Shown here piece by piece: positions 1 through 48,894 of a stretch of DNA of 48,894 nucleotides. Origin of the DNA: Nanobdellota archaeon (GTDB lineage Archaea; Nanobdellota; Nanobdellia; Pacearchaeales; GW2011-AR1); the NCBI GenBank assembly GCA_030647965.1, contig JAUSIT010000006.1, positions 1 to 48,894 of the forward strand, written 5' to 3'. The notes below the pieces were generated by a model. The model made no database searches and had not been told where the DNA came from. It saw only the letters and a program-made list of their open reading frames with translations. Made by a program: the position numbers and the translations under genes. The number at the start of each line of letters is the position of its first letter. Position 1 is the stretch's first letter.

Positions 1-693
1 AAAGGAATATCTACTGCAGGAGAAATTGCAGAAATATCAGGAGTTCCAAGAAGCAGAACCTATGATGTTAGAGAAAGCTTAGAAATAAGAGGATTTGCAA
101 TAAAAAAGCTAGGAAAGCCAGTAAAATACATTTCAGTAAAACCTGAAATAGTTATTGAAAAACTTAAAAATAACACATTTACAGATGCAGAAGAAAAAGT
201 AAAAACACTTTCTAATTTAAAAGATACAAAAGAATTTGAAGAATTACAGCAACTCCATAAATCAGGAGTAGAACCAATAAAAAATCATGAACTTTCAACT
301 TCAATAAGGGGAAGATCAAATTTATACTCTCAACTAAGAAATACAATGGAAAGCGCAGAAAAAACAGTTTATATTACTTCTTCAGCAAATGAATTAACTA
401 CAAAACAAAAAATGTTTACAGAAGTTTTTGACAAATTAAATAAAAGAGGAATAACAATAAAAGTAATAATTTCTGATTCAGATGAAGATGCAAAAAAATT
501 ATCCAAGAAACTTAGAGTACCCATAAAGTTTAAAAACATCAATGCCAGATTTTTAATTGCAGATAAAAAAGAATTAATATTCACAATCAAACCAAATTCA
601 GTTCATGAAGACTATGACTACGGCGTCTGGGTAAACTCAGAATATTTCGCAAGTTCAATGGCTTATATGTTTGAATTAGCTTGGAAAGATTAA
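1..693 (+). CDS. TrmB-family transcriptional regulator, 5' end missing
   Basis: The frame is open from the first base of the window to the stop at 693, so the gene starts upstream. The first residues form a winged-helix DNA-binding motif (AGEIAEISGVPRSRTYDV), followed by a coiled linker and, from about residue 100, a C-terminal region of the TrmB effector/PLD-like type (MESAEKTVYITSS, later NARFLIADKKELIFTI and a Trp-containing end). TrmB proteins regulate sugar and central metabolism genes in archaea; the ligand here cannot be told. An internal ATG at 346 would give only the effector half and is not the true start, because the HTH is in frame upstream. Confidence 0.85.
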   Translation, partial: KGISTAGEIAEISGVPRSRTYDVRESLEIRGFAIKKLGKPVKYISVKPEIVIEKLKNNTFTDAEEKVKTLSNLKDTKEFEELQQLHKSGVEPIKNHELSTSIRGRSNLYSQLRNTMESAEKTVYITSSANELTTKQKMFTEVFDKLNKRGITIKVIISDSDEDAKKLSKKLRVPIKFKNINARFLIADKKELIFTIKPNSVHEDYDYGVWVNSEYFASSMAYMFELAWKD

Positions 694-707
694 AAAAACA
701 AAAGAAA

Positions 708-905
708 ATGGCAGATTACAACAAAGGTTATGAAAATGTATGTAATGAAGACAAAAGAGCATTAAGAGCAGGATGTAGTAATTACAATAATCCAGATTGT
801 TCACATGATTGTGTTTATGCAAAAACAATACTAAGTACTCAAAATTTTATGCAAAAATTAGGTGAACAAATGAGGTCAACCAATGGAATACAAGATAAAC
901 TATAA
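708..905 (+). CDS. small Cys-containing protein of unknown function
   Basis: A 65-residue protein if the ATG at 708 is used; a TTG at 681 would overlap the regulator and add a poor Lys-rich start. It holds four Cys in the order NVC...AGCSNYNNPDCSHDC, which could bind a metal, then a Lys/Gln-rich tail. It follows the TrmB-like gene by 14 nt and its end overlaps the next gene by 23 nt, so the three small ORFs here look like one transcript. I do not recognise the family. Confidence 0.5.
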   Translation: MADYNKGYENVCNEDKRALRAGCSNYNNPDCSHDCVYAKTILSTQNFMQKLGEQMRSTNGIQDKL

Positions 906-1212
906 TTTATGTTTTCATCCAAAAAAACTTATGATTCTAGAAAGAACTTTAATAGATGAATATGTAAAAAAAGAAAATGGAATTATCAAATTTATTGATT
1001 ATGCCTTAGAAGAATGTAAAAATGATAAAAATAAAAGCAAACAATTTGATGAACAACTTAGAATAGAAGCTGCAAGAAAACTAAGATTAAAAGTCATAGA
1101 AGAACATGGTGATGAAGTAAAAGAACAAATTTGTGGTTCATGCAAAGATAATTACATCTGCAAACCTTATCAAAATTATAAGATTAAAAATTTAGAAACA
1201 ACAACACCATGA
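883..1212 (+). CDS. small protein with C-terminal Cys motif, unknown function
   Basis: A 109-residue, Lys/Glu-rich, mostly helical protein. The C-terminus carries CGSCKDNYICKPY, a Cys triad that could form a zinc knuckle or bind a cluster. The start ATG at 883 overlaps the preceding ORF; an ATG at 931 would remove the overlap. The stop codon overlaps the ATG of the next ORF (ATGA), which indicates translational coupling. No family recognised. Confidence 0.55.
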   Translation: MEYKINYNLCFHPKKLMILERTLIDEYVKKENGIIKFIDYALEECKNDKNKSKQFDEQLRIEAARKLRLKVIEEHGDEVKEQICGSCKDNYICKPYQNYKIKNLETTTP

Positions 1213-1424
1213 TAAATCCTACTTACTACTATAAAACTCTTGAAAGATACAGCAAAGTAGAATCAGAAAAAGGAATATTTTCCAAAATAGCAGACAAAAT
1301 AAAATATGTTTATGGCGAAGTAAAAAAAGCAGAAGAACTATGTAACAATATGCATATAGATGAAACAGACCTTAATCAAATGATACAAACCGAAAATACT
1401 AGAAAAATTCTCGATGAACTTTAA
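1209..1424 (+). CDS. small helical protein of unknown function
   Basis: A 71-residue charged, helical protein coupled to the gene before it by a 4-nt ATGA overlap. No motif beyond a predicted amphipathic helix (KIADKIKYVYGEVKKAEEL). It ends the small-ORF run; a dispersed repeat begins just after its stop. Confidence 0.5.
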   Translation: MINPTYYYKTLERYSKVESEKGIFSKIADKIKYVYGEVKKAEELCNNMHIDETDLNQMIQTENTRKILDEL

Positions 1425-1430
1425 TACTTA

Positions 1431-1640
1431 TTTTAGCACTTCGTTTTTATACTAAGTCGCCTAGCGGCTCCAGATTATTTATTAATAAACTATAATTTCA
1501 CCAGAAAATTCTACAAGTGCAGATTACATAAGAATTATAGTTGCAGGCTTATTCAACTCCCCCATCTAGAAACTAACAGAACTCTTTATAATTAACAAAT
1601 CGTAATTTCCGCCAGGAAATTCCATTAATTATTGCGAAGC
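1431..1640 (-). repeat. dispersed inverted-end element, copy 1 (reverse orientation)
   Basis: Read on the minus strand this gap holds the element core GGAGCCGCTAGGCGACTTAG followed by AAAAACGAAGTGC, the signature shared by the other intergenic copies described here. The region also has GAAATT...AATTTC type inverted pieces. The outer ends are degraded. No gene is visible in the 230 bases between the small ORFs and cca. Confidence 0.65.
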
Positions 1641-1653
1641 AACAATAATTCAA

Positions 1654-2874
1654 TCAATTAAAATTCTCTAATCTAACGCCCATTTCCTCTTCAAATCTTT
1701 TTACAAACAAAATAATATCTTTTACATTAATCTTTTCTTTTGTAAATGCAAAACCATTTTTAAAATAAATTTTCTTTCTCGCCTTCCTAAAACCTGTTAA
1801 AGCCTTTTTATTTGCAACAGGCGGACCTTTAATCTCAACTTCTTTTTTTTCATTTATAATTAAGTGGGCTTCAGCAATTTTTTCTCCAGAATAATTAAAC
1901 TCTTTAAACAAAACTTTTTGCCCCTTTCTTTCAAGCTCACTTATAATAAACTCAAAGAATTTCCTCATTTTTGTTCCTGCAATATCTCCTTCTTGTTTTT
2001 CAGTTGAAAAAAACAATTCAAAATATTTTCCTTTTTTCTTTTTAGCAAGAGCTTTTATTGATTCAATGTCAATTTTCTTTTTTTCAAAAAAATTCAAAGA
2101 GGGCTTTGCAATAAATTTCTTAGAAAATTCTAAAAATCTTTCAAATGTTTCTTTTGAAAGCCCTGCACAAACATTTCGATATTTATATGTTGGATCAATT
2201 AAAATTACCGGGGCTAAAAGCTTGCTTTCATTTAATTCACTTAAAATTTTCTTGTCGTTTTTGAAAAACTTTTCACTATCAATAATTCTTTTTTTCTGAA
2301 TTCCTTTTAAAAATTTCATAAAACTTCCAAAATAGCAGATTAATAATTCCAAAGAATATCCGGAAAATCCCTGAATATAACTCTCTGCACCATAGCAATT
2401 TTGAGCATAACAAAATATTTTAGCAAGTCTTATTTCATCAGCTAATTTTTTATTTTTAGCTATTTTCTTTTTTATATAATTAACATGAATCAAGGAAAAA
2501 TCAGTAACATTTCCTGCTGTTTCAGGCTTTTCAACTTTTACAACAGGGATAATTTCAAATAAAATCTCTTCGTCTTTAATCTGAAAATAATCTCTTGAGC
2601 CATGAACTTTTTTAAAATCTAATTTTAATTTTTTAAGAGAGCTTTCTAATCTTAAAGTATTTTCTTCTTTATCAAATAAAACAAAAATATCAACATCCTG
2701 AATATCTTTTTTTACAAGAGTATCTTTTGCAAGACTTCCACCAATAAAAACATTTAATTTTTCTTTTTTCAGCTTGTTAACATAAAAATCAGCTAATTTT
2801 TTTATCTTTAAAACTTCTTCATTAGAAGGAACATAATTTTTCAATACCTCTTTCAAAATAACTTCAGCTTTCAT
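1654..2874 (-). CDS. cca: archaeal CCA-adding tRNA nucleotidyltransferase
   Basis: A 406-residue class I CCA-adding enzyme, close to the usual 400-440 aa of the archaeal family. The nucleotidyltransferase signature is GGSLAKDT at about residue 45, followed by DVDIFVLF with the two metal-binding Asp residues. A central helical part (FCYAQNCYGAESYIQGFSGYSLELLICYF) and the C-terminal body and tail match archaeal CCA enzymes. It adds CCA to tRNA 3' ends; both complete tRNA genes in this window lack encoded CCA. It lies downstream of oapC on the same strand. Confidence 0.95.
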   Translation of the reverse strand: MKAEVILKEVLKNYVPSNEEVLKIKKLADFYVNKLKKEKLNVFIGGSLAKDTLVKKDIQDVDIFVLFDKEENTLRLESSLKKLKLDFKKVHGSRDYFQIKDEEILFEIIPVVKVEKPETAGNVTDFSLIHVNYIKKKIAKNKKLADEIRLAKIFCYAQNCYGAESYIQGFSGYSLELLICYFGSFMKFLKGIQKKRIIDSEKFFKNDKKILSELNESKLLAPVILIDPTYKYRNVCAGLSKETFERFLEFSKKFIAKPSLNFFEKKKIDIESIKALAKKKKGKYFELFFSTEKQEGDIAGTKMRKFFEFIISELERKGQKVLFKEFNYSGEKIAEAHLIINEKKEVEIKGPPVANKKALTGFRKARKKIYFKNGFAFTKEKINVKDIILFVKRFEEEMGVRLENFN

Positions 2875-2920
2875 CTAAATATAAAAGAACTATTGTTTAA
2901 TAAGGTTTTTATTGATTATT

Positions 2921-3307
2921 TTACTTATCCTTATTAAGTTTTTCTCTTGGAATAGAATCCAAATCAATAATATATTTTCCTTCTTCAAGTTTAAATACAA
3001 TTGGCCTTCTATTCATTAAGCTAACTAAATCTATTTCAAATTTGCCAGGATTAAGCACTCTTATTGATTCTAAATCAAGAATAACAGCTTCTTCTTCATC
3101 CTTTACATTAAGCATGCTTCTAACATCTTCTTCAACTTTTTTTCTATCAATATGCTCATCTAATTCAATAGGTGCCTGCCTTAATTTTTCAAGCTGTTCA
3201 TCCCTTACATAAAAAAAGAACTTTCCCCCGCACTTGCTGCATCCCTCTAAAATTTCTCTGCTTCCAGCTTCAATAATATTTGAACAGTGTATACATTGGT
3301 GTGGCAT
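2921..3307 (-). CDS. oapC: OapC/ArvC-type zinc-ribbon protein (DUF2072)
   Basis: A 128-residue archaeal protein with an N-terminal zinc ribbon, CIHC at residues 5-8 and CSKCGGKFFFY at about 23-33, then a charged linker and a C-terminal beta domain (FEIDLVSLMNRRPIVFKLEEGKYIIDL). This matches the OapC/ArvC (DUF2072) family, often found with DUF2073 and an Era-like GTPase, as here. Its biochemical role is unknown; the name comes from association with archaeal replication origins. The ATG at 3307 has an AGGAG ribosome site 9 nt before it. The start region is copied in tandem upstream (see the repeat at 3303-3616). Confidence 0.85.
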   Translation of the reverse strand: MPHQCIHCSNIIEAGSREILEGCSKCGGKFFFYVRDEQLEKLRQAPIELDEHIDRKKVEEDVRSMLNVKDEEEAVILDLESIRVLNPGKFEIDLVSLMNRRPIVFKLEEGKYIIDLDSIPREKLNKDK

Positions 3308-3616
3308 TTTTTGATTTACTCCTTTTAGTTTATTTTGAATTAAAAAATGACATAAGGCATTTTTTGATTTACTCCTTTTAGTTTATTTTGAATTAAAAAA
3401 TGACATAAGGCATTTTTTGATTTACTCTTTTTAGTTTATTATTTTAATTTATTTTATTTTGAATTAAAAAATGACATTAGGCATTTTTTGATTTACTCTT
3501 TTTAGTTTATTATTTTAATTTAGTTTATTTTGAATTAAAAAATGACATAAGGCATTTTTTGATTTACTCCTTTTAGCTTAATTTCTTCATTAATCCCAAA
3601 TTAAAAAATGACATAA
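3303..3616 (-). repeat. five tandem copies of the oapC ribosome-site/start region
   Basis: Five head-to-tail units start at 3303, 3356, 3409, 3480 and 3551, of 53, 53, 71, 71 and about 66 bases. Read in the direction of oapC, each unit carries AAAGGAG or AAAGAG, then TAAATCAAAAAATGCC. In the four outer units the ATG opens a 6-codon frame (MPYVIF or MPNVIF) ending in TAA; only the innermost leads into oapC. The 71-base units have an extra AT-rich stretch. A TATA-like TTTATATTATA lies just beyond the outermost unit, near 3620-3635. Confidence 0.85.
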
Positions 3617-3671
3617 GCATATAATATAAAGAAATAAGGTATTAATAAAATTTTAGGTGTTTATTTTTCTG

Positions 3672-4070
3672 TTATTTTCGCTTAAGCATAAGCTCTATTT
3701 TCTTAGGATTTCTCTTGATTTCCTTTACAAGATTAGCAGGACCAATAACAGTCATAGCATCTCTTTCTCCAACAAGAATTTTAACTATATTATGTTTCAT
3801 TAAATCAAAAAGTCCACCATTTTCTCCACTAGAAATTTCCGCTATTTCAATACCCCTAAACCCGGGCACATTGCCAATTAAAGCCATTGTATCCTCAATA
3901 AGCCTTGTTTCTTCTTCATATCTAAGTCTTCCCTGTAAAACAATAATCTTATTCTGTAGTATAATCCCCAATATCTTTTTAATCCTATTTGAAGAATTTT
4001 CTTTTTCAATTTCACTATAAGGCATAAAATGTATGGTTAAATCTTTATTATCACTTTTCTTACTAGACAT
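3672..4070 (-). CDS. oapB: OapB/ArvB family protein (DUF2073)
   Basis: A 132-residue protein of the archaeal DUF2073 (OapB/ArvB) family: TIHFMPYSEIE near the N-terminus, a central GRLRYEEETRLIEDTMALIG, and a C-terminal beta/helix part with VGERDAMTVIGPANLVKEI. Function is not established. It follows the Era-like GTPase by 3 nt, so the two are co-transcribed, and precedes oapC after a 364-base gap that holds the tandem repeat. Confidence 0.85.
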   Translation of the reverse strand: MSSKKSDNKDLTIHFMPYSEIEKENSSNRIKKILGIILQNKIIVLQGRLRYEEETRLIEDTMALIGNVPGFRGIEIAEISSGENGGLFDLMKHNIVKILVGERDAMTVIGPANLVKEIKRNPKKIELMLKRK

Positions 4071-4073
4071 TTT

Positions 4074-4718
4074 TTATTTCACCTTTTTTACAAGTTTAAA
4101 TAGAGCTTCATAAAACTCTTCCATATTATCTCCAGTTCGTGCTGAAATTCCAACAACAGCATATTCTGGAAATGCTTCACTTAATTTCTTAAGATCTGAT
4201 TTTTTTAAATCTATCTTATTTCCAACAATTAATACAGGAATTTTTCTTGCAACTAAATTTCCTACAATTGTAACATTTACCTGTGAATAAGGATTTAAGC
4301 TTGAATCTAAAACAACAACTACTGCATCCATATCATCAAGCCATTTTATAGATTCAATAATACCATGAGTTGCTTCTTTAGCTCTTGCCTGTGCTTCTTT
4401 TCTTTTTAATCCAAATTTTAAAAAATCTTCAAAATCAACCTTAGTAGCAATTCCAGGGGTATCAATTAATTTTAATTCTAATTTTTTGCCGTTTTTTTCA
4501 ATAGTTACTTTTTCCTTAAACTGAATCTCTCTTGTTTCATGAGGTACTTTACTAACACTCCCCAAATCCTCTCCAACCCAATCCTGGCAGATTTTATTTG
4601 CCAAGCTAGTCTTTCCAGCATTAGGAGGTCCATAAAATCCTAATTTTATTTGATCTTTTTTGCTGAAAATACTATTAAAAATTCTCTTTGTAAAAGCTCT
4701 AATAATTTTTATTACCAT
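4074..4718 (-). CDS. Era-like GTPase of the archaeal Oap cluster
   Basis: A 214-residue small GTPase. G1 is GPPNAGKTS (about residues 30-38), G3 is DTPG, G4 is GNKIDL and G5 is ISARTG, all intact. The short basic N-terminal extension (IIRAFTKRIFNSIFSKKDQ) precedes the G domain. An AGGAGATGAG ribosome site lies before the ATG at 4718. It is the first gene of the GTPase-oapB pair and is separated by only 29 nt from the surface-protein gene upstream. A role around replication or ribosomes is speculated for the family, not shown. Confidence 0.88.
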   Translation of the reverse strand: MVIKIIRAFTKRIFNSIFSKKDQIKLGFYGPPNAGKTSLANKICQDWVGEDLGSVSKVPHETREIQFKEKVTIEKNGKKLELKLIDTPGIATKVDFEDFLKFGLKRKEAQARAKEATHGIIESIKWLDDMDAVVVVLDSSLNPYSQVNVTIVGNLVARKIPVLIVGNKIDLKKSDLKKLSEAFPEYAVVGISARTGDNMEEFYEALFKLVKKVK

Positions 4719-4747
4719 CTCATCTCCTATTTAAAGACATAAAATTT

Positions 4748-7423
4748 TTATGCTTTATTAAGTTTTGTATTCTTTTTTGCTCTGAATAAAGAAGATATAA
4801 AACTTATTGGAATAATTTCAATCATACCTGTTCTTTTTCCCCTTGATTTTTTTATAGCATATGTAATCTTTTCAGCAGGCCATTTATTTTTTCTCAATGA
4901 TTCCCTTATTTCATAATCACTCATTCCTCTTGCTCGAGCATTATCAATATACATTAAAAGATTAAATAAATGTCTTCTATCTTTAAACAAATTATTTTCA
5001 TAATTTATTGTATACCAAATTTGAATTATCGTATAAAGTATAATTGCAAAAATAAAAAGTAAAAGCGCATATAATTGTAATTTTTTATCTTTATAGAAAA
5101 CATAACAATCAGAAGGACAATTATCCATAGTTTCATCTGCATCACATTGTTTATTAAAATTACAAGCACTAACAGGAGTATTTATTTCCAATTTATCCAA
5201 TCCAGGAGAAATAAAAATATTTGTCTGATTATCTTCGATTGCAAATTCAATATTTTTAGTTTGCCCAGCAAATAAAGCAATGCCAACTGCATTTTCAGAA
5301 GATTTTAATGAACTATCAGAAATTTTAAAATTAATTTCATTCAAGGGCAATTCAATAATTAAATATCCATTAGCATTTGAAGTTATGCTAATAGTATAAA
5401 CATTTAAGATTATATCTTTTTGATTATCACTAGTTAAAGTTACAATTTTTTTAATATTAATAATAGAATTAGCAATATTTTTTTCTTTCCAGTTTAAAAT
5501 AGAATTTTGATATTCACTTTCTAATCCAGAATAATCATTTTTATCATTAGTAATTGCTTTTATAGAATTAATATTGATATTTTCAGGATTCATAATCAAT
5601 GGAGAATTAAACACATCTGAAACAACAACAGAAGTAGGAATGTTTAATTTTTGTAATTTAATTGCAATATTTAAATAATCCTTATCAGTTAAAGCACTTG
5701 AAATTTCATCTTCAATTGCCTTTAAACTATTTGATGAAGAATTAACATCTAAAATAATCCTTAATTCTTGCTGATACCAAGTAGGATAATTATTAATATC
5801 ATTATTTGCGCTAATTAAATCATTTTTTCTATTTTGTATTTCTGAATTAATATAATCTTTTGGAGAAATAGTATTAATTAAAAATGTTCTTGAAGAGTTT
5901 TGAGTTTTATTATCAATAACTTTTAATGTAAGAGTATAATTAGTAATATTATTGTAAACATGATTTACAGAATTAGTTGTTGTTTCTTCCTTATTTCCGT
6001 CTCCAAAATCCCAAATATATTTTGAAATTAAATAATCAGAACTAACATCTGCCCTAAATCTTGCACTAATTCCTGCAGGAGGATTTAAATTAGTTAATGA
6101 ATTTATTACAGGGGCAGGAATAATAGTTATTAATTTATTAAATAATTCTTGGCCATTTAAATAACAAGAAATATATCTATCTCCTTTTATTGAAAAAACA
6201 TTTATTTTTGCAGAAGCTAAATTTAATTTTCCAACAAATGAAGATATTTTTGCAGGAATTAAAGTCAAATCAGAAACACTTGAAGTTAACGAATCTCCTT
6301 CAGAAGTTCTATATAAAATATTAATATTTGAAATGTTTAAATTTTGATTTACCCCTGTTGCGCTTATTGGTAAAATACACCCTTCAGAACAATCCTTATT
6401 GTATTTTGACTGAATAAATGAATTTGCATCTGAAACAATAGAAGAAATTAATGTTCTATTTATAGATATTTTTTCAGAAGGAGCATATTTTGCTGTTTTT
6501 GCAAAAATAGAATAATCTCTCGTACTATTTCCAGAAGGCAATCCAAACCACCCACAATTTGATCCTGAATTTTCAGAATAAATTTGATAATTTGTTGGTT
6601 GGCTTGATTTTACACAAATAGTATAATCCCCTGCATCATAACCAGTTGTTTTATTTGCAATGCAAGAATTATTTATAGAAGGATTAAATGTGCAATATGC
6701 AACAGAAGAAGAAGTTGAATTATAATAAACAAACATCTTAAGTTCTTTATTATCTACTCCACTAATATCTGCTCCAAGCATCATTGAACCTCCAGAATGG
6801 GGAAGAGAAATATTTTCACAATATTCTCTATCACTGGAAATAACATAAGTTGTTTTGCTTACACTATTATTATCATAACACCCATAAGATACAACTCCTG
6901 AATAATCATCAGAAACTTTGTTAAATTCCCAAAAACTTTTATTATTAAAAAAAGATAATTTCAATGGAACTTCTACTTGTTTTTCAAAATCACTTAAAAC
7001 ATCAAAACTAAATCCAGTAATTTCAATATTTTTTCCATTTAAAATAAATCCAAATAATTTTATTTCATCTTTGTTCATTAAAAATGTTTTTTGTGTAAAC
7101 TCTCCACCAACAGCACTGTATCCATCAGAACAATCAGAAGGAGTGCAATTATAAACAGCATTATTTTTATTTAAAAAATCTCTAAGAGAGATATTATTCA
7201 CAAGATCAGAATTACAAGATAAAACCGAATTAAGGTTTTCTCCAGCCAAGCTTACATTAATATTTCCAGCAAGATTCCCATAAGGAGTATAACTAGTAGT
7301 CAAACTTACATTATAAACATTAAATGCAGACACGCCATTCAAGCATAAAAGTCCAAAAAGAATTGCAAGAATAAAAGTATATTTATAATAATTACTCATC
7401 GCCCTTTTTATCATCCCCTTCAT
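4748..7423 (-). CDS. large membrane-anchored surface protein with PKD domain
   Basis: An 891-residue exported protein. A hydrophobic signal segment (FILAILFGLLCLNGVSA) lies at about residues 17-33. Many Asn-Ser/Thr sites suggest glycosylation. One PKD domain is visible (YIWDFGDGNKEETT ... VNHVYNNITNYTLTLKV). Near the end comes a short Cys box (CNFNKQCDADETMDNCPSDC), then a transmembrane helix at about 783-807 and a roughly 85-residue cytoplasmic tail with MSDYEIRESLRKNKWPAEKI. This architecture is common in DPANN cell-surface proteins; the ligand is unknown. Confidence 0.75.
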   Translation of the reverse strand: MKGMIKRAMSNYYKYTFILAILFGLLCLNGVSAFNVYNVSLTTSYTPYGNLAGNINVSLAGENLNSVLSCNSDLVNNISLRDFLNKNNAVYNCTPSDCSDGYSAVGGEFTQKTFLMNKDEIKLFGFILNGKNIEITGFSFDVLSDFEKQVEVPLKLSFFNNKSFWEFNKVSDDYSGVVSYGCYDNNSVSKTTYVISSDREYCENISLPHSGGSMMLGADISGVDNKELKMFVYYNSTSSSVAYCTFNPSINNSCIANKTTGYDAGDYTICVKSSQPTNYQIYSENSGSNCGWFGLPSGNSTRDYSIFAKTAKYAPSEKISINRTLISSIVSDANSFIQSKYNKDCSEGCILPISATGVNQNLNISNINILYRTSEGDSLTSSVSDLTLIPAKISSFVGKLNLASAKINVFSIKGDRYISCYLNGQELFNKLITIIPAPVINSLTNLNPPAGISARFRADVSSDYLISKYIWDFGDGNKEETTTNSVNHVYNNITNYTLTLKVIDNKTQNSSRTFLINTISPKDYINSEIQNRKNDLISANNDINNYPTWYQQELRIILDVNSSSNSLKAIEDEISSALTDKDYLNIAIKLQKLNIPTSVVVSDVFNSPLIMNPENININSIKAITNDKNDYSGLESEYQNSILNWKEKNIANSIINIKKIVTLTSDNQKDIILNVYTISITSNANGYLIIELPLNEINFKISDSSLKSSENAVGIALFAGQTKNIEFAIEDNQTNIFISPGLDKLEINTPVSACNFNKQCDADETMDNCPSDCYVFYKDKKLQLYALLLFIFAIILYTIIQIWYTINYENNLFKDRRHLFNLLMYIDNARARGMSDYEIRESLRKNKWPAEKITYAIKKSRGKRTGMIEIIPISFISSLFRAKKNTKLNKA

Positions 7424-7471
7424 GATTATATAGAGATTTGCAGTTTTATAAATGTTATTTTATTAAATGAA

Positions 7472-8233
7472 CTAAATTTTTTTGCTAAAGATATACTGCA
7501 AATAAGCTTTAAGATACCTTTTTCTTAATTCTCTTAATAAATTTAAATCTGGCTTTCTTATTTCAACTTCAACCATTACATTCTCACCATTTTCTTTAAC
7601 ATTTAATATTTTAAATTCATTAAGATTATCTGGTGAATAATCTCCTTTTTTATATTGTATAAGTAAAAATGGCTTGTAATCCAATAATTTATAAAAACCA
7701 ATCACTTCATCTTGAGCACCAACATTTATTTTATTGTATTTTCCTTTTGAATTTTTTTCAAATTCCCTAACTAGCATTGCACCAAAACCTCTTTTCTGAA
7801 ATCTAGAATCAACTGCAATTTCACTTATTAATAAATAATCTTCTCTTGGAAAACCACATATTATCCCAATAAGCTCATTGTCTAAGAAAATCCCAATAAA
7901 AAATTCAGGGAATTTTCTAAAGTTTTCAAAAAGAAACTTATTGTCCCTCACTCTTTTTTTTAATTCATTATCTAAAAGCTTCATTGCCCGAGGAAATTCA
8001 CTTTCTTTAATTGAACGAATTTCTAAAACTGAAAGAAGTTTTAATCTCTCAAAATCTAAGAATAACAATTTTTCTTCATTTTTAAGATCATTTTTTTCTA
8101 CTCCTTTTTCAAATTTCTCTAAAATTTTTTGAAATTTTAAATCTATTTTCAGATCAATCAATCTTTTACAATCACAAATAAGAATACATCCATTATCTGT
8201 TCTCCATTTTATATGTTTATTAATTGTATGCAT
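7472..8233 (-). CDS. GNAT acetyltransferase with PqqD/RRE-like N-terminal domain
   Basis: A 253-residue protein. Residues about 70-205 are a GNAT fold with the acetyl-CoA loop FQKRGFGAML and the FYKLLDYKP motif near the end. The first roughly 65 residues (IKWRTDNGCILICD ... LKFQKILEKFEKG) resemble the PqqD-like winged helix that binds leader peptides in RiPP enzymes (recognition element, RRE); this likeness is by eye. The start is one base after the radical SAM stop, so the two are one operon, led by the 48-aa peptide gene. Likely job: acetylating a peptide or its modified product. It could instead be an unrelated N-acetyltransferase. Confidence 0.75.
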   Translation of the reverse strand: MHTINKHIKWRTDNGCILICDCKRLIDLKIDLKFQKILEKFEKGVEKNDLKNEEKLLFLDFERLKLLSVLEIRSIKESEFPRAMKLLDNELKKRVRDNKFLFENFRKFPEFFIGIFLDNELIGIICGFPREDYLLISEIAVDSRFQKRGFGAMLVREFEKNSKGKYNKINVGAQDEVIGFYKLLDYKPFLLIQYKKGDYSPDNLNEFKILNVKENGENVMVEVEIRKPDLNLLRELRKRYLKAYLQYIFSKKI

Positions 8234-8234
8234 T

Positions 8235-9338
8235 TTATACCTCTAAATTAAACTTATTTTTTAATGTTGTCCTATAAAAATCATATTTTTTAAGCCCCAT
8301 TTTTTGACCATTTTTTATGCAAAATGGAGTTGGAGAAGAGCCATCTCCAAAATACCTAAAACTCTGAGCAATGCATTTATTGCATTTTGGCAGCATTTTA
8401 CACCCACCACAGCCAATATTCATATAACTTCTAAATTTATTAAAAGAATCTCCACCCCATATCTCTAGCAAAGATTTTTCTTTTATATTATCAAACTTAA
8501 TTTCTTCTTTAGGAATACAAACTCTGCATAAAGGACAAGGGGAAATAGTTCCATCAGAATTAATTTCGCAAAAATTTAATGCACCTGCACATTCATAAGA
8601 AGATAATCCTTGATTACCTGTTTGAACAGGCAAATCAATTAATCTTATATTAATTTTATTTTTTTCTCCTTCTTTTTTAAGATTTTCCCAAAAATCAAGA
8701 TTATAAAATTCATAGAATTCGACAGTATTTTTATTATCCATTCCTCGACCAACTAAAACAATAGGAGAAACAAACCAACTTATAGGATTTATTTTTTTTA
8801 TTAATTCAATAAGATTATCTATTTTATTTATATTTTTTTTATGTAAAACACTTGCAATAGTTAATGGAAGACTATGTTCTTTAAAATAAAAAATATTATT
8901 TAAAACAATATCAAATAATTTAGGATTATATTCATAATTAGAATCAAGTCTTAAAAACCCATAACTTTCTTTATCTGACCCATCTAAACTTATTTTAATT
9001 CCAATTAAATATTCTTTATGATTCACTATAAAATCCCTCATGTCTTTAGAAAAAATGCCATTTGTAGTTAAAATAAAATGAATTCCTTTTTTTGACAAGT
9101 ATTCTATAAACTCTTTAAAATGGGGGCTTTGAGTTGGCTCTCCGCCAGAAATATTAACAAAAAAAACTTTAGAGTTATATAATTCATCGATAACTCTTTT
9201 CCATTCATTTAAATTTAGTTCATTTTCAATAGGAATACTATAACTGCCAAAACAATGTTTGCATCTCAAATTACATTTGCTTGTTAAATTAATATAACAA
9301 GAATAAGGAGAAAAATATTTAAGTTGATTTATGTCCAT
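8235..9338 (-). CDS. radical SAM/SPASM peptide-modifying enzyme
   Basis: A 367-residue radical SAM protein. The cluster motif is CNLRCKHC (Cys22, 26, 29), followed by NISGGEPTQSP for SAM binding and ISLDGSD. The C-terminal SPASM-type Cys set is CAGALNFC, then CPLCRVC and CGGCKMLPKCNKC with a last Cys near SPTPFC; these normally hold auxiliary Fe-S clusters. SPASM enzymes mostly modify ribosomal peptides (thioether, C-C or Tyr chemistry) or carry out related steps. GGTGAT lies before the ATG. It starts 24 nt after a 48-aa peptide gene and is coupled to the RRE-GNAT gene, a typical RiPP arrangement. Confidence 0.88.
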   Translation of the reverse strand: MDINQLKYFSPYSCYINLTSKCNLRCKHCFGSYSIPIENELNLNEWKRVIDELYNSKVFFVNISGGEPTQSPHFKEFIEYLSKKGIHFILTTNGIFSKDMRDFIVNHKEYLIGIKISLDGSDKESYGFLRLDSNYEYNPKLFDIVLNNIFYFKEHSLPLTIASVLHKKNINKIDNLIELIKKINPISWFVSPIVLVGRGMDNKNTVEFYEFYNLDFWENLKKEGEKNKINIRLIDLPVQTGNQGLSSYECAGALNFCEINSDGTISPCPLCRVCIPKEEIKFDNIKEKSLLEIWGGDSFNKFRSYMNIGCGGCKMLPKCNKCIAQSFRYFGDGSSPTPFCIKNGQKMGLKKYDFYRTTLKNKFNLEV

Positions 9339-9362
9339 ATTAAAAAATCACCACAATCTTCC

Positions 9363-9509
9363 CTAATATTGGTTCTGACTGCAAGAAATAACTCTATTGT
9401 ATTCTACAACATAGAGTCTTTCAGTTTTTGCTGTTCCCTCATACTTAGCAGGTATTCTTTGTGTTAAACCTGCAGTTCCAGGACCAATAAAACTCTCTAG
9501 TTTTTCCAT
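9363..9509 (-). CDS. candidate RiPP precursor peptide A (48 aa)
   Basis: An ATG-to-TAG frame of 49 codons. The peptide begins MEKLESFIGP, has YEG at 23-25 and ends in a core-like stretch rich in aromatic and polar residues (RLYVVEYNRV, then a lone Cys43, ending in Tyr48). The ATG lies 18 nt after a perfect TATA block (9528-9541), so the message is leaderless. It sits directly upstream of the radical SAM/SPASM and RRE-GNAT genes, as precursor genes usually do. The same promoter and first five residues occur in the peptide gene at 11680. That it is the substrate is inference from context. Confidence 0.72.
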   Translation of the reverse strand: MEKLESFIGPGTAGLTQRIPAKYEGTAKTERLYVVEYNRVISCSQNQY

Positions 9510-9527
9510 AATTTATTAATATTATCT

Positions 9528-9541
9528 AAATATATAAAGAT
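9528..9541 (-). promoter_or_regulatory. TATA block of precursor gene A
   Basis: ATCTTTATATATTT on the minus strand, exactly 18 bases before the ATG at 9509. The identical 14-mer with identical spacing stands before peptide gene B at 11680. The distance fits a leaderless archaeal transcript. Confidence 0.75.
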
Positions 9542-9582
9542 TATTGCATTTCATTTATTTCTAAAAAGTCTTCCCCAAAACC

Positions 9583-9590
9583 TTTAAATA
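9583..9590 (+). promoter_or_regulatory. TATA box of the secreted dockerin/sorting-tail gene
   Basis: TTTAAATA centred about 26 bases before the ATG at 9612, so transcription would begin at the start codon. It is divergent from the precursor A promoter 40 bases away. Confidence 0.6.
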
Positions 9591-9611
9591 CTTCCTAGTA
9601 TATGTTATTAC

Positions 9612-10940
9612 ATGGTAGTGACACACAAAAGGAAAAGTGGATTAAGGAAAGCACTAATTATCGGAGCAACTGCCGCAGCTTTGTCCCTATTCCCTGCAAA
9701 AACAACCTATGGCCAAACTCTAGAAAGCCAAAGGCATGATGTAAGAAGTTTAGATAATATAGAATATCTACAAGAAGGAGTTGCAAAAATAGCACAACCA
9801 GCACTTTCTCACGAAGATTCCTTACATATATTCAACCCATTTATACAACCAAATGATTCAACATTAGTTGCCTATGGAAGCGGAGACGCCAACAAAGACA
9901 ATAAAATAGATCTAGAAGATTACAGCACAATACAATTAATACTTGGAAATAAAACACATGAAGAATTTGGCGAATTTCATGGATGGGATTACAATACAAT
10001 TAATTCAATGCTCGGAAGCAGAGAGTTCGATAGAGCAGATGTAGATGGGGATGGAGTAATAACTCAAACAGACGCAGATTTAGTATTGAAATACATTAAC
10101 AAAGAAATACAATACCTCCCAGGCCACTGGAACAAGCTGAAAACAAGACAAGAAAGAGAAGACTGGTTAGATAAATGTTTGAAGATTGATTGGACAAGTA
10201 ATGTTAAATATAATGATCCTAACTGGATTTGCGTAGATTCTGAATTTCAAACAATTACTAATACTACTGGCCTTAGAACATTAGATAATGTTCCTTCAAA
10301 ATATAATTTAACAGATAATGGTAGATTTAATCTCCCAATTTATGGGGTAGCAATAGATGGACCTAACAATTTTGGGCATACTCTAATTGGAGTAGTAATT
10401 GGAGACAATCCATTAAAATGGGAAAGTTGGAAATTAAAAGAATCAGAAGATGACAATGATGTTAAAATCGGAGAATGGAATATGCCAACAAATAGTAAAG
10501 TGATTATTGCGGGTATTTATAAAAAGGGGCCGGGTTTTGACTTAACAGAATTTAATATAGACGCCCAAGGCACTCCATCTCTAACTTATACAAACCCAAA
10601 CCTAGTCCTAACACGACCAGAACCTGTTCTTGTTCAAGAAGATGAAAATAAACCAGTGCCTGTACCTTGGGTAAATCAAAACTATCCAAATCCATTTAGT
10701 AGCTCAACAACAATAGAATACTCTGTTCCACAACCTCAAAGAGTTTCTCTTGAAGTTTTTAATTCACAAGGGCAGAAATTAGAAAGCTTAGTAGATAATG
10801 AAATGCAAGATTCAGGAAAACATTCTATAAGATTAAATGCAGGTAAATATGCTTCTGGATTATATTTCTATAAGCTCAAAGCAGAAGATAAAGATAGCAA
10901 GCCATACACACAAACCAAAAAGATGATGATTGTGAAGTAA
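9612..10940 (+). CDS. secreted protein with dockerin-like repeats and T9SS-type sorting tail
   Basis: A 442-residue exported protein. Signal peptide: residues 1-35 (basic KRKSGLRK, hydrophobic core, cleavage near TTYGQ). Two calcium-loop repeats typical of dockerin type I follow (GDANKDNKIDLEDY and ADVDGDGVITQTDADLVLKY). The middle holds a lone Cys (WICVDSEF) and His (FGHTLIGVVIG) that might form a transglutaminase/papain-like pair; unproven. The last roughly 80 residues begin NYPNPFSSSTTIEYSVP and end in TKKMMIVK, a clear match to the Bacteroidota type IX secretion/sorting domain. That domain is out of place in an archaeon and suggests gene transfer. Confidence 0.82.
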   Translation: MVVTHKRKSGLRKALIIGATAAALSLFPAKTTYGQTLESQRHDVRSLDNIEYLQEGVAKIAQPALSHEDSLHIFNPFIQPNDSTLVAYGSGDANKDNKIDLEDYSTIQLILGNKTHEEFGEFHGWDYNTINSMLGSREFDRADVDGDGVITQTDADLVLKYINKEIQYLPGHWNKLKTRQEREDWLDKCLKIDWTSNVKYNDPNWICVDSEFQTITNTTGLRTLDNVPSKYNLTDNGRFNLPIYGVAIDGPNNFGHTLIGVVIGDNPLKWESWKLKESEDDNDVKIGEWNMPTNSKVIIAGIYKKGPGFDLTEFNIDAQGTPSLTYTNPNLVLTRPEPVLVQEDENKPVPVPWVNQNYPNPFSSSTTIEYSVPQPQRVSLEVFNSQGQKLESLVDNEMQDSGKHSIRLNAGKYASGLYFYKLKAEDKDSKPYTQTKKMMIVK

Positions 10941-10956
10941 ATTAGAATTTTAAAAA

Positions 10957-11628
10957 ATGACAAAAGTAAATTTTAAGTTTGATAAAGAAAAAGATCTTTA
11001 TAATATTTGGGAAACTTGTAATTCTAAATCTAATTGGTATAATTTTAAACAAAATGTAACCTCAAATGTTTTAAAAATATGTGGAGGAAAAGAATTTGAA
11101 GATTGTAAAAATGAACTTGAAAATATTGCAGAAAAAATTTACAAAAGTTCTTTAATAAATATATTTGTTGAAAGTGTTAATAAATCTTGGGAAGGAATTA
11201 ATAATGAATATTTTAACCGGCTTGAGAAAATAATGAAAAAGCCAATTTGCTCTAAAGACTTCACAGCATATTTAACAACCGCGGGTAGATGCCCGTATGA
11301 TCCTGAAGAAAAAACATTCTTTTTTTCATTTTTTAATTCTTTACCTAATGCAATGAACACAACAGGACATGAAATTATGCACTTACAATTTCATGAATAC
11401 TATTGGCAAGATACAGAAAAACAATTAGGAAAAGAAAAAACAGCAGACTTAAAAGAAGCTTTAACAGTTTTGCTAAACTTAGAATTCAATGATTTATGGT
11501 TTGCAAAAGATATTGGTTATGAACCCCATAAAGAATTAAGAAAATTCATAGCAAACGAATGGAAAAAAGAAAAAGACTTTGATGTTCTTATAGAAAAATG
11601 TGTTGATTATTTGAAAGAAAAACATTAA
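10957..11628 (+). CDS. HExxH metallopeptidase-like protein
   Basis: A 223-residue protein with a zinc-site motif GHEIMHLQFHEYYW (HExxH at residues 138-142) after a beta hairpin-like FFFSFFNSLPNAMNTT. It has the same overall plan as the 252-aa protein at 25799-26557, including KSW.. in the helix upstream and the acidic C-terminal helix, so the two are paralogs. No signal peptide, so it acts in the cytoplasm. It starts 16 nt after the sorting-tail gene and precedes peptide gene B. It could be the leader-removing protease of the peptide locus; this is inference. Confidence 0.7.
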   Translation: MTKVNFKFDKEKDLYNIWETCNSKSNWYNFKQNVTSNVLKICGGKEFEDCKNELENIAEKIYKSSLINIFVESVNKSWEGINNEYFNRLEKIMKKPICSKDFTAYLTTAGRCPYDPEEKTFFFSFFNSLPNAMNTTGHEIMHLQFHEYYWQDTEKQLGKEKTADLKEALTVLLNLEFNDLWFAKDIGYEPHKELRKFIANEWKKEKDFDVLIEKCVDYLKEKH

Positions 11629-11647
11629 TTATCTTAATAGTATAGAA

Positions 11648-11661
11648 ATCTTTATATATTT
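11648..11661 (+). promoter_or_regulatory. TATA block of precursor gene B
   Basis: ATCTTTATATATTT, exactly 18 bases before the ATG at 11680 and identical in sequence and spacing to the block before precursor gene A. Confidence 0.75.
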
Positions 11662-11679
11662 GAATAACTAACAATAACT

Positions 11680-11820
11680 ATGGAAAAACTTGAAAAAATA
11701 TCAGAACTTTCCTTGCTTAATGCAGAGAAATCTGATAGAAAAGAAATTCCTTATGAGGGATTGACTTTAATTGAAGAAAGACCATATAATGGTCCAACAA
11801 GTATAAAATATTGGATGTAA
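11680..11820 (+). CDS. candidate RiPP precursor peptide B (46 aa)
   Basis: An ATG-to-TAA frame of 47 codons. The peptide starts MEKLEKISEL, has PYEG at 24-27 and ERPYNGP at 33-39, and ends in KYWM. Like peptide A it opens with MEKLE, has a mid YEG and ends with aromatic residues. It has its own leaderless promoter. The TIKI-like gene begins 11 nt after its stop (ATG at 11832) and an E1-like adenylating enzyme follows. In microcin C7 and pantocin-like systems such an enzyme acts on a short peptide's C-terminal residues; here that is a hypothesis. Confidence 0.7.
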   Translation: MEKLEKISELSLLNAEKSDRKEIPYEGLTLIEERPYNGPTSIKYWM

Positions 11821-11831
11821 ATTCATTTAAA

Positions 11832-12422
11832 ATGGTTCTTTATCCTTTGATTTTTCTAGGGGATACTCATGGATTTATAAACGACTTCATTAAACAAAAA
11901 GAAGTTATAGAAGAAATAATGCCTGAATTTATACTAAGTGAAAATCTTCAGAATATCTCTTTAAATTCTAAAGAAGAATATGCTCAAATTTTGAAATCTA
12001 AAAAGATATCTGATAACATTTCCTTTGAAGAATTAGAACCTCTTATAAAATTGTGCGATAATAAAAATATCAAGATTATTGGGATGGATTTACCTAATTT
12101 TGGTTTTGATGAAGATTTACAATCAAAAATCAAAAATCAAAAAAATCTAACTAAAGAAGATCAAATTAAACTAAAAGATATTTTAAAAGTAAGAGAAGAA
12201 ACACATATTTCCAAAATTAAAGAATATCTAAATAAAACAAACAAGCCATTATTAATAATAGTGGGATCATGGCATTTAAGAAAAAACTCTCATTTAAGAA
12301 AAAATTTTTCAAATTATAAAGTAATATATCCTTCTAATTTAAAAGGTAAATTATTAACAAAACCACCTAAAAATATTAAAGATTTTAAATATTCTGAAGA
12401 AACAAATGAAATTAAAAATTAA
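11832..12422 (+). CDS. TIKI/TraB/ChaN-superfamily protein
   Basis: From ATG 11832 it has 196 residues; a TTG at 11811 would overlap peptide gene B. The motifs of the TIKI superfamily are in order: LGDTHG (GxxH) at about 10-14, PEFILSEN with the conserved Glu, an Arg in VREETHI, and a second GxxH in GSWHLR. Members include TraB/PrgY, which blunts peptide pheromone activity, ChaN and the TIKI metalloproteases. No membrane segment is seen, unlike PrgY. The end overlaps the E1-like gene by 17 nt. A role in cutting or limiting peptide B fits the context. Confidence 0.7.
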   Translation: MVLYPLIFLGDTHGFINDFIKQKEVIEEIMPEFILSENLQNISLNSKEEYAQILKSKKISDNISFEELEPLIKLCDNKNIKIIGMDLPNFGFDEDLQSKIKNQKNLTKEDQIKLKDILKVREETHISKIKEYLNKTNKPLLIIVGSWHLRKNSHLRKNFSNYKVIYPSNLKGKLLTKPPKNIKDFKYSEETNEIKN

Positions 12423-13413
12423 TGAATCGGTTTATATCCTTAAAGAATCTGAAAATATTTATCAAGTCATTTTTACAGCAACTAGAAAAATAAAAAGATT
12501 CAATGTAGATTCTCTTGTAAAAGAATTAATAGATTTTTTGAATGAAGAAAGAGAAGAAAATAAAATTTTAGAAAAATTCTCAGAAAAATACAATAATAAT
12601 AAAATATCTTCATGCATTAATTCTCTTAAATCTGAAGGAGTAATTAAAGAATATTCATCTTTTTTAGAGAATGAACGTTTTTCCAAGCAGATGTTATTTA
12701 TTGATGAATTAACAAATTCTAGAGAAGAAACTTTAGAATTACAAAGAAAAATAGAAAACTCAAATTTTTCTGTTTTTGGTATAGGGGGGATAGGCACTTG
12801 GATTGTAAATGGGCTATATCAAATAGGAGTAAAAAATATTAAAATAGTAGATCCTGATATTGTGGATAAAACAAATCTTAATAGGCAATTATTTTTTAAT
12901 TCTTCAGATATAGGAAAATATAAAGTAGATATAATTCAAACAAAATTTCCAGATATTAATATCATCCCATTTAAAAGAAAAATTTCTCAGAATAATAACT
13001 TAGAAGATATAATTAAAAACGCAAATTTTATTGTAAATTGTGCAGACTCTCCATCCATTGTTGAAACTACCCAGATAATTGATAAATATGCTTCAAAATA
13101 TAATATTCCCTATTGTGTCGCTGGGGGATATAATATGCACCTAGGAATGATTGGGCCAATAATCGTCCCAGGAAAAACCGCAACATTTCAAGATTTTATT
13201 GATTATCAAAAAAGAATGGATCCTTTAAAAGATTTTGAAAAAATAAAAGATATTGAACAAACAGGTAGTCTGGGACCAATAGCAGGGGCAGTTGCAAATA
13301 TACAAGTAATGGAAATTTTTAAATATCTAACTGGAAAAGGAAGTTGTAATTTAAATAAATTTGCAGAAATAGATTTTTTAAATTTCAATATTGAATGGAG
13401 AAATTTTAAATAA
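12406..13413 (+). CDS. E1/ThiF/MccB-like adenylating enzyme with N-terminal recognition-like domain
   Basis: A 335-residue protein. Residues about 92-330 form the E1-like fold: ERFSKQMLFID, the ATP loop GIGGIG at 125-130, VDPDIVDKTNLNRQLFF with the conserved Asp/Asn/Arg, NCADSP, and GPIAGAVANIQVMEIFKYL. The first roughly 85 residues are a small winged-helix-like domain as in MccB and RiPP-linked ThiF proteins. No CxxC pair is present, so the usual structural zinc seems lost. It would adenylate a carboxylate, probably the C-terminus of peptide B. MoeB/ThiF housekeeping use is less likely because no ThiS/MoaD gene is near. Confidence 0.82.
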   Translation: MKLKINESVYILKESENIYQVIFTATRKIKRFNVDSLVKELIDFLNEEREENKILEKFSEKYNNNKISSCINSLKSEGVIKEYSSFLENERFSKQMLFIDELTNSREETLELQRKIENSNFSVFGIGGIGTWIVNGLYQIGVKNIKIVDPDIVDKTNLNRQLFFNSSDIGKYKVDIIQTKFPDINIIPFKRKISQNNNLEDIIKNANFIVNCADSPSIVETTQIIDKYASKYNIPYCVAGGYNMHLGMIGPIIVPGKTATFQDFIDYQKRMDPLKDFEKIKDIEQTGSLGPIAGAVANIQVMEIFKYLTGKGSCNLNKFAEIDFLNFNIEWRNFK

Positions 13414-13424
13414 AATTTTCTCTC

Positions 13425-15857
13425 TTATTTTCTCTTTTTCTTCTTAACCAATTGTCTTCCAAAAGCAATATAAAATGCAACTAAAACAGCAATAACAATT
13501 GTCATATTAACCCATGTAAAAAATGGAAGTTCTGTAATTGGTATTGAACAATCCTGAAGTTTTGTAGCAGGACAATTTAAAGTAGTACGATCTGCAGGAT
13601 TACCTGTCCAAGTACATGTATAAGTTTTTTTCCCTGTTCCATCAGGATTACAATTATCTGCAGTTATAGCACAATTACAATTCCCAGTTGATCCTGCTTC
13701 TTTTAAAATACAACTAGTAGTAATAATTTTACAACTAGAACAACTAAGACTGCCACCCTTATAAGTATTAGAATTATAAGACACACAATCAGTTATTGTA
13801 ATTCCACGACTATTAGTTCCAAAATCACTCCCGTCGCAATCTTCTCCAGAGTCTTTTACACCATTATTACAACTCCCACCGGTACTCTTTATTGCATAAC
13901 ATATTATCCCGCCACAATTCCAACTCCATCCTGCAGGGCTTATTGTTGTTGAAACTGTTGGACTGCTTGTATCAGAACATAAATTTGTTGTTGGCATAGT
14001 AGCTAATGTTACGCCGCCAGAACTACCGCATCCAATTCCCACTACTAATTCCCCTTGAAGATAACTTTGAGAATTATAATCTGTTGAATCTATTGTAGCT
14101 ATAAAATAATATGTTCCTGATTCAGTAGGAATCCAATCCAAACTATCTCTTAAAACCACACTATTAATAGTTTCTGAATAAACAGTTACTCCTGTTGATT
14201 TTTTAATTATTTTATAATTTATATTTTTATTTGTAGGATATATATTTTTTTCCAAATTAATATTAACAGAATCTCCAATACTTGCCTGAGTTATTTTATC
14301 AGTTCCTTTTGTCCACCACATACTTACTTTTAAAGATAATGAATCTATACAATCTACACAAAGGCCTGTATTCTCCCCATAAATTGATTGACAAATTCCA
14401 TCCCCACATCTAGCCCCTAATCCAGAACAATCTGAGTTACAATACTCATAAACACCATTATTTACGCCGCTATCACAAACTTCAGGCAATTGCACTATTC
14501 CATCACCACAATAAGGTGTAGTTACAATTTCCCAGTTTAACTTAGGAAAATCTCCCGAAACTTCAGACCAAGTTATCCAACTCCATGATGAAAATGGTGC
14601 TTTTGTTTTTATGCCTATACCTTTAAAATAATTTAAATTTTGTGAAGTTGCTGACATAGTACCTGTTCTAATTGCACCAATAGCAGCATCAACCCTAAGA
14701 GAAGCAGTAGTACAACAAGGAGAAGTTAAATAATCAAAATAATAATTCCCACTTAATATCCCACCAGTATTTGCTTCGCCAACTAAAATTCCCATAGAAT
14801 AATCCCCATTACTAGATTGACTGCATATAAAGGCACTATTTAAACAACCAATTGGCCCAACTGCAAAAGAATTTATAATATCTCCCCCAGCACCAAGCCC
14901 CTTAGCAGCCACCCCATTTAATCCAATTAATCCACCACCATATCCAGCATTCCATTGATCATTAGCAATTATTTGAGAAGTAGAATAACTATTTCTAAGT
15001 ATTCCTGTTTCAAAATTAGCGCCACTAATTCCACCCATATAATATATTCCTTTAATTACTAAATCTTGAGTATAACAATTTTCAATTAATCCTTCATTTG
15101 CCCCACTAATTCCCCCGATATAAGAATCCCCGTCTAAATTATAGGCAGAATTAATCCAGTAAGGCTTAAAAATTCCTGCCCTTTTAACAAAACATTTACT
15201 AATAGTTCCTTTATTAAGACCGCTAATTCCTCCAATATAATTTGCAGAATAAATATTTCCAGGAGGACTGCTTCCTTGAATATAAATATCAACAACACCT
15301 AAATTTTTTACAATACCTCCAACACCAATAACACTAAATATGCTTGCATGTTTATTATCTGAACTATATGTAAAAGGGATTTCTAAATTCTTAATTATTT
15401 TTCCATTGCCATCAAATATTCCTGTAAATGGCTTACTAGAACTCCCAATAGGAATAAAATATCCTGGCCAATAAACCCTATCACAATTAATATTATTCAT
15501 CAATATATAATTTTCATTTAAATAATGTTCAATAACATCTAAATCTAAGCAATTTTTAATTTGATAAGGATTTTCAGAACTTCCATCGCCATCCAATACA
15601 TAATTTGCAGAACAATCTTCTGTAGTAGGAATAGTTCCAATACATTGCCATTTCCATTTAAAATCAGAATAACTTGGAATTACACCATTCTGTTGTAAAA
15701 TATTTCCAGAAGAACATGCACCAGCAGCAATAACTTCATCAGCACTTGCATAACTTTTTCCATTTGCTTTTCCACAAAGACTTGCAGCATTCACAAATCC
15801 AATACTAAATATTCCAAATAAAAAAACTATTAAAAATAAATTCACGCCCTTTTTCAT
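13425..15857 (-). CDS. GLUG-repeat surface protein, membrane anchored
   Basis: An 810-residue exported protein. N-terminal signal peptide (LFLIVFLFGIFSIGFVNA), then a GLUG-type beta-helix with repeats such as YIGGISGLNKGTI, YIGGISGANEGLIENCY and MGGISGANFETGILRNSY, as in adhesins. The rest is Cys-rich, with boxes CGDGIVQLPEVCDSG and CNNGVKDSGEDCDGSDFG. A single transmembrane helix (MTIVIAVLVAFYIAFG) and a KKKKRK stop-transfer end the protein. Likely role: cell surface contact. It faces the E1-like gene with 11 nt between stops. Confidence 0.78.
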   Translation of the reverse strand: MKKGVNLFLIVFLFGIFSIGFVNAASLCGKANGKSYASADEVIAAGACSSGNILQQNGVIPSYSDFKWKWQCIGTIPTTEDCSANYVLDGDGSSENPYQIKNCLDLDVIEHYLNENYILMNNINCDRVYWPGYFIPIGSSSKPFTGIFDGNGKIIKNLEIPFTYSSDNKHASIFSVIGVGGIVKNLGVVDIYIQGSSPPGNIYSANYIGGISGLNKGTISKCFVKRAGIFKPYWINSAYNLDGDSYIGGISGANEGLIENCYTQDLVIKGIYYMGGISGANFETGILRNSYSTSQIIANDQWNAGYGGGLIGLNGVAAKGLGAGGDIINSFAVGPIGCLNSAFICSQSSNGDYSMGILVGEANTGGILSGNYYFDYLTSPCCTTASLRVDAAIGAIRTGTMSATSQNLNYFKGIGIKTKAPFSSWSWITWSEVSGDFPKLNWEIVTTPYCGDGIVQLPEVCDSGVNNGVYEYCNSDCSGLGARCGDGICQSIYGENTGLCVDCIDSLSLKVSMWWTKGTDKITQASIGDSVNINLEKNIYPTNKNINYKIIKKSTGVTVYSETINSVVLRDSLDWIPTESGTYYFIATIDSTDYNSQSYLQGELVVGIGCGSSGGVTLATMPTTNLCSDTSSPTVSTTISPAGWSWNCGGIICYAIKSTGGSCNNGVKDSGEDCDGSDFGTNSRGITITDCVSYNSNTYKGGSLSCSSCKIITTSCILKEAGSTGNCNCAITADNCNPDGTGKKTYTCTWTGNPADRTTLNCPATKLQDCSIPITELPFFTWVNMTIVIAVLVAFYIAFGRQLVKKKKRK

Positions 15858-15902
15858 GTTCTATCATAAATATCTTTAGTTTATAAATATTATTGAACTT
15901 TT

Positions 15903-16691
15903 TTATAGAACACTAAACTCTGCTAACCATCGATATTTATATGGTGCAATCTCACCTGCTTTTTCAATTTTAATTTTTCCTATTTTATTTTTGTCAATGT
16001 CTTTTTTTATTTCTTCTAAAACTTTATCTCTTTCTCCAAATCCATAATAATATATTTTTGTTCCTTTTTTAGAAAGCTTTAGTGCAGTTTGTAAAAATGT
16101 ATCTTTTAAATTCGGACGAGGCATTACTACAAAGTCAAATTTTTCTTTTCCTAATTTTTCAGAAAGTTTTTTTGCATCACACTGAATAACTTTAATATAA
16201 TCTTCTAATTTATTCAACTTGACATTTTCTTCTGCAAACTTTGAAGCTTTTCTATTTAATTCATTAGAAACAATCTCTGCTTTTTTTCCTTTTAATTTTA
16301 ATTTTTTTGCAATAACAACAGGAAAAGGAGCAACTCCTGCAAACATAACTAAAATTTTATTATTTTTTCCATTAATTTTTTTAACAATATCTTCAGAAAC
16401 AATCTGCCTTTGATTAGCAAGTCTAGGAGAAAAATAAGTTTCATCAACATTTAATTTAAATCTGCATGAATTTTCAACATAAATTGTTTCTCTTTTATCC
16501 AAGCCAGCAAGGAATTTTGTCTTTGCTATTCTCAATCTTCCTTTTACTCTATCTGATTTTTCAAGAGCAGTTTTAATATTCTTATGTTCTTTTAAAAAAA
16601 GCAGAGCAGTTTTTTTCTTTCCAGACACTATAGTTCCCTCCGGAAACTTTAGAATTGCAATATCACCTATTACATCAAATGAATAACTCAT
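15903..16691 (-). CDS. Trm5/TYW2-family tRNA methyltransferase
   Basis: A 262-residue class I SAM methyltransferase. The family segment YFSPRLANQRQIV is followed by the SAM loop VMFAGVAPFPVVIAKK, an acidic SNELNRKASKFAEENVKLN and IQCDAKKL. The catalytic-loop motif reads VVMPRPN instead of the more common NLP/NPP form. Proteins of this family methylate G37 of tRNA (Trm5) or act in wyosine synthesis (TYW2-like); the choice is uncertain. Confidence 0.8.
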   Translation of the reverse strand: MSYSFDVIGDIAILKFPEGTIVSGKKKTALLFLKEHKNIKTALEKSDRVKGRLRIAKTKFLAGLDKRETIYVENSCRFKLNVDETYFSPRLANQRQIVSEDIVKKINGKNNKILVMFAGVAPFPVVIAKKLKLKGKKAEIVSNELNRKASKFAEENVKLNKLEDYIKVIQCDAKKLSEKLGKEKFDFVVMPRPNLKDTFLQTALKLSKKGTKIYYYGFGERDKVLEEIKKDIDKNKIGKIKIEKAGEIAPYKYRWLAEFSVL

Positions 16692-16807
16692 AAATAAAAC
16701 AAGATAATTGCATATTTAAATTTAAAGATTAGATATGGATTAAAAGATTAAATTAAGTAAAATTAAAACCCCACACAACTGCGTTGAAATAGTTGCTTTA
16801 ACAAGCA

Positions 16808-16862
16808 AAAAAAGTTTTACTCTTACAATAGATAACTTAAAGATATAAGGGCGAAACTTTTT
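16808..16862. mobile_element. nested hairpin element, diverged copy
   Basis: AAAAGTTTTACTCTT at the left and AAGGGCGAAACTTTTT at the right form a near-perfect inverted repeat about 15 long with an AT-rich loop, matching the family of 53-bp hairpins with some changes. Confidence 0.65.
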
Positions 16863-17015
16863 CAATTACGATTAGTTAATGAAACATAATGGTAGATAAA
16901 AAAGTTAGGGATTATTAATAAAAGTTAGGAGCTGCTAAGCAACTTAATATTCACACGAAGTGCAATAATCTGCAGAGAAAAAGTCTTAGATTATTAATAA
17001 ATCATTAGGAGCCGC

Positions 17016-17068
17016 AAAAAGTTTTGCTCTTGCAACAAGTAACGCAAGATAGAAGAGCAAAACTTTTT
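17016..17068. mobile_element. nested 53-bp hairpin element at the apex of a repeat core
   Basis: Perfect 16-base arms AAAAAGTTTTGCTCTT and AAGAGCAAAACTTTTT, loop containing AAGTAACGCAAGATAG. It splits the core GAGCCGC from AGTCGACTTAA; copies at 19676, 40258 and 45187 have the uninterrupted core. Confidence 0.8.
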
Positions 17069-17140
17069 AGTCGACTTAATATTTCTGCGAAGCACAATAT
17101 TGAGTGAGGTTAAGTTAGATAGTTTATTTAACTATAATTA

Positions 17141-17965
17141 TCAGCACCCTTTCCGATATTCAGAAACAAGCTGCCCACAAGCAGCATTAACATCAACGCC
17201 ATCTGTTGCATAAACTTCTGGATAAACTCCATTTTCTCTAAGCAATAAAATAAATTTTTTCTTATTTTTGCTTTCTAAAAATCCAGAATTGGTGAGATGA
17301 TATTCATTTATTTTTAAATTAAAGCCAGTCTGATTAATAATATCTAAGAGCTTTTTGCAATGAGCTTTACTATCATTAATATTATTTAATAAAATATAAT
17401 TCAAATCAATATCTTTTCCAGTATTTTCTTTATATAATTGCAATTTACCCAACACTTTTTCAATATCTTCTGTTTTAGGAATTAATTCTCTTCTTTGAAA
17501 ATTAAATGGGCTGTGAAGTGAAAATTGAATTTTTGGTTTTTTAGTAATCTCTTTGTCATTTGCAATAGAATCAATATTATCAATACCTAACCCAGAAACA
17601 GACATACTGAAATAAGAATCAGAAATTCTAGATAATTCTTTAATTGAATCAGAAACTTCCCAGACATTCAATAAAGGCTCTCCACTACCCATAAAAGAAA
17701 ATAAAGTCTTTATTTTGTTATCTGAATCATTAATTATATAATTTGCCATAAAAAGAATATCAGAACTTTTAAGATTGCCAAAATATGATTTGCCAGATGC
17801 ACAAAATTTACAACCAACAGGACAACCATACATAGAAGACAAACAAATTATATTTTTATCCCCCCTATTTACATAAGTAGATTCAACTGTTTTATTTTCT
17901 TCACTAAACAGATATTTTTTAGTAAAATAAGAAAGATTAGATTCAAAAGTTTTAATACATTTCAT
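17141..17965 (-). CDS. RlmN/Cfr-like radical SAM methyltransferase, short form
   Basis: A 274-residue radical SAM protein of the RlmN/Cfr type. Cluster Cys are in GCPVGCKFC (Cys48, 52, 55). The first catalytic Cys is present just before (IICLSS, Cys41) and the second in the C-terminal ACGQL (Cys263). MGSGEPLLN and SLHSPF also match. The N-terminal RNA-binding domain of about 90 residues found in RlmN (usual length 350 or more) is absent. Probably methylates C2 or C8 of an adenosine in rRNA or tRNA; the target is unknown. Confidence 0.85.
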   Translation of the reverse strand: MKCIKTFESNLSYFTKKYLFSEENKTVESTYVNRGDKNIICLSSMYGCPVGCKFCASGKSYFGNLKSSDILFMANYIINDSDNKIKTLFSFMGSGEPLLNVWEVSDSIKELSRISDSYFSMSVSGLGIDNIDSIANDKEITKKPKIQFSLHSPFNFQRRELIPKTEDIEKVLGKLQLYKENTGKDIDLNYILLNNINDSKAHCKKLLDIINQTGFNLKINEYHLTNSGFLESKNKKKFILLLRENGVYPEVYATDGVDVNAACGQLVSEYRKGC

Positions 17966-18005
17966 TTTTCTTCAAAATAAGGTACAAAAAATATTTAGTT
18001 TAAAA

Positions 18006-18173
18006 TCAAATCCTTATGCCGTAATCCTTAATATTAGAAGTATGTTGTTCTAATTTTCCATCAGAAAGGCATTTCCAGCAAGTATGGTTTGTTCCATCTT
18101 TTTCTTTTACAATACCTGTTCCTTTGCAATCTGCGCAAATCTCTTCTACAGGCACATTATTTTCTTCTTCCAT
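18006..18173 (-). CDS. small DnaJ-type zinc-finger protein
   Basis: A 55-residue protein with CADCKGTGIV and CWKCLSDGK, the CxxCxGxG pair of DnaJ-like zinc ribbons. I prefer the ATG at 18173 over a TTG at 18194 because TTAAATA lies about 26 bases upstream, fitting a leaderless message. Such mini zinc proteins are common in archaea; the partner is unknown. Confidence 0.65.
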   Translation of the reverse strand: MEEENNVPVEEICADCKGTGIVKEKDGTNHTCWKCLSDGKLEQHTSNIKDYGIRI

Positions 18174-18244
18174 TTTAACACGAGAAATACACAATATTTA
18201 AGGATTTCTATACTCAAATTATAGGGGCTTTTGGGCAATAAACA

Positions 18245-18472
18245 TTATAATAATCTTTCAAATTCTTCTCTAGTTATTTGTAAATCCTTTTTTATAATCT
18301 TTAATAATAACCCCGAACCAATATCTTCTTTAGGATGATTTGGAATTACAGTTGTTCTTCCATCAGGATGTTTAAAAAACATATGGCTTCCTTCTTGACG
18401 TATAAACTTAAAATTCAATTTTTCAAGAACTCTAGTTAATTCTTTTGCACTAATTAATGGTAATCTTGACAT
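18245..18472 (-). CDS. hicA: HicA toxin
   Basis: A 75-residue protein with the HicA double-stranded RNA-binding fold: KELTRVLEKLNFKFIRQEGSH with the catalytic His, then MFFKHPDGRTTVIPNHP. HicA is an mRNA interferase. Its start touches the stop of hicB, the order B then A, so the two form one operon. Confidence 0.92.
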   Translation of the reverse strand: MSRLPLISAKELTRVLEKLNFKFIRQEGSHMFFKHPDGRTTVIPNHPKEDIGSGLLLKIIKKDLQITREEFERLL

Positions 18473-18679
18473 TTATACCTCTATTTTTTGTAAACCTATA
18501 AAATTTCCCTTAGGAATATTCATCCCCTCACATTTAAGATACAAAGAAATAGCTTCTTTTGTTCTTTTAATTAATTCATCCATACTTTTTGCTTGAGTAT
18601 GACACCCAGGTAGTTCAACTACTTCAGATACAAAGAATCCATCTTCATCTTTTTCAATTATTAAATTAAAACTTACCAT
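18473..18679 (-). CDS. hicB: HicB antitoxin (short form)
   Basis: A 68-residue HicB-type protein: FNLIIEKDEDGFFVSEVVELPGCHTQAKSMDELI, the partial RNase H fold that binds HicA. The C-terminal DNA-binding domain found in longer HicB proteins is missing, so the operon may not repress itself by this protein alone. Located directly before hicA. Confidence 0.9.
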   Translation of the reverse strand: MVSFNLIIEKDEDGFFVSEVVELPGCHTQAKSMDELIKRTKEAISLYLKCEGMNIPKGNFIGLQKIEV

Positions 18680-18717
18680 AAAATTATAAGAATTTTCCTC
18701 CTTAAAAATTTATCCTT

Positions 18718-19638
18718 TTAAACAGGTGCAGGATTGCTATCTGGAGAAGAATTTCCGGGAGCCATTACATCTAAAACCCTTAACATATCTAAACCTTGCG
18801 AGGTATAATGTCCATCATCACTATAAAATTCATTTCCACTTATATTATTTACAAAACCAATGCCCTGAGTCATCTGCCTTAAAAAAACTCTTCTTAATTT
18901 ATTTGATTTTAAAAACCAAGTAGATGCAGAAACAATTTTATTATTTTCTAAAGTTTCATGATGATTTCCATAATAATCTCCTTCACTAACCCAATAAATA
19001 AGAAAACCCTCATTTTTTTCAAGATTATCTGAAGTAGTTGTTTCATTTATAATAGGACTACCCCAGCTCATTGCAGGATTAATATCAATTCTAATTATAT
19101 CTTTAACTAAATCTATTTGATTTTGTTCTGCATTATTTGTATCAATTATCCATACAGGCGGAGCAGGCCATTTTTTCAATACTTTTTTTCCACCCCTTGT
19201 CCATGCATCAAAAAATTCCATATCAAAAGTTTTTGGAATTAAACCAATATCTAAATCTCTATCTTTTAAATTAAAATATCTTACAGCAGAATAATAATCT
19301 GGATGAGAAATTTCAGCTTTTAGATAACTTGAGGCAGGTTTAGCTAATAATTTTTCTTCTTTTATAGAACCGCTAAATTTTAATTTTACATCTGCCCATC
19401 TATCTGATTCTATCCCAGTAATTGTAGAATAATAATCTCCCCTAGAATCAGTGCTATACTCTGAAATAAAATTTCCTTCAGGATAATTATAAAATTTTAA
19501 ACTTGCTCCTTCAACAGGCTTGCTAACTAAAACATCTTTTATATTTCCAACAATATTTTCCAAGCCAAAAACATTATTAGGTATTAACAAATCTAAAAAA
19601 CCAATTCCACCTATTTTTAAAACATCTCTTCTTTTCAT
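18718..19638 (-). CDS. Tat-exported protein with degenerate metzincin-like end
   Basis: From ATG 19638 the protein has 306 residues and opens MKRRDVLKIGGIG, a twin-arginine signal. A TTG at 19653 is also open, but TTTATAAA about 26 bases before 19638 favours the ATG. After a carboxypeptidase-regulatory-like beta part, the C-terminal segment FLRQMTQGIGFVNNIS sits where metzincins have HExxHxxGF, and TSQGLDMLRVLD resembles the region after the Met-turn. The His and Glu ligands are gone, so I infer an inactive relative. Not a recognised named family. Confidence 0.6.
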   Translation of the reverse strand: MKRRDVLKIGGIGFLDLLIPNNVFGLENIVGNIKDVLVSKPVEGASLKFYNYPEGNFISEYSTDSRGDYYSTITGIESDRWADVKLKFSGSIKEEKLLAKPASSYLKAEISHPDYYSAVRYFNLKDRDLDIGLIPKTFDMEFFDAWTRGGKKVLKKWPAPPVWIIDTNNAEQNQIDLVKDIIRIDINPAMSWGSPIINETTTSDNLEKNEGFLIYWVSEGDYYGNHHETLENNKIVSASTWFLKSNKLRRVFLRQMTQGIGFVNNISGNEFYSDDGHYTSQGLDMLRVLDVMAPGNSSPDSNPAPV

Positions 19639-19675
19639 AGGTATATAATTCAATTAACCATTATTTATAAATTTT

Positions 19676-19870
19676 ACTCAAAACCATCAAAATTAACATG
19701 CAATTGAATGGAAATAGTTTGCTTTAATAAGCAAAGATATTAGGAATTGTCTAGCAACAATCAATAAGTAAGTAATTAATAAATCATTAGGAGCCGCCAG
19801 GCGACTTCTTATTGGAACGAAGTGCAATAATAAATAAATATAAATTTTCCGGGGTTACTTAATCGTTATC
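19676..19870 (+). repeat. dispersed inverted-end element, simple copy
   Basis: Holds the left part (CATGCAATTGAATGGAAATA, TTTGCTTTAATAAGCAAA), the uninterrupted core GGAGCCGCCAGGCGACTTCT, then ACGAAGTGCAATAAT and a right end GGTTACTTAAT. No hairpin insert here, which makes it an empty-site reference. Nothing else is in this gap. Confidence 0.75.
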
Positions 19871-19872
19871 AT

Positions 19873-21288
19873 TTACCCCTTCACAACACTCAATGGCTTA
19901 ACCCTAACAACTAATTTACCAATTCCTGCTTTATTACTTACATCAACAACTTCATCAATATCTTTGTAAGCCTGAGGTGCTTCTTCTGCAAGGCCTCTCC
20001 AGCTTCCTGCTTTAACTTCAATTCCTTTTTTATTTAATTGTTCTTTAACTTGCTCCCCTGTAAGATCTTTTTTAGCTTGTGTTCTAGATTCAACTCTTCC
20101 TGCCCCATGAGCAGTTGATGCAAAAGAAATTTCTTCTGCTTTTTGTGTTCCAACTAAAACATAAGACGAAGTCCCCATGCTTCCAGGAATTATAACTGGC
20201 TGTCCAACTTTTCTATAAACTTCAGGAATTTCTTTTCTTCCAGGTCCAAAACTTCTTGTTGCTCCTTTTCTCATAATTAAAACTTCTTTTTCTTTTCCAT
20301 TAATTAAATGTTTTTCAAATTTAGCAATATTATGACATACATCATAAACAACATCTGCTTTAAATTTAGGAAAAATACTTTTCATCCCTTGTCTAATCCA
20401 GTGAGTTATAATTTGCTTGTTTGCAAAAGCAAAATTTGCAGCACAAGACATTGCAGAATAATATTTTTTTCCTAATTCAGAATTAATAGGGGCATTTACT
20501 AATTCTCTATCTTGTTCAGGAAATCCATATTTATCTTCCATTAGTTTAATATAATCCGAAGCAACCTGATGTCCTAATCCTCTTGAACCGCAATGAACCA
20601 TAATAGTAATCATTCCTTTTTCTAATCCAAAAACTTTTGCAATTTTTTCATCAAAAACTTCATCAACAACCTGCATTTCTACAAAATGATTTCCTGCCCC
20701 CAAACTTCCTAATTGAGGCATTCCCCTTGATTTTGCTTTTTGAGAAACATCTAAGGGATTTGCATTTTTCATGCACCCATTTTCTTCTGTTTTTTCATAA
20801 TCATCTTTTATACCATATCCTTTTTCAACAGCCCATACTGCCCCTGTTTTCAAAACCTCATCAAGCTCTTCCCTAGTTAATCTTAATCTTCCTTTTTCTC
20901 CAACACCAGAAGGAACTTCATTATATAATAAATTTACAATTTCCTTTTTCTTATTTTCAACATCTTTTAATGTTAAATTTGTTTTTAATAAACGAACAGA
21001 ACAATTAATATCATAACCAACTCCACCCGGAGAAATAACTCCTTTTTCAATATCAAATGCAGCAACTCCCCCAATACTAAATCCATATCCCCTATGGGCA
21101 TCAGACATTGCTAGAGATGCTTTTAAAATTCCAGGCAACATTGCAACATTTTTTACCTGTTCAAGAGTTCCATCTTCTTTAATATTCTGAATAAGTTTCT
21201 CACTAGCAAAAATCCTCCCAGGAACATTCATTTTTCCTGTTTTAGGAATTTCCCATTCAACATCAGATATTTTTTTCAGTTCTGTCAT
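19873..21288 (-). CDS. rtcB: RNA-splicing ligase RtcB
   Basis: A 471-residue RtcB, full length. Metal and GMP site residues are seen in GGVGYDINCSVRLL, GSLGAGNHFVEMQ, MVHCGSRGLGHQ, TRSFGPGRKEIP and AHGAGRVESRTQAKK (guanylated His). It joins tRNA exons after intron removal with GTP and Mn, helped by archaease. Archaease is encoded at 23660 and an intron-containing tRNA-Lys at 45471. No intein is present. Confidence 0.97.
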   Translation of the reverse strand: MTELKKISDVEWEIPKTGKMNVPGRIFASEKLIQNIKEDGTLEQVKNVAMLPGILKASLAMSDAHRGYGFSIGGVAAFDIEKGVISPGGVGYDINCSVRLLKTNLTLKDVENKKKEIVNLLYNEVPSGVGEKGRLRLTREELDEVLKTGAVWAVEKGYGIKDDYEKTEENGCMKNANPLDVSQKAKSRGMPQLGSLGAGNHFVEMQVVDEVFDEKIAKVFGLEKGMITIMVHCGSRGLGHQVASDYIKLMEDKYGFPEQDRELVNAPINSELGKKYYSAMSCAANFAFANKQIITHWIRQGMKSIFPKFKADVVYDVCHNIAKFEKHLINGKEKEVLIMRKGATRSFGPGRKEIPEVYRKVGQPVIIPGSMGTSSYVLVGTQKAEEISFASTAHGAGRVESRTQAKKDLTGEQVKEQLNKKGIEVKAGSWRGLAEEAPQAYKDIDEVVDVSNKAGIGKLVVRVKPLSVVKG

Positions 21289-21332
21289 TATATCAAAAGT
21301 AAAAAGAAGTTTATAATAGTTATCATTAATTA

Positions 21333-21995
21333 TTAATCACAAAGTAATTTTAGAGATTTTTCAAGATTACTTTTTGCCTGTGCTTCATATTTATCCCTAA
21401 AAAAAGAAGTCTGATATAAATTATGTTCATATATCCTAGACAATAATTTAAATAAAAATCCAACCCTTCCAATTTTAAATTCCTTTTCAGTAAGATTTCT
21501 CAATACTGGAAAATATTCCATCTTAATTCCTTTTTCATAATCAAAAAAATCTTCTTCTGGCTTTCCAAGAATAGATAAATCAATATCCATTAAAGCTCTT
21601 GTATCAAAGTTCTCAGCCAATTCAGGAAGAATTAAATTATGCTTTGTAGCTAGAATCAAATCAGAAACATCATTATATGTCTTAAATCTCTGCTCTTTTA
21701 AAATTTCGCATGCAAGCTCTGCACTTTTTTCTTCATTGTTTCCTAGATTAACATCATATATCGCATCATGAAACCATATTGCAATTTCAGTTTCTTCTTT
21801 TTTTTCTATTAAGTGCTTTGCTGATTCAAATTCATTTAAGCATTCATATATATGCCGTAAATTATGATATTCTCTCTTAGGGTGTGAATAAAAGTTTAAA
21901 AGTTTAAAAAATAAATTTTTATCTAAATCAGATTTATTTGCAAGAATATCAAATTTATTCTTTAGATTATCAAAAAAATAATTAGCCCTAACCAT
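21333..21995 (-). CDS. HD-domain metal-dependent phosphohydrolase
   Basis: From ATG 21995 it has 220 residues. The HD motifs are YHNLRHIYECL, IAIWFHDAIYD and the downstream ATKHNL and DIDLSILG, the pattern of small predicted HD phosphohydrolases. The ATG is chosen because GGAG lies 4 bases before it and it overlaps the coaD stop; a longer open frame upstream runs inside coaD. Substrate unknown. Confidence 0.82.
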   Translation of the reverse strand: MVRANYFFDNLKNKFDILANKSDLDKNLFFKLLNFYSHPKREYHNLRHIYECLNEFESAKHLIEKKEETEIAIWFHDAIYDVNLGNNEEKSAELACEILKEQRFKTYNDVSDLILATKHNLILPELAENFDTRALMDIDLSILGKPEEDFFDYEKGIKMEYFPVLRNLTEKEFKIGRVGFLFKLLSRIYEHNLYQTSFFRDKYEAQAKSNLEKSLKLLCD

Positions 21996-22479
21996 ATTTC
22001 TCCAAAAATTTATTATAAACCGGAATTGGAACATATTTTTTAATAATTTCTTCCCAACCTTCGGGCCCAATAAGTCCTTTAACAAAACTTGAGCTTATCT
22101 CAACAAGGTCTCTTGGAGGAATTAGGAAAATAGTAGTAATATTTTTATTTAAGTCCCCATTAACATATCTCATTGCTTTTTCAAATTCATAATCATCTGG
22201 ATTCCTCATACCCCTTAAAATATAATTTGCATCAATTGATTGTGCATATCTAACAAGAAATTGATTTTCAAAAGAATCAAGCCTTAAATTTTTAATATCT
22301 TTTGTAACTTCTTTAAGCATCTGCATTCTTTCTTCAATAGAAAAAGTATATTTTTTATCAGGATTTATTCCAATTGCAACATTAAATTCATCAAAAAATT
22401 TTGAGCCCTGATCAATCATCCATAAATGCCCATTTGTAACAGGGTCAAAGCTTCCTGCATAAACTCCATTTCTAGCCAT
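21988..22479 (-). CDS. coaD: CoaD-like phosphopantetheine adenylyltransferase
   Basis: A 163-residue nucleotidyltransferase with YAGSFDPVTNGHLWMI (T/HxGH motif) and the C-terminal ISSSFVKGLI, both typical of bacterial CoaD, plus YILRGMRNPDDYEFE. CoaD turns 4'-phosphopantetheine into dephospho-CoA. Most archaea use a different family for this step, so this bacterial form points to old transfer or lineage replacement. The downstream HD gene is coupled by overlap. Confidence 0.9.
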   Translation of the reverse strand: MARNGVYAGSFDPVTNGHLWMIDQGSKFFDEFNVAIGINPDKKYTFSIEERMQMLKEVTKDIKNLRLDSFENQFLVRYAQSIDANYILRGMRNPDDYEFEKAMRYVNGDLNKNITTIFLIPPRDLVEISSSFVKGLIGPEGWEEIIKKYVPIPVYNKFLEKYG

Positions 22480-22539
22480 AACTTCACAATAAGATAATAT
22501 TTTTTAAAGATTTATATAATCTAATTACTATACATCAAA

Positions 22540-22953
22540 ATGCCTAAAAAGAAAGTGATAAAAAAAGAAAAACAAATCAGCAAACTATTATACTGGAGCC
22601 CAAGAATTCTATCAATTTTGTTTATTTTATTTCTCAGCTTATTTTCTCTAGATATTTTTGGAAATAACTATACTTTCTGGGAAACAATTATAGGTTTATT
22701 TATGCACAATATTCCTTCATTTGTTTTAATAATTATTTTATTGATTTCATGGAAGCACGAATGGGTAGGAGCAATAGCTTTTGCAATTGGAGGATTATTA
22801 TACATTTTTTTAACACTAGGAAGAAATAATTTTGAATGGTATTTTTTAACCTGGATTATCCAAATTTCAGGAGTAGCATTTTTAATTGCATATTTATGGT
22901 TCTTGAACTGGAAAAATAAAGAATACCAAAAGCAAGCAAGGAGTATTCTTTAA
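22540..22953 (+). CDS. small four-helix membrane protein
   Basis: A 137-residue protein with a basic start (MPKKKVIKKEKQ) and four hydrophobic helices: ILSILFILFLSLF, HNIPSFVLIIILLIS, WVGAIAFAIGGLLYIFL and WIIQISGVAFLIAYLW. It resembles short archaeal DUF membrane proteins; no function known. A leader-peptide ORF starts at the base after its stop. Confidence 0.75.
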   Translation: MPKKKVIKKEKQISKLLYWSPRILSILFILFLSLFSLDIFGNNYTFWETIIGLFMHNIPSFVLIIILLISWKHEWVGAIAFAIGGLLYIFLTLGRNNFEWYFLTWIIQISGVAFLIAYLWFLNWKNKEYQKQARSIL

Positions 22954-23040
22954 ATGTCAAGAATTTACGAATTCTTGAGCACATTCCAAAACAAAATTCT
23001 CCAAAGAGAATTTTTCAAAGTTTTGGATGCCTCCAAATGA
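22954..23040 (+). CDS. possible 28-codon leader peptide
   Basis: ATG directly follows the stop of the membrane protein gene, with GGAG 10 bases before it. The frame starts MSRIYEFLSTFQNK and ends ...VLDASK-TGA. It runs through two inverted repeats (22957-22978 and 22986-23026) and its last codons form the left arm of a third. Whether the peptide is made is unknown; its position suggests control of the next gene. Confidence 0.45.
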   Translation: MSRIYEFLSTFQNKILQREFFKVLDASK

Positions 23041-23092
23041 GAACGAACACGAACAGTCGTAACAAGCTAAGGAATATTAAACTCATTTGGAG
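23031..23092 (+). promoter_or_regulatory. hairpin that would hide the ribosome site of the next gene
   Basis: CTCCAAATGAG at 23031-23041 is the exact complement of CTCATTTGGAG at 23082-23092, separated by 40 bases. The right arm includes GGAG, the ribosome site 8 bases before ATG 23101. Pairing would hide that site; translation of the leader ORF to its stop at 23040 would open it. Confidence 0.55.
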
Positions 23093-23100
23093 CAAGAAAA

Positions 23101-23328
23101 ATGCCAAACAATGACTTTGAAGATGGAAGAAAACTTGAAAAACTTGTAAACAGAATTAAAGGACTTCACTATTTAGTAAATTCTTCAAACGACCAATGGA
23201 CTTCAGAACTTAATAGAACTGCAATACAAAATGCATGGAAAGAATATTCTGAAATTGCAGAAAAATATAATGTTTCTAATGAAGAAAAAGAGAACTTAAA
23301 AAAAATTGTTAAGCATTATTTAGGATAA
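23101..23328 (+). CDS. small helical protein under leader control
   Basis: A 75-residue charged helical protein (KLEKLVNRIKGLHYLV, then EKENLKKIVKHYLG). No family recognised. The ATG at 23101 has GGAG 8 bases upstream within an inverted repeat. It may share a message with the membrane protein gene before it. Confidence 0.6.
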   Translation: MPNNDFEDGRKLEKLVNRIKGLHYLVNSSNDQWTSELNRTAIQNAWKEYSEIAEKYNVSNEEKENLKKIVKHYLG

Positions 23329-23333
23329 AAATC

Positions 23334-23615
23334 TTAAGGGTCATTATTAACGCCCAATTCCCATGGAGAAAGAAGTGCATTTTGTTCTTGTCTTTTAATG
23401 TCTGTTAAAATATCATAGCTTCTTTGTTTGCTCTCTGCATGCCTATAACATCCTGCAGGACGATTTTTTATTCCATTAGAATAATAAGTTCTCCCACCAT
23501 CTTTATCACAAATATCATGTTTCTCATTACCTAGTGTACAGAACTCGGTTCCTAAAAATTCACATTTTTTAGCTTTAAATAAAAGGTCAATCATTTTTTT
23601 AAGATTTATACCCAT
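23334..23615 (-). CDS. small Cys/His-rich protein of unknown function
   Basis: A 93-residue protein from ATG 23615; a TTG at 23627 is also in frame, but TATATAA about 20-25 bases before 23615 suits the ATG. It has CEFLGTEFC, HDICDKDGGRTYY and CYRHAESKQR, so a metal site is possible. No family recognised. Confidence 0.55.
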   Translation of the reverse strand: MGINLKKMIDLLFKAKKCEFLGTEFCTLGNEKHDICDKDGGRTYYSNGIKNRPAGCYRHAESKQRSYDILTDIKRQEQNALLSPWELGVNNDP

Positions 23616-23659
23616 ATTATTATTCAATTATATAACTTTAAAAGATTTATTGTAGTAAA

Positions 23660-24073
23660 TTACACATCTAAAACAACTTGAACAGTGTTTTTATTCTTGT
23701 CCACTTTTATAAACATCTCATTATAAGTTACTGCCTTAACAGCATTTGAAAATTTATAATCAGAAGCTTTATCTCCAAGAACAACTGCATTTAACTTAAA
23801 TTTATTTTTATCAATTTTAATATCCTTTACTTTTGAAACTAAAAAATCATCTGCATCTAATAAAACTAAAAATTCCTCAAGAAAATTATAAAGCAAACTT
23901 TCAAAATCCTTTCCCTTAACAGAAATTTTCTTTTCTTTTTTTCCTTTAATTTCAATTTTTCCTGCAATTGTCTCTCTCAAAGCTAACACAGCATTTGAAA
24001 ATGCCTCTTCAAGTGTTTTTCCTTCTGCCTGAAATTTAACATCTGCAGTATGGCTAAGAAATTTGTATTTCAT
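23660..24073 (-). CDS. archaease, RtcB cofactor
   Basis: A 137-residue archaease of standard length. The opening YKFLSHTADVKFQAEG and the segments AFSNAVLALRETI, FESLLYNFLEEFLVLLDAD and AVKAVTYNEMF match the family, including the acidic calcium/metal residues and the final acidic residue (VLDV). It speeds guanylation and turnover of RtcB and widens its nucleotide use. rtcB is 2.4 kb away on the same strand. Confidence 0.93.
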   Translation of the reverse strand: MKYKFLSHTADVKFQAEGKTLEEAFSNAVLALRETIAGKIEIKGKKEKKISVKGKDFESLLYNFLEEFLVLLDADDFLVSKVKDIKIDKNKFKLNAVVLGDKASDYKFSNAVKAVTYNEMFIKVDKNKNTVQVVLDV

Positions 24074-24091
24074 AAAAACATTAGTATAATC

Positions 24092-24727
24092 CTACTTTAA
24101 AACTTTTCCAGTTTCAATATACCATAAATATAAATCTAATTCAGCTAAATTCAAGTCAGCTTTTTTAGCAATCTCTTTTAAAACTTCTTCAATTTTAACA
24201 TACTCTTTTTTAGAAAGGGATTTTGATTTTGGTTTTTGAATCATTTTTTCTCTTGCAAGCAAATCAATTATATGAAAATCAATTATTGCAAAATGCTTAA
24301 ATCCAATATTTCTTAAAAAATGACTTGCTTCTTTCATCCCTAAACCTTTTATATTTTTTACAAGCCATTGTCTAATTTCATCTTCACTTAATTTTCTTTT
24401 GTATAAAACCTCAATAAGCTCTTGGTTATATTTCTGGCAATAAGAAATATAATTTGCCCTAGCATTTGGAAATCTATGTCCTAATTCTTTTAATTTCAAA
24501 GAAAGCTGTTTTTCACTTAAAGAACAAAAATCTTTTTCAAGTTCTTTTTGTATTTTTATTCCTCTTTCTGCATTAAAATTCGCAGTTAAAATACAAAAGC
24601 ATAATTCACTAAAAATTTTATTTTCATCCCGTTCTTTTCCAACTCTTTCAAATTCCTTAATTCTAAAATCAATTGTCTTAGCAATTTCAGTTTTCTTAAG
24701 GTCATTTATTTTTTGCAGAATTTCCAT
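24092..24727 (-). CDS. ogg: archaeal 8-oxoguanine DNA glycosylase/lyase (Ogg2-type)
   Basis: A 211-residue HhH-GPD glycosylase of the archaeal Ogg2 type. The helix-hairpin-helix is IKGLGMKEASHFLRNIG with the catalytic Lys, followed by AIIDFHIIDLL with the catalytic Asp. The short C-terminus ends WYIETGKVLK with the terminal Lys used for 8-oxoG recognition in Ogg2. It removes 8-oxoguanine and cuts the strand. It lies 18 nt upstream of archaease on the same strand. Confidence 0.9.
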   Translation of the reverse strand: MEILQKINDLKKTEIAKTIDFRIKEFERVGKERDENKIFSELCFCILTANFNAERGIKIQKELEKDFCSLSEKQLSLKLKELGHRFPNARANYISYCQKYNQELIEVLYKRKLSEDEIRQWLVKNIKGLGMKEASHFLRNIGFKHFAIIDFHIIDLLAREKMIQKPKSKSLSKKEYVKIEEVLKEIAKKADLNLAELDLYLWYIETGKVLK

Positions 24728-24770
24728 GAATATAAAGAAGATTCAATGTTAATAAAATAATCATTTAATG

Positions 24771-24949
24771 TCAGAAATTAAACTGCATTATTTATGATGT
24801 AGATGTAACCTTAGTGCGTTAATTTCTGATCATCCTAAAAACAAGGGGCTTTACAAAAAAAGTTTTGCTCTTTTAATAGAAACACAAAAAGAAAAGAGCA
24901 AAACTTTTTCCACACCTTTTAAGGTGTGGTGCCCCATTGTTTTTTTGAT
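24771..24949 (+). ncRNA. structured intergenic element 1 (covaries with the copy at 44679), hairpin-interrupted
   Basis: Two nested stem systems are seen. First, TCAGAAATTAA with TTAATTTCTGA (24819-24829) encloses CTGCAT/ATGTAG and a linker GTAACCTTAGTG. Second, GGGGC (24845) pairs with GCCCC (24931), enclosing CCACACC/GGTGTGG. A T-rich end follows. The copy at 44679-44804 keeps the linkers but changes both strands of the first stems together. A 53-bp hairpin is inserted at 24857. It may be an RNA gene or the palindromic end of an IS200/IS605-like element; expression is unknown. Confidence 0.5.
24857..24909. mobile_element. nested 53-bp hairpin element with known empty site
   Basis: AAAAAGTTTTGCTCTT and AAGAGCAAAACTTTTT arms around a short loop, 53 bases. 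It lies between TTTACAA and CCACACC; the copy at 44679-44804 reads TTTACAAACCACAC with no insert. Confidence 0.8.
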
Positions 24950-24957
24950 AAACAAAT

Positions 24958-25224
24958 CTACCTTTTATATGCTTCATCATGGTGGCCGAAAAAAATAAAT
25001 GTGACGATTTTATTTTGTTCATCAATTTCAAATTTCAAAACAAAACTTTTTAGAATATGAACCCGCCTTTCACCTGCTAAATCATATTTTAATGGTTTAT
25101 AATGTTGAGGATTTTCTATAACTTCATTCATCTTTTTCTCTAAAACTTCTTTTAAAACAGGATTTTTCTTACACAATTTTTCTATATCTTTTTGACAAGA
25201 AGGTTTTATTTCAAGATTATACAT
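24958..25224 (-). CDS. RelE/ParE-family toxin
   Basis: An 88-residue RelE-like protein: YNLEIKPSCQKDIEKLCKKN, ENPQHYKPLKYDLAGERRVHI and the C-terminal FIFFGHHDEAYKR, as in archaeal RelE mRNA interferases. It follows an RHH-type antitoxin gene by 10 nt on the same strand, making a type II toxin-antitoxin pair. Confidence 0.88.
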   Translation of the reverse strand: MYNLEIKPSCQKDIEKLCKKNPVLKEVLEKKMNEVIENPQHYKPLKYDLAGERRVHILKSFVLKFEIDEQNKIVTFIFFGHHDEAYKR

Positions 25225-25234
25225 TTCGCTCCTT

Positions 25235-25531
25235 TTATTTAATATCTTTAAATATTTGAGAAACAGACTTCAACTTTATAGATTTTTCTTTTTTTCTTTT
25301 TTCTAATTCTTTTTTAAAATCATCTTTCAAAGGCAATTCATCAACCGGATGCCAATTCATTTTATCACAAAATTCCCATTCTTCATCAGTTATTATTCCA
25401 GTTTTTACATAATTTTCAAATATCAATTTTTTCATAGTTTCTTCTCTGGCAATTTCACTCCAATTTACCCATAAAAAACTTTTTAATTTATTTTTAAATT
25501 CATCAGAAACAGACAAAGTTAAACTAGCCAT
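25235..25531 (-). CDS. ribbon-helix-helix antitoxin partner of the RelE-like toxin
   Basis: A 98-residue protein. The N-terminus SLTLSVSDEFKNKLKSFLWVNWSEIAREE is the VapB/RHH type with the VNWSEI motif; the C-terminal half is charged and likely wraps the toxin. Its ATG is one base after the stop of a similar short frame upstream (25533-25694). Confidence 0.8.
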   Translation of the reverse strand: MASLTLSVSDEFKNKLKSFLWVNWSEIAREETMKKLIFENYVKTGIITDEEWEFCDKMNWHPVDELPLKDDFKKELEKRKKEKSIKLKSVSQIFKDIK

Positions 25532-25532
25532 C

Positions 25533-25694
25533 TTAAAACTTCCCAGAATTCTTTAATTCTTCAAATTTAGCCAATTCTTCAATTCTCATTTCAAAACGTT
25601 TTTTCAAATATTCTGCCCAGTTTACTTCAGGATATTCTTCTGTTTTTTTCTTCAAATCTTCAGGTATTGAAATAGTAAAAGTTGCAATTGTAAT
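25533..25694 (-). pseudogene. second RHH antitoxin-like frame without a standard start codon
   Basis: A 53-codon frame (TIATFTISIPEDLKKKTEEY, then VNWAEYLKKRFEMRIEEL) similar to the antitoxin just downstream. No ATG, GTG or TTG occurs before the similarity begins; reading upstream hits a stop near 25737. A TATA-like TTAAATATATA at about 25730-25740 is in place. It could start at ATT or ATA, or be a decayed duplicate. The stop is followed at once by the next ATG. Confidence 0.5.
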
Positions 25695-25798
25695 ATGAAC
25701 TATATTTAGTATACCTACTAGAATTAGTGTATATATTTAAATCTTTTGTTTATTAAGAATTTGTAAAAGAAGAACCATGTTCTTTAAATCCCCATTTA

Positions 25799-26557
25799 TT
25801 ATACAATCTTATTTATCTCACTTTCATGCTTCTTAACAAAATCATAGCTTTTCTCAACAAAATCTCTAAATGATTTTCTATCCTTATAAAATTTCCTAAA
25901 ATAATCCAACAATCTTTTATTATCAATCTCTTTTTTAAAACAGTCATAAACAAAATCAGATGCTTCATGATGAAAAACTTTTTGAATTCTTTTATCATTT
26001 AAAATAATTGCAGGCATTATCTCGCTTAACTTCCAAATTAAATAAGGAGACTCAAATTCTTTTTTGTTAGTTTTAGGGTAAATCTCTTTAAATTTTTCAA
26101 AAAATATAAAATGAGAGACTTCATGCAAAACAATGGATTTCATAGTCATATCTGCAAACCCAAAATAAACATCAAAAGCATTATTATCTAAATATCTAGG
26201 GCATATGGGATTCAAAGTAATCCTTGCTCCAAATTTTTTAAATTTTTTAGGCCATTTAATTTCATTTATATCTTCTAATGCAATCATAACTTCATCATTT
26301 ATTTTATCCCAAGACTTTTGAAAGTCATCCCTTATTTTTTTAAAGAACTTATTGAATTTTTTTTCTTTTTGTCTAAAAAAATTTTCTATATCTTTTTCTT
26401 TATTATCTGACTTTTCTAATTTTTCTTTTAAATCAGGATATACTAAAAAAATTGTTTCTCTCCATGAATCACCATGATTTTTATCCAGTAAAAAATATTT
26501 CAAAGTATCTAAATAATCATTCAATTCAGTTGTAACAAATTCAATTTTAGGAGTCAT
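25799..26557 (-). CDS. HExxH metallopeptidase-like protein, paralog of 10957-11628
   Basis: A 252-residue protein with IVLHEVSHFIFFEKF (HExxH, residues 145-149) following a beta segment, a preceding helix with QKSWDKIND and a C-terminal FVEKSYDFVKKHESE. Its layout matches the 223-aa protein in the peptide locus. No signal peptide. The gene overlaps the stop of the HerA-like ATPase by 4 nt, so the two are translated together. Substrate unknown. Confidence 0.7.
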   Translation of the reverse strand: MTPKIEFVTTELNDYLDTLKYFLLDKNHGDSWRETIFLVYPDLKEKLEKSDNKEKDIENFFRQKEKKFNKFFKKIRDDFQKSWDKINDEVMIALEDINEIKWPKKFKKFGARITLNPICPRYLDNNAFDVYFGFADMTMKSIVLHEVSHFIFFEKFKEIYPKTNKKEFESPYLIWKLSEIMPAIILNDKRIQKVFHHEASDFVYDCFKKEIDNKRLLDYFRKFYKDRKSFRDFVEKSYDFVKKHESEINKIV

Positions 26558-27864
26558 ATTCTCTCATCTCTATCAATCTTTACAGCAGTAGGAGCCTCTC
26601 CACCATGCCATGTAAATCTTGGCCTGATTCTAACAGGATAAATTCTTTCAGAATTATCATCTAAAATTAATGCAGAACCTTTTAATTTTGGAAGAGCATC
26701 CATTTTTGATTTTATGCTTTCATAAACATAAGACTGCATTATTTCATTCAAGGCCTTTACATCTTGCTCTGCAGTAACAGTATGTGAAATAACAATATCT
26801 GATTGGGTTAAAGCATCTGTATGAATTTTTCCTGGCTGTTGTGTTGCTAAAACCAAAGAAATTCCTGGCTGTCTTCCTTCCCTTAATAATTGTATTAGTG
26901 AATCAGACGCAGGAGTTTTTCCTTCTTTAATTAAAAATTCATGGGCTTCATCAATAAAAATCCAAACCAAAGGCATTTCTCTTTTTGGCTTAAAATATAA
27001 ATAATCTAACCCGTGCTGAACAGATTGAATTTCCTCATTTTTTCTTGCAGCCATTCTTTCATTAAATAATTTTTTGCAAACCAAGCCAATAATCAAAGCT
27101 CTTACATTAAAACTTCCAATGCTTGAATACATAGATAAATCAATAATTGTAGACTGACCAGGATAAATCATTTCATTAATATTAATTCCTTTTTCCTGTG
27201 AAAAAACTTTCCAAGTTTCAGCAGCATTAAATAATGCAATAGCAGAATTTTTTGCTTCCAAAGTTGCATTTTTATTTTCTAAAATTTTATTTTTTACTTC
27301 TTCAAACCCATAATCCCCTATTTTTTTTAATTCAGAAATTGCACTTTCAATAACAACTGCAATAGAATTTGTAAATTCAAGATTAAAAGTGGTAATCCAA
27401 TCATCTGCATTAAGTTCAGAAATTTTAATTGCAAATTCAACATCAACAGGAATTCCCTTGTCCTTATATTCTTGAAAATAACCAAAAGGAGAAAAAACTT
27501 TTACAGCAACATTTTTTGGCTTTAATCCCCACTCTTCAAGCAAAACAGCATCTTTTTCATTTTTGAATTTCATTGTCCAAAAAATTCCCATTGTATCAAA
27601 AATCAAAGGAGAAATATTTTGTGCTTCTTCAAATGGCAAGCTTACTAAAGATTCTGCAATAGCCCCCAGGGAGTAGGATTTTCCAGAACCACGTTTGCCA
27701 GAAACCAAAATTACATGGCTTCTTGCAACATCTAAAAAAATAGGATTTGAAAGAGAAGTATAATTGCCCATTGTTACATAGCTTTTCCCAATATAAATTA
27801 AACCCTTATTTCCAAAAAGCTTTTTATCACTCTCGTTTCTCCCAATAATAACATCATAAGGCAT
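26554..27864 (-). CDS. HerA-like ATPase (DUF87 type)
   Basis: A 436-residue ATPase of the HerA/FtsK type. Walker A is SGKRGSGKSYSLG (about 54-66), Walker B is VWIFIDEAHEFL, with LREGRQPGISLVLATQQPG as sensor region and ARPRFT-like end (VRIRPRFTWHGG). N-terminal HAS-barrel-like residues are short. HerA with NurA resects DNA ends, but no nurA is adjacent; the partner here is the HExxH-like gene coupled downstream, so the role may differ. Confidence 0.88.
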   Translation of the reverse strand: MPYDVIIGRNESDKKLFGNKGLIYIGKSYVTMGNYTSLSNPIFLDVARSHVILVSGKRGSGKSYSLGAIAESLVSLPFEEAQNISPLIFDTMGIFWTMKFKNEKDAVLLEEWGLKPKNVAVKVFSPFGYFQEYKDKGIPVDVEFAIKISELNADDWITTFNLEFTNSIAVVIESAISELKKIGDYGFEEVKNKILENKNATLEAKNSAIALFNAAETWKVFSQEKGININEMIYPGQSTIIDLSMYSSIGSFNVRALIIGLVCKKLFNERMAARKNEEIQSVQHGLDYLYFKPKREMPLVWIFIDEAHEFLIKEGKTPASDSLIQLLREGRQPGISLVLATQQPGKIHTDALTQSDIVISHTVTAEQDVKALNEIMQSYVYESIKSKMDALPKLKGSALILDDNSERIYPVRIRPRFTWHGGEAPTAVKIDRDERI

Positions 27865-27984
27865 ATAATACTAAAAAAAGAAGAGTTTTTAACATTTACT
27901 CTAGAAATGGGAGATTGTTTTATCCAAATAAAATTATTATGTTTGTATAAAATTTATAAAATCTTTTAACAGAGACTACCATCA

Positions 27985-28045
27985 ATTAATAAATAATTAG
28001 GAACTGCTAGGTGACTTAATATCTCCACGAAGTGTAAATTATCAT
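27985..28045 (+). repeat. dispersed element, core fragment
   Basis: GGAACTGCTAGGTGACTTAA then CACGAAGTGTAAATTATC, the core and right flank of the family. The left part is not recognisable. The rest of the gap 27865-28063 shows nothing further. Confidence 0.6.
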
Positions 28046-28063
28046 AGAATCATCAAAAAAACC

Positions 28064-28531
28064 TTAAGCCTTTGTCCAAACAAAAATCTTTACTTTCCTA
28101 GGATTATATTTAGCATAAGTACTGCTAATAATTCTTTCTTGTACAAAAACTTCTTTTTCTCCAGCATCTATTTTTTGCTCAGAAGTTAAAAAACAAGACG
28201 GAGGAACACCTGCCTCAGAAGTTAACTCGCAAATCCTAACTACAACTTGAAAATTAGAAGATAAAATTGTTTGTGCATAATCTGTTAAATATGTTTCAGC
28301 AACAGCAACAGAACCAGGATTAAGAGCGTCATTTGGATCTAAAACTTTTAATCTCATTACATCATTTAAAGCAATATTATCAAGTATTCTAGATTCAGAT
28401 TCATAAACATAATCACTTATATCAAATGTTTGCTGATTTTTCTGATAAGCATAAAGCAAAACTCCCATAATTAGCATTATACCAAGAAATGCTTCTAAAA
28501 TTTTTATCCAACCTTTTTTATTTTCTATCAT
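28064..28531 (-). CDS. type IV pilin-like protein, last gene of the pilus locus
   Basis: A 155-residue protein with a short charged N-terminus and one hydrophobic helix (WIKILEAFLGIMLIMGVLLYAY), as in pseudopilins cut by an archaeal prepilin peptidase (IENKKG-W). The rest is extracellular beta-rich with two Cys. It starts 1 nt after the previous pilin-like gene stop. Confidence 0.65.
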   Translation of the reverse strand: MIENKKGWIKILEAFLGIMLIMGVLLYAYQKNQQTFDISDYVYESESRILDNIALNDVMRLKVLDPNDALNPGSVAVAETYLTDYAQTILSSNFQVVVRICELTSEAGVPPSCFLTSEQKIDAGEKEVFVQERIISSTYAKYNPRKVKIFVWTKA

Positions 28532-28532
28532 T

Positions 28533-29261
28533 TTACCATAGTTTTAATATAACTTCATAATTTGCTAAAGTTCCATCTTCTGTTTTCAAAAGCTCTTCAT
28601 AATAAGATTTTGAAACAACATTAATATTTTGTGAATCAACAACATCTTTGCCAATATCCATTGTAAGATCTGAACCTACCCCATCAAAATTTTTTACAAT
28701 AATTGCATAATCAATATTTTCAGGAATATTAAGTTTAGTTTTCAAGTCATTATAATCTGCAGTATATTGATTACTTAAACTGGTTAATTTAGTTCTAGAT
28801 AAAACTAATTTTCTTAAAGGAACACCTGCTTCAAAAGTTCCACCAGAATTACAAGTATATACAGAACTTGTAAATTCAGTTGAAAGTAAAAGATATGCAG
28901 AATCATTTTTATCCAAACTAGTAACTAATGAAGTTCCAGAAACATGGGCAGATAATTTACCTGCAGAAACTTTTTTTACAAAGGCATCTTCTCCAGGGCT
29001 AAAATATGGGTCTATTGTTGTTAAATCAGCAATACTAATACACTTTTTAGCATTATCTGTATTTCTTATAAAAATAGTTGTTAAATTTACAGAAGCTTGT
29101 TGTTTAAAAGAATCATAAAATCCAACTAAAACAGCATCTGAAACAGCATCTTTTTTTTCATAAGGCCTAATATATGCTAAAAGAAAAGTTACAAATAAAA
29201 TAAATATAACAAACGCCAGAATCATTTCTAAATGAACAGACACGCCCTTTTTATTATTCAT
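28533..29261 (-). CDS. type IV pilin-like protein
   Basis: A 242-residue protein. NNKKGVSVHLEMILAFVIFILFVTFLLAYI is a class III signal with KKG before the helix and a Glu in the helix region. The ectodomain has two Cys (AKKCIS and YTCNSG). Belongs with the pilus genes upstream, from which it is separated by a mobile repeat at 29303-29591. Confidence 0.65.
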   Translation of the reverse strand: MNNKKGVSVHLEMILAFVIFILFVTFLLAYIRPYEKKDAVSDAVLVGFYDSFKQQASVNLTTIFIRNTDNAKKCISIADLTTIDPYFSPGEDAFVKKVSAGKLSAHVSGTSLVTSLDKNDSAYLLLSTEFTSSVYTCNSGGTFEAGVPLRKLVLSRTKLTSLSNQYTADYNDLKTKLNIPENIDYAIIVKNFDGVGSDLTMDIGKDVVDSQNINVVSKSYYEELLKTEDGTLANYEVILKLW

Positions 29262-29367
29262 ATTTATCTTAAAATAATTTCATTTATATATTTTTAGATT
29301 TTGCTAAGTAGACCAATAAACTTTACATTTACTGATTATTGCACTTCGTTTTTATACTAAGTCGACT

Positions 29368-29420
29368 AAAAAGTTTTGCTCTTCTATCTTGCGTTACTTG
29401 TTGCAAGAGCAAAACTTTTT
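29368..29420. mobile_element. nested 53-bp hairpin element at core apex
   Basis: Perfect 16-base arms AAAAAGTTTTGCTCTT / AAGAGCAAAACTTTTT; nearly the reverse complement of the copy at 17016-17068, in the same place within the host repeat. Confidence 0.8.
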
Positions 29421-29477
29421 GCGGCTCCTAACGATTTATTAATTACTAGTAATTTTTGCTAAAAAATTCCATTAATC

Positions 29478-29531
29478 AAAAAGTTTTGCTCTTTTGTTTT
29501 TAGTCACTTATTGTAAGAGTAAAACTTTTTT
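29478..29531. mobile_element. nested hairpin element, second copy in the same host repeat
   Basis: AAAAAGTTTTGCTCTT left arm and AAGAGTAAAACTTTTT right arm (one G-T change) around a loop with AGTCACTTATTG. Confidence 0.75.
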
Positions 29532-29595
29532 TGTTCTTTAGAACAAACTATTTCAACGCAGTTGCATGTTAAATTAGATAGTTTACTTATCTTCT

Positions 29596-30429
29596 TTATC
29601 CAAAAAGAGCATTAGCTCCAGTTGATATTAATGAAGATATAACTAATAATATAAATGAATGCTTAATCCCGGCCTTAAGACTCCCTTCTGCAATTTTCCC
29701 AATCATCAACCCCGTAAACAGTGACTGAACTAAAATTATAATTAATAAAGGTCTTGAAAATTCAGTAGGAGTTATAGTATTTGCTTTAGAGCTTACAGAA
29801 AGCCCTTCCACACTTCCACCAACACTTGTAACTTTTGGCAAAATTTCAAATTGCAATACGAGCATAATTATCAAAAATATAATAAAAATAATATAAATCT
29901 GAACAACTAAATTATAAACAGTAGATTGCCTTTCTTTTTTTAAATTTTCAATTTGATTAACAGATCGTGCAACAGATTCTAGAATTGTATCTATTTGCCC
30001 TCCAGAACGCTCTGCTTCTGAAATTAAACTTACTGCTCGAGTAATAACTGGACTTTTTGTATCTTTTGCAAAAATCATTAAAGCATTTGTCAAAGGAATA
30101 CCCAATATAATCTGATTAGCTAACTTTCCAACATGAATAGTTAAACCACCATAATCTCTTTCTTTTAAATTTACAATACTCTTACTAATTGGAGTTCCTG
30201 ATTTTACATTTTCAACTAAATCCCTAACAAAAGCCAAAAATCTTTCATCAAGCTCTTTTTGTTTTTTATTTTCAAGACTAATAGCAAGAACAAAAGGAAT
30301 AGTAATTATTACTAAAGCTAAAACTAAAATAAAAGAAAATATTTTTTCACTTCTTAAAAAAATTAAATCTCCAGCTATCATTAAAATTCCAGGAATCATA
30401 CCCAATAATTCACTCTTAGTGATTCTCAT
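29596..30429 (-). CDS. TadC/GspF-like pilus core membrane protein
   Basis: A 277-residue type II secretion F-domain protein: LDERFLAFVRDLVENVKSGTPISKSI, ERSGGQIDTILESVARSVNQIENLKKERQ, with hydrophobic helices before and after. Together with the 416-aa protein upstream it makes the inner-membrane platform of an archaeal type IV pilus. Its ATG overlaps that gene's stop by 4 nt. Confidence 0.85.
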   Translation of the reverse strand: MRITKSELLGMIPGILMIAGDLIFLRSEKIFSFILVLALVIITIPFVLAISLENKKQKELDERFLAFVRDLVENVKSGTPISKSIVNLKERDYGGLTIHVGKLANQIILGIPLTNALMIFAKDTKSPVITRAVSLISEAERSGGQIDTILESVARSVNQIENLKKERQSTVYNLVVQIYIIFIIFLIIMLVLQFEILPKVTSVGGSVEGLSVSSKANTITPTEFSRPLLIIILVQSLFTGLMIGKIAEGSLKAGIKHSFILLVISSLISTGANALFG

Positions 30430-31676
30430 GTTTTTGGCTGTTTTGCATCAAGTACAATTAAAAAGATTACATTTGCAAAAGCAATACCTCCTACTGTTAA
30501 AATTAAAATATTATCTAATGAAAGTCCAACATCTATTTTTACAACATCCATAATTATAATCATCATAATTAAAATTAAAGGTGCTGCAATTAAAAGGCTA
30601 ATATAAATATCCATAAATGTTTCTGCAACAGCAGTATATCTCTGTCTTTCCAACTGATAATCTAATAAGAAATTTTCAGATTTTTTATCAAGATAACTTT
30701 TTAATGAGCCTCCAGAAAGAATATTAGTAGCAATTCCATTAAATAATTCTGAAAGTCTTTGATTAGGAGTTCTTTCTGCTGAATTTTTTAAAGCAGTAAC
30801 TAAATCATAACCATAAATATCTATCTGATTAATCATTTTTCTTATTTCCCCACCCACAGCAGGATAATAATCTCCAACTGCAAGTATTCTAAAAATTTTA
30901 GAAGGCTCAATATTTGAACCAGCAATAGCTGCAAGATAAATTGTTGCAAAAGAAATTTCATTAGATATTTTTTTATTAAACGAGTCCTTTTCAGAAGAAG
31001 GATAATAATAAAATGCTCCTAAAGATAAAGCAGTTAAAGCAAAAGGCACTAAAATCCAAATAATCCCTACAAATTTCAAAAGTATTAAAATAATAAAAGA
31101 AATAAAAAAGCAGACAAAAATTAAAGAAGAGACATATAATGCTATTGAAGTGTAGGTATTTATCGGGAATCTCATATTGCCCTGTCTTAAATCTCTTTCA
31201 ACACTTTTAAAATTAGGAGATATTTTTTCAGAAATATTTAAAAAAAGACTATTTGCAATTCTAGCTAATTCACTTGGTTTTTCAATAATAACTTTTGGCT
31301 TTTCTTTTTCTTCTGTTTTTTTAATTCCCCTAATAACTGATTCAGAAAGATTTAATTCTTTTGCAAAAGCTTCTTTTTCTTTTTTATTAATAGTAATTAA
31401 ATTTTTTCCAGAAGGAGAGATATAACTTATTTTTGACAAATCTGTATTTTGCTTAGAAAGAATGTTAGAATCTAATTTTTTAACAGGAGAAATACTTTCA
31501 AGAATAGAAGGAACAGCATCATTTAAAATCATAAGCTGGGATTTTAAAGATTTAATAGCATAAAAATAACTTTCTTTTTCTTTTTCATTAGAAGTTTTTA
31601 ATTTTGAATTAATCAAACTTATCTGTTCAAGTATATTTTTCTCTTGAGCAATATTTTTTTTTAAATCTTCAATCAT
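30426..31676 (-). CDS. TadB/FlaJ-like pilus core membrane protein
   Basis: A 416-residue protein. The N-terminal 140 residues are charged and coiled (EKNILEQISLINSKLKTSNE), then ERDLRQGNMRFPINTYTS, membrane helices at about 180-240, the F-domain SNEISFATIYLAAIAGSNIEPSKIF, and helices at the end. Partner of the TadC-like protein. A 54-aa gene overlaps its start. Confidence 0.83.
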   Translation of the reverse strand: MIEDLKKNIAQEKNILEQISLINSKLKTSNEKEKESYFYAIKSLKSQLMILNDAVPSILESISPVKKLDSNILSKQNTDLSKISYISPSGKNLITINKKEKEAFAKELNLSESVIRGIKKTEEKEKPKVIIEKPSELARIANSLFLNISEKISPNFKSVERDLRQGNMRFPINTYTSIALYVSSLIFVCFFISFIILILLKFVGIIWILVPFALTALSLGAFYYYPSSEKDSFNKKISNEISFATIYLAAIAGSNIEPSKIFRILAVGDYYPAVGGEIRKMINQIDIYGYDLVTALKNSAERTPNQRLSELFNGIATNILSGGSLKSYLDKKSENFLLDYQLERQRYTAVAETFMDIYISLLIAAPLILIMMIIIMDVVKIDVGLSLDNILILTVGGIAFANVIFLIVLDAKQPKT

Positions 31677-31833
31677 TCTGCAACTCCTCTTTTATCTTTT
31701 TTTGATTATCTAGAATAAATGTCTTTATTTTATTAAAATCTTCAATCTTATTTTTATTTATTGCCTGCTCAAGTTTTTTTACAGCATCTTCCATAGAACT
31801 CACTAACTGCCCTAAAAGAATAATATCACCCAT
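31669..31833 (-). CDS. 54-aa coiled protein of the pilus operon
   Basis: An ATG-to-TGA frame (MGDIILLGQLVSSMEDAVKK, then EQAINKNKIEDFNKI) of helical, charged residues. The stop overlaps the ATG of the TadB-like gene by 8 nt, so the two are coupled. Unknown function; perhaps an accessory subunit contacting the TadB N-terminal coil. Confidence 0.6.
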   Translation of the reverse strand: MGDIILLGQLVSSMEDAVKKLEQAINKNKIEDFNKIKTFILDNQKKIKEELQND

Positions 31834-31938
31834 CTATAATAAAAAATTAAGAGATTTATTAATCTTACTAGACATTACACATAAACAACTTTTGATGTTC
31901 TTTAATACAAACTAACTTTTATAAAAGAATCATCTAAA

Positions 31939-32421
31939 TTATTCATCCCACTCTTTAGGTACTTCTTTTATACTTAAATCAAAATCATTGAAGAGTATAG
32001 AAAGATTAGGATAATAAAATGTTTTATCTTTCCATTCATTAAATAGCGGAGAAAGCATAAAGTCTACATATACCTCTCCAAAAATATGATTGCCAAAAAA
32101 GTCCAAAAAGATATCTTCATAAAAATTACTTTTACCTAATAAAATAGATAATGACTCATAAAAATCAAATTTTATCTTATCTGCTTTTTTTAAATAATCT
32201 TCTTTCAATCTTCTTCTTTTTTCTTTATTAGATTTTTCTAAATATTCTTCTGCAGATTTTCTTATTTCTATCTCTTCTTTGCATAATCTAATAAAAAAAT
32301 CTAATTTATTATTATCTACATTAATTTTAATCAAACGATAAGATAAATAAGTTGAAAAAGCCATAATAATTACTACTATAAATTGGATTATCTCTCCAAC
32401 CCCCAAATTCCAATCAAACAT
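31939..32421 (-). CDS. single-helix membrane protein of unknown function
   Basis: A 160-residue protein with one N-terminal membrane helix (IIQFIVVIIMAFSTYLSYRL) and a charged helical cytoplasmic part (EEIEIRKSAEEYLEKSNKEKRRRLKEDY), ending in an acidic tail. Similar plan to DUF4760-like proteins. It starts 2 nt after a 50-aa gene. No clear link to the pilus. Confidence 0.6.
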   Translation of the reverse strand: MFDWNLGVGEIIQFIVVIIMAFSTYLSYRLIKINVDNNKLDFFIRLCKEEIEIRKSAEEYLEKSNKEKRRRLKEDYLKKADKIKFDFYESLSILLGKSNFYEDIFLDFFGNHIFGEVYVDFMLSPLFNEWKDKTFYYPNLSILFNDFDLSIKEVPKEWDE

Positions 32422-32423
32422 TT

Positions 32424-32576
32424 CTATAATGTAAGTAAAAGTTTCTTTCTAAGCAAAATTCTAGTTTTTGGAATACATATATTCCTTGTATGCGGTTTAA
32501 CATATTTTGGGATTAACCCCTCAAATTTCCAATAAGAACCAACCTTTACCCTTTTTATGATACATTTATTTTCCAT
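32424..32576 (-). CDS. small basic protein (50 aa)
   Basis: An ATG-to-TAG frame, MENKCIIKRVKVGSYWKFEG then LIPKYVKPHTRNICIPKTR, with a strongly basic end. It sits 2 nt before the membrane protein gene on the same strand, which supports it as real. Two Cys and many Lys/Arg could bind RNA; not recognised. Confidence 0.45.
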   Translation of the reverse strand: MENKCIIKRVKVGSYWKFEGLIPKYVKPHTRNICIPKTRILLRKKLLLTL

Positions 32577-32666
32577 ATTATCATCTCTTTTTCTTATTAT
32601 TAATTAGTCTTCCATATTTAAAAAGATAATTGTTCTTAATTTTTAACTTTTTAGTAATATCTCTTA

Positions 32667-34193
32667 CTAAGCAACCCCAAACCTTTTCAAAACTTCACTA
32701 GGATTTTTATAATAATCATTTACAATCCTTTGAAGCTCTTCAAACCCGAAAATCTTTCTTTTAAAAAGCTCATAAATCAACTTTGTTCTTAAATTAAAAT
32801 CTTTTACTAATTCTGCCTTAGGAATCCCATTTCTTTTTTCAATCTTGTCAAAAATCTTTAAATCACTTTTAAAATAAAACTTATCTTGCGAAGGATCCCA
32901 AATTAAAGGAGTATTAGTCAGTGCAGTTCCATCTGGCTGAACATTGATAACTTCAACAATTTCCTTTAATTTTCTTGTTTCTTGGCCTTTTACAATTGCA
33001 TGAGTCATTACAGCAACAACATCTAAACTATTGACCAGAGAAGGGTTTAAGCTAATTGGAGGGGTTTCTAATCTCCTAATAACAGAATCAACAGAATCTG
33101 CATGAATTGTTGAAATAGAAGCATGTCCAGAAGCCATTCCTTGAAACAAAACAGAAGCCTCTTCTCCTCTTACTTCTCCAACAATTACATAATCTGGATT
33201 TTGTCTAAATGAATTTTTTAATAAACTAAACATATCTACCTCTCCAATTCCTGTTAAAGAAACACCTGTTCTTGCAACAGAAGGAAGCCAATTTTCCCTA
33301 GGTAAATTTAATTCCCTAGTATCTTCAATAGAAACAACTCTTGCTTCAGGAGGAATAAAAAATGCAATTGCATTTAACAAAGTAGTTTTCCCAGAAGAAG
33401 TTGCTCCTGCAATCATTACATTTAATTTATACTGCATTAAAATCCAAAAAAATGCAAGCATTTCAGGAGAAAGTGTTCTAAATCCTAATAACTGAACAGG
33501 TGTCCAAGGAATTTTTGTAAACTTTCTTATTGTAAATGTAGGCCCTTTTGAAGTAATATCTTTTGTATAAGTAGCATTAACTCTTGAACCATCTGGCAAG
33601 CTTCCATCTAATAAGGGAGAAGCATAAGAAATATATCTCCCTGTTTTTTGCGCAAGTTTTTCAACAAAACTAGCAAGTTTTTCAATTGTATCAAATTTAA
33701 TATTTGTTTTTAAATTCCTAAAAATTCTATGAACAATATAAAGAGGCTCATTAACCCCATTGCATTCTACATCTTCAATAAAATAATCCCTCATTAAAGG
33801 TTCAATTTCATTTAAGCCAATAAAATTTCTATATAAATAATAAAAAATTTTAAAATAAGATTCTTCTTCAACTTTTAAACTTAATTCAGTTATAACCAGT
33901 CGTGCAGTTTTGTCAATATATTCAACCAAATTATGCTGAGTTTTTTCAACAAGCATATTTATATTAGAAATATCAAGCATTGCTTTTTCAATTCTTACTA
34001 AAACTGCTTTTTCTTCTGTATTTAAAACAGGTTCTTCAATTTCATAAGAAACCTCACCTTTTTTTTCATCCCAAAAAACATGCGCGCCAACATAGGGTGC
34101 AATAAGCATGTATCTTACATCAATTTTAGATTTATCCAGCATTTTTGGAATTGTTGGGATAAACGGATTTTCATTAATTTCAATGCTTTCCAT
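32667..34193 (-). CDS. type IV pilus assembly ATPase (TadA/PilB/FlaI-like)
   Basis: A 508-residue secretion ATPase. Walker A is GATSSGKTTLLNAI (about 263-276), the Asp box SIEDTREL, Walker B IVGEVRGEEA and the His box GHASISTIHADS. The N-terminal domain (IEPLMRDYFIEDVECNG) is typical for archaeal pilus motors. It drives pilin assembly with the TadB/TadC-like pair downstream. No second (retraction) ATPase is seen. Confidence 0.95.
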   Translation of the reverse strand: MESIEINENPFIPTIPKMLDKSKIDVRYMLIAPYVGAHVFWDEKKGEVSYEIEEPVLNTEEKAVLVRIEKAMLDISNINMLVEKTQHNLVEYIDKTARLVITELSLKVEEESYFKIFYYLYRNFIGLNEIEPLMRDYFIEDVECNGVNEPLYIVHRIFRNLKTNIKFDTIEKLASFVEKLAQKTGRYISYASPLLDGSLPDGSRVNATYTKDITSKGPTFTIRKFTKIPWTPVQLLGFRTLSPEMLAFFWILMQYKLNVMIAGATSSGKTTLLNAIAFFIPPEARVVSIEDTRELNLPRENWLPSVARTGVSLTGIGEVDMFSLLKNSFRQNPDYVIVGEVRGEEASVLFQGMASGHASISTIHADSVDSVIRRLETPPISLNPSLVNSLDVVAVMTHAIVKGQETRKLKEIVEVINVQPDGTALTNTPLIWDPSQDKFYFKSDLKIFDKIEKRNGIPKAELVKDFNLRTKLIYELFKRKIFGFEELQRIVNDYYKNPSEVLKRFGVA

Positions 34194-34282
34194 TTTAGAT
34201 TTTAAGTTGTATCATCCTCGTTTATTAAAATAAAATTCATTAGTTTATTAAATTATTGTTTTACAAATATATTTTTAAAAAA

Positions 34283-34849
34283 TTAAATCCTTAAATCAAT
34301 ATTCTTTTTTAAACCACCAGAACTAGTTCCAAGATTTTCAATTGTTAAAGAATATGGTGTTGGTGCTGAATTAATATCATATGCTTCATCTTTTCCATTA
34401 TATGATAAATTAACATCAGAATATGTTAAATTTAGTGTAACTGTCCAAGGCCCAGTACCAGTTGTTTTAACTTTTAAATTTCCTACTGAAATTTCTGCTC
34501 CAGGCTCACTATATTTATATTTTGAATCAAGAGACCATACAATAGCATCATTAAGATTACTAAGACTATATGCCCCATAAACACTTAATTTTCCTTTTGA
34601 AATTTTTAATTCAGGGATTATTCTTTTATTTCCCTCTGCACCTAATTTTGTTTCAGTAATTTTTAAATCAACCTTATTCATTAAATCAATTGTCTGGTCA
34701 ATAATAAATTTATCTTTCATAGAATCAATTTTAGGTTTTGCATATCCAAGCAAAAGTGCAATAATTGTAAGCCCGATTAGAGTATAAATTACTGTTTCAA
34801 CCCATACTTGAGCTTTTTTGTTTTCAATTTTTCTTAGTTTAAATTTCAT
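34283..34849 (-). CDS. pilin-like protein
   Basis: A 188-residue protein: basic N-terminus (KFKLRKIENKKAQ) then helix VWVETVIYTLIGLTIIALLLGYA with Glu near the start, as in class III pilins. The ectodomain is beta-rich with no Cys. The gene is coupled to a 36-aa membrane peptide gene upstream by overlap. Confidence 0.7.
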   Translation of the reverse strand: MKFKLRKIENKKAQVWVETVIYTLIGLTIIALLLGYAKPKIDSMKDKFIIDQTIDLMNKVDLKITETKLGAEGNKRIIPELKISKGKLSVYGAYSLSNLNDAIVWSLDSKYKYSEPGAEISVGNLKVKTTGTGPWTVTLNLTYSDVNLSYNGKDEAYDINSAPTPYSLTIENLGTSSGGLKKNIDLRI

Positions 34850-34956
34850 TTTAAAACTCCTATTTTAATTAATAATTCAAAAATTGAATATCCGACTACT
34901 AAAATTGAAATTATTGCTAAAATCCATTTCCACATTTTTTCAGTTTTTTTCTTCAT
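34846..34956 (-). CDS. 36-aa single-helix membrane peptide
   Basis: MKKKTEKMWKWILAIISILV, then a short end FELLIKIGVLK. One membrane helix with a basic cytoplasmic start. Its stop TGA overlaps the ATG of the next pilin-like gene, so it is translated with it. Possible pilus accessory peptide. Confidence 0.6.
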   Translation of the reverse strand: MKKKTEKMWKWILAIISILVVGYSIFELLIKIGVLK

Positions 34957-35004
34957 CTTTATCCCTTTTCTATTTTTTATATTACTATTTCTTTCTAACC
35001 CTTT

Positions 35005-35050
35005 CTCTTTTTTTATAAATCAAAAATAAAAAAATAAAAATAAATTCTTT
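35005..35050 (-). terminator. T-rich terminator after the second pilin copy
   Basis: On the minus strand this is a run of T tracts (TTTATTTTTATTTTTTTATT) just after the pilin stop at 35062. The same motif follows the other pilin copy, consistent with archaeal U-rich termination. Confidence 0.5.
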
Positions 35051-35061
35051 TTTTTCCTTTC

Positions 35062-35622
35062 TTAAGGCATACAAGCTGCAGCAGGAACAACAGACGATAC
35101 TTCACAAGTATCTTTGCTTCCTTTTACCTTTGGTGCAACCGATAAACTTACAATGCTATTAAAATCTGCCAAACCCTGAGGAGTTGCATCAAATTTAAGT
35201 TGAGATGCAGTTAATTCTACTAAAGTATTTGTATTTGAACCTTCAGTTGTAGCATCCAAAGTTCTTGTAACTTTTTTACTATTGCCATTTTGTAAAACAG
35301 CAATCAAATCAACTGATTCTATTGGAGTTGCGCTACCACCCTGTTTAACAATAAATTTTACTTTACTATTTGTTTTATCTAAACCCCCCATATAAGGACT
35401 AGTACCTGGTTGAATAGAAACATCTTTTTCTACTACCTTATAACAGCTAGAACCTTCAACTAGTGAAACTTTTGTTACAGCATCAAAACATGATGAACTA
35501 GTTGCTGTTTGTTTGCTTATTAAAGGCATAACAGCTAACCAGACCACAGTTACTGCAGCCATTGTAATTAAAATTATCAAAACTGTCGCAACAATTGTTG
35601 ACAATGCTTTTTTATTATTCAT
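35062..35622 (-). CDS. type IV pilin, tandem copy 2
   Basis: A 186-residue pilin. NNKKALSTIVATVLIILI is the class III signal and helix, with Ala in place of the Gly before the cut. Its first 49 residues equal those of copy 1 except for this A/G change; the ectodomain differs (VSLVEGSSCYKVVEK and Cys near CEVSS). AAAGGAGGTTAAAAATG gives a very strong ribosome site. Likely a major or alternate pilus subunit. Confidence 0.82.
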   Translation of the reverse strand: MNNKKALSTIVATVLIILITMAAVTVVWLAVMPLISKQTATSSSCFDAVTKVSLVEGSSCYKVVEKDVSIQPGTSPYMGGLDKTNSKVKFIVKQGGSATPIESVDLIAVLQNGNSKKVTRTLDATTEGSNTNTLVELTASQLKFDATPQGLADFNSIVSLSVAPKVKGSKDTCEVSSVVPAAACMP

Positions 35623-35694
35623 TTTTAACCTCCTTTCATTTTAATACGAATTTTATTACTAATCCATAAATTTTATAGATTATAATTTCTCTTT

Positions 35695-35742
35695 CTCTCT
35701 CTTTTCTAATAAATCAAAAATAAAAAAATAAAAATAAATTTT
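35695..35742 (-). terminator. T-rich terminator after pilin copy 1
   Basis: Minus-strand T tracts with the same order of A/T blocks as after copy 2, just beyond the stop at 35747; part of the duplicated unit. Confidence 0.5.
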
Positions 35743-35746
35743 TTCC

Positions 35747-36205
35747 TTAACACTTTGCAACTGAAACAGTTGATGATATATCGCACATATCTTTACTTCC
35801 TGTTACATGAGGTGCAATAGATACACTTACAATATCTCCTATAACACCTGCTTCTGCAGCAGTCATAGAATATACTTTTTGAGTATTTTGTTCAAGATCA
35901 CTTACTCCTTGGGATATCTTTTTAGTACTACTATCCTTGGAAACAGCAATCAAATCAATCCTATCAACAGAAATTACTCCACCACCACGTTTAACTACAA
36001 AATTTATATCAGTAGTTCCATCAATACAAGTAACTCCTTGAACTAATGAAATCTGAGTAACAGCATCAAAACATGATGAACTAGTTGCTGTTTGTTTGCT
36101 TATTAAAGGCATAACAGCTAACCAGACCACAGTTACTGCAGCCATTGTAATTAAAATTATCAAAACTGTCGCAACAATTGTTGACAATCCTTTTTTATTA
36201 TTCAT
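35747..36205 (-). CDS. type IV pilin, tandem copy 1
   Basis: A 152-residue pilin with NNKKGLSTIVATVLIILI at the start and the same first half as copy 2, then a shorter ectodomain (TCIDGTTDINFVVKRGGG, ending Cys). About 163 bases from the ribosome site into the coding region match copy 2 with one visible mismatch. Strong AAAGGAGG ribosome site. Likely pilus subunit. Confidence 0.82.
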   Translation of the reverse strand: MNNKKGLSTIVATVLIILITMAAVTVVWLAVMPLISKQTATSSSCFDAVTQISLVQGVTCIDGTTDINFVVKRGGGVISVDRIDLIAVSKDSSTKKISQGVSDLEQNTQKVYSMTAAEAGVIGDIVSVSIAPHVTGSKDMCDISSTVSVAKC

Positions 36206-36250
36206 TTTTAACCTCCTTTCAATTTTGAAAAATTTATTTCAATTATAATT

Positions 36251-36739
36251 TTATCCTTTAATCTTTATTCCCTGCTCAATACAAGTATATTCTTTTTTAT
36301 TTAAAGCTTCTCCTTTAACATTTCCAATTAATATAGGATAAATAATAATTTCTGTTGCACTAGTATGATCTCCCGCAGCCCAAGATAAAGGAATACTTGC
36401 AGAACCCCCTGCTAAAACTTTAGGATAAACCCCAGTAGTATCTTTAAATTCATAAATTGTAGAACTTCCATATTTATCAAAATATTTTGCAGCAATTTTT
36501 ATAAAAGGAACATTTCCATTATTTCTTATTTCAACATTGCCCTCAACCTTTTTTGCTGTAAAATCAACCTGCCCACAAGCACTTTCAATTGGCTGTCCTT
36601 TTTTTTCAACTTGTTCAGAAATAAATCCTCTTGCCCATAAAAAAATAATAATTGCCAAAACTAAAACAAGCATAACTAATAATATTGTTGCAATTACAGG
36701 AGATAAAGCTTTTTTATCAACTCTTTTATTTTTTACCAT
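36251..36739 (-). CDS. archaellin/type IV pilin N-domain protein
   Basis: A 162-residue protein with DKKALSPVIATILLVMLVLV, the archaeal pilin/DUF1628 N-terminal motif, then a beta ectodomain with two Cys (ESACGQVDF and KEYTCIEQG). First of the compact pilin cluster and likely a minor or tip subunit. Confidence 0.78.
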   Translation of the reverse strand: MVKNKRVDKKALSPVIATILLVMLVLVLAIIIFLWARGFISEQVEKKGQPIESACGQVDFTAKKVEGNVEIRNNGNVPFIKIAAKYFDKYGSSTIYEFKDTTGVYPKVLAGGSASIPLSWAAGDHTSATEIIIYPILIGNVKGEALNKKEYTCIEQGIKIKG

Positions 36740-36858
36740 CTTTTTTCTAATATAATATTGCCTGAGCAGTTTATAAATTTTATTGAGGTATGAAGTATCT
36801 TAAATTTGGATAATTTGCATTTCAGATTAATATCAATTTACCAGTCAATTTTATTAAA

Positions 36859-36979
36859 TCACAAAACCCTGAGGGGTTTTTACCCCCACTTAAAAGTCGA
36901 GGTTTGTTCGTGGTTTTGTGAGAACCGGAAAAATCTACACAAACAAATAATTACTACAACCTAAATATTGTAGATTTTT
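36859..36979. other. palindromic intergenic element, possible IS200/IS605-like end or RNA
   Basis: TCACAAAACC (36859-36868) pairs with GGTTTTGTGA (36912-36921) around a GC-richer inner hairpin (CCCC/GGGG and CCCCCACTTAAAAGTCGAGG). A second pair, AAAAATCTAC (36929-36938) and GTAGATTTTT (36970-36979), follows. No reading frame fits. Function unknown. Confidence 0.5.
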
Positions 36980-37003
36980 ACATGTATTAATCTCTAATAA
37001 TTC

Positions 37004-37056
37004 AAAAAGTTTTACTCTTCCATCTTGCGTTACTTATTGTAAGAGCAAAACTTTTT
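37004..37056. mobile_element. nested 53-bp hairpin element in a partial host repeat
   Basis: Arms AAAAAGTTTTACTCTT and AAGAGCAAAACTTTTT around a loop with TTGCGTTACTTATTG. Next to it (37057-37100) are host-repeat pieces (GTCGCTAGAAAATTCC, GCGAAGCATTATT) in reverse orientation. Confidence 0.75.
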
Positions 37057-37121
37057 GTCGCTAGAAAATTCCATAAATTCTGCGAAGCATTATTTGTCCA
37101 GAAAGGACTTTTAAAAATTAT

Positions 37122-37676
37122 TTAAGGCATAATAGTTAATCTCTGGCTTACAATCTGACTGCAAAAAACTTTAGTATGAGTTTTAGAATCAACTATATAT
37201 GGTTGAATTTCTAAAAATCCTAAATTAGACCCATCAACTAAACGAGATTTATCCAGAGCCACATAAGAAATTCCATCAGTAGAATATTTATATGGAATTG
37301 CTTTTTCACCATCATTTGGACTTAAAGAAGTTCCATCTATTCCTCCTTCAGTTCCATCAGTACTTAAAGTATATATTCCAATTGTTGCATCAGCACTAGG
37401 ATTAACTTTTGCAATAAAACCAGTTATATTAAAAAAACCTTTATTTTGAACAGTCACACTAAATACCCCCCCAGACCATTGATATCCCTTAATAATCAAT
37501 CCAATACCATCAGGGCACTCAACTTTTTCATTAGGGGTTGCATAAAACTTTAACCAACCATAAACCAAACCAGCAAGAGAAAGAGTTATTGCAATTAAAA
37601 TTGCATAAGCAACAATCTCACTAATAGCATTTTTCCGATAACCAAGTGGCCTAAGCAGTCTGAATGTCATTTTCAT
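37122..37676 (-). CDS. pilin-like protein
   Basis: A 184-residue protein; after a basic start (MTFRLLRPLGYRKNA) comes ISEIVAYAILIAITLSLAGLVYGWL, a pilin helix with Glu at the expected place. Ectodomain with Cys in VECPDGIG and KVFCSQIV. It overlaps the gene upstream by 26 nt. Confidence 0.68.
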   Translation of the reverse strand: MKMTFRLLRPLGYRKNAISEIVAYAILIAITLSLAGLVYGWLKFYATPNEKVECPDGIGLIIKGYQWSGGVFSVTVQNKGFFNITGFIAKVNPSADATIGIYTLSTDGTEGGIDGTSLSPNDGEKAIPYKYSTDGISYVALDKSRLVDGSNLGFLEIQPYIVDSKTHTKVFCSQIVSQRLTIMP

Positions 37677-38256
37677 TTTTAGAAGTCTTTTTAATTATTA
37701 CATAAAAATTATCCTGACCCGTTAGTGTGAAAGTATAAGGAATATCATTAAACAATACTGTAACTTGTGATGAAACAGGTACAATATTTTCTTTAATTTT
37801 ATTTCCTAACCCAGGATCATCTGGATTTTTAAGATAAATTTCTCCTCGAGTAGTATAAGTTATCACCCGAACATTATTTAGATAAGTATATCCTTCAATT
37901 AAATCTGCTCCTCCAGGAATTGTTTTACCCTCAACTTTTATATTGCCCTTTGCCCAATTCTCAACAGTTGCAGAATTTTTATCCCCATATAAAACAACAA
38001 CTTCTGCATTAGGATCTTTATATTGCATATCTGTTACTGCAATATTTAAAAAATTTTGAAGTTCATCATTACCACTATAAACCCCATAAGAACTAACTTG
38101 CGCAGATTCTGATTTTAATTGATAGGTTAAATCTAAAGAAGTTTCTTGCTGTTTATTAGTATTAATATAATTATAAGTTGTACTCAAACTTAAGATAACT
38201 GCAGATATTATAACTGCAGCAAGAATAAAAAATTGTCCTCGTTTATTTAAATTCAT
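37651..38256 (-). CDS. pilin-like protein, first gene of the locus
   Basis: A 201-residue protein: LNKRGQFFILAAVIISAVILSL is a class III signal and helix, followed by a helical then beta ectodomain (YGDKNSATVENWAKGN). The downstream pilin-like gene overlaps its end. A dispersed repeat and the SRP RNA lie upstream. Confidence 0.68.
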   Translation of the reverse strand: MNLNKRGQFFILAAVIISAVILSLSTTYNYINTNKQQETSLDLTYQLKSESAQVSSYGVYSGNDELQNFLNIAVTDMQYKDPNAEVVVLYGDKNSATVENWAKGNIKVEGKTIPGGADLIEGYTYLNNVRVITYTTRGEIYLKNPDDPGLGNKIKENIVPVSSQVTVLFNDIPYTFTLTGQDNFYVIIKKTSKNENDIQTA

Positions 38257-38317
38257 ATCAACCTCTTATAATTTTTATGAAAACCTCTTTATAAATTTTC
38301 CTAAATAATAGATTGTA

Positions 38318-38460
38318 AAATCTAACATACAACAAAGTTGAATTAGTTTGCTTTAACAGCAATGATAAAATAGCTATCTCGCGATAGCTTCGAATAATTA
38401 ATGAATAGTTAGGAGCTGCTAAGCGACTTAGTATCTCCACAAAGTGCAATAATCTATTAA
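38318..38460 (+). repeat. dispersed inverted-end element, simple copy
   Basis: Left part TTAGTTTGCTTTAACAGCAA, a small palindrome AGCTATCTCGCGATAGCT, the uninterrupted core GGAGCTGCTAAGCGACTTAG and CAAAGTGCAATAAT. No hairpin insert. Confidence 0.7.
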
Positions 38461-38492
38461 ATATAATTATTGAGAATTAGCTTATTTAAAGT

Positions 38493-38750
38493 GCAGACCC
38501 GAAGATTTGCTTCAATTCGCTGTAAAGAGGACTTTAAATCTCCTCAGTTCTGCGACCCTTCAAGCACCTAGACCATAACTTAGGGCTGCTCCGATCAAGG
38601 TCTGACCCATTTCACTACAGCAAGATCAAGAAGGACAAAACCTCAACGTCAAATTAAAGACATTTACAGTTGCATGTCACGCTTCTTCTTGCAGTTTACC
38701 ATAAGTCCATTTGTAAGCAGCGTAGGACTAGCACGCCAACCTGGTCTGCA
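38493..38750 (-). ncRNA. signal recognition particle RNA (7S)
   Basis: Minus-strand RNA of about 258 nt, GC-richer than its surroundings. The 5' end GCAGACC pairs with the 3' end GGTCTGC. The Alu region reads GGTTGGCGTGCTAGTCC, close to the conserved Alu sequence, and helix 8 has CAGACC-TTGATC-GGAGCAGCC, the SRP54-binding loop with its GGAGCAG side. The apical bases are TTGATC where a GNAR-type loop is usual. A TATA box (38772-38779) sits about 26 bases before the 5' end. It guides secretory ribosomes to the membrane. Confidence 0.9.
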
Positions 38751-38771
38751 TATTTATCACACAATAAGCAT

Positions 38772-38779
38772 TTATAAAA
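38772..38779 (-). promoter_or_regulatory. TATA box of the SRP RNA gene
   Basis: TTTATAAA on the minus strand about 26 bases upstream of 38750, which independently places the RNA 5' end at GCAGACC. Confidence 0.65.
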
Positions 38780-38845
38780 CTTTATCGAACTCAATCTACC
38801 CAAGACCAAAAAATTTAAATACTACACTATATAGTAATATATACT

Positions 38846-39661
38846 ATGGAACTAATAGCAAAAATAACAAAAGGAATTAATGTTGACCAGATTTACATAT
38901 CAAAAAAAAGAGCTGGTTTTCCTATTGGAGAATATGTTAAAATAATATCAATATCAAATCTCCAGGACAGAGAATTGTCATTAAAAGAAAAACCTTTTTT
39001 TTATGGACTAAATAAAATTGAACCAATTAAAATAAAAATAAGTGAAGAAATCTTTGATTTAATTGAAAATGAAATTGAAACCCAAAATGTAATTATAACT
39101 GGCTCTTTTTTAGACATTGGATTTAATTTTAAAGATTTAGATATTTTAATTGTAATTCCTCAAGTCAAAAATGAAGAACACTCTCAAAAAATTATAATTG
39201 AAAAAATAATCAATAATATAGGAATACAACCACACATAATTTTTATAGATAATAAGTCATTGATTGAAGGACTTTCAACAGACCCTTTATATCAATCAAT
39301 GCTTTCAAAATGCGTCTCAAAAAAAAGAATTATTTATAAAATAGAAACCAAAAAAATTAACTATAAACTACTTGATTTGCAATTACTAAAAAGCAAGATC
39401 GTGTTTGATAATTATGATTCTTTAACAGGAGAAGAAAAATATTATTATTTACAGAACATGATGAGCATATATCTTTTTTTAAAATTAGGAAGAATAACAA
39501 AAGATAATGTTGAAAGCGAGATAAAAAAGAATTTTGAAGATAAAAAAACAATAAAATATGGCTGCATAGATAAAAAAGAATTTCTAAAAAAATATAAAAA
39601 AATATACAACCAGACATTTGATTTAATAATAGATAAAATAAAAAAACAAGATGCAAAATAA
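38846..39661 (+). CDS. nucleotidyltransferase-fold protein
   Basis: A 271-residue protein with IITGSFLDIGFNFKDLDILIVI, the GS...DxD signature of pol-beta-type nucleotidyltransferases (as in MNT proteins). The C-terminal part is helical. TTTAAATA about 26 bases before ATG 38846 supports a leaderless start. It overlaps the next gene by 11 nt; the pair may be an MNT/HEPN-like module, but the HEPN R-x-H motif is not seen. Confidence 0.7.
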   Translation: MELIAKITKGINVDQIYISKKRAGFPIGEYVKIISISNLQDRELSLKEKPFFYGLNKIEPIKIKISEEIFDLIENEIETQNVIITGSFLDIGFNFKDLDILIVIPQVKNEEHSQKIIIEKIINNIGIQPHIIFIDNKSLIEGLSTDPLYQSMLSKCVSKKRIIYKIETKKINYKLLDLQLLKSKIVFDNYDSLTGEEKYYYLQNMMSIYLFLKLGRITKDNVESEIKKNFEDKKTIKYGCIDKKEFLKKYKKIYNQTFDLIIDKIKKQDAK

Positions 39662-39989
39662 AAACCATTTCGTAAAATTGTTTGTTGGAAATATTTGCAA
39701 TTCTATTGTTCATGCTATTCTTGAAAAAGCAATTAATTTAGAAGAAATAAAAATTAGATACAATAAAGAACTTCAAACAAGTTTTGAAAAAGCAGAAGTT
39801 TACAGGCAAAAAATAAATCCAATAAATACCTCATTACCATTAAAAGACATGCAATTTATTAAGGAAACAATAATACATCATGTCAAAGCAGAACTAAACA
39901 GTAGAATTTTAAGAGGATACAAAAATATTAATCTTTCTTTAATTGAGCCAACCACTGATGATTTTTTAAAAAAAATGAAGATTATGTAA
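39651..39989 (+). CDS. helical partner of the nucleotidyltransferase
   Basis: A 112-residue mostly helical protein (VHAILEKAINLEEIKIRYNKE, ETIIHHVKAELNSRILRG). It overlaps the nucleotidyltransferase gene. I do not recognise the family; a HEPN-like toxin or antitoxin partner is possible but not supported by a motif. Confidence 0.5.
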   Translation: MQNKNHFVKLFVGNICNSIVHAILEKAINLEEIKIRYNKELQTSFEKAEVYRQKINPINTSLPLKDMQFIKETIIHHVKAELNSRILRGYKNINLSLIEPTTDDFLKKMKIM

Positions 39990-40002
39990 TAATTTATAAA
40001 AA

Positions 40003-40242
40003 ATGAATGAACCAAAACCAAATCAAATTTATCAGCATTTTAAAGGAAAAGAAAAATTATACAAAATACTAGAGATTGCAAGAGATTGTGAAAATCCTGA
40101 AAAAAAGATTGTTATTTATCAACAGCTTTATGAAAGTGAATTTCCAAAAGGAACAATATGGGCTCGTTCTCTAGAAGATTTTGTAGGATATAAAAAAATA
40201 GAAAATAATAAAGAAATAAAAAGATTTATTTTAATCAAATAA
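40003..40242 (+). CDS. DUF1653-like protein
   Basis: A 79-residue protein: NQIYQHFKGKEKLYKILEIA, VIYQQLYESEFPKGTIWARS and FVGYKKIENN, matching the small DUF1653 domain (YxHfKG..Y.vl.iA..set...vvYq.ly...g..WvRp...F). Function unknown. It starts 13 nt after the previous stop. Confidence 0.82.
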   Translation: MNEPKPNQIYQHFKGKEKLYKILEIARDCENPEKKIVIYQQLYESEFPKGTIWARSLEDFVGYKKIENNKEIKRFILIK

Positions 40243-40257
40243 TTTTTCTTAAGAATA

Positions 40258-40437
40258 GATAAGATAAACTATTTAACTGAATATGCAACTGCATTGAAAT
40301 AATTTGCTTAACAGCAAGAATAAAATAACTATCTAGTGATAGTTTTGAGTAATTAATAAATCATTAGGAGCCGACAGGCGACTTAATATAAAAACGAAGT
40401 GCAATAATCAGTAAATGTAAAGTTCATAAGTTAATTT
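40258..40437 (+). repeat. dispersed inverted-end element, simple copy
   Basis: Left end GATAAACTATTTAACTGAAT, ATGCAACTGCATTGAAATAA, a palindrome AACTATCTAGTGATAGTT, core GGAGCCGACAGGCGACTTAA, AAAAACGAAGTGCAATAATC and a degraded right end. It fills the gap before glnA. Confidence 0.75.
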
Positions 40438-40482
40438 TTTAATAATAGTTAAATTTAAAACCCTAAACAATTTTATTATTTT

Positions 40483-41838
40483 ATGTTGCTTGAAGAAAAG
40501 CTTAAAGAATTAGGAAAAGAAGTTGTGTGGGTGAAGTATCATCTTACAGATATCCAAGGACATTTAAGAGAAGTATCTGTTAGAAAAGATGCGATTTCTG
40601 AAGAAGGTTATACAACTACAGATGGTTCTTCTGTTTTTGGAAAAATAATTCTTCCTACTGAAAGTGATATGATTATTATTCCTGATGTAAATACTTTAAT
40701 GGTTTTGCCCTGGCAAAAAGATACAGCAAGAGTTATATGTGATGCTTATCACTCTCCAAAAAGTGAAGATGAACAACCAGAACCTTTTTTAGGTTGTCCA
40801 AGAAGCATACTTTCTTCTGTAGAAAAATCAATAGACAAAGAATTAACTGAAAAAGTTTCAAAATTATATGAAAAAGAACCTAAAAAATTCCATGCTCATT
40901 TTGCTCCTGAACTTGAATTTATTTTAATTGATGAAAAATACCCTTATGAATCAATTCATAAAGACGAAAGATTAAATAATAAAAATTATTTTGTTCCGCC
41001 TAAACAAAAAGTAGACAATTTTTTAAAACAAGTAATTGATGCTCTATCTATAACAAATATGAAAAGAGAAAAATACCATACAGAAGTCACAACTTATCAA
41101 TGTGAAATAGGAATTGGGCATGGAAATGCAAAAAAAGTTGCTGATGCAAATGTAACATTAAAATATATTATTAAAACACTTGCTGAAATGAATGGAATGC
41201 ATGCATCTTTTATTCCTAAATTTAAACAAGGGGTTAATGGTTCTGGGATGCATGTGCATCAAAATCTCGCAGTAACATTTGACGATGGAGAACATAATCT
41301 TTTTTATAATAAATCTTCTAAAGACGGATTATCTCAAATTGGAAGCAATTATATTGCAGGATTATTAGAACATGCAGAAGAAATTACTGCAATAACAAAT
41401 CCTTTACCAATTTCATATAAAAGATTAGTTCCTGGCTGTGAAGCTCCTACTTATATTGCTTGGGACTGGCAAAATAGAACTGCACTATGTAGGGGACACT
41501 CTCCAAATACAAAAAAAATAAGAGTAGAATACAGAGCACCAGACCCAACTTGCAATCCATATCTTGCTTTTGCAGCAATGCTATCTGCAGGTTTAGAAGG
41601 AATAGAAAAAAATATTGAATTGCCTGCCCCATCTAAAAGAGATTTTTATCATGATAATGAGGGGGTTAAAGAATTACCAGGAAATCTAGGCAATGCTCTT
41701 GAACTTATGAATAAAAGTGAAATGTTAAGAAAGAGATTAGGAAATTTTGTTGTTGATACATTATATACACTAGGTTCTGCAACTTACAAAGATTATTCTA
41801 GCCAGATTAGCGACAGAGATATTGAATTATTTTTCTAA
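40483..41838 (+). CDS. glnA: glutamine synthetase, type I
   Basis: A 451-residue glutamine synthetase of the archaeal/short type I group. Early DGSSVFGKI, PELEFILID, then FIPKFKQGVNGSGMHVHQNL with the metal and Glu loop, NPLPISYKRLVPGCEAPTYI and EYRAPDPTCNPYLAFAA. It joins ammonia and glutamate using ATP. The MNKSE end is without the adenylylation Tyr motif typical of enteric enzymes, so no such control is expected. No GlnK or glutamate synthase lies nearby. Confidence 0.95.
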   Translation: MLLEEKLKELGKEVVWVKYHLTDIQGHLREVSVRKDAISEEGYTTTDGSSVFGKIILPTESDMIIIPDVNTLMVLPWQKDTARVICDAYHSPKSEDEQPEPFLGCPRSILSSVEKSIDKELTEKVSKLYEKEPKKFHAHFAPELEFILIDEKYPYESIHKDERLNNKNYFVPPKQKVDNFLKQVIDALSITNMKREKYHTEVTTYQCEIGIGHGNAKKVADANVTLKYIIKTLAEMNGMHASFIPKFKQGVNGSGMHVHQNLAVTFDDGEHNLFYNKSSKDGLSQIGSNYIAGLLEHAEEITAITNPLPISYKRLVPGCEAPTYIAWDWQNRTALCRGHSPNTKKIRVEYRAPDPTCNPYLAFAAMLSAGLEGIEKNIELPAPSKRDFYHDNEGVKELPGNLGNALELMNKSEMLRKRLGNFVVDTLYTLGSATYKDYSSQISDRDIELFF

Positions 41839-41899
41839 AAAGAGCTATAAAAAACCATAAGCCAAAACTTTAAAACCTTTTAATTCTCTAATAAATTAT

Positions 41900-41984
41900 G
41901 CCGACATCGCTTACAGAAAACAAGGTTTTCTGTCTGTTCAACTTTTGCAAGATTGAACACAAAGGTAGAGTAGTGGATTGCTAA
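41900..41984 (+). pseudogene. broken 5' half of tRNA-Ser, D-loop interrupted
   Basis: GCCGACATCGCT, then 52 foreign bases, then GGTAGAGTAGTGGATTGCTA, all matching the intact tRNA-Ser at 42019 up to the anticodon loop. The insert holds ACAGAAAAC/GTTTTCTGT and TGTTCAA/TTGAACA inverted repeats. The 3' half is missing here. Confidence 0.75.
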
Positions 41985-42018
41985 AAAATTATAAACCGAA
42001 ATTTATACTTATATTCAT

Positions 42019-42099
42019 GCCGACATCGCTCAATGGTAGAGCAGTGGATTGCTAATCCACGCCCTTCGGGGCTTCGGGGTTCAATTCCCCGTGTCGGCG
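42019..42099 (+). tRNA. tRNA-Ser (GCU anticodon)
   Basis: An 81-nt tRNA: acceptor GCCGACA/TGTCGGC with discriminator G, D-arm GCTC..GAGC, anticodon stem GTGGA/TCCAC with loop TTGCTAA (anticodon GCT, decoding AGC/AGU), a long variable arm GCCC-TTCG-GGGC as expected for tRNA-Ser, and T-arm CGGGGTTCAATTCCCCG. No intron and no encoded CCA. SerRS is encoded 4.5 kb downstream. Confidence 0.95.
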
Positions 42100-42122
42100 T
42101 TAACTATTAAGAATTGAACCCT

Positions 42123-42204
42123 GGTTCAATCCCCGAAAACTTTTCGCTCTTGCAATCATTAAAAATTCAGTAGATATATCAAGAGTAAAATTTTTATGTC
42201 GGCG
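42123..42204 (+). pseudogene. broken 3' end of tRNA-Ser, interrupted by a hairpin
   Basis: GGTTCAATCCCCG (T-arm) and TGTCGGCG (acceptor with discriminator) match the intact tRNA 24 bases upstream, but a hairpin of about 61 bases separates them (42136-42196). Confidence 0.75.
42136..42196. mobile_element. nested hairpin element inside a tRNA remnant
   Basis: Left arm AAAACTTTTCGCTCTT and right arm AAGAGTAAAATTTTTA fit the 53-bp hairpin family with changes and a longer loop. It sits exactly between T-stem and acceptor sequence, so it was inserted after the tRNA copy arose. Confidence 0.7.
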
Positions 42205-42292
42205 TTTATCTGAATTGAACCAAAATTCTAAGAAAGATTATATAAACAAAAAGATTTATTATAGAATAAACATTTAAAAATATCAGAAAAAG

Positions 42293-42925
42293 ATGGAAAC
42301 AAAAGAAATTTTAAAAAAATCTGGCTGGATTTTTATGATTATAGCAAGTGTATTGATAATCTTATTTACAATAGGTTTTATTATTTCTCAATATGTTCAG
42401 ATTAAAAATGAAAATAAAAATAGCACAACCCAAAGTTATATCCCTCAAAAAAATATTCAGAAAACTTATTCAGAACCTCAATGGGGAGAAATGCCAATTT
42501 ACTATCAATTTGAGAATTTAAATTCCTGTGGAAAAATTATTCCTGAAAAAATTCTTAGGTCTTTTGAAAAAATAAAAATACAAACAAATAATACTGTTTA
42601 TTTTGAAGAAAACATAAACAAGCTAGGAATTAATATAACTTGCTATCAAGAAAATTCTAATGAAGAAACAATAGATGAAGCTGCTTATTTTACAAATAAA
42701 TACAGACAAATAACAAATGCAGAAATTAATTTTTATGACACTAATAATTCAGATTACAACCCTTTATGCAAAAATAGTTCATATATTGAAGTTCATCAAA
42801 TACTTCATGCACTAGGATTCGCACATTCAACAGATTCAAAAAGCATAATGAACCCAAATAAAAAATGCAATGAAACAATAGATACAGGGATAATTGATAA
42901 ACTAATAATAACCTATAAGCAATAA
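42293..42925 (+). CDS. membrane-anchored matrixin-like protein with Glu-to-Gln change
   Basis: A 210-residue protein with one N-terminal membrane helix (IFMIIASVLIILFTIGFII) and an outer domain. The zinc motif reads EVHQILHALGFAH (His168, 172, 178), matching HExxHxxGxxH of metzincins, with the SIMNP Met-turn at 184-188. The catalytic Glu is Gln169, so metal binding may persist but peptidase activity should be weak or lost. Likely a pseudoprotease or binding protein at the surface. Confidence 0.78.
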   Translation: METKEILKKSGWIFMIIASVLIILFTIGFIISQYVQIKNENKNSTTQSYIPQKNIQKTYSEPQWGEMPIYYQFENLNSCGKIIPEKILRSFEKIKIQTNNTVYFEENINKLGINITCYQENSNEETIDEAAYFTNKYRQITNAEINFYDTNNSDYNPLCKNSSYIEVHQILHALGFAHSTDSKSIMNPNKKCNETIDTGIIDKLIITYKQ

Positions 42926-42959
42926 AAGAATTTATAAACTAAACAATTCAAAATTAAAG

Positions 42960-43265
42960 ATGGAAAAAGATATTGGAAAGATAAAAAAGAATGACAATAC
43001 TGATATTGTTGTAAGAATTGATGATTTTGGAGGAAAGGCAGGATTAACAATAAGAGAATTTACAACTTCAGACAGATATACTGGATTTACAAAATCAGGA
43101 ACAAGAGTATCTGCAGAAAATTTTTCAGAATTTAAAGCTTTAATAGACAGTATAAAAGAGAGCGACTTAAAAGCAATGGAATCAAGTTCAGAAGATAAAG
43201 AAGCTCCTAAAAAAACAAAAAAAGTTGTTAAAGAATCTGAAGAAAATCCAGAAGATTATATCTAA
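42960..43265 (+). CDS. PC4-like transcription coactivator/ssDNA-binding protein
   Basis: A 101-residue protein. Residues about 8-65 (KIKKNDNTDIVVRIDDFGG, YTGFTKSGTRVSAENFSEF) match the PC4 single-strand-binding fold. The C-terminal 30 residues are an acidic/Lys tail (EDKEAPKKTKKVVKE). PC4 proteins bind melted DNA and help transcription. It stands next to the transcription factor TFS gene on the same strand. Confidence 0.82.
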   Translation: MEKDIGKIKKNDNTDIVVRIDDFGGKAGLTIREFTTSDRYTGFTKSGTRVSAENFSEFKALIDSIKESDLKAMESSSEDKEAPKKTKKVVKESEENPEDYI

Positions 43266-43301
43266 TGAAAAATTTAAATAGAACTAAAGAGGTATTAAAA
43301 A

Positions 43302-43610
43302 ATGCAATTTTGTCCTAAATGTGGTTCAATACTTGTCCAAAAAACAAAAAATTTTGGATGCCCTAGATGCAGTTATACTACTAAAGATAAAGTTAAACTA
43401 GAAATAAAAGAAAAAGTAAATGAAAAACAAAGAGTTGCTGTTATAACTGATACAGATGTTGATGTTCTTCCAACAGTTGAACAAACCTGCAAAGAATGCG
43501 GACATAACAAAGCACATTTCTGGACTTCACAAACTCGTTCTGGCGACGAAGCAGAAACAAAATTCTTCAGATGCAAAAAGTGTTTGCATACTTGGAGAGA
43601 ATATAAATAA
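43302..43610 (+). CDS. tfs: transcription factor S (TFS)
   Basis: A 102-residue TFS with two zinc ribbons: MQFCPKCGS...FGCPRCSY at the start and CKECGHNKAHFWTSQTRSGD...FFRCKKCLHTW at the end. The RSGDEAET loop keeps the acidic pair (normally RSADE) that makes RNA polymerase cut backtracked RNA. Standard length. Located after the PC4-like gene. Confidence 0.95.
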   Translation: MQFCPKCGSILVQKTKNFGCPRCSYTTKDKVKLEIKEKVNEKQRVAVITDTDVDVLPTVEQTCKECGHNKAHFWTSQTRSGDEAETKFFRCKKCLHTWREYK

Positions 43611-43711
43611 CAATATTTAAATTATTTCATAAAAAGCATATAATTTATTATCTTACCAAATTCTTTACCTTAAACACAAAATTATTTAAACTTTAAATAA
43701 CCTCGATTATT

Positions 43712-43918
43712 ATGGAATCACAAAATATATACAATAAAGACCTAGAACAAATCAGAATAGATATAGAATTAATAAAGGGATTATTAATGCCAAAGGTAGA
43801 TGAAGAAGGAGAATTATCTGATTGGGCTAAAAATGAATTAAAAAGAGCTAGAAATATGCCTGAATCTGAATGTATTTCTTTTGATGAAGTCAAAAAAAGA
43901 ATAAAAAACAAAAAATGA
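43712..43918 (+). CDS. antitoxin of a second RelE pair
   Basis: A 68-residue helical, acidic protein (IRIDIELIKGLLMPKVDEEGE, then LSDWAKNELKRARN and SFDEVKKRIKNKK) whose end overlaps the toxin start by 4 nt. This is the usual antitoxin place; the fold is helical and not clearly RHH. Confidence 0.75.
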   Translation: MESQNIYNKDLEQIRIDIELIKGLLMPKVDEEGELSDWAKNELKRARNMPESECISFDEVKKRIKNKK

Positions 43919-44166
43919 GTTTTTCAATAATTTTTGATAAAGAGGCGGTAAAGTATTTAGAAAGTCTACCTTCAAATATTTCTGAAAGAATAATTAATAA
44001 GTTTGAAGAAATAAAAGAAAATCCTTTTAGATATATAGAACATTATGAGGGAGAATACTATAAAATTAGGATAGGGGATTACAGGGCTTTAATTGATATA
44101 GACTACTCTAGAAAAATTTTATTTATTAGAATTATTGACAAACGGGGAAGAGTCTATAAAAGATAA
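43915..44166 (+). CDS. RelE/ParE-family toxin
   Basis: An 83-residue RelE-like protein: FSIIFDKEAVKYLESLPSNI, ENPFRYIEHYEGEYYKIRIG and DYRALIDIDYSRKILFIRII, ending RGRVYKR with the basic catalytic end of archaeal RelE. Coupled by ATGA overlap to the antitoxin gene. Confidence 0.88.
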   Translation: MSFSIIFDKEAVKYLESLPSNISERIINKFEEIKENPFRYIEHYEGEYYKIRIGDYRALIDIDYSRKILFIRIIDKRGRVYKR

Positions 44167-44197
44167 GAAAATAAATTATTATATCTTTTAATTTTTA

Positions 44198-44401
44198 TCA
44201 TTCAACCCATCTAAGATTTCCATTTTCATCTCTAATAAGTTCAAGATTATATTTTAATAAAGGCAATTGAGAATTTTCCAAAGATTTACTTTCATAAGAT
44301 TGTTGTATGGGTAATGCTTCATCGCCTATTCCAGAATCACCCCAAGTTCCTTCAATAGCTTCTGTAGCAACCATCCCCAAAATATCATTCATACTATTCA
44401 T
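44198..44401 (-). CDS. small acidic protein of unknown function
   Basis: A 67-residue acidic protein (MNSMNDILGMVATEAIEGTW, ending GNLRWVE). A TTTAAA element about 26 bases before the ATG supports a leaderless gene. No family recognised. Its sequence is not repeat-derived. Confidence 0.5.
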   Translation of the reverse strand: MNSMNDILGMVATEAIEGTWGDSGIGDEALPIQQSYESKSLENSQLPLLKYNLELIRDENGNLRWVE

Positions 44402-44469
44402 AATTAAATAAAATTAATTTAGTTTAAATAATTATTGGATTTTAAACTATTAAACTTAAAAGATAATTA

Positions 44470-44660
44470 TCTAAAAGGAGTTTGCTTTAACAAGCAAAAA
44501 TAAATGGAATTTTCTAGCGAAAATTACTAATAGTTAATTAATCAGTGGGGGCTGCAAAAAGTTTCGCTCTTGCAATAAGTAACGCAATATAGAAGAGTAA
44601 AACTTTTTCTAGGCGACTTCTTATAAAAACGAAGTGCAATAATTAATAAAAGTAATTTCT
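44470..44660 (+). repeat. dispersed inverted-end element with hairpin insert
   Basis: Left part GTTTGCTTTAACAAGCAAA, GGAATTTTCTAGCGAAAATT, core halves GGGGGCTGC and CTAGGCGACTTCT split by a hairpin at 44556-44608, then AAAAACGAAGTGCAATAATT. Confidence 0.75.
44556..44608. mobile_element. nested 53-bp hairpin element at core apex
   Basis: AAAAAGTTTCGCTCTT and AAGAGTAAAACTTTTT arms, loop with AAGTAACGCAATATAG; 53 bases, in the same place in its host as the copies at 17016 and 29368. Confidence 0.75.
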
Positions 44661-44678
44661 ATAAATTTATTTAATAAC

Positions 44679-44804
44679 ATCAAAAAAACAATGGGGCACC
44701 ACACTTTAAAATGTGTGGTTTGTAAAGCCCCTTGTTTTTAGGATGATCCAAAATCTAAACATTAAAGTTACGCCACATTCTAAAGAATGTGGTTAGATTT
44801 ATGG
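44679..44804 (-). ncRNA. structured intergenic element 2 (copy without hairpin insert)
   Basis: On the minus strand: AAATCTAA and TTTAGATTT enclose CCACATTC/GAATGTGG and the linker GTAACTTTAATG; next GATCATCCTAAAAACAAG, then GGGGC and GCCCC enclosing CCACACATTTTAAAGTGTGG. It ends in a T-rich stretch. Compared with element 1 the stem sequences differ on both sides while pairing is kept; linkers are nearly unchanged. Confidence 0.5.
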
Positions 44805-44916
44805 ACATCTTATAAAAAATTTAATCTTAAAATAAACTCAAACATATACATCCCGATATATATTTTCTAAAGTTTTAAAAACTCCCCCAACCTAATCAAT
44901 CCAGGAGGTGTATTAA

Positions 44917-45111
44917 ATGCCAAAAAAGATAGTAACAGATAATAAAGGATGCTGTATGCATAAAGGATTAATGGGAACTAAGATGTTAGTTTTAGGTCTT
45001 TTAATTATTGCAAACGCATACTGGATGGTAATGAGTTGGGCTTATTTTATAGCTTTAATAGTTATAATTGCAGGATTATCTAAAATGATAATGCCACATT
45101 ATCACGAATAA
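44917..45111 (+). CDS. small two-helix membrane protein
   Basis: A 64-residue protein with a Cys/His-bearing start (KGCCMHKG) and two membrane helices (TKMLVLGLLIIANAYW, WAYFIALIVIIAGL), ending HYHE. The ribosome site CAGGAGGTG before ATG 44917 is one of the strongest here. No function known. Confidence 0.65.
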   Translation: MPKKIVTDNKGCCMHKGLMGTKMLVLGLLIIANAYWMVMSWAYFIALIVIIAGLSKMIMPHYHE

Positions 45112-45186
45112 ATTTTCCAAAATAAGAAATAAGAAATAATTTTTTTTAATTTATAATTAATCAGGACAGTTATAACACTATAACTG

Positions 45187-45426
45187 TTAAGTAAACTATC
45201 AAACTTAACATGCAACTTCGTTGGAATAGTTTGCTTGAACAAGCAAAAATTAATAGAATTATCTAGCGAAAAAATTTTTACTCTTGCAATATATCCTTTA
45301 AGATACTAAGAGCAAAATTTTTTCAATTTCTAAGATTAATTAATAAATCGTTAGGAGCCGCTAGGCGACTTAATATTATAATAGAATGCAATAATTAGTA
45401 AATGTAAAGTTTACAGGTTTACTTAA
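45187..45426 (+). repeat. dispersed inverted-end element, best-preserved copy
   Basis: Begins GTTAAGTAAACT and ends GTTTACTTAAC, its clear terminal inverted repeats. Inside: CATGCAACTTCGTTGGAATA, TTTGCTTGAACAAGCAAA, a hairpin insert (45269-45323), and the intact core GGAGCCGCTAGGCGACTTAA. A separate 9-bp hairpin ACAGTTATA/TATAACTGT at 45165-45187 touches the left end. It lies between a membrane protein gene and tRNA-Lys. Confidence 0.8.
45269..45323. mobile_element. nested hairpin element, diverged copy in the left half of its host
   Basis: AAAAATTTTTACTCTT and AAGAGCAAAATTTTTT arms around a loop with ATATATCCTTTAAGAT. Inserted after TATCTAGCG, at a place different from the core apex. Confidence 0.65.
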
Positions 45427-45470
45427 CAATAACAAACATTTTTTAAACACAAAATAACTTATTTTTTAAA

Positions 45471-45602
45471 GGCCTCGTAGCTCAGTCTGGTTAGAGTACC
45501 GGACTCTTATGTAAGGAACCAAGGTTCCTTGACATTCAACTTCCTTTGAATTTCAGGGGCAGAGATATCCGGGTGTCGGGGGTTCAACTCCCCTCGGGGC
45601 CA
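45471..45602 (+). tRNA. tRNA-Lys (CUU anticodon) with a 57-base intron
   Basis: Acceptor GGCCTCG/CGGGGCC with discriminator A; anticodon stem CCGGA/TCCGG; spliced loop CTCTTAA (anticodon CTT). The intron runs 45510-45566, at the standard 37/38 position. Its edges form a bulge-helix-bulge: CTCT pairs with AGAG in 4 bp, with 3-base bulges TAT and ATA cut in the middle. The intron has a hairpin AAGGAACC/GGTTCCTT. No CCA encoded. Splicing endonuclease plus RtcB (19873) would mature it. Confidence 0.93.
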
Positions 45603-45656
45603 TTTATCCTTTTTCTGAATAACAATCCTTAAAAACATTAGAAAAAGTTCAAATAA

Positions 45657-45959
45657 ATGAACAGACGAAAAGCATTAGGGCTAACAGGATTATTATTTGC
45701 TTCATTTATTTCTAAAAGCTCAGAAGCTCAAAAATATAATCCCTTAAGTATAAATAATTCTGTATGTTCTCCAGATGGATTAAATATTTTTTCAGATAAA
45801 TTATTTATATCAAAAATTCAAAAAGATTATAATCCTCCAACAAAAGAAAAAATTAAACAAGTTATAAGAGGCAGTATTCTTTTTGGAGCATATGTTTATC
45901 TTTTTCGAGAATTGAGTATAAATGGGGCATATAAAATTCCAACAGATTACAAAGATTAA
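45657..45959 (+). CDS. small Tat-signal protein
   Basis: A 100-residue protein opening MNRRKALGLTGLLFASFISK, a twin-arginine signal like the one at 19638, with a cut site near SEAQ. The mature part has one Cys and a hydrophobic stretch near the end (RGSILFGAYVYLFREL). Function unknown. Confidence 0.65.
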   Translation: MNRRKALGLTGLLFASFISKSSEAQKYNPLSINNSVCSPDGLNIFSDKLFISKIQKDYNPPTKEKIKQVIRGSILFGAYVYLFRELSINGAYKIPTDYKD

Positions 45960-46180
45960 TCAATTAAAACCTTAGAACAAAGATATATAGATTCTTTACC
46001 AGAAAAAGCATCATCCCTTTTTCTTATGCAATATTTGCATATTTCAGAAGGATAAATGCACTGCTTATTTTCTTCAAAAATACGTGCATCAAAAGGCAAA
46101 TCTTGGCAAAATTGAATAAGAATTTCTTCTAAAAAATTGTGAATTTTAATGCCTTTTTCAAGAATTTCCATATCTTCCAT
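45956..46180 (-). CDS. small Cys-containing protein
   Basis: A 74-residue protein with Cys in IQFCQDLPFD, CIYPSEICKYCIRKRD and YLCSKVL, a possible metal site. It starts 2 nt after the stop of the winged-helix regulator gene on the same strand, so they share an operon. No family recognised. Confidence 0.6.
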   Translation of the reverse strand: MEDMEILEKGIKIHNFLEEILIQFCQDLPFDARIFEENKQCIYPSEICKYCIRKRDDAFSGKESIYLCSKVLID

Positions 46181-46182
46181 AT

Positions 46183-46449
46183 TTATCCAACAATAGTTCT
46201 TACTGCATCAATATGTTCTGCTACTTCTTGACCTCTCTTAGTCAATTTGATTATCTTTATTCTGCCTTTTTTCTCAAAAACAACTAATCCAAGCTCTTCT
46301 AAAGTCTGAAGAATCTTTACTGCATGGCTATAAGTGCAATCAACTTCTTTTGCTAAAATAGAGCCATATTTTGCTCTTGAAACTTTCTTTAATGCAATTA
46401 GAATTAATGCAGGTTTTCTTCTAAAAAATAAATCAAAGTTATTTGCCAT
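46183..46449 (-). CDS. winged-helix transcriptional regulator
   Basis: An 88-residue MarR/PadR-sized winged helix: ALKKVSRAKYGSILAKEVDCTYSHAVKILQ is the recognition helix region, KKGRIKIIKLTKRGQEVAEH the wing and last helix. No ligand domain. Likely regulates itself and the small Cys gene downstream. Confidence 0.82.
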   Translation of the reverse strand: MANNFDLFFRRKPALILIALKKVSRAKYGSILAKEVDCTYSHAVKILQTLEELGLVVFEKKGRIKIIKLTKRGQEVAEHIDAVRTIVG

Positions 46450-46637
46450 TTTAGTGTATTTTATAATATATTTTTTAATCTATATATCAGGATGAGATTG
46501 AGCTTATAAAGTTTTCCTAGAAAATTCGTCCACGACTAGTAGAGAAAAAATAAGGCATATTTTCCACCAACTATTGTAAAGTTACAATAAAAATAACTCA
46601 AAGTAAGTTTTAAATATCATACTCTTTTCAATATTAT

Positions 46638-47993
46638 ATGATAGATATCAAAATCATCAGAGAAAACCCAGAACTAGTAAAAGAAAACATAAAAAAGAAA
46701 TTTCAGATAGAAAAACTACCTCTTGTGGATAAAGTCAAAGAATTAGATGAAGAATGGAGAAAAACAAGATTAGAAGCAGACAATTTAAGAGCAGAAAGAA
46801 ACAAACTTTCTGAACAGATTAATCAGGCAAAAAAAGATAAAAACGAAAAAAAAGCCCAGGAAATTATAAAAAAAGCAAAAGAAATTCCAGAACAAATTGC
46901 AAAGCTGGAAGAAAAAGAAAAAGCTCTTGAATTACAGATTAAAGAAATTATGTATAAAATTCCCAACATAATTCACAAATCAGTTCCTATTGGAAAAAAT
47001 GACGCTGAAAATGTTGAAATAAAAAGAATTGGCACTCCAAAAAAATTTAATTTTAAAATAAAAAGCCATGCTGAATTAGGGGAAGAGCTTAAAATTTTAG
47101 ATTTTGACACTTCTGCAGAAATTTCAGGAAAAGGATTTTACATTATGAAAGGAAAACTCGCAGAATTAAATATGGCATTGATTAATTTTGCAAGAGACCA
47201 CATGATAAAAAATGGATTTTTATATGTTGAGCCACCATTAATGATTAAAAAAGAAGTTTTAACAGGAGTTTATTCAAATAATGAAATAGATGCAATGGCA
47301 TATAAAATTGAAGGAGAAAATCTTTATCTTATTGCAACATCTGAACATCCTTTAATCGGCCAGTTTATTAATAAAATTCTAAAAAAAGAAGAACTTCCGA
47401 TAAAACAAACCGGATATAGTATGTGTTTTAGAAAAGAAATTGGAAGCCATGGAATAGATGAAAAAGGGATTTACAGAACACACCAATTTAACAAGCAAGA
47501 AATGGTATTAATCTGCGAACCAGAAGATTCTTACAAATGGTATGATAAAATGTTAAGTTATTCAATAGATATTTTCAAAGCTTTAGAAATTCCAATAAGA
47601 GTTTTAGAATGCTGTTCAGGAGATTTAGCTGACTTAAAAGCAAAATCATGTGATTTAGAAGCATGGAGCCCAAGACAAGAAAAATATTTTGAAATTACTT
47701 CTTTAACAAATATGGAAGAAGCACAGGCAAGAAGATTAAATATAAAAATTGATGACAAGGGGAAAAAATACTTTGCACATACACTAAATAATACTGTTAT
47801 AGCAACTTCAAGAGCACTAGTAGCAATAATGGAAAATCATCAGCAAGCAGACGGCTCAATAAAAATACCCAAAGCATTATGGCCTTACACTGGATTCAAA
47901 GAAATAAGAAAAGAAGAAAAGAAAATTGAAAAAACAGAGAAAAAAACTCCAAAAAAAGAAGTTAAAAAGAAGCCAGCAAAAAAGAAAAAATGA
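46638..47993 (+). CDS. serS: seryl-tRNA synthetase
   Basis: A 451-residue SerRS. The N-terminal coiled coil (about 25-105) grips the long arm of tRNA-Ser; class II motifs follow (EHPLIGQ, GYSMCFRKEIGSHGIDEKGI, HQFNKQEMVL, and NTVIATSRALVAIMENHQQ). A Lys-rich tail (KKTPKKEVKKKPAKKKK) is added at the end and may help bind RNA. TTTAAATA about 26 bases before the ATG suggests a leaderless message. It charges the tRNA-Ser encoded at 42019. Confidence 0.97.
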   Translation: MIDIKIIRENPELVKENIKKKFQIEKLPLVDKVKELDEEWRKTRLEADNLRAERNKLSEQINQAKKDKNEKKAQEIIKKAKEIPEQIAKLEEKEKALELQIKEIMYKIPNIIHKSVPIGKNDAENVEIKRIGTPKKFNFKIKSHAELGEELKILDFDTSAEISGKGFYIMKGKLAELNMALINFARDHMIKNGFLYVEPPLMIKKEVLTGVYSNNEIDAMAYKIEGENLYLIATSEHPLIGQFINKILKKEELPIKQTGYSMCFRKEIGSHGIDEKGIYRTHQFNKQEMVLICEPEDSYKWYDKMLSYSIDIFKALEIPIRVLECCSGDLADLKAKSCDLEAWSPRQEKYFEITSLTNMEEAQARRLNIKIDDKGKKYFAHTLNNTVIATSRALVAIMENHQQADGSIKIPKALWPYTGFKEIRKEEKKIEKTEKKTPKKEVKKKPAKKKK

Positions 47994-48109
47994 AAATAAA
48001 TTTTTTAAATGTCTTTGAAAGCATCCAAGAAGCATAGAAAGAAATTGAAGCAGGGAAATGCAGAAAAGTTAGCAAAGAAGAATTCTTAAAAAATATCAAA
48101 GAATGGTAG
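47990..48109 (+). pseudogene. antitoxin-like frame interrupted by TAG
   Basis: The ATG overlaps the serS stop. The frame reads MKINFLNVFESIQEA, TAG at 48035, then KEIEAGKCRKVSKEEFLKNI to a second TAG. The second part resembles the end of RelB-type antitoxins. TAG is used as a normal stop by other genes here, so this looks like a decayed gene rather than recoding. No toxin gene follows. Confidence 0.6.
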
Positions 48110-48197
48110 AGATTATTTATAACTCGGTTTATATAAATTATCCCACATAAATTTATTAATTAAAAAATTTGTCTTTTATTAAAAGGATGATAAAAAG

Positions 48198-48728
48198 ATG
48201 ATAATTACAATTTCAGGAAAACCTGGTTCTGGTAAAAATACTGTTTCAGATATTCTTGCAAAAGAGCTAAATCTAGAAAGATATAGTGTTGGGAATTATA
48301 GAAGAGAAATGGCAAGAAAAAGAGGACTAACTATTGCAGAACTTAATGCACTTGGAGAAAAAGAAGATTTTACAGATAAAGAAGCAGACAACTGGCAAAT
48401 TGAAATAGGAAAAACAAAAGATAATTTTATTATAGACGGAAAACTAAGCTATTATTTTATTCCAAACTCTCTAAAAGTTTTTCTTAATGTTTCTCCCGAA
48501 ATAGGTTCAAGAAGAATAATGCTTCACGGCAGAATTGAAGAAAGAATGAATAATGAACAAGAAGCACTAAGATTATGGCACGAAAGATATAATTCAGATA
48601 TAATAAGATATCAAAAATACTATGGGCTAAATCCCCATGATAAAGAACAATTTGATTTTATTCTGGATACATCTTATCGGACAATTGATAAAGTTGTCGA
48701 AGAGACTTTAGGGTTTATAAGAAGATAA
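48198..48728 (+). CDS. cmk: archaeal-type cytidylate kinase
   Basis: A 176-residue kinase with P-loop ISGKPGSGKNTVSDIL, then YSVGNYRREMARKRGLT and FIIDGKLSYYFIPNSL, and the lid-region Arg residues (SRRIMLHGRIEER), fitting the archaeal short CMP kinase. It makes CDP/dCDP from CMP/dCMP. AAAGGATGAT lies before the ATG. Confidence 0.93.
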   Translation: MIITISGKPGSGKNTVSDILAKELNLERYSVGNYRREMARKRGLTIAELNALGEKEDFTDKEADNWQIEIGKTKDNFIIDGKLSYYFIPNSLKVFLNVSPEIGSRRIMLHGRIEERMNNEQEALRLWHERYNSDIIRYQKYYGLNPHDKEQFDFILDTSYRTIDKVVEETLGFIRR

Positions 48729-48775
48729 AATTCACTAACCTCAAACTTTATAAATAAAATATATCTAATATAAAA

Positions 48776-48894
48776 ATGGCTGAAATGAGTATGCCCGGGA
48801 GCAGTTATGGCGGGCTTGTAAGATATAATGAAGAATATCCTTCTAAATTAAAATTCAAAGCACCTCATGTAATTATAATGGTAGCTCTAGTAAT
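48776..48894 (+). CDS. Sec61 beta subunit of the protein translocase, 3' end missing
   Basis: MAEMSMPGSSYGGLVRYNEE, then KLKFKAPHVIIMVALV, the archaeal Sec61 beta pattern of a Gly/Ser start, RY-(D/N)EE and a single membrane helix, which is cut by the window end. TTTATAAA (48747-48754) lies about 26 bases before the ATG. It is part of the SecYE beta channel. Confidence 0.9.
   Translation, partial: MAEMSMPGSSYGGLVRYNEEYPSKLKFKAPHVIIMVALV

Follow-up and report, generated by a model that had tools for sequence, protein, structure and literature searches.

A Putative Three-Gene RiPP Pathway with an RRE-Acetyltransferase Fusion in an Archaeon of Reduced Genome

Introduction

Does a short open reading frame (ORF), placed just before a radical SAM (rSAM) gene in a reduced archaeal genome, encode the peptide upon which that enzyme acts? 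The question is raised by one locus of the window, which is the whole stretch of 48,894 nucleotides analysed here and represents one contig of a 982-kb Nanobdellota genome that is 85% complete. The initial annotation had described on the minus strand a leaderless small gene, a SPASM-type rSAM enzyme and a GNAT protein starting with a PqqD-type leader-binding domain, in an order typical of RiPP operons. Among archaeal RiPPs, only lanthipeptides have verified products, and the DPANN clusters in a survey of archaeal RiPPs are software predictions only (PMC12144867). We consider it highly probable that the three genes form a minimal RiPP pathway, in which the SPASM enzyme and the RRE-GNAT fusion act on a 48-aa precursor. 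That this precursor receives a RiPP-type modification of some kind is very probable.

The Three-Gene Unit and Its Distribution

The genes follow one another on the minus strand as peptide, SPASM enzyme and RRE-GNAT (7472-9509; Table 1), with the SPASM ATG 24 nt after the stop of the peptide gene and a single base (8234) between the SPASM and GNAT genes, which confirms the coordinates of the set and the one-base gap as first described. The Pfam matches at the locus are Radical_SAM (6e-19), SPASM (6e-10) and Acetyltransf_1 (1e-9); neither GNAT residues 1-67 nor the small ORF has a Pfam match.

Table 1. Features of the three-gene module, with positions in the window
Feature	Position	Strand	Basis
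Precursor peptide gene, 48 aa	9363-9509	-	homologous ORF at 8 loci; leave-one-out profiles
Radical SAM/SPASM enzyme, 367 aa	8235-9338	-	PF04055 + PF13186; orthologues 58-68% identical
RRE-GNAT fusion protein, 253 aa	7472-8233	-	Pfam, alignment, model, fold search
TATA box TTTATATA of module	9531-9538	-	same spacing at 8/8 homologous loci
Leader motif I8-I19 (IGPGTAGLTQRI), proposed RRE-binding site	9453-9488	-	alignment
Core tail C43-S-Q-N-Q-Y48, proposed modification site	9366-9383	-	alignment
rSAM cluster motif C22-x3-C26-x2-C29	9252-9275	-	invariant
SPASM domain, eight invariant Cys (250, 257, 268, 310, 313, 319, 322, 340)	8319-8591	-	alignment + Pfam
N-terminal RRE domain (predicted), residues 1-67	8033-8233	-	AlphaFold pLDDT 92.3; Foldseek top 25
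GNAT domain, residues ~67-196	7646-8035	-	Pfam + fold; closest Ard1/NAT N-alpha-acetyltransferases
GNAT C-terminal extension, residues ~197-253	7475-7645	-	strands, helix, last strand; ends QYIFxK

Besides the window's own genome, SPASM orthologues (64-68% identical) were found in six of the 275 related genomes searched. All six belong to the window's own family, in which the contigs with orthologous loci bear the label Candidatus Pacearchaeota or Nanoarchaeota; accordingly, the source organism is placed with these DPANN archaea. One more contig, labelled Aenigmatarchaeota and carrying a SPASM protein 58% identical, came from a scan of named genomes; the SPASM protein as a single-sequence query gave no match among the named-genome contigs, and the alignment query succeeded. 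The window, the six related genomes and this contig are the eight loci counted throughout. The module was not found outside the family among 371 genomes sampled evenly over the phylum, and viral contigs yielded no relative.

A small ORF upstream of the SPASM gene in related genomes had been named as a test of the initial proposal, and a homologue is present at each of the eight loci, being 48-59 codons long and starting the unit 20-27 nt 5' of the SPASM gene. The order of peptide, SPASM and RRE-GNAT, regarded from the outset as that of RiPP operons, is likewise kept at all eight. The flanks of the orthologous loci differ beyond the three genes, and therefore the unit is these three. Divergence along the unit is correlated (SPASM-GNAT rho 0.67; SPASM-peptide rho 0.66), as shared ancestry alone could also give. 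One relative, G017, carries a decayed copy of all three genes (L045, G017:C12, ~6500-7650), in which stops break up the peptide, SPASM residues 1-306 are lost, what is left of peptide and SPASM enzyme merges into one stretch, and a stop interrupts the GNAT. In another, G086, the SPASM ORF stops at residue ~240, with peptide and GNAT intact. Given this wreck and this truncated enzyme, the module is accessory and patchy.

The TTTATATA box lies ~25 nt 5' of the peptide ATG. A TATA-like box at this distance fits an archaeal transcript that begins at the peptide start, and its common spacing at 8/8 loci supports, at the level of sequence, the leaderless character ascribed to the small gene from the beginning.

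A dockerin protein with a type IX secretion (T9SS) tail adjoins the module (9612-10940, plus strand). Among 10 genomes, its homologues occur only in G055, at two contig ends (L227, L235), one of them beside an RRE-GNAT; the other genomes with the module lack it, and for this reason it was rejected as a core component. The same genome, G055, has a ~0.9-kb GNAT segment in one copy that is missing from the other homologous copy, which looks like an insertion or deletion.

The Precursor Peptide

The peptides of the eight loci share an N-terminal motif, [IV][GS][PA]GTxGxxQ[RK]I, vary in the middle, and end exactly with C-x-[QH]-N-Q-[YF]-stop. Within the leader motif, G11, T12, G14, Q17 and I19 are invariant; in the tail, C43, N46 and Q47 are invariant, and the last residue is Tyr or Phe in 8/8. 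Asn38 is also conserved. Using leave-one-out HMMs, each peptide was recovered as the sole match in its locus, with E-values from 1e-13 to 1e-21. Where two peptides have the same residue, 52% of the codon pairs use different codons, and selection therefore acts at the protein level. Judged by the homologues at 8/8 loci, the leave-one-out detection and the codon divergence, the small ORF is a real gene and chance is excluded. Weak peptide-profile matches in three other genomes (G124, G083, G037) were not accepted as real, since their E-values exceed 1e-3. What the loci present is a conserved precursor next to a modifying enzyme, one of the features by which a RiPP cluster is recognised.

Four residues near the peptide end had been proposed as targets, and the alignment divides them. 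Cys43 is conserved and Tyr48 is kept as Tyr or Phe, whereas Tyr33 and Tyr37 lack conservation in the peptide alignment and were rejected on that ground.

The small ORF could be read as a regulatory arrest or attenuation leader that stalls the ribosome, with the enzymes acting on another substrate. It opens the transcript, with a gap of 20-27 nt to the SPASM gene, and the residues at its end rank among the best conserved; the conserved residues of known arrest peptides lie just before the stop. However, the ORF has a conserved N-terminal motif as well, a feature not required for arrest, and one of the operon's products carries an RRE, whose known ligands are precursor peptides. Additionally, the RRE-GNAT of G083 pairs with another precursor-like ORF, one with a repeated core. 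We hold the regulatory reading to be very unlikely.

The SPASM Radical SAM Enzyme

The CX3CX2C motif of the rSAM cluster is C22/26/29 and is invariant. With these cysteines at residues 22-29, there is no room for an N-terminal RRE in the SPASM enzyme. The auxiliary cysteines read C310-x2-C313-x5-C319-x2-C322-x17-C340, plus C250, C257 and C268, so that the protein has the composition of a SPASM enzyme, that is CX3CX2C together with Cx2-4Cx5Cx2-3Cx14-18C and remote cysteines. The enzyme anSME has eight SPASM cysteines and the sactipeptide maturase AlbA has seven (PMC5682303); the eight auxiliary-cluster cysteines found here follow the anSME pattern, unlike that of AlbA.

Among NCBIfam models, the best relatives are peptide- or tetrapyrrole-modifying maturases, all of them far under their cut-offs. 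The enzyme reaches 110 bits against a cut-off of 265 for the MftC equivalog (TIGR03962) and 101 bits against 381 for PqqE. Its best solved-structure match is SkfB, and its best NCBIfam match, at 113 bits, is the heme b synthase AhbD, which is not a RiPP enzyme. The AhbD match would suit genes that are ordinary neighbours, with the SPASM enzyme making a heme-like small-molecule cofactor and the GNAT acetylating something unrelated; RRE-GNAT genes without this SPASM gene, in G055 and G083, would suit it too. Against this stand the conserved peptide, the gene order kept at eight loci amid otherwise different surroundings, the joint decay of the three genes and the RRE fold, and we regard such a chance neighbourhood as improbable in the extreme. 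A shared role in modifying the peptide is the reading that we retain.

The RRE and GNAT Domains

The first residues of the GNAT protein had been likened to a PqqD-type leader-binding domain, with a profile comparison against PqqD/RRE families suggested as the check. By sequence profile the answer was negative: a Pfam search found no PqqD match and a PDB profile search found no RRE. The structural fold search was positive and decided the matter. From nine orthologous sequences, AlphaFold gave a model of the 81 N-terminal residues with a mean pLDDT of 92.3, having strands at 8-13, 16-21 and 26-31, then helices at 32-43, ~47-49 (short) and 52-63, and an extra short strand at 2-4. In a Foldseek search of the PDB, the best 25 matches are all RRE-bearing RiPP proteins, which bears out the likeness to a PqqD-type domain. 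The best is TbiB1 with its leader peptide (E 3e-3, probability 1.00), and the others include SuiB, TigE (TM 0.67), ThcOx, a lasso B1 protein, the PbtF RRE, LynD-type and other heterocyclases, CteB, MccB and McbB. Even the best of these RRE E-values is modest, as expected because the domain has only 81 residues. The strict definition of an RRE asks for three strands, then three helices, and treats a sequence-profile match as lying outside it; RREs detected only by fold are on record (PMC12710340). By the model, the N-terminal ~67 residues of the GNAT are an RRE under that definition, with one extra strand in front.

The full-length RRE-GNAT model has a pLDDT of 92.9 and a pTM of 0.87. The second domain is a GNAT both by Pfam (PF00583, 39 bits against a cut-off of 20.7) and by fold (Foldseek Ard1, 5e-9), and the nearest solved structures, archaeal Ard1, NatC, Naa50 and RimI, are protein N-alpha-acetyltransferases. 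The first glycine of the CoA motif is replaced by Asp or Lys in two orthologues, which leaves it uncertain that acetyl transfer occurs everywhere.

GNAT relatives that lack an RRE occur in other genomes, which suggests that an RRE was joined onto a pre-existing GNAT. In G055, an RRE-GNAT lies at a contig end, where no SPASM gene was found. In G083 (L228, 5078-7470), a diverged RRE-GNAT is followed by a 54-aa ORF that carries a repeated RCKGWCHD core and then by a 469-aa SPASM enzyme; we propose it as another candidate RiPP locus and an independent link of RRE-GNAT to RiPP-type genes.

Comparison with Known Systems

In mycofactocin biosynthesis, the precursor MftA is conserved in its C-terminal IDGxCGVY and variable elsewhere, a chaperone takes part, and the rSAM enzyme decarboxylates the C-terminal Tyr (PMC5264612). 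Like MftA/MftB/MftC, the module combines a short precursor that has a conserved C-terminal aromatic residue, a separate RRE and a SPASM rSAM enzyme. Unlike it, the module is archaeal, has a conserved leader motif, fuses its RRE to a GNAT, has no MftD/E/F beside it, and carries the tail C-x-[QH]-N-Q-[YF] rather than CGVY; the peptide does not end in IDGxCGVY. Like PqqA/PqqD/PqqE, the module provides its SPASM enzyme with an RRE in trans, and it differs from PQQ in lacking the E-x3-Y core and other pqq genes nearby, as well as in the GNAT fusion. The module would work like PqqD-PqqE or MftB-MftC; with SPASM scores under the MftC and PqqE cut-offs and different core motifs, it belongs to neither family.

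One form that the modification might take is a mycofactocin-like redox cofactor, in which the aromatic residue is decarboxylated and the end is excised as an electron carrier. The logic of the trio matches MftA-MftB-MftC (PMC5264612), MftC is among the best NCBIfam matches, the last residue is always Tyr or Phe, and the eight invariant SPASM cysteines are as in anSME (PMC5682303). Yet the tail is CxxNQY instead of CGVY and Phe is tolerated, the MftC cut-off of 265 bits is missed, and the module has no conserved neighbour that is an MftD/E/F homologue, a peptidase or a dehydrogenase. This form is possible and is put forward tentatively.

The ranthipeptide and sactipeptide enzymes CteB, SkfB, AlbA and PapB are similar in pairing a SPASM rSAM enzyme with a Cys-bearing peptide. 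Several of these maturases carry their own RRE, whereas that of the module is in trans; unlike those systems, the module has one core Cys and eight SPASM Cys. In a second form, a thioether would join Cys43 to Asn46 or Gln47. The structural match to SkfB speaks for it, as does the single invariant Cys, which is followed after three residues by an invariant Asn and after four by an invariant Gln, but there is only one Cys, repeats are absent, all eight SPASM cysteines are present against seven in AlbA (PMC5682303), and this form would not explain why the aromatic end residue and the exact C-terminus are kept. We rank this form, too, as a tentative one. If the peptide is modified, C-terminal decarboxylation and a Cys thioether appear about equally plausible, neither being favoured to be correct, and another chemistry of the tail is unlikely.

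The predicted action of a GNAT on the amine of a ribosomal peptide resembles the N-terminal acetylation of goadsporin and the action of the MccE GNAT domain on microcin C, and the texts found on these acetyltransferases do not describe an RRE fusion. Archaeal Ard1/NAT N-alpha-acetyltransferases have the nearest GNAT fold, which in the module is preceded by an RRE and followed by an extra domain. In open full texts (the main text of papers free of subscription), neither an RRE-GNAT fusion nor such a precursor from DPANN or Nanoarchaeota was found, in agreement with the original remark that no described combination of a SPASM enzyme with an RRE-acetyltransferase was known from a reduced archaeon; a survey of RREs counts 1,158 Pfam domains fused to them, which could include GNAT. 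What the loci offer is a conserved archaeal precursor family whose leader and core can be delimited, together with its SPASM enzyme and the RRE-acetyltransferase fusion, and this suggests that the archaeal group has a family of modified peptides not described before. If true, archaea of reduced genome devote part of their coding capacity to making such peptides.

Proposed Pathway

We infer the working of the pathway, namely presentation by the RRE, chemistry at the tail and acetylation, from the anatomy of the genes. One promoter upstream of the peptide gene would serve the three-gene set. The RRE of the GNAT would bind the leader motif GTxGxxQ[RK]I and offer the peptide in trans to the SPASM enzyme, a part played for PqqE by PqqD and for MftC by MftB. 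Next, the SPASM enzyme would oxidatively alter the C-terminal hexapeptide C-x-[QH]-N-Q-[YF], most likely either by stripping the aromatic residue of its terminal carboxylate, whether or not a cross-link is formed as well, in the manner of MftC, or by linking Cys43 through a thioether to Asn46 or Gln47. The GNAT would acetylate the same peptide, probably at the alpha-amine, because no Lys is conserved in the tail and the GNAT domain is closest in fold to N-alpha-acetyltransferases.

The genes that flank the orthologous loci include no conserved dedicated exporter or peptidase, and the product may therefore remain inside the cell or be matured by housekeeping enzymes. A more speculative extension, which we consider rather doubtful, is a new class of archaeal RiPP: the RRE-acetyltransferase would both present and acetylate the peptide, yielding a product capped at both ends that reduced-genome DPANN archaea would employ as cofactor or signal; in this same doubtful extension, the caps would be an N-alpha-acetyl group and an oxidised or decarboxylated C-terminal aromatic residue.

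Neighbouring Peptide Modules

A second RiPP-like module lies 2.2 kb from the three-gene module (11680-13413, plus strand). It encodes a 46-aa peptide ending GPTSIKYWM, a ChaN/TraB-like protein (11811-12422; weak Pfam match only) and a ThiF/E1 enzyme (12406-13413), to which MccB and PaaA are the best matches among solved structures. The peptide tail T[SN]I[KM]YWM is kept in relatives before the same genes, and the ThiF-type enzyme probably activates the peptide's C-terminus. An archaeal case of such an MccB-like module was not found elsewhere. The two modules lie on different contigs in G148, and the second is therefore separate. Its presence strengthens the view that these archaea carry several peptide-modifying systems.

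Between the two modules is a HEIMH-motif protein (10957-11628, plus strand) that has no Pfam family. It was rejected as a core leader peptidase, since in relatives it occurs alone or with other rSAM genes. Its relatives (L200, L202, L203, L204, L210, L043) often lie beside rSAM genes and Cys/Asp-rich small ORFs, a set that represents a third peptide-modifying system; one of these HEIMH-associated small ORFs, at 2686-2865 of L200, ends in SDCDCIDCGDCDCDDCPI.
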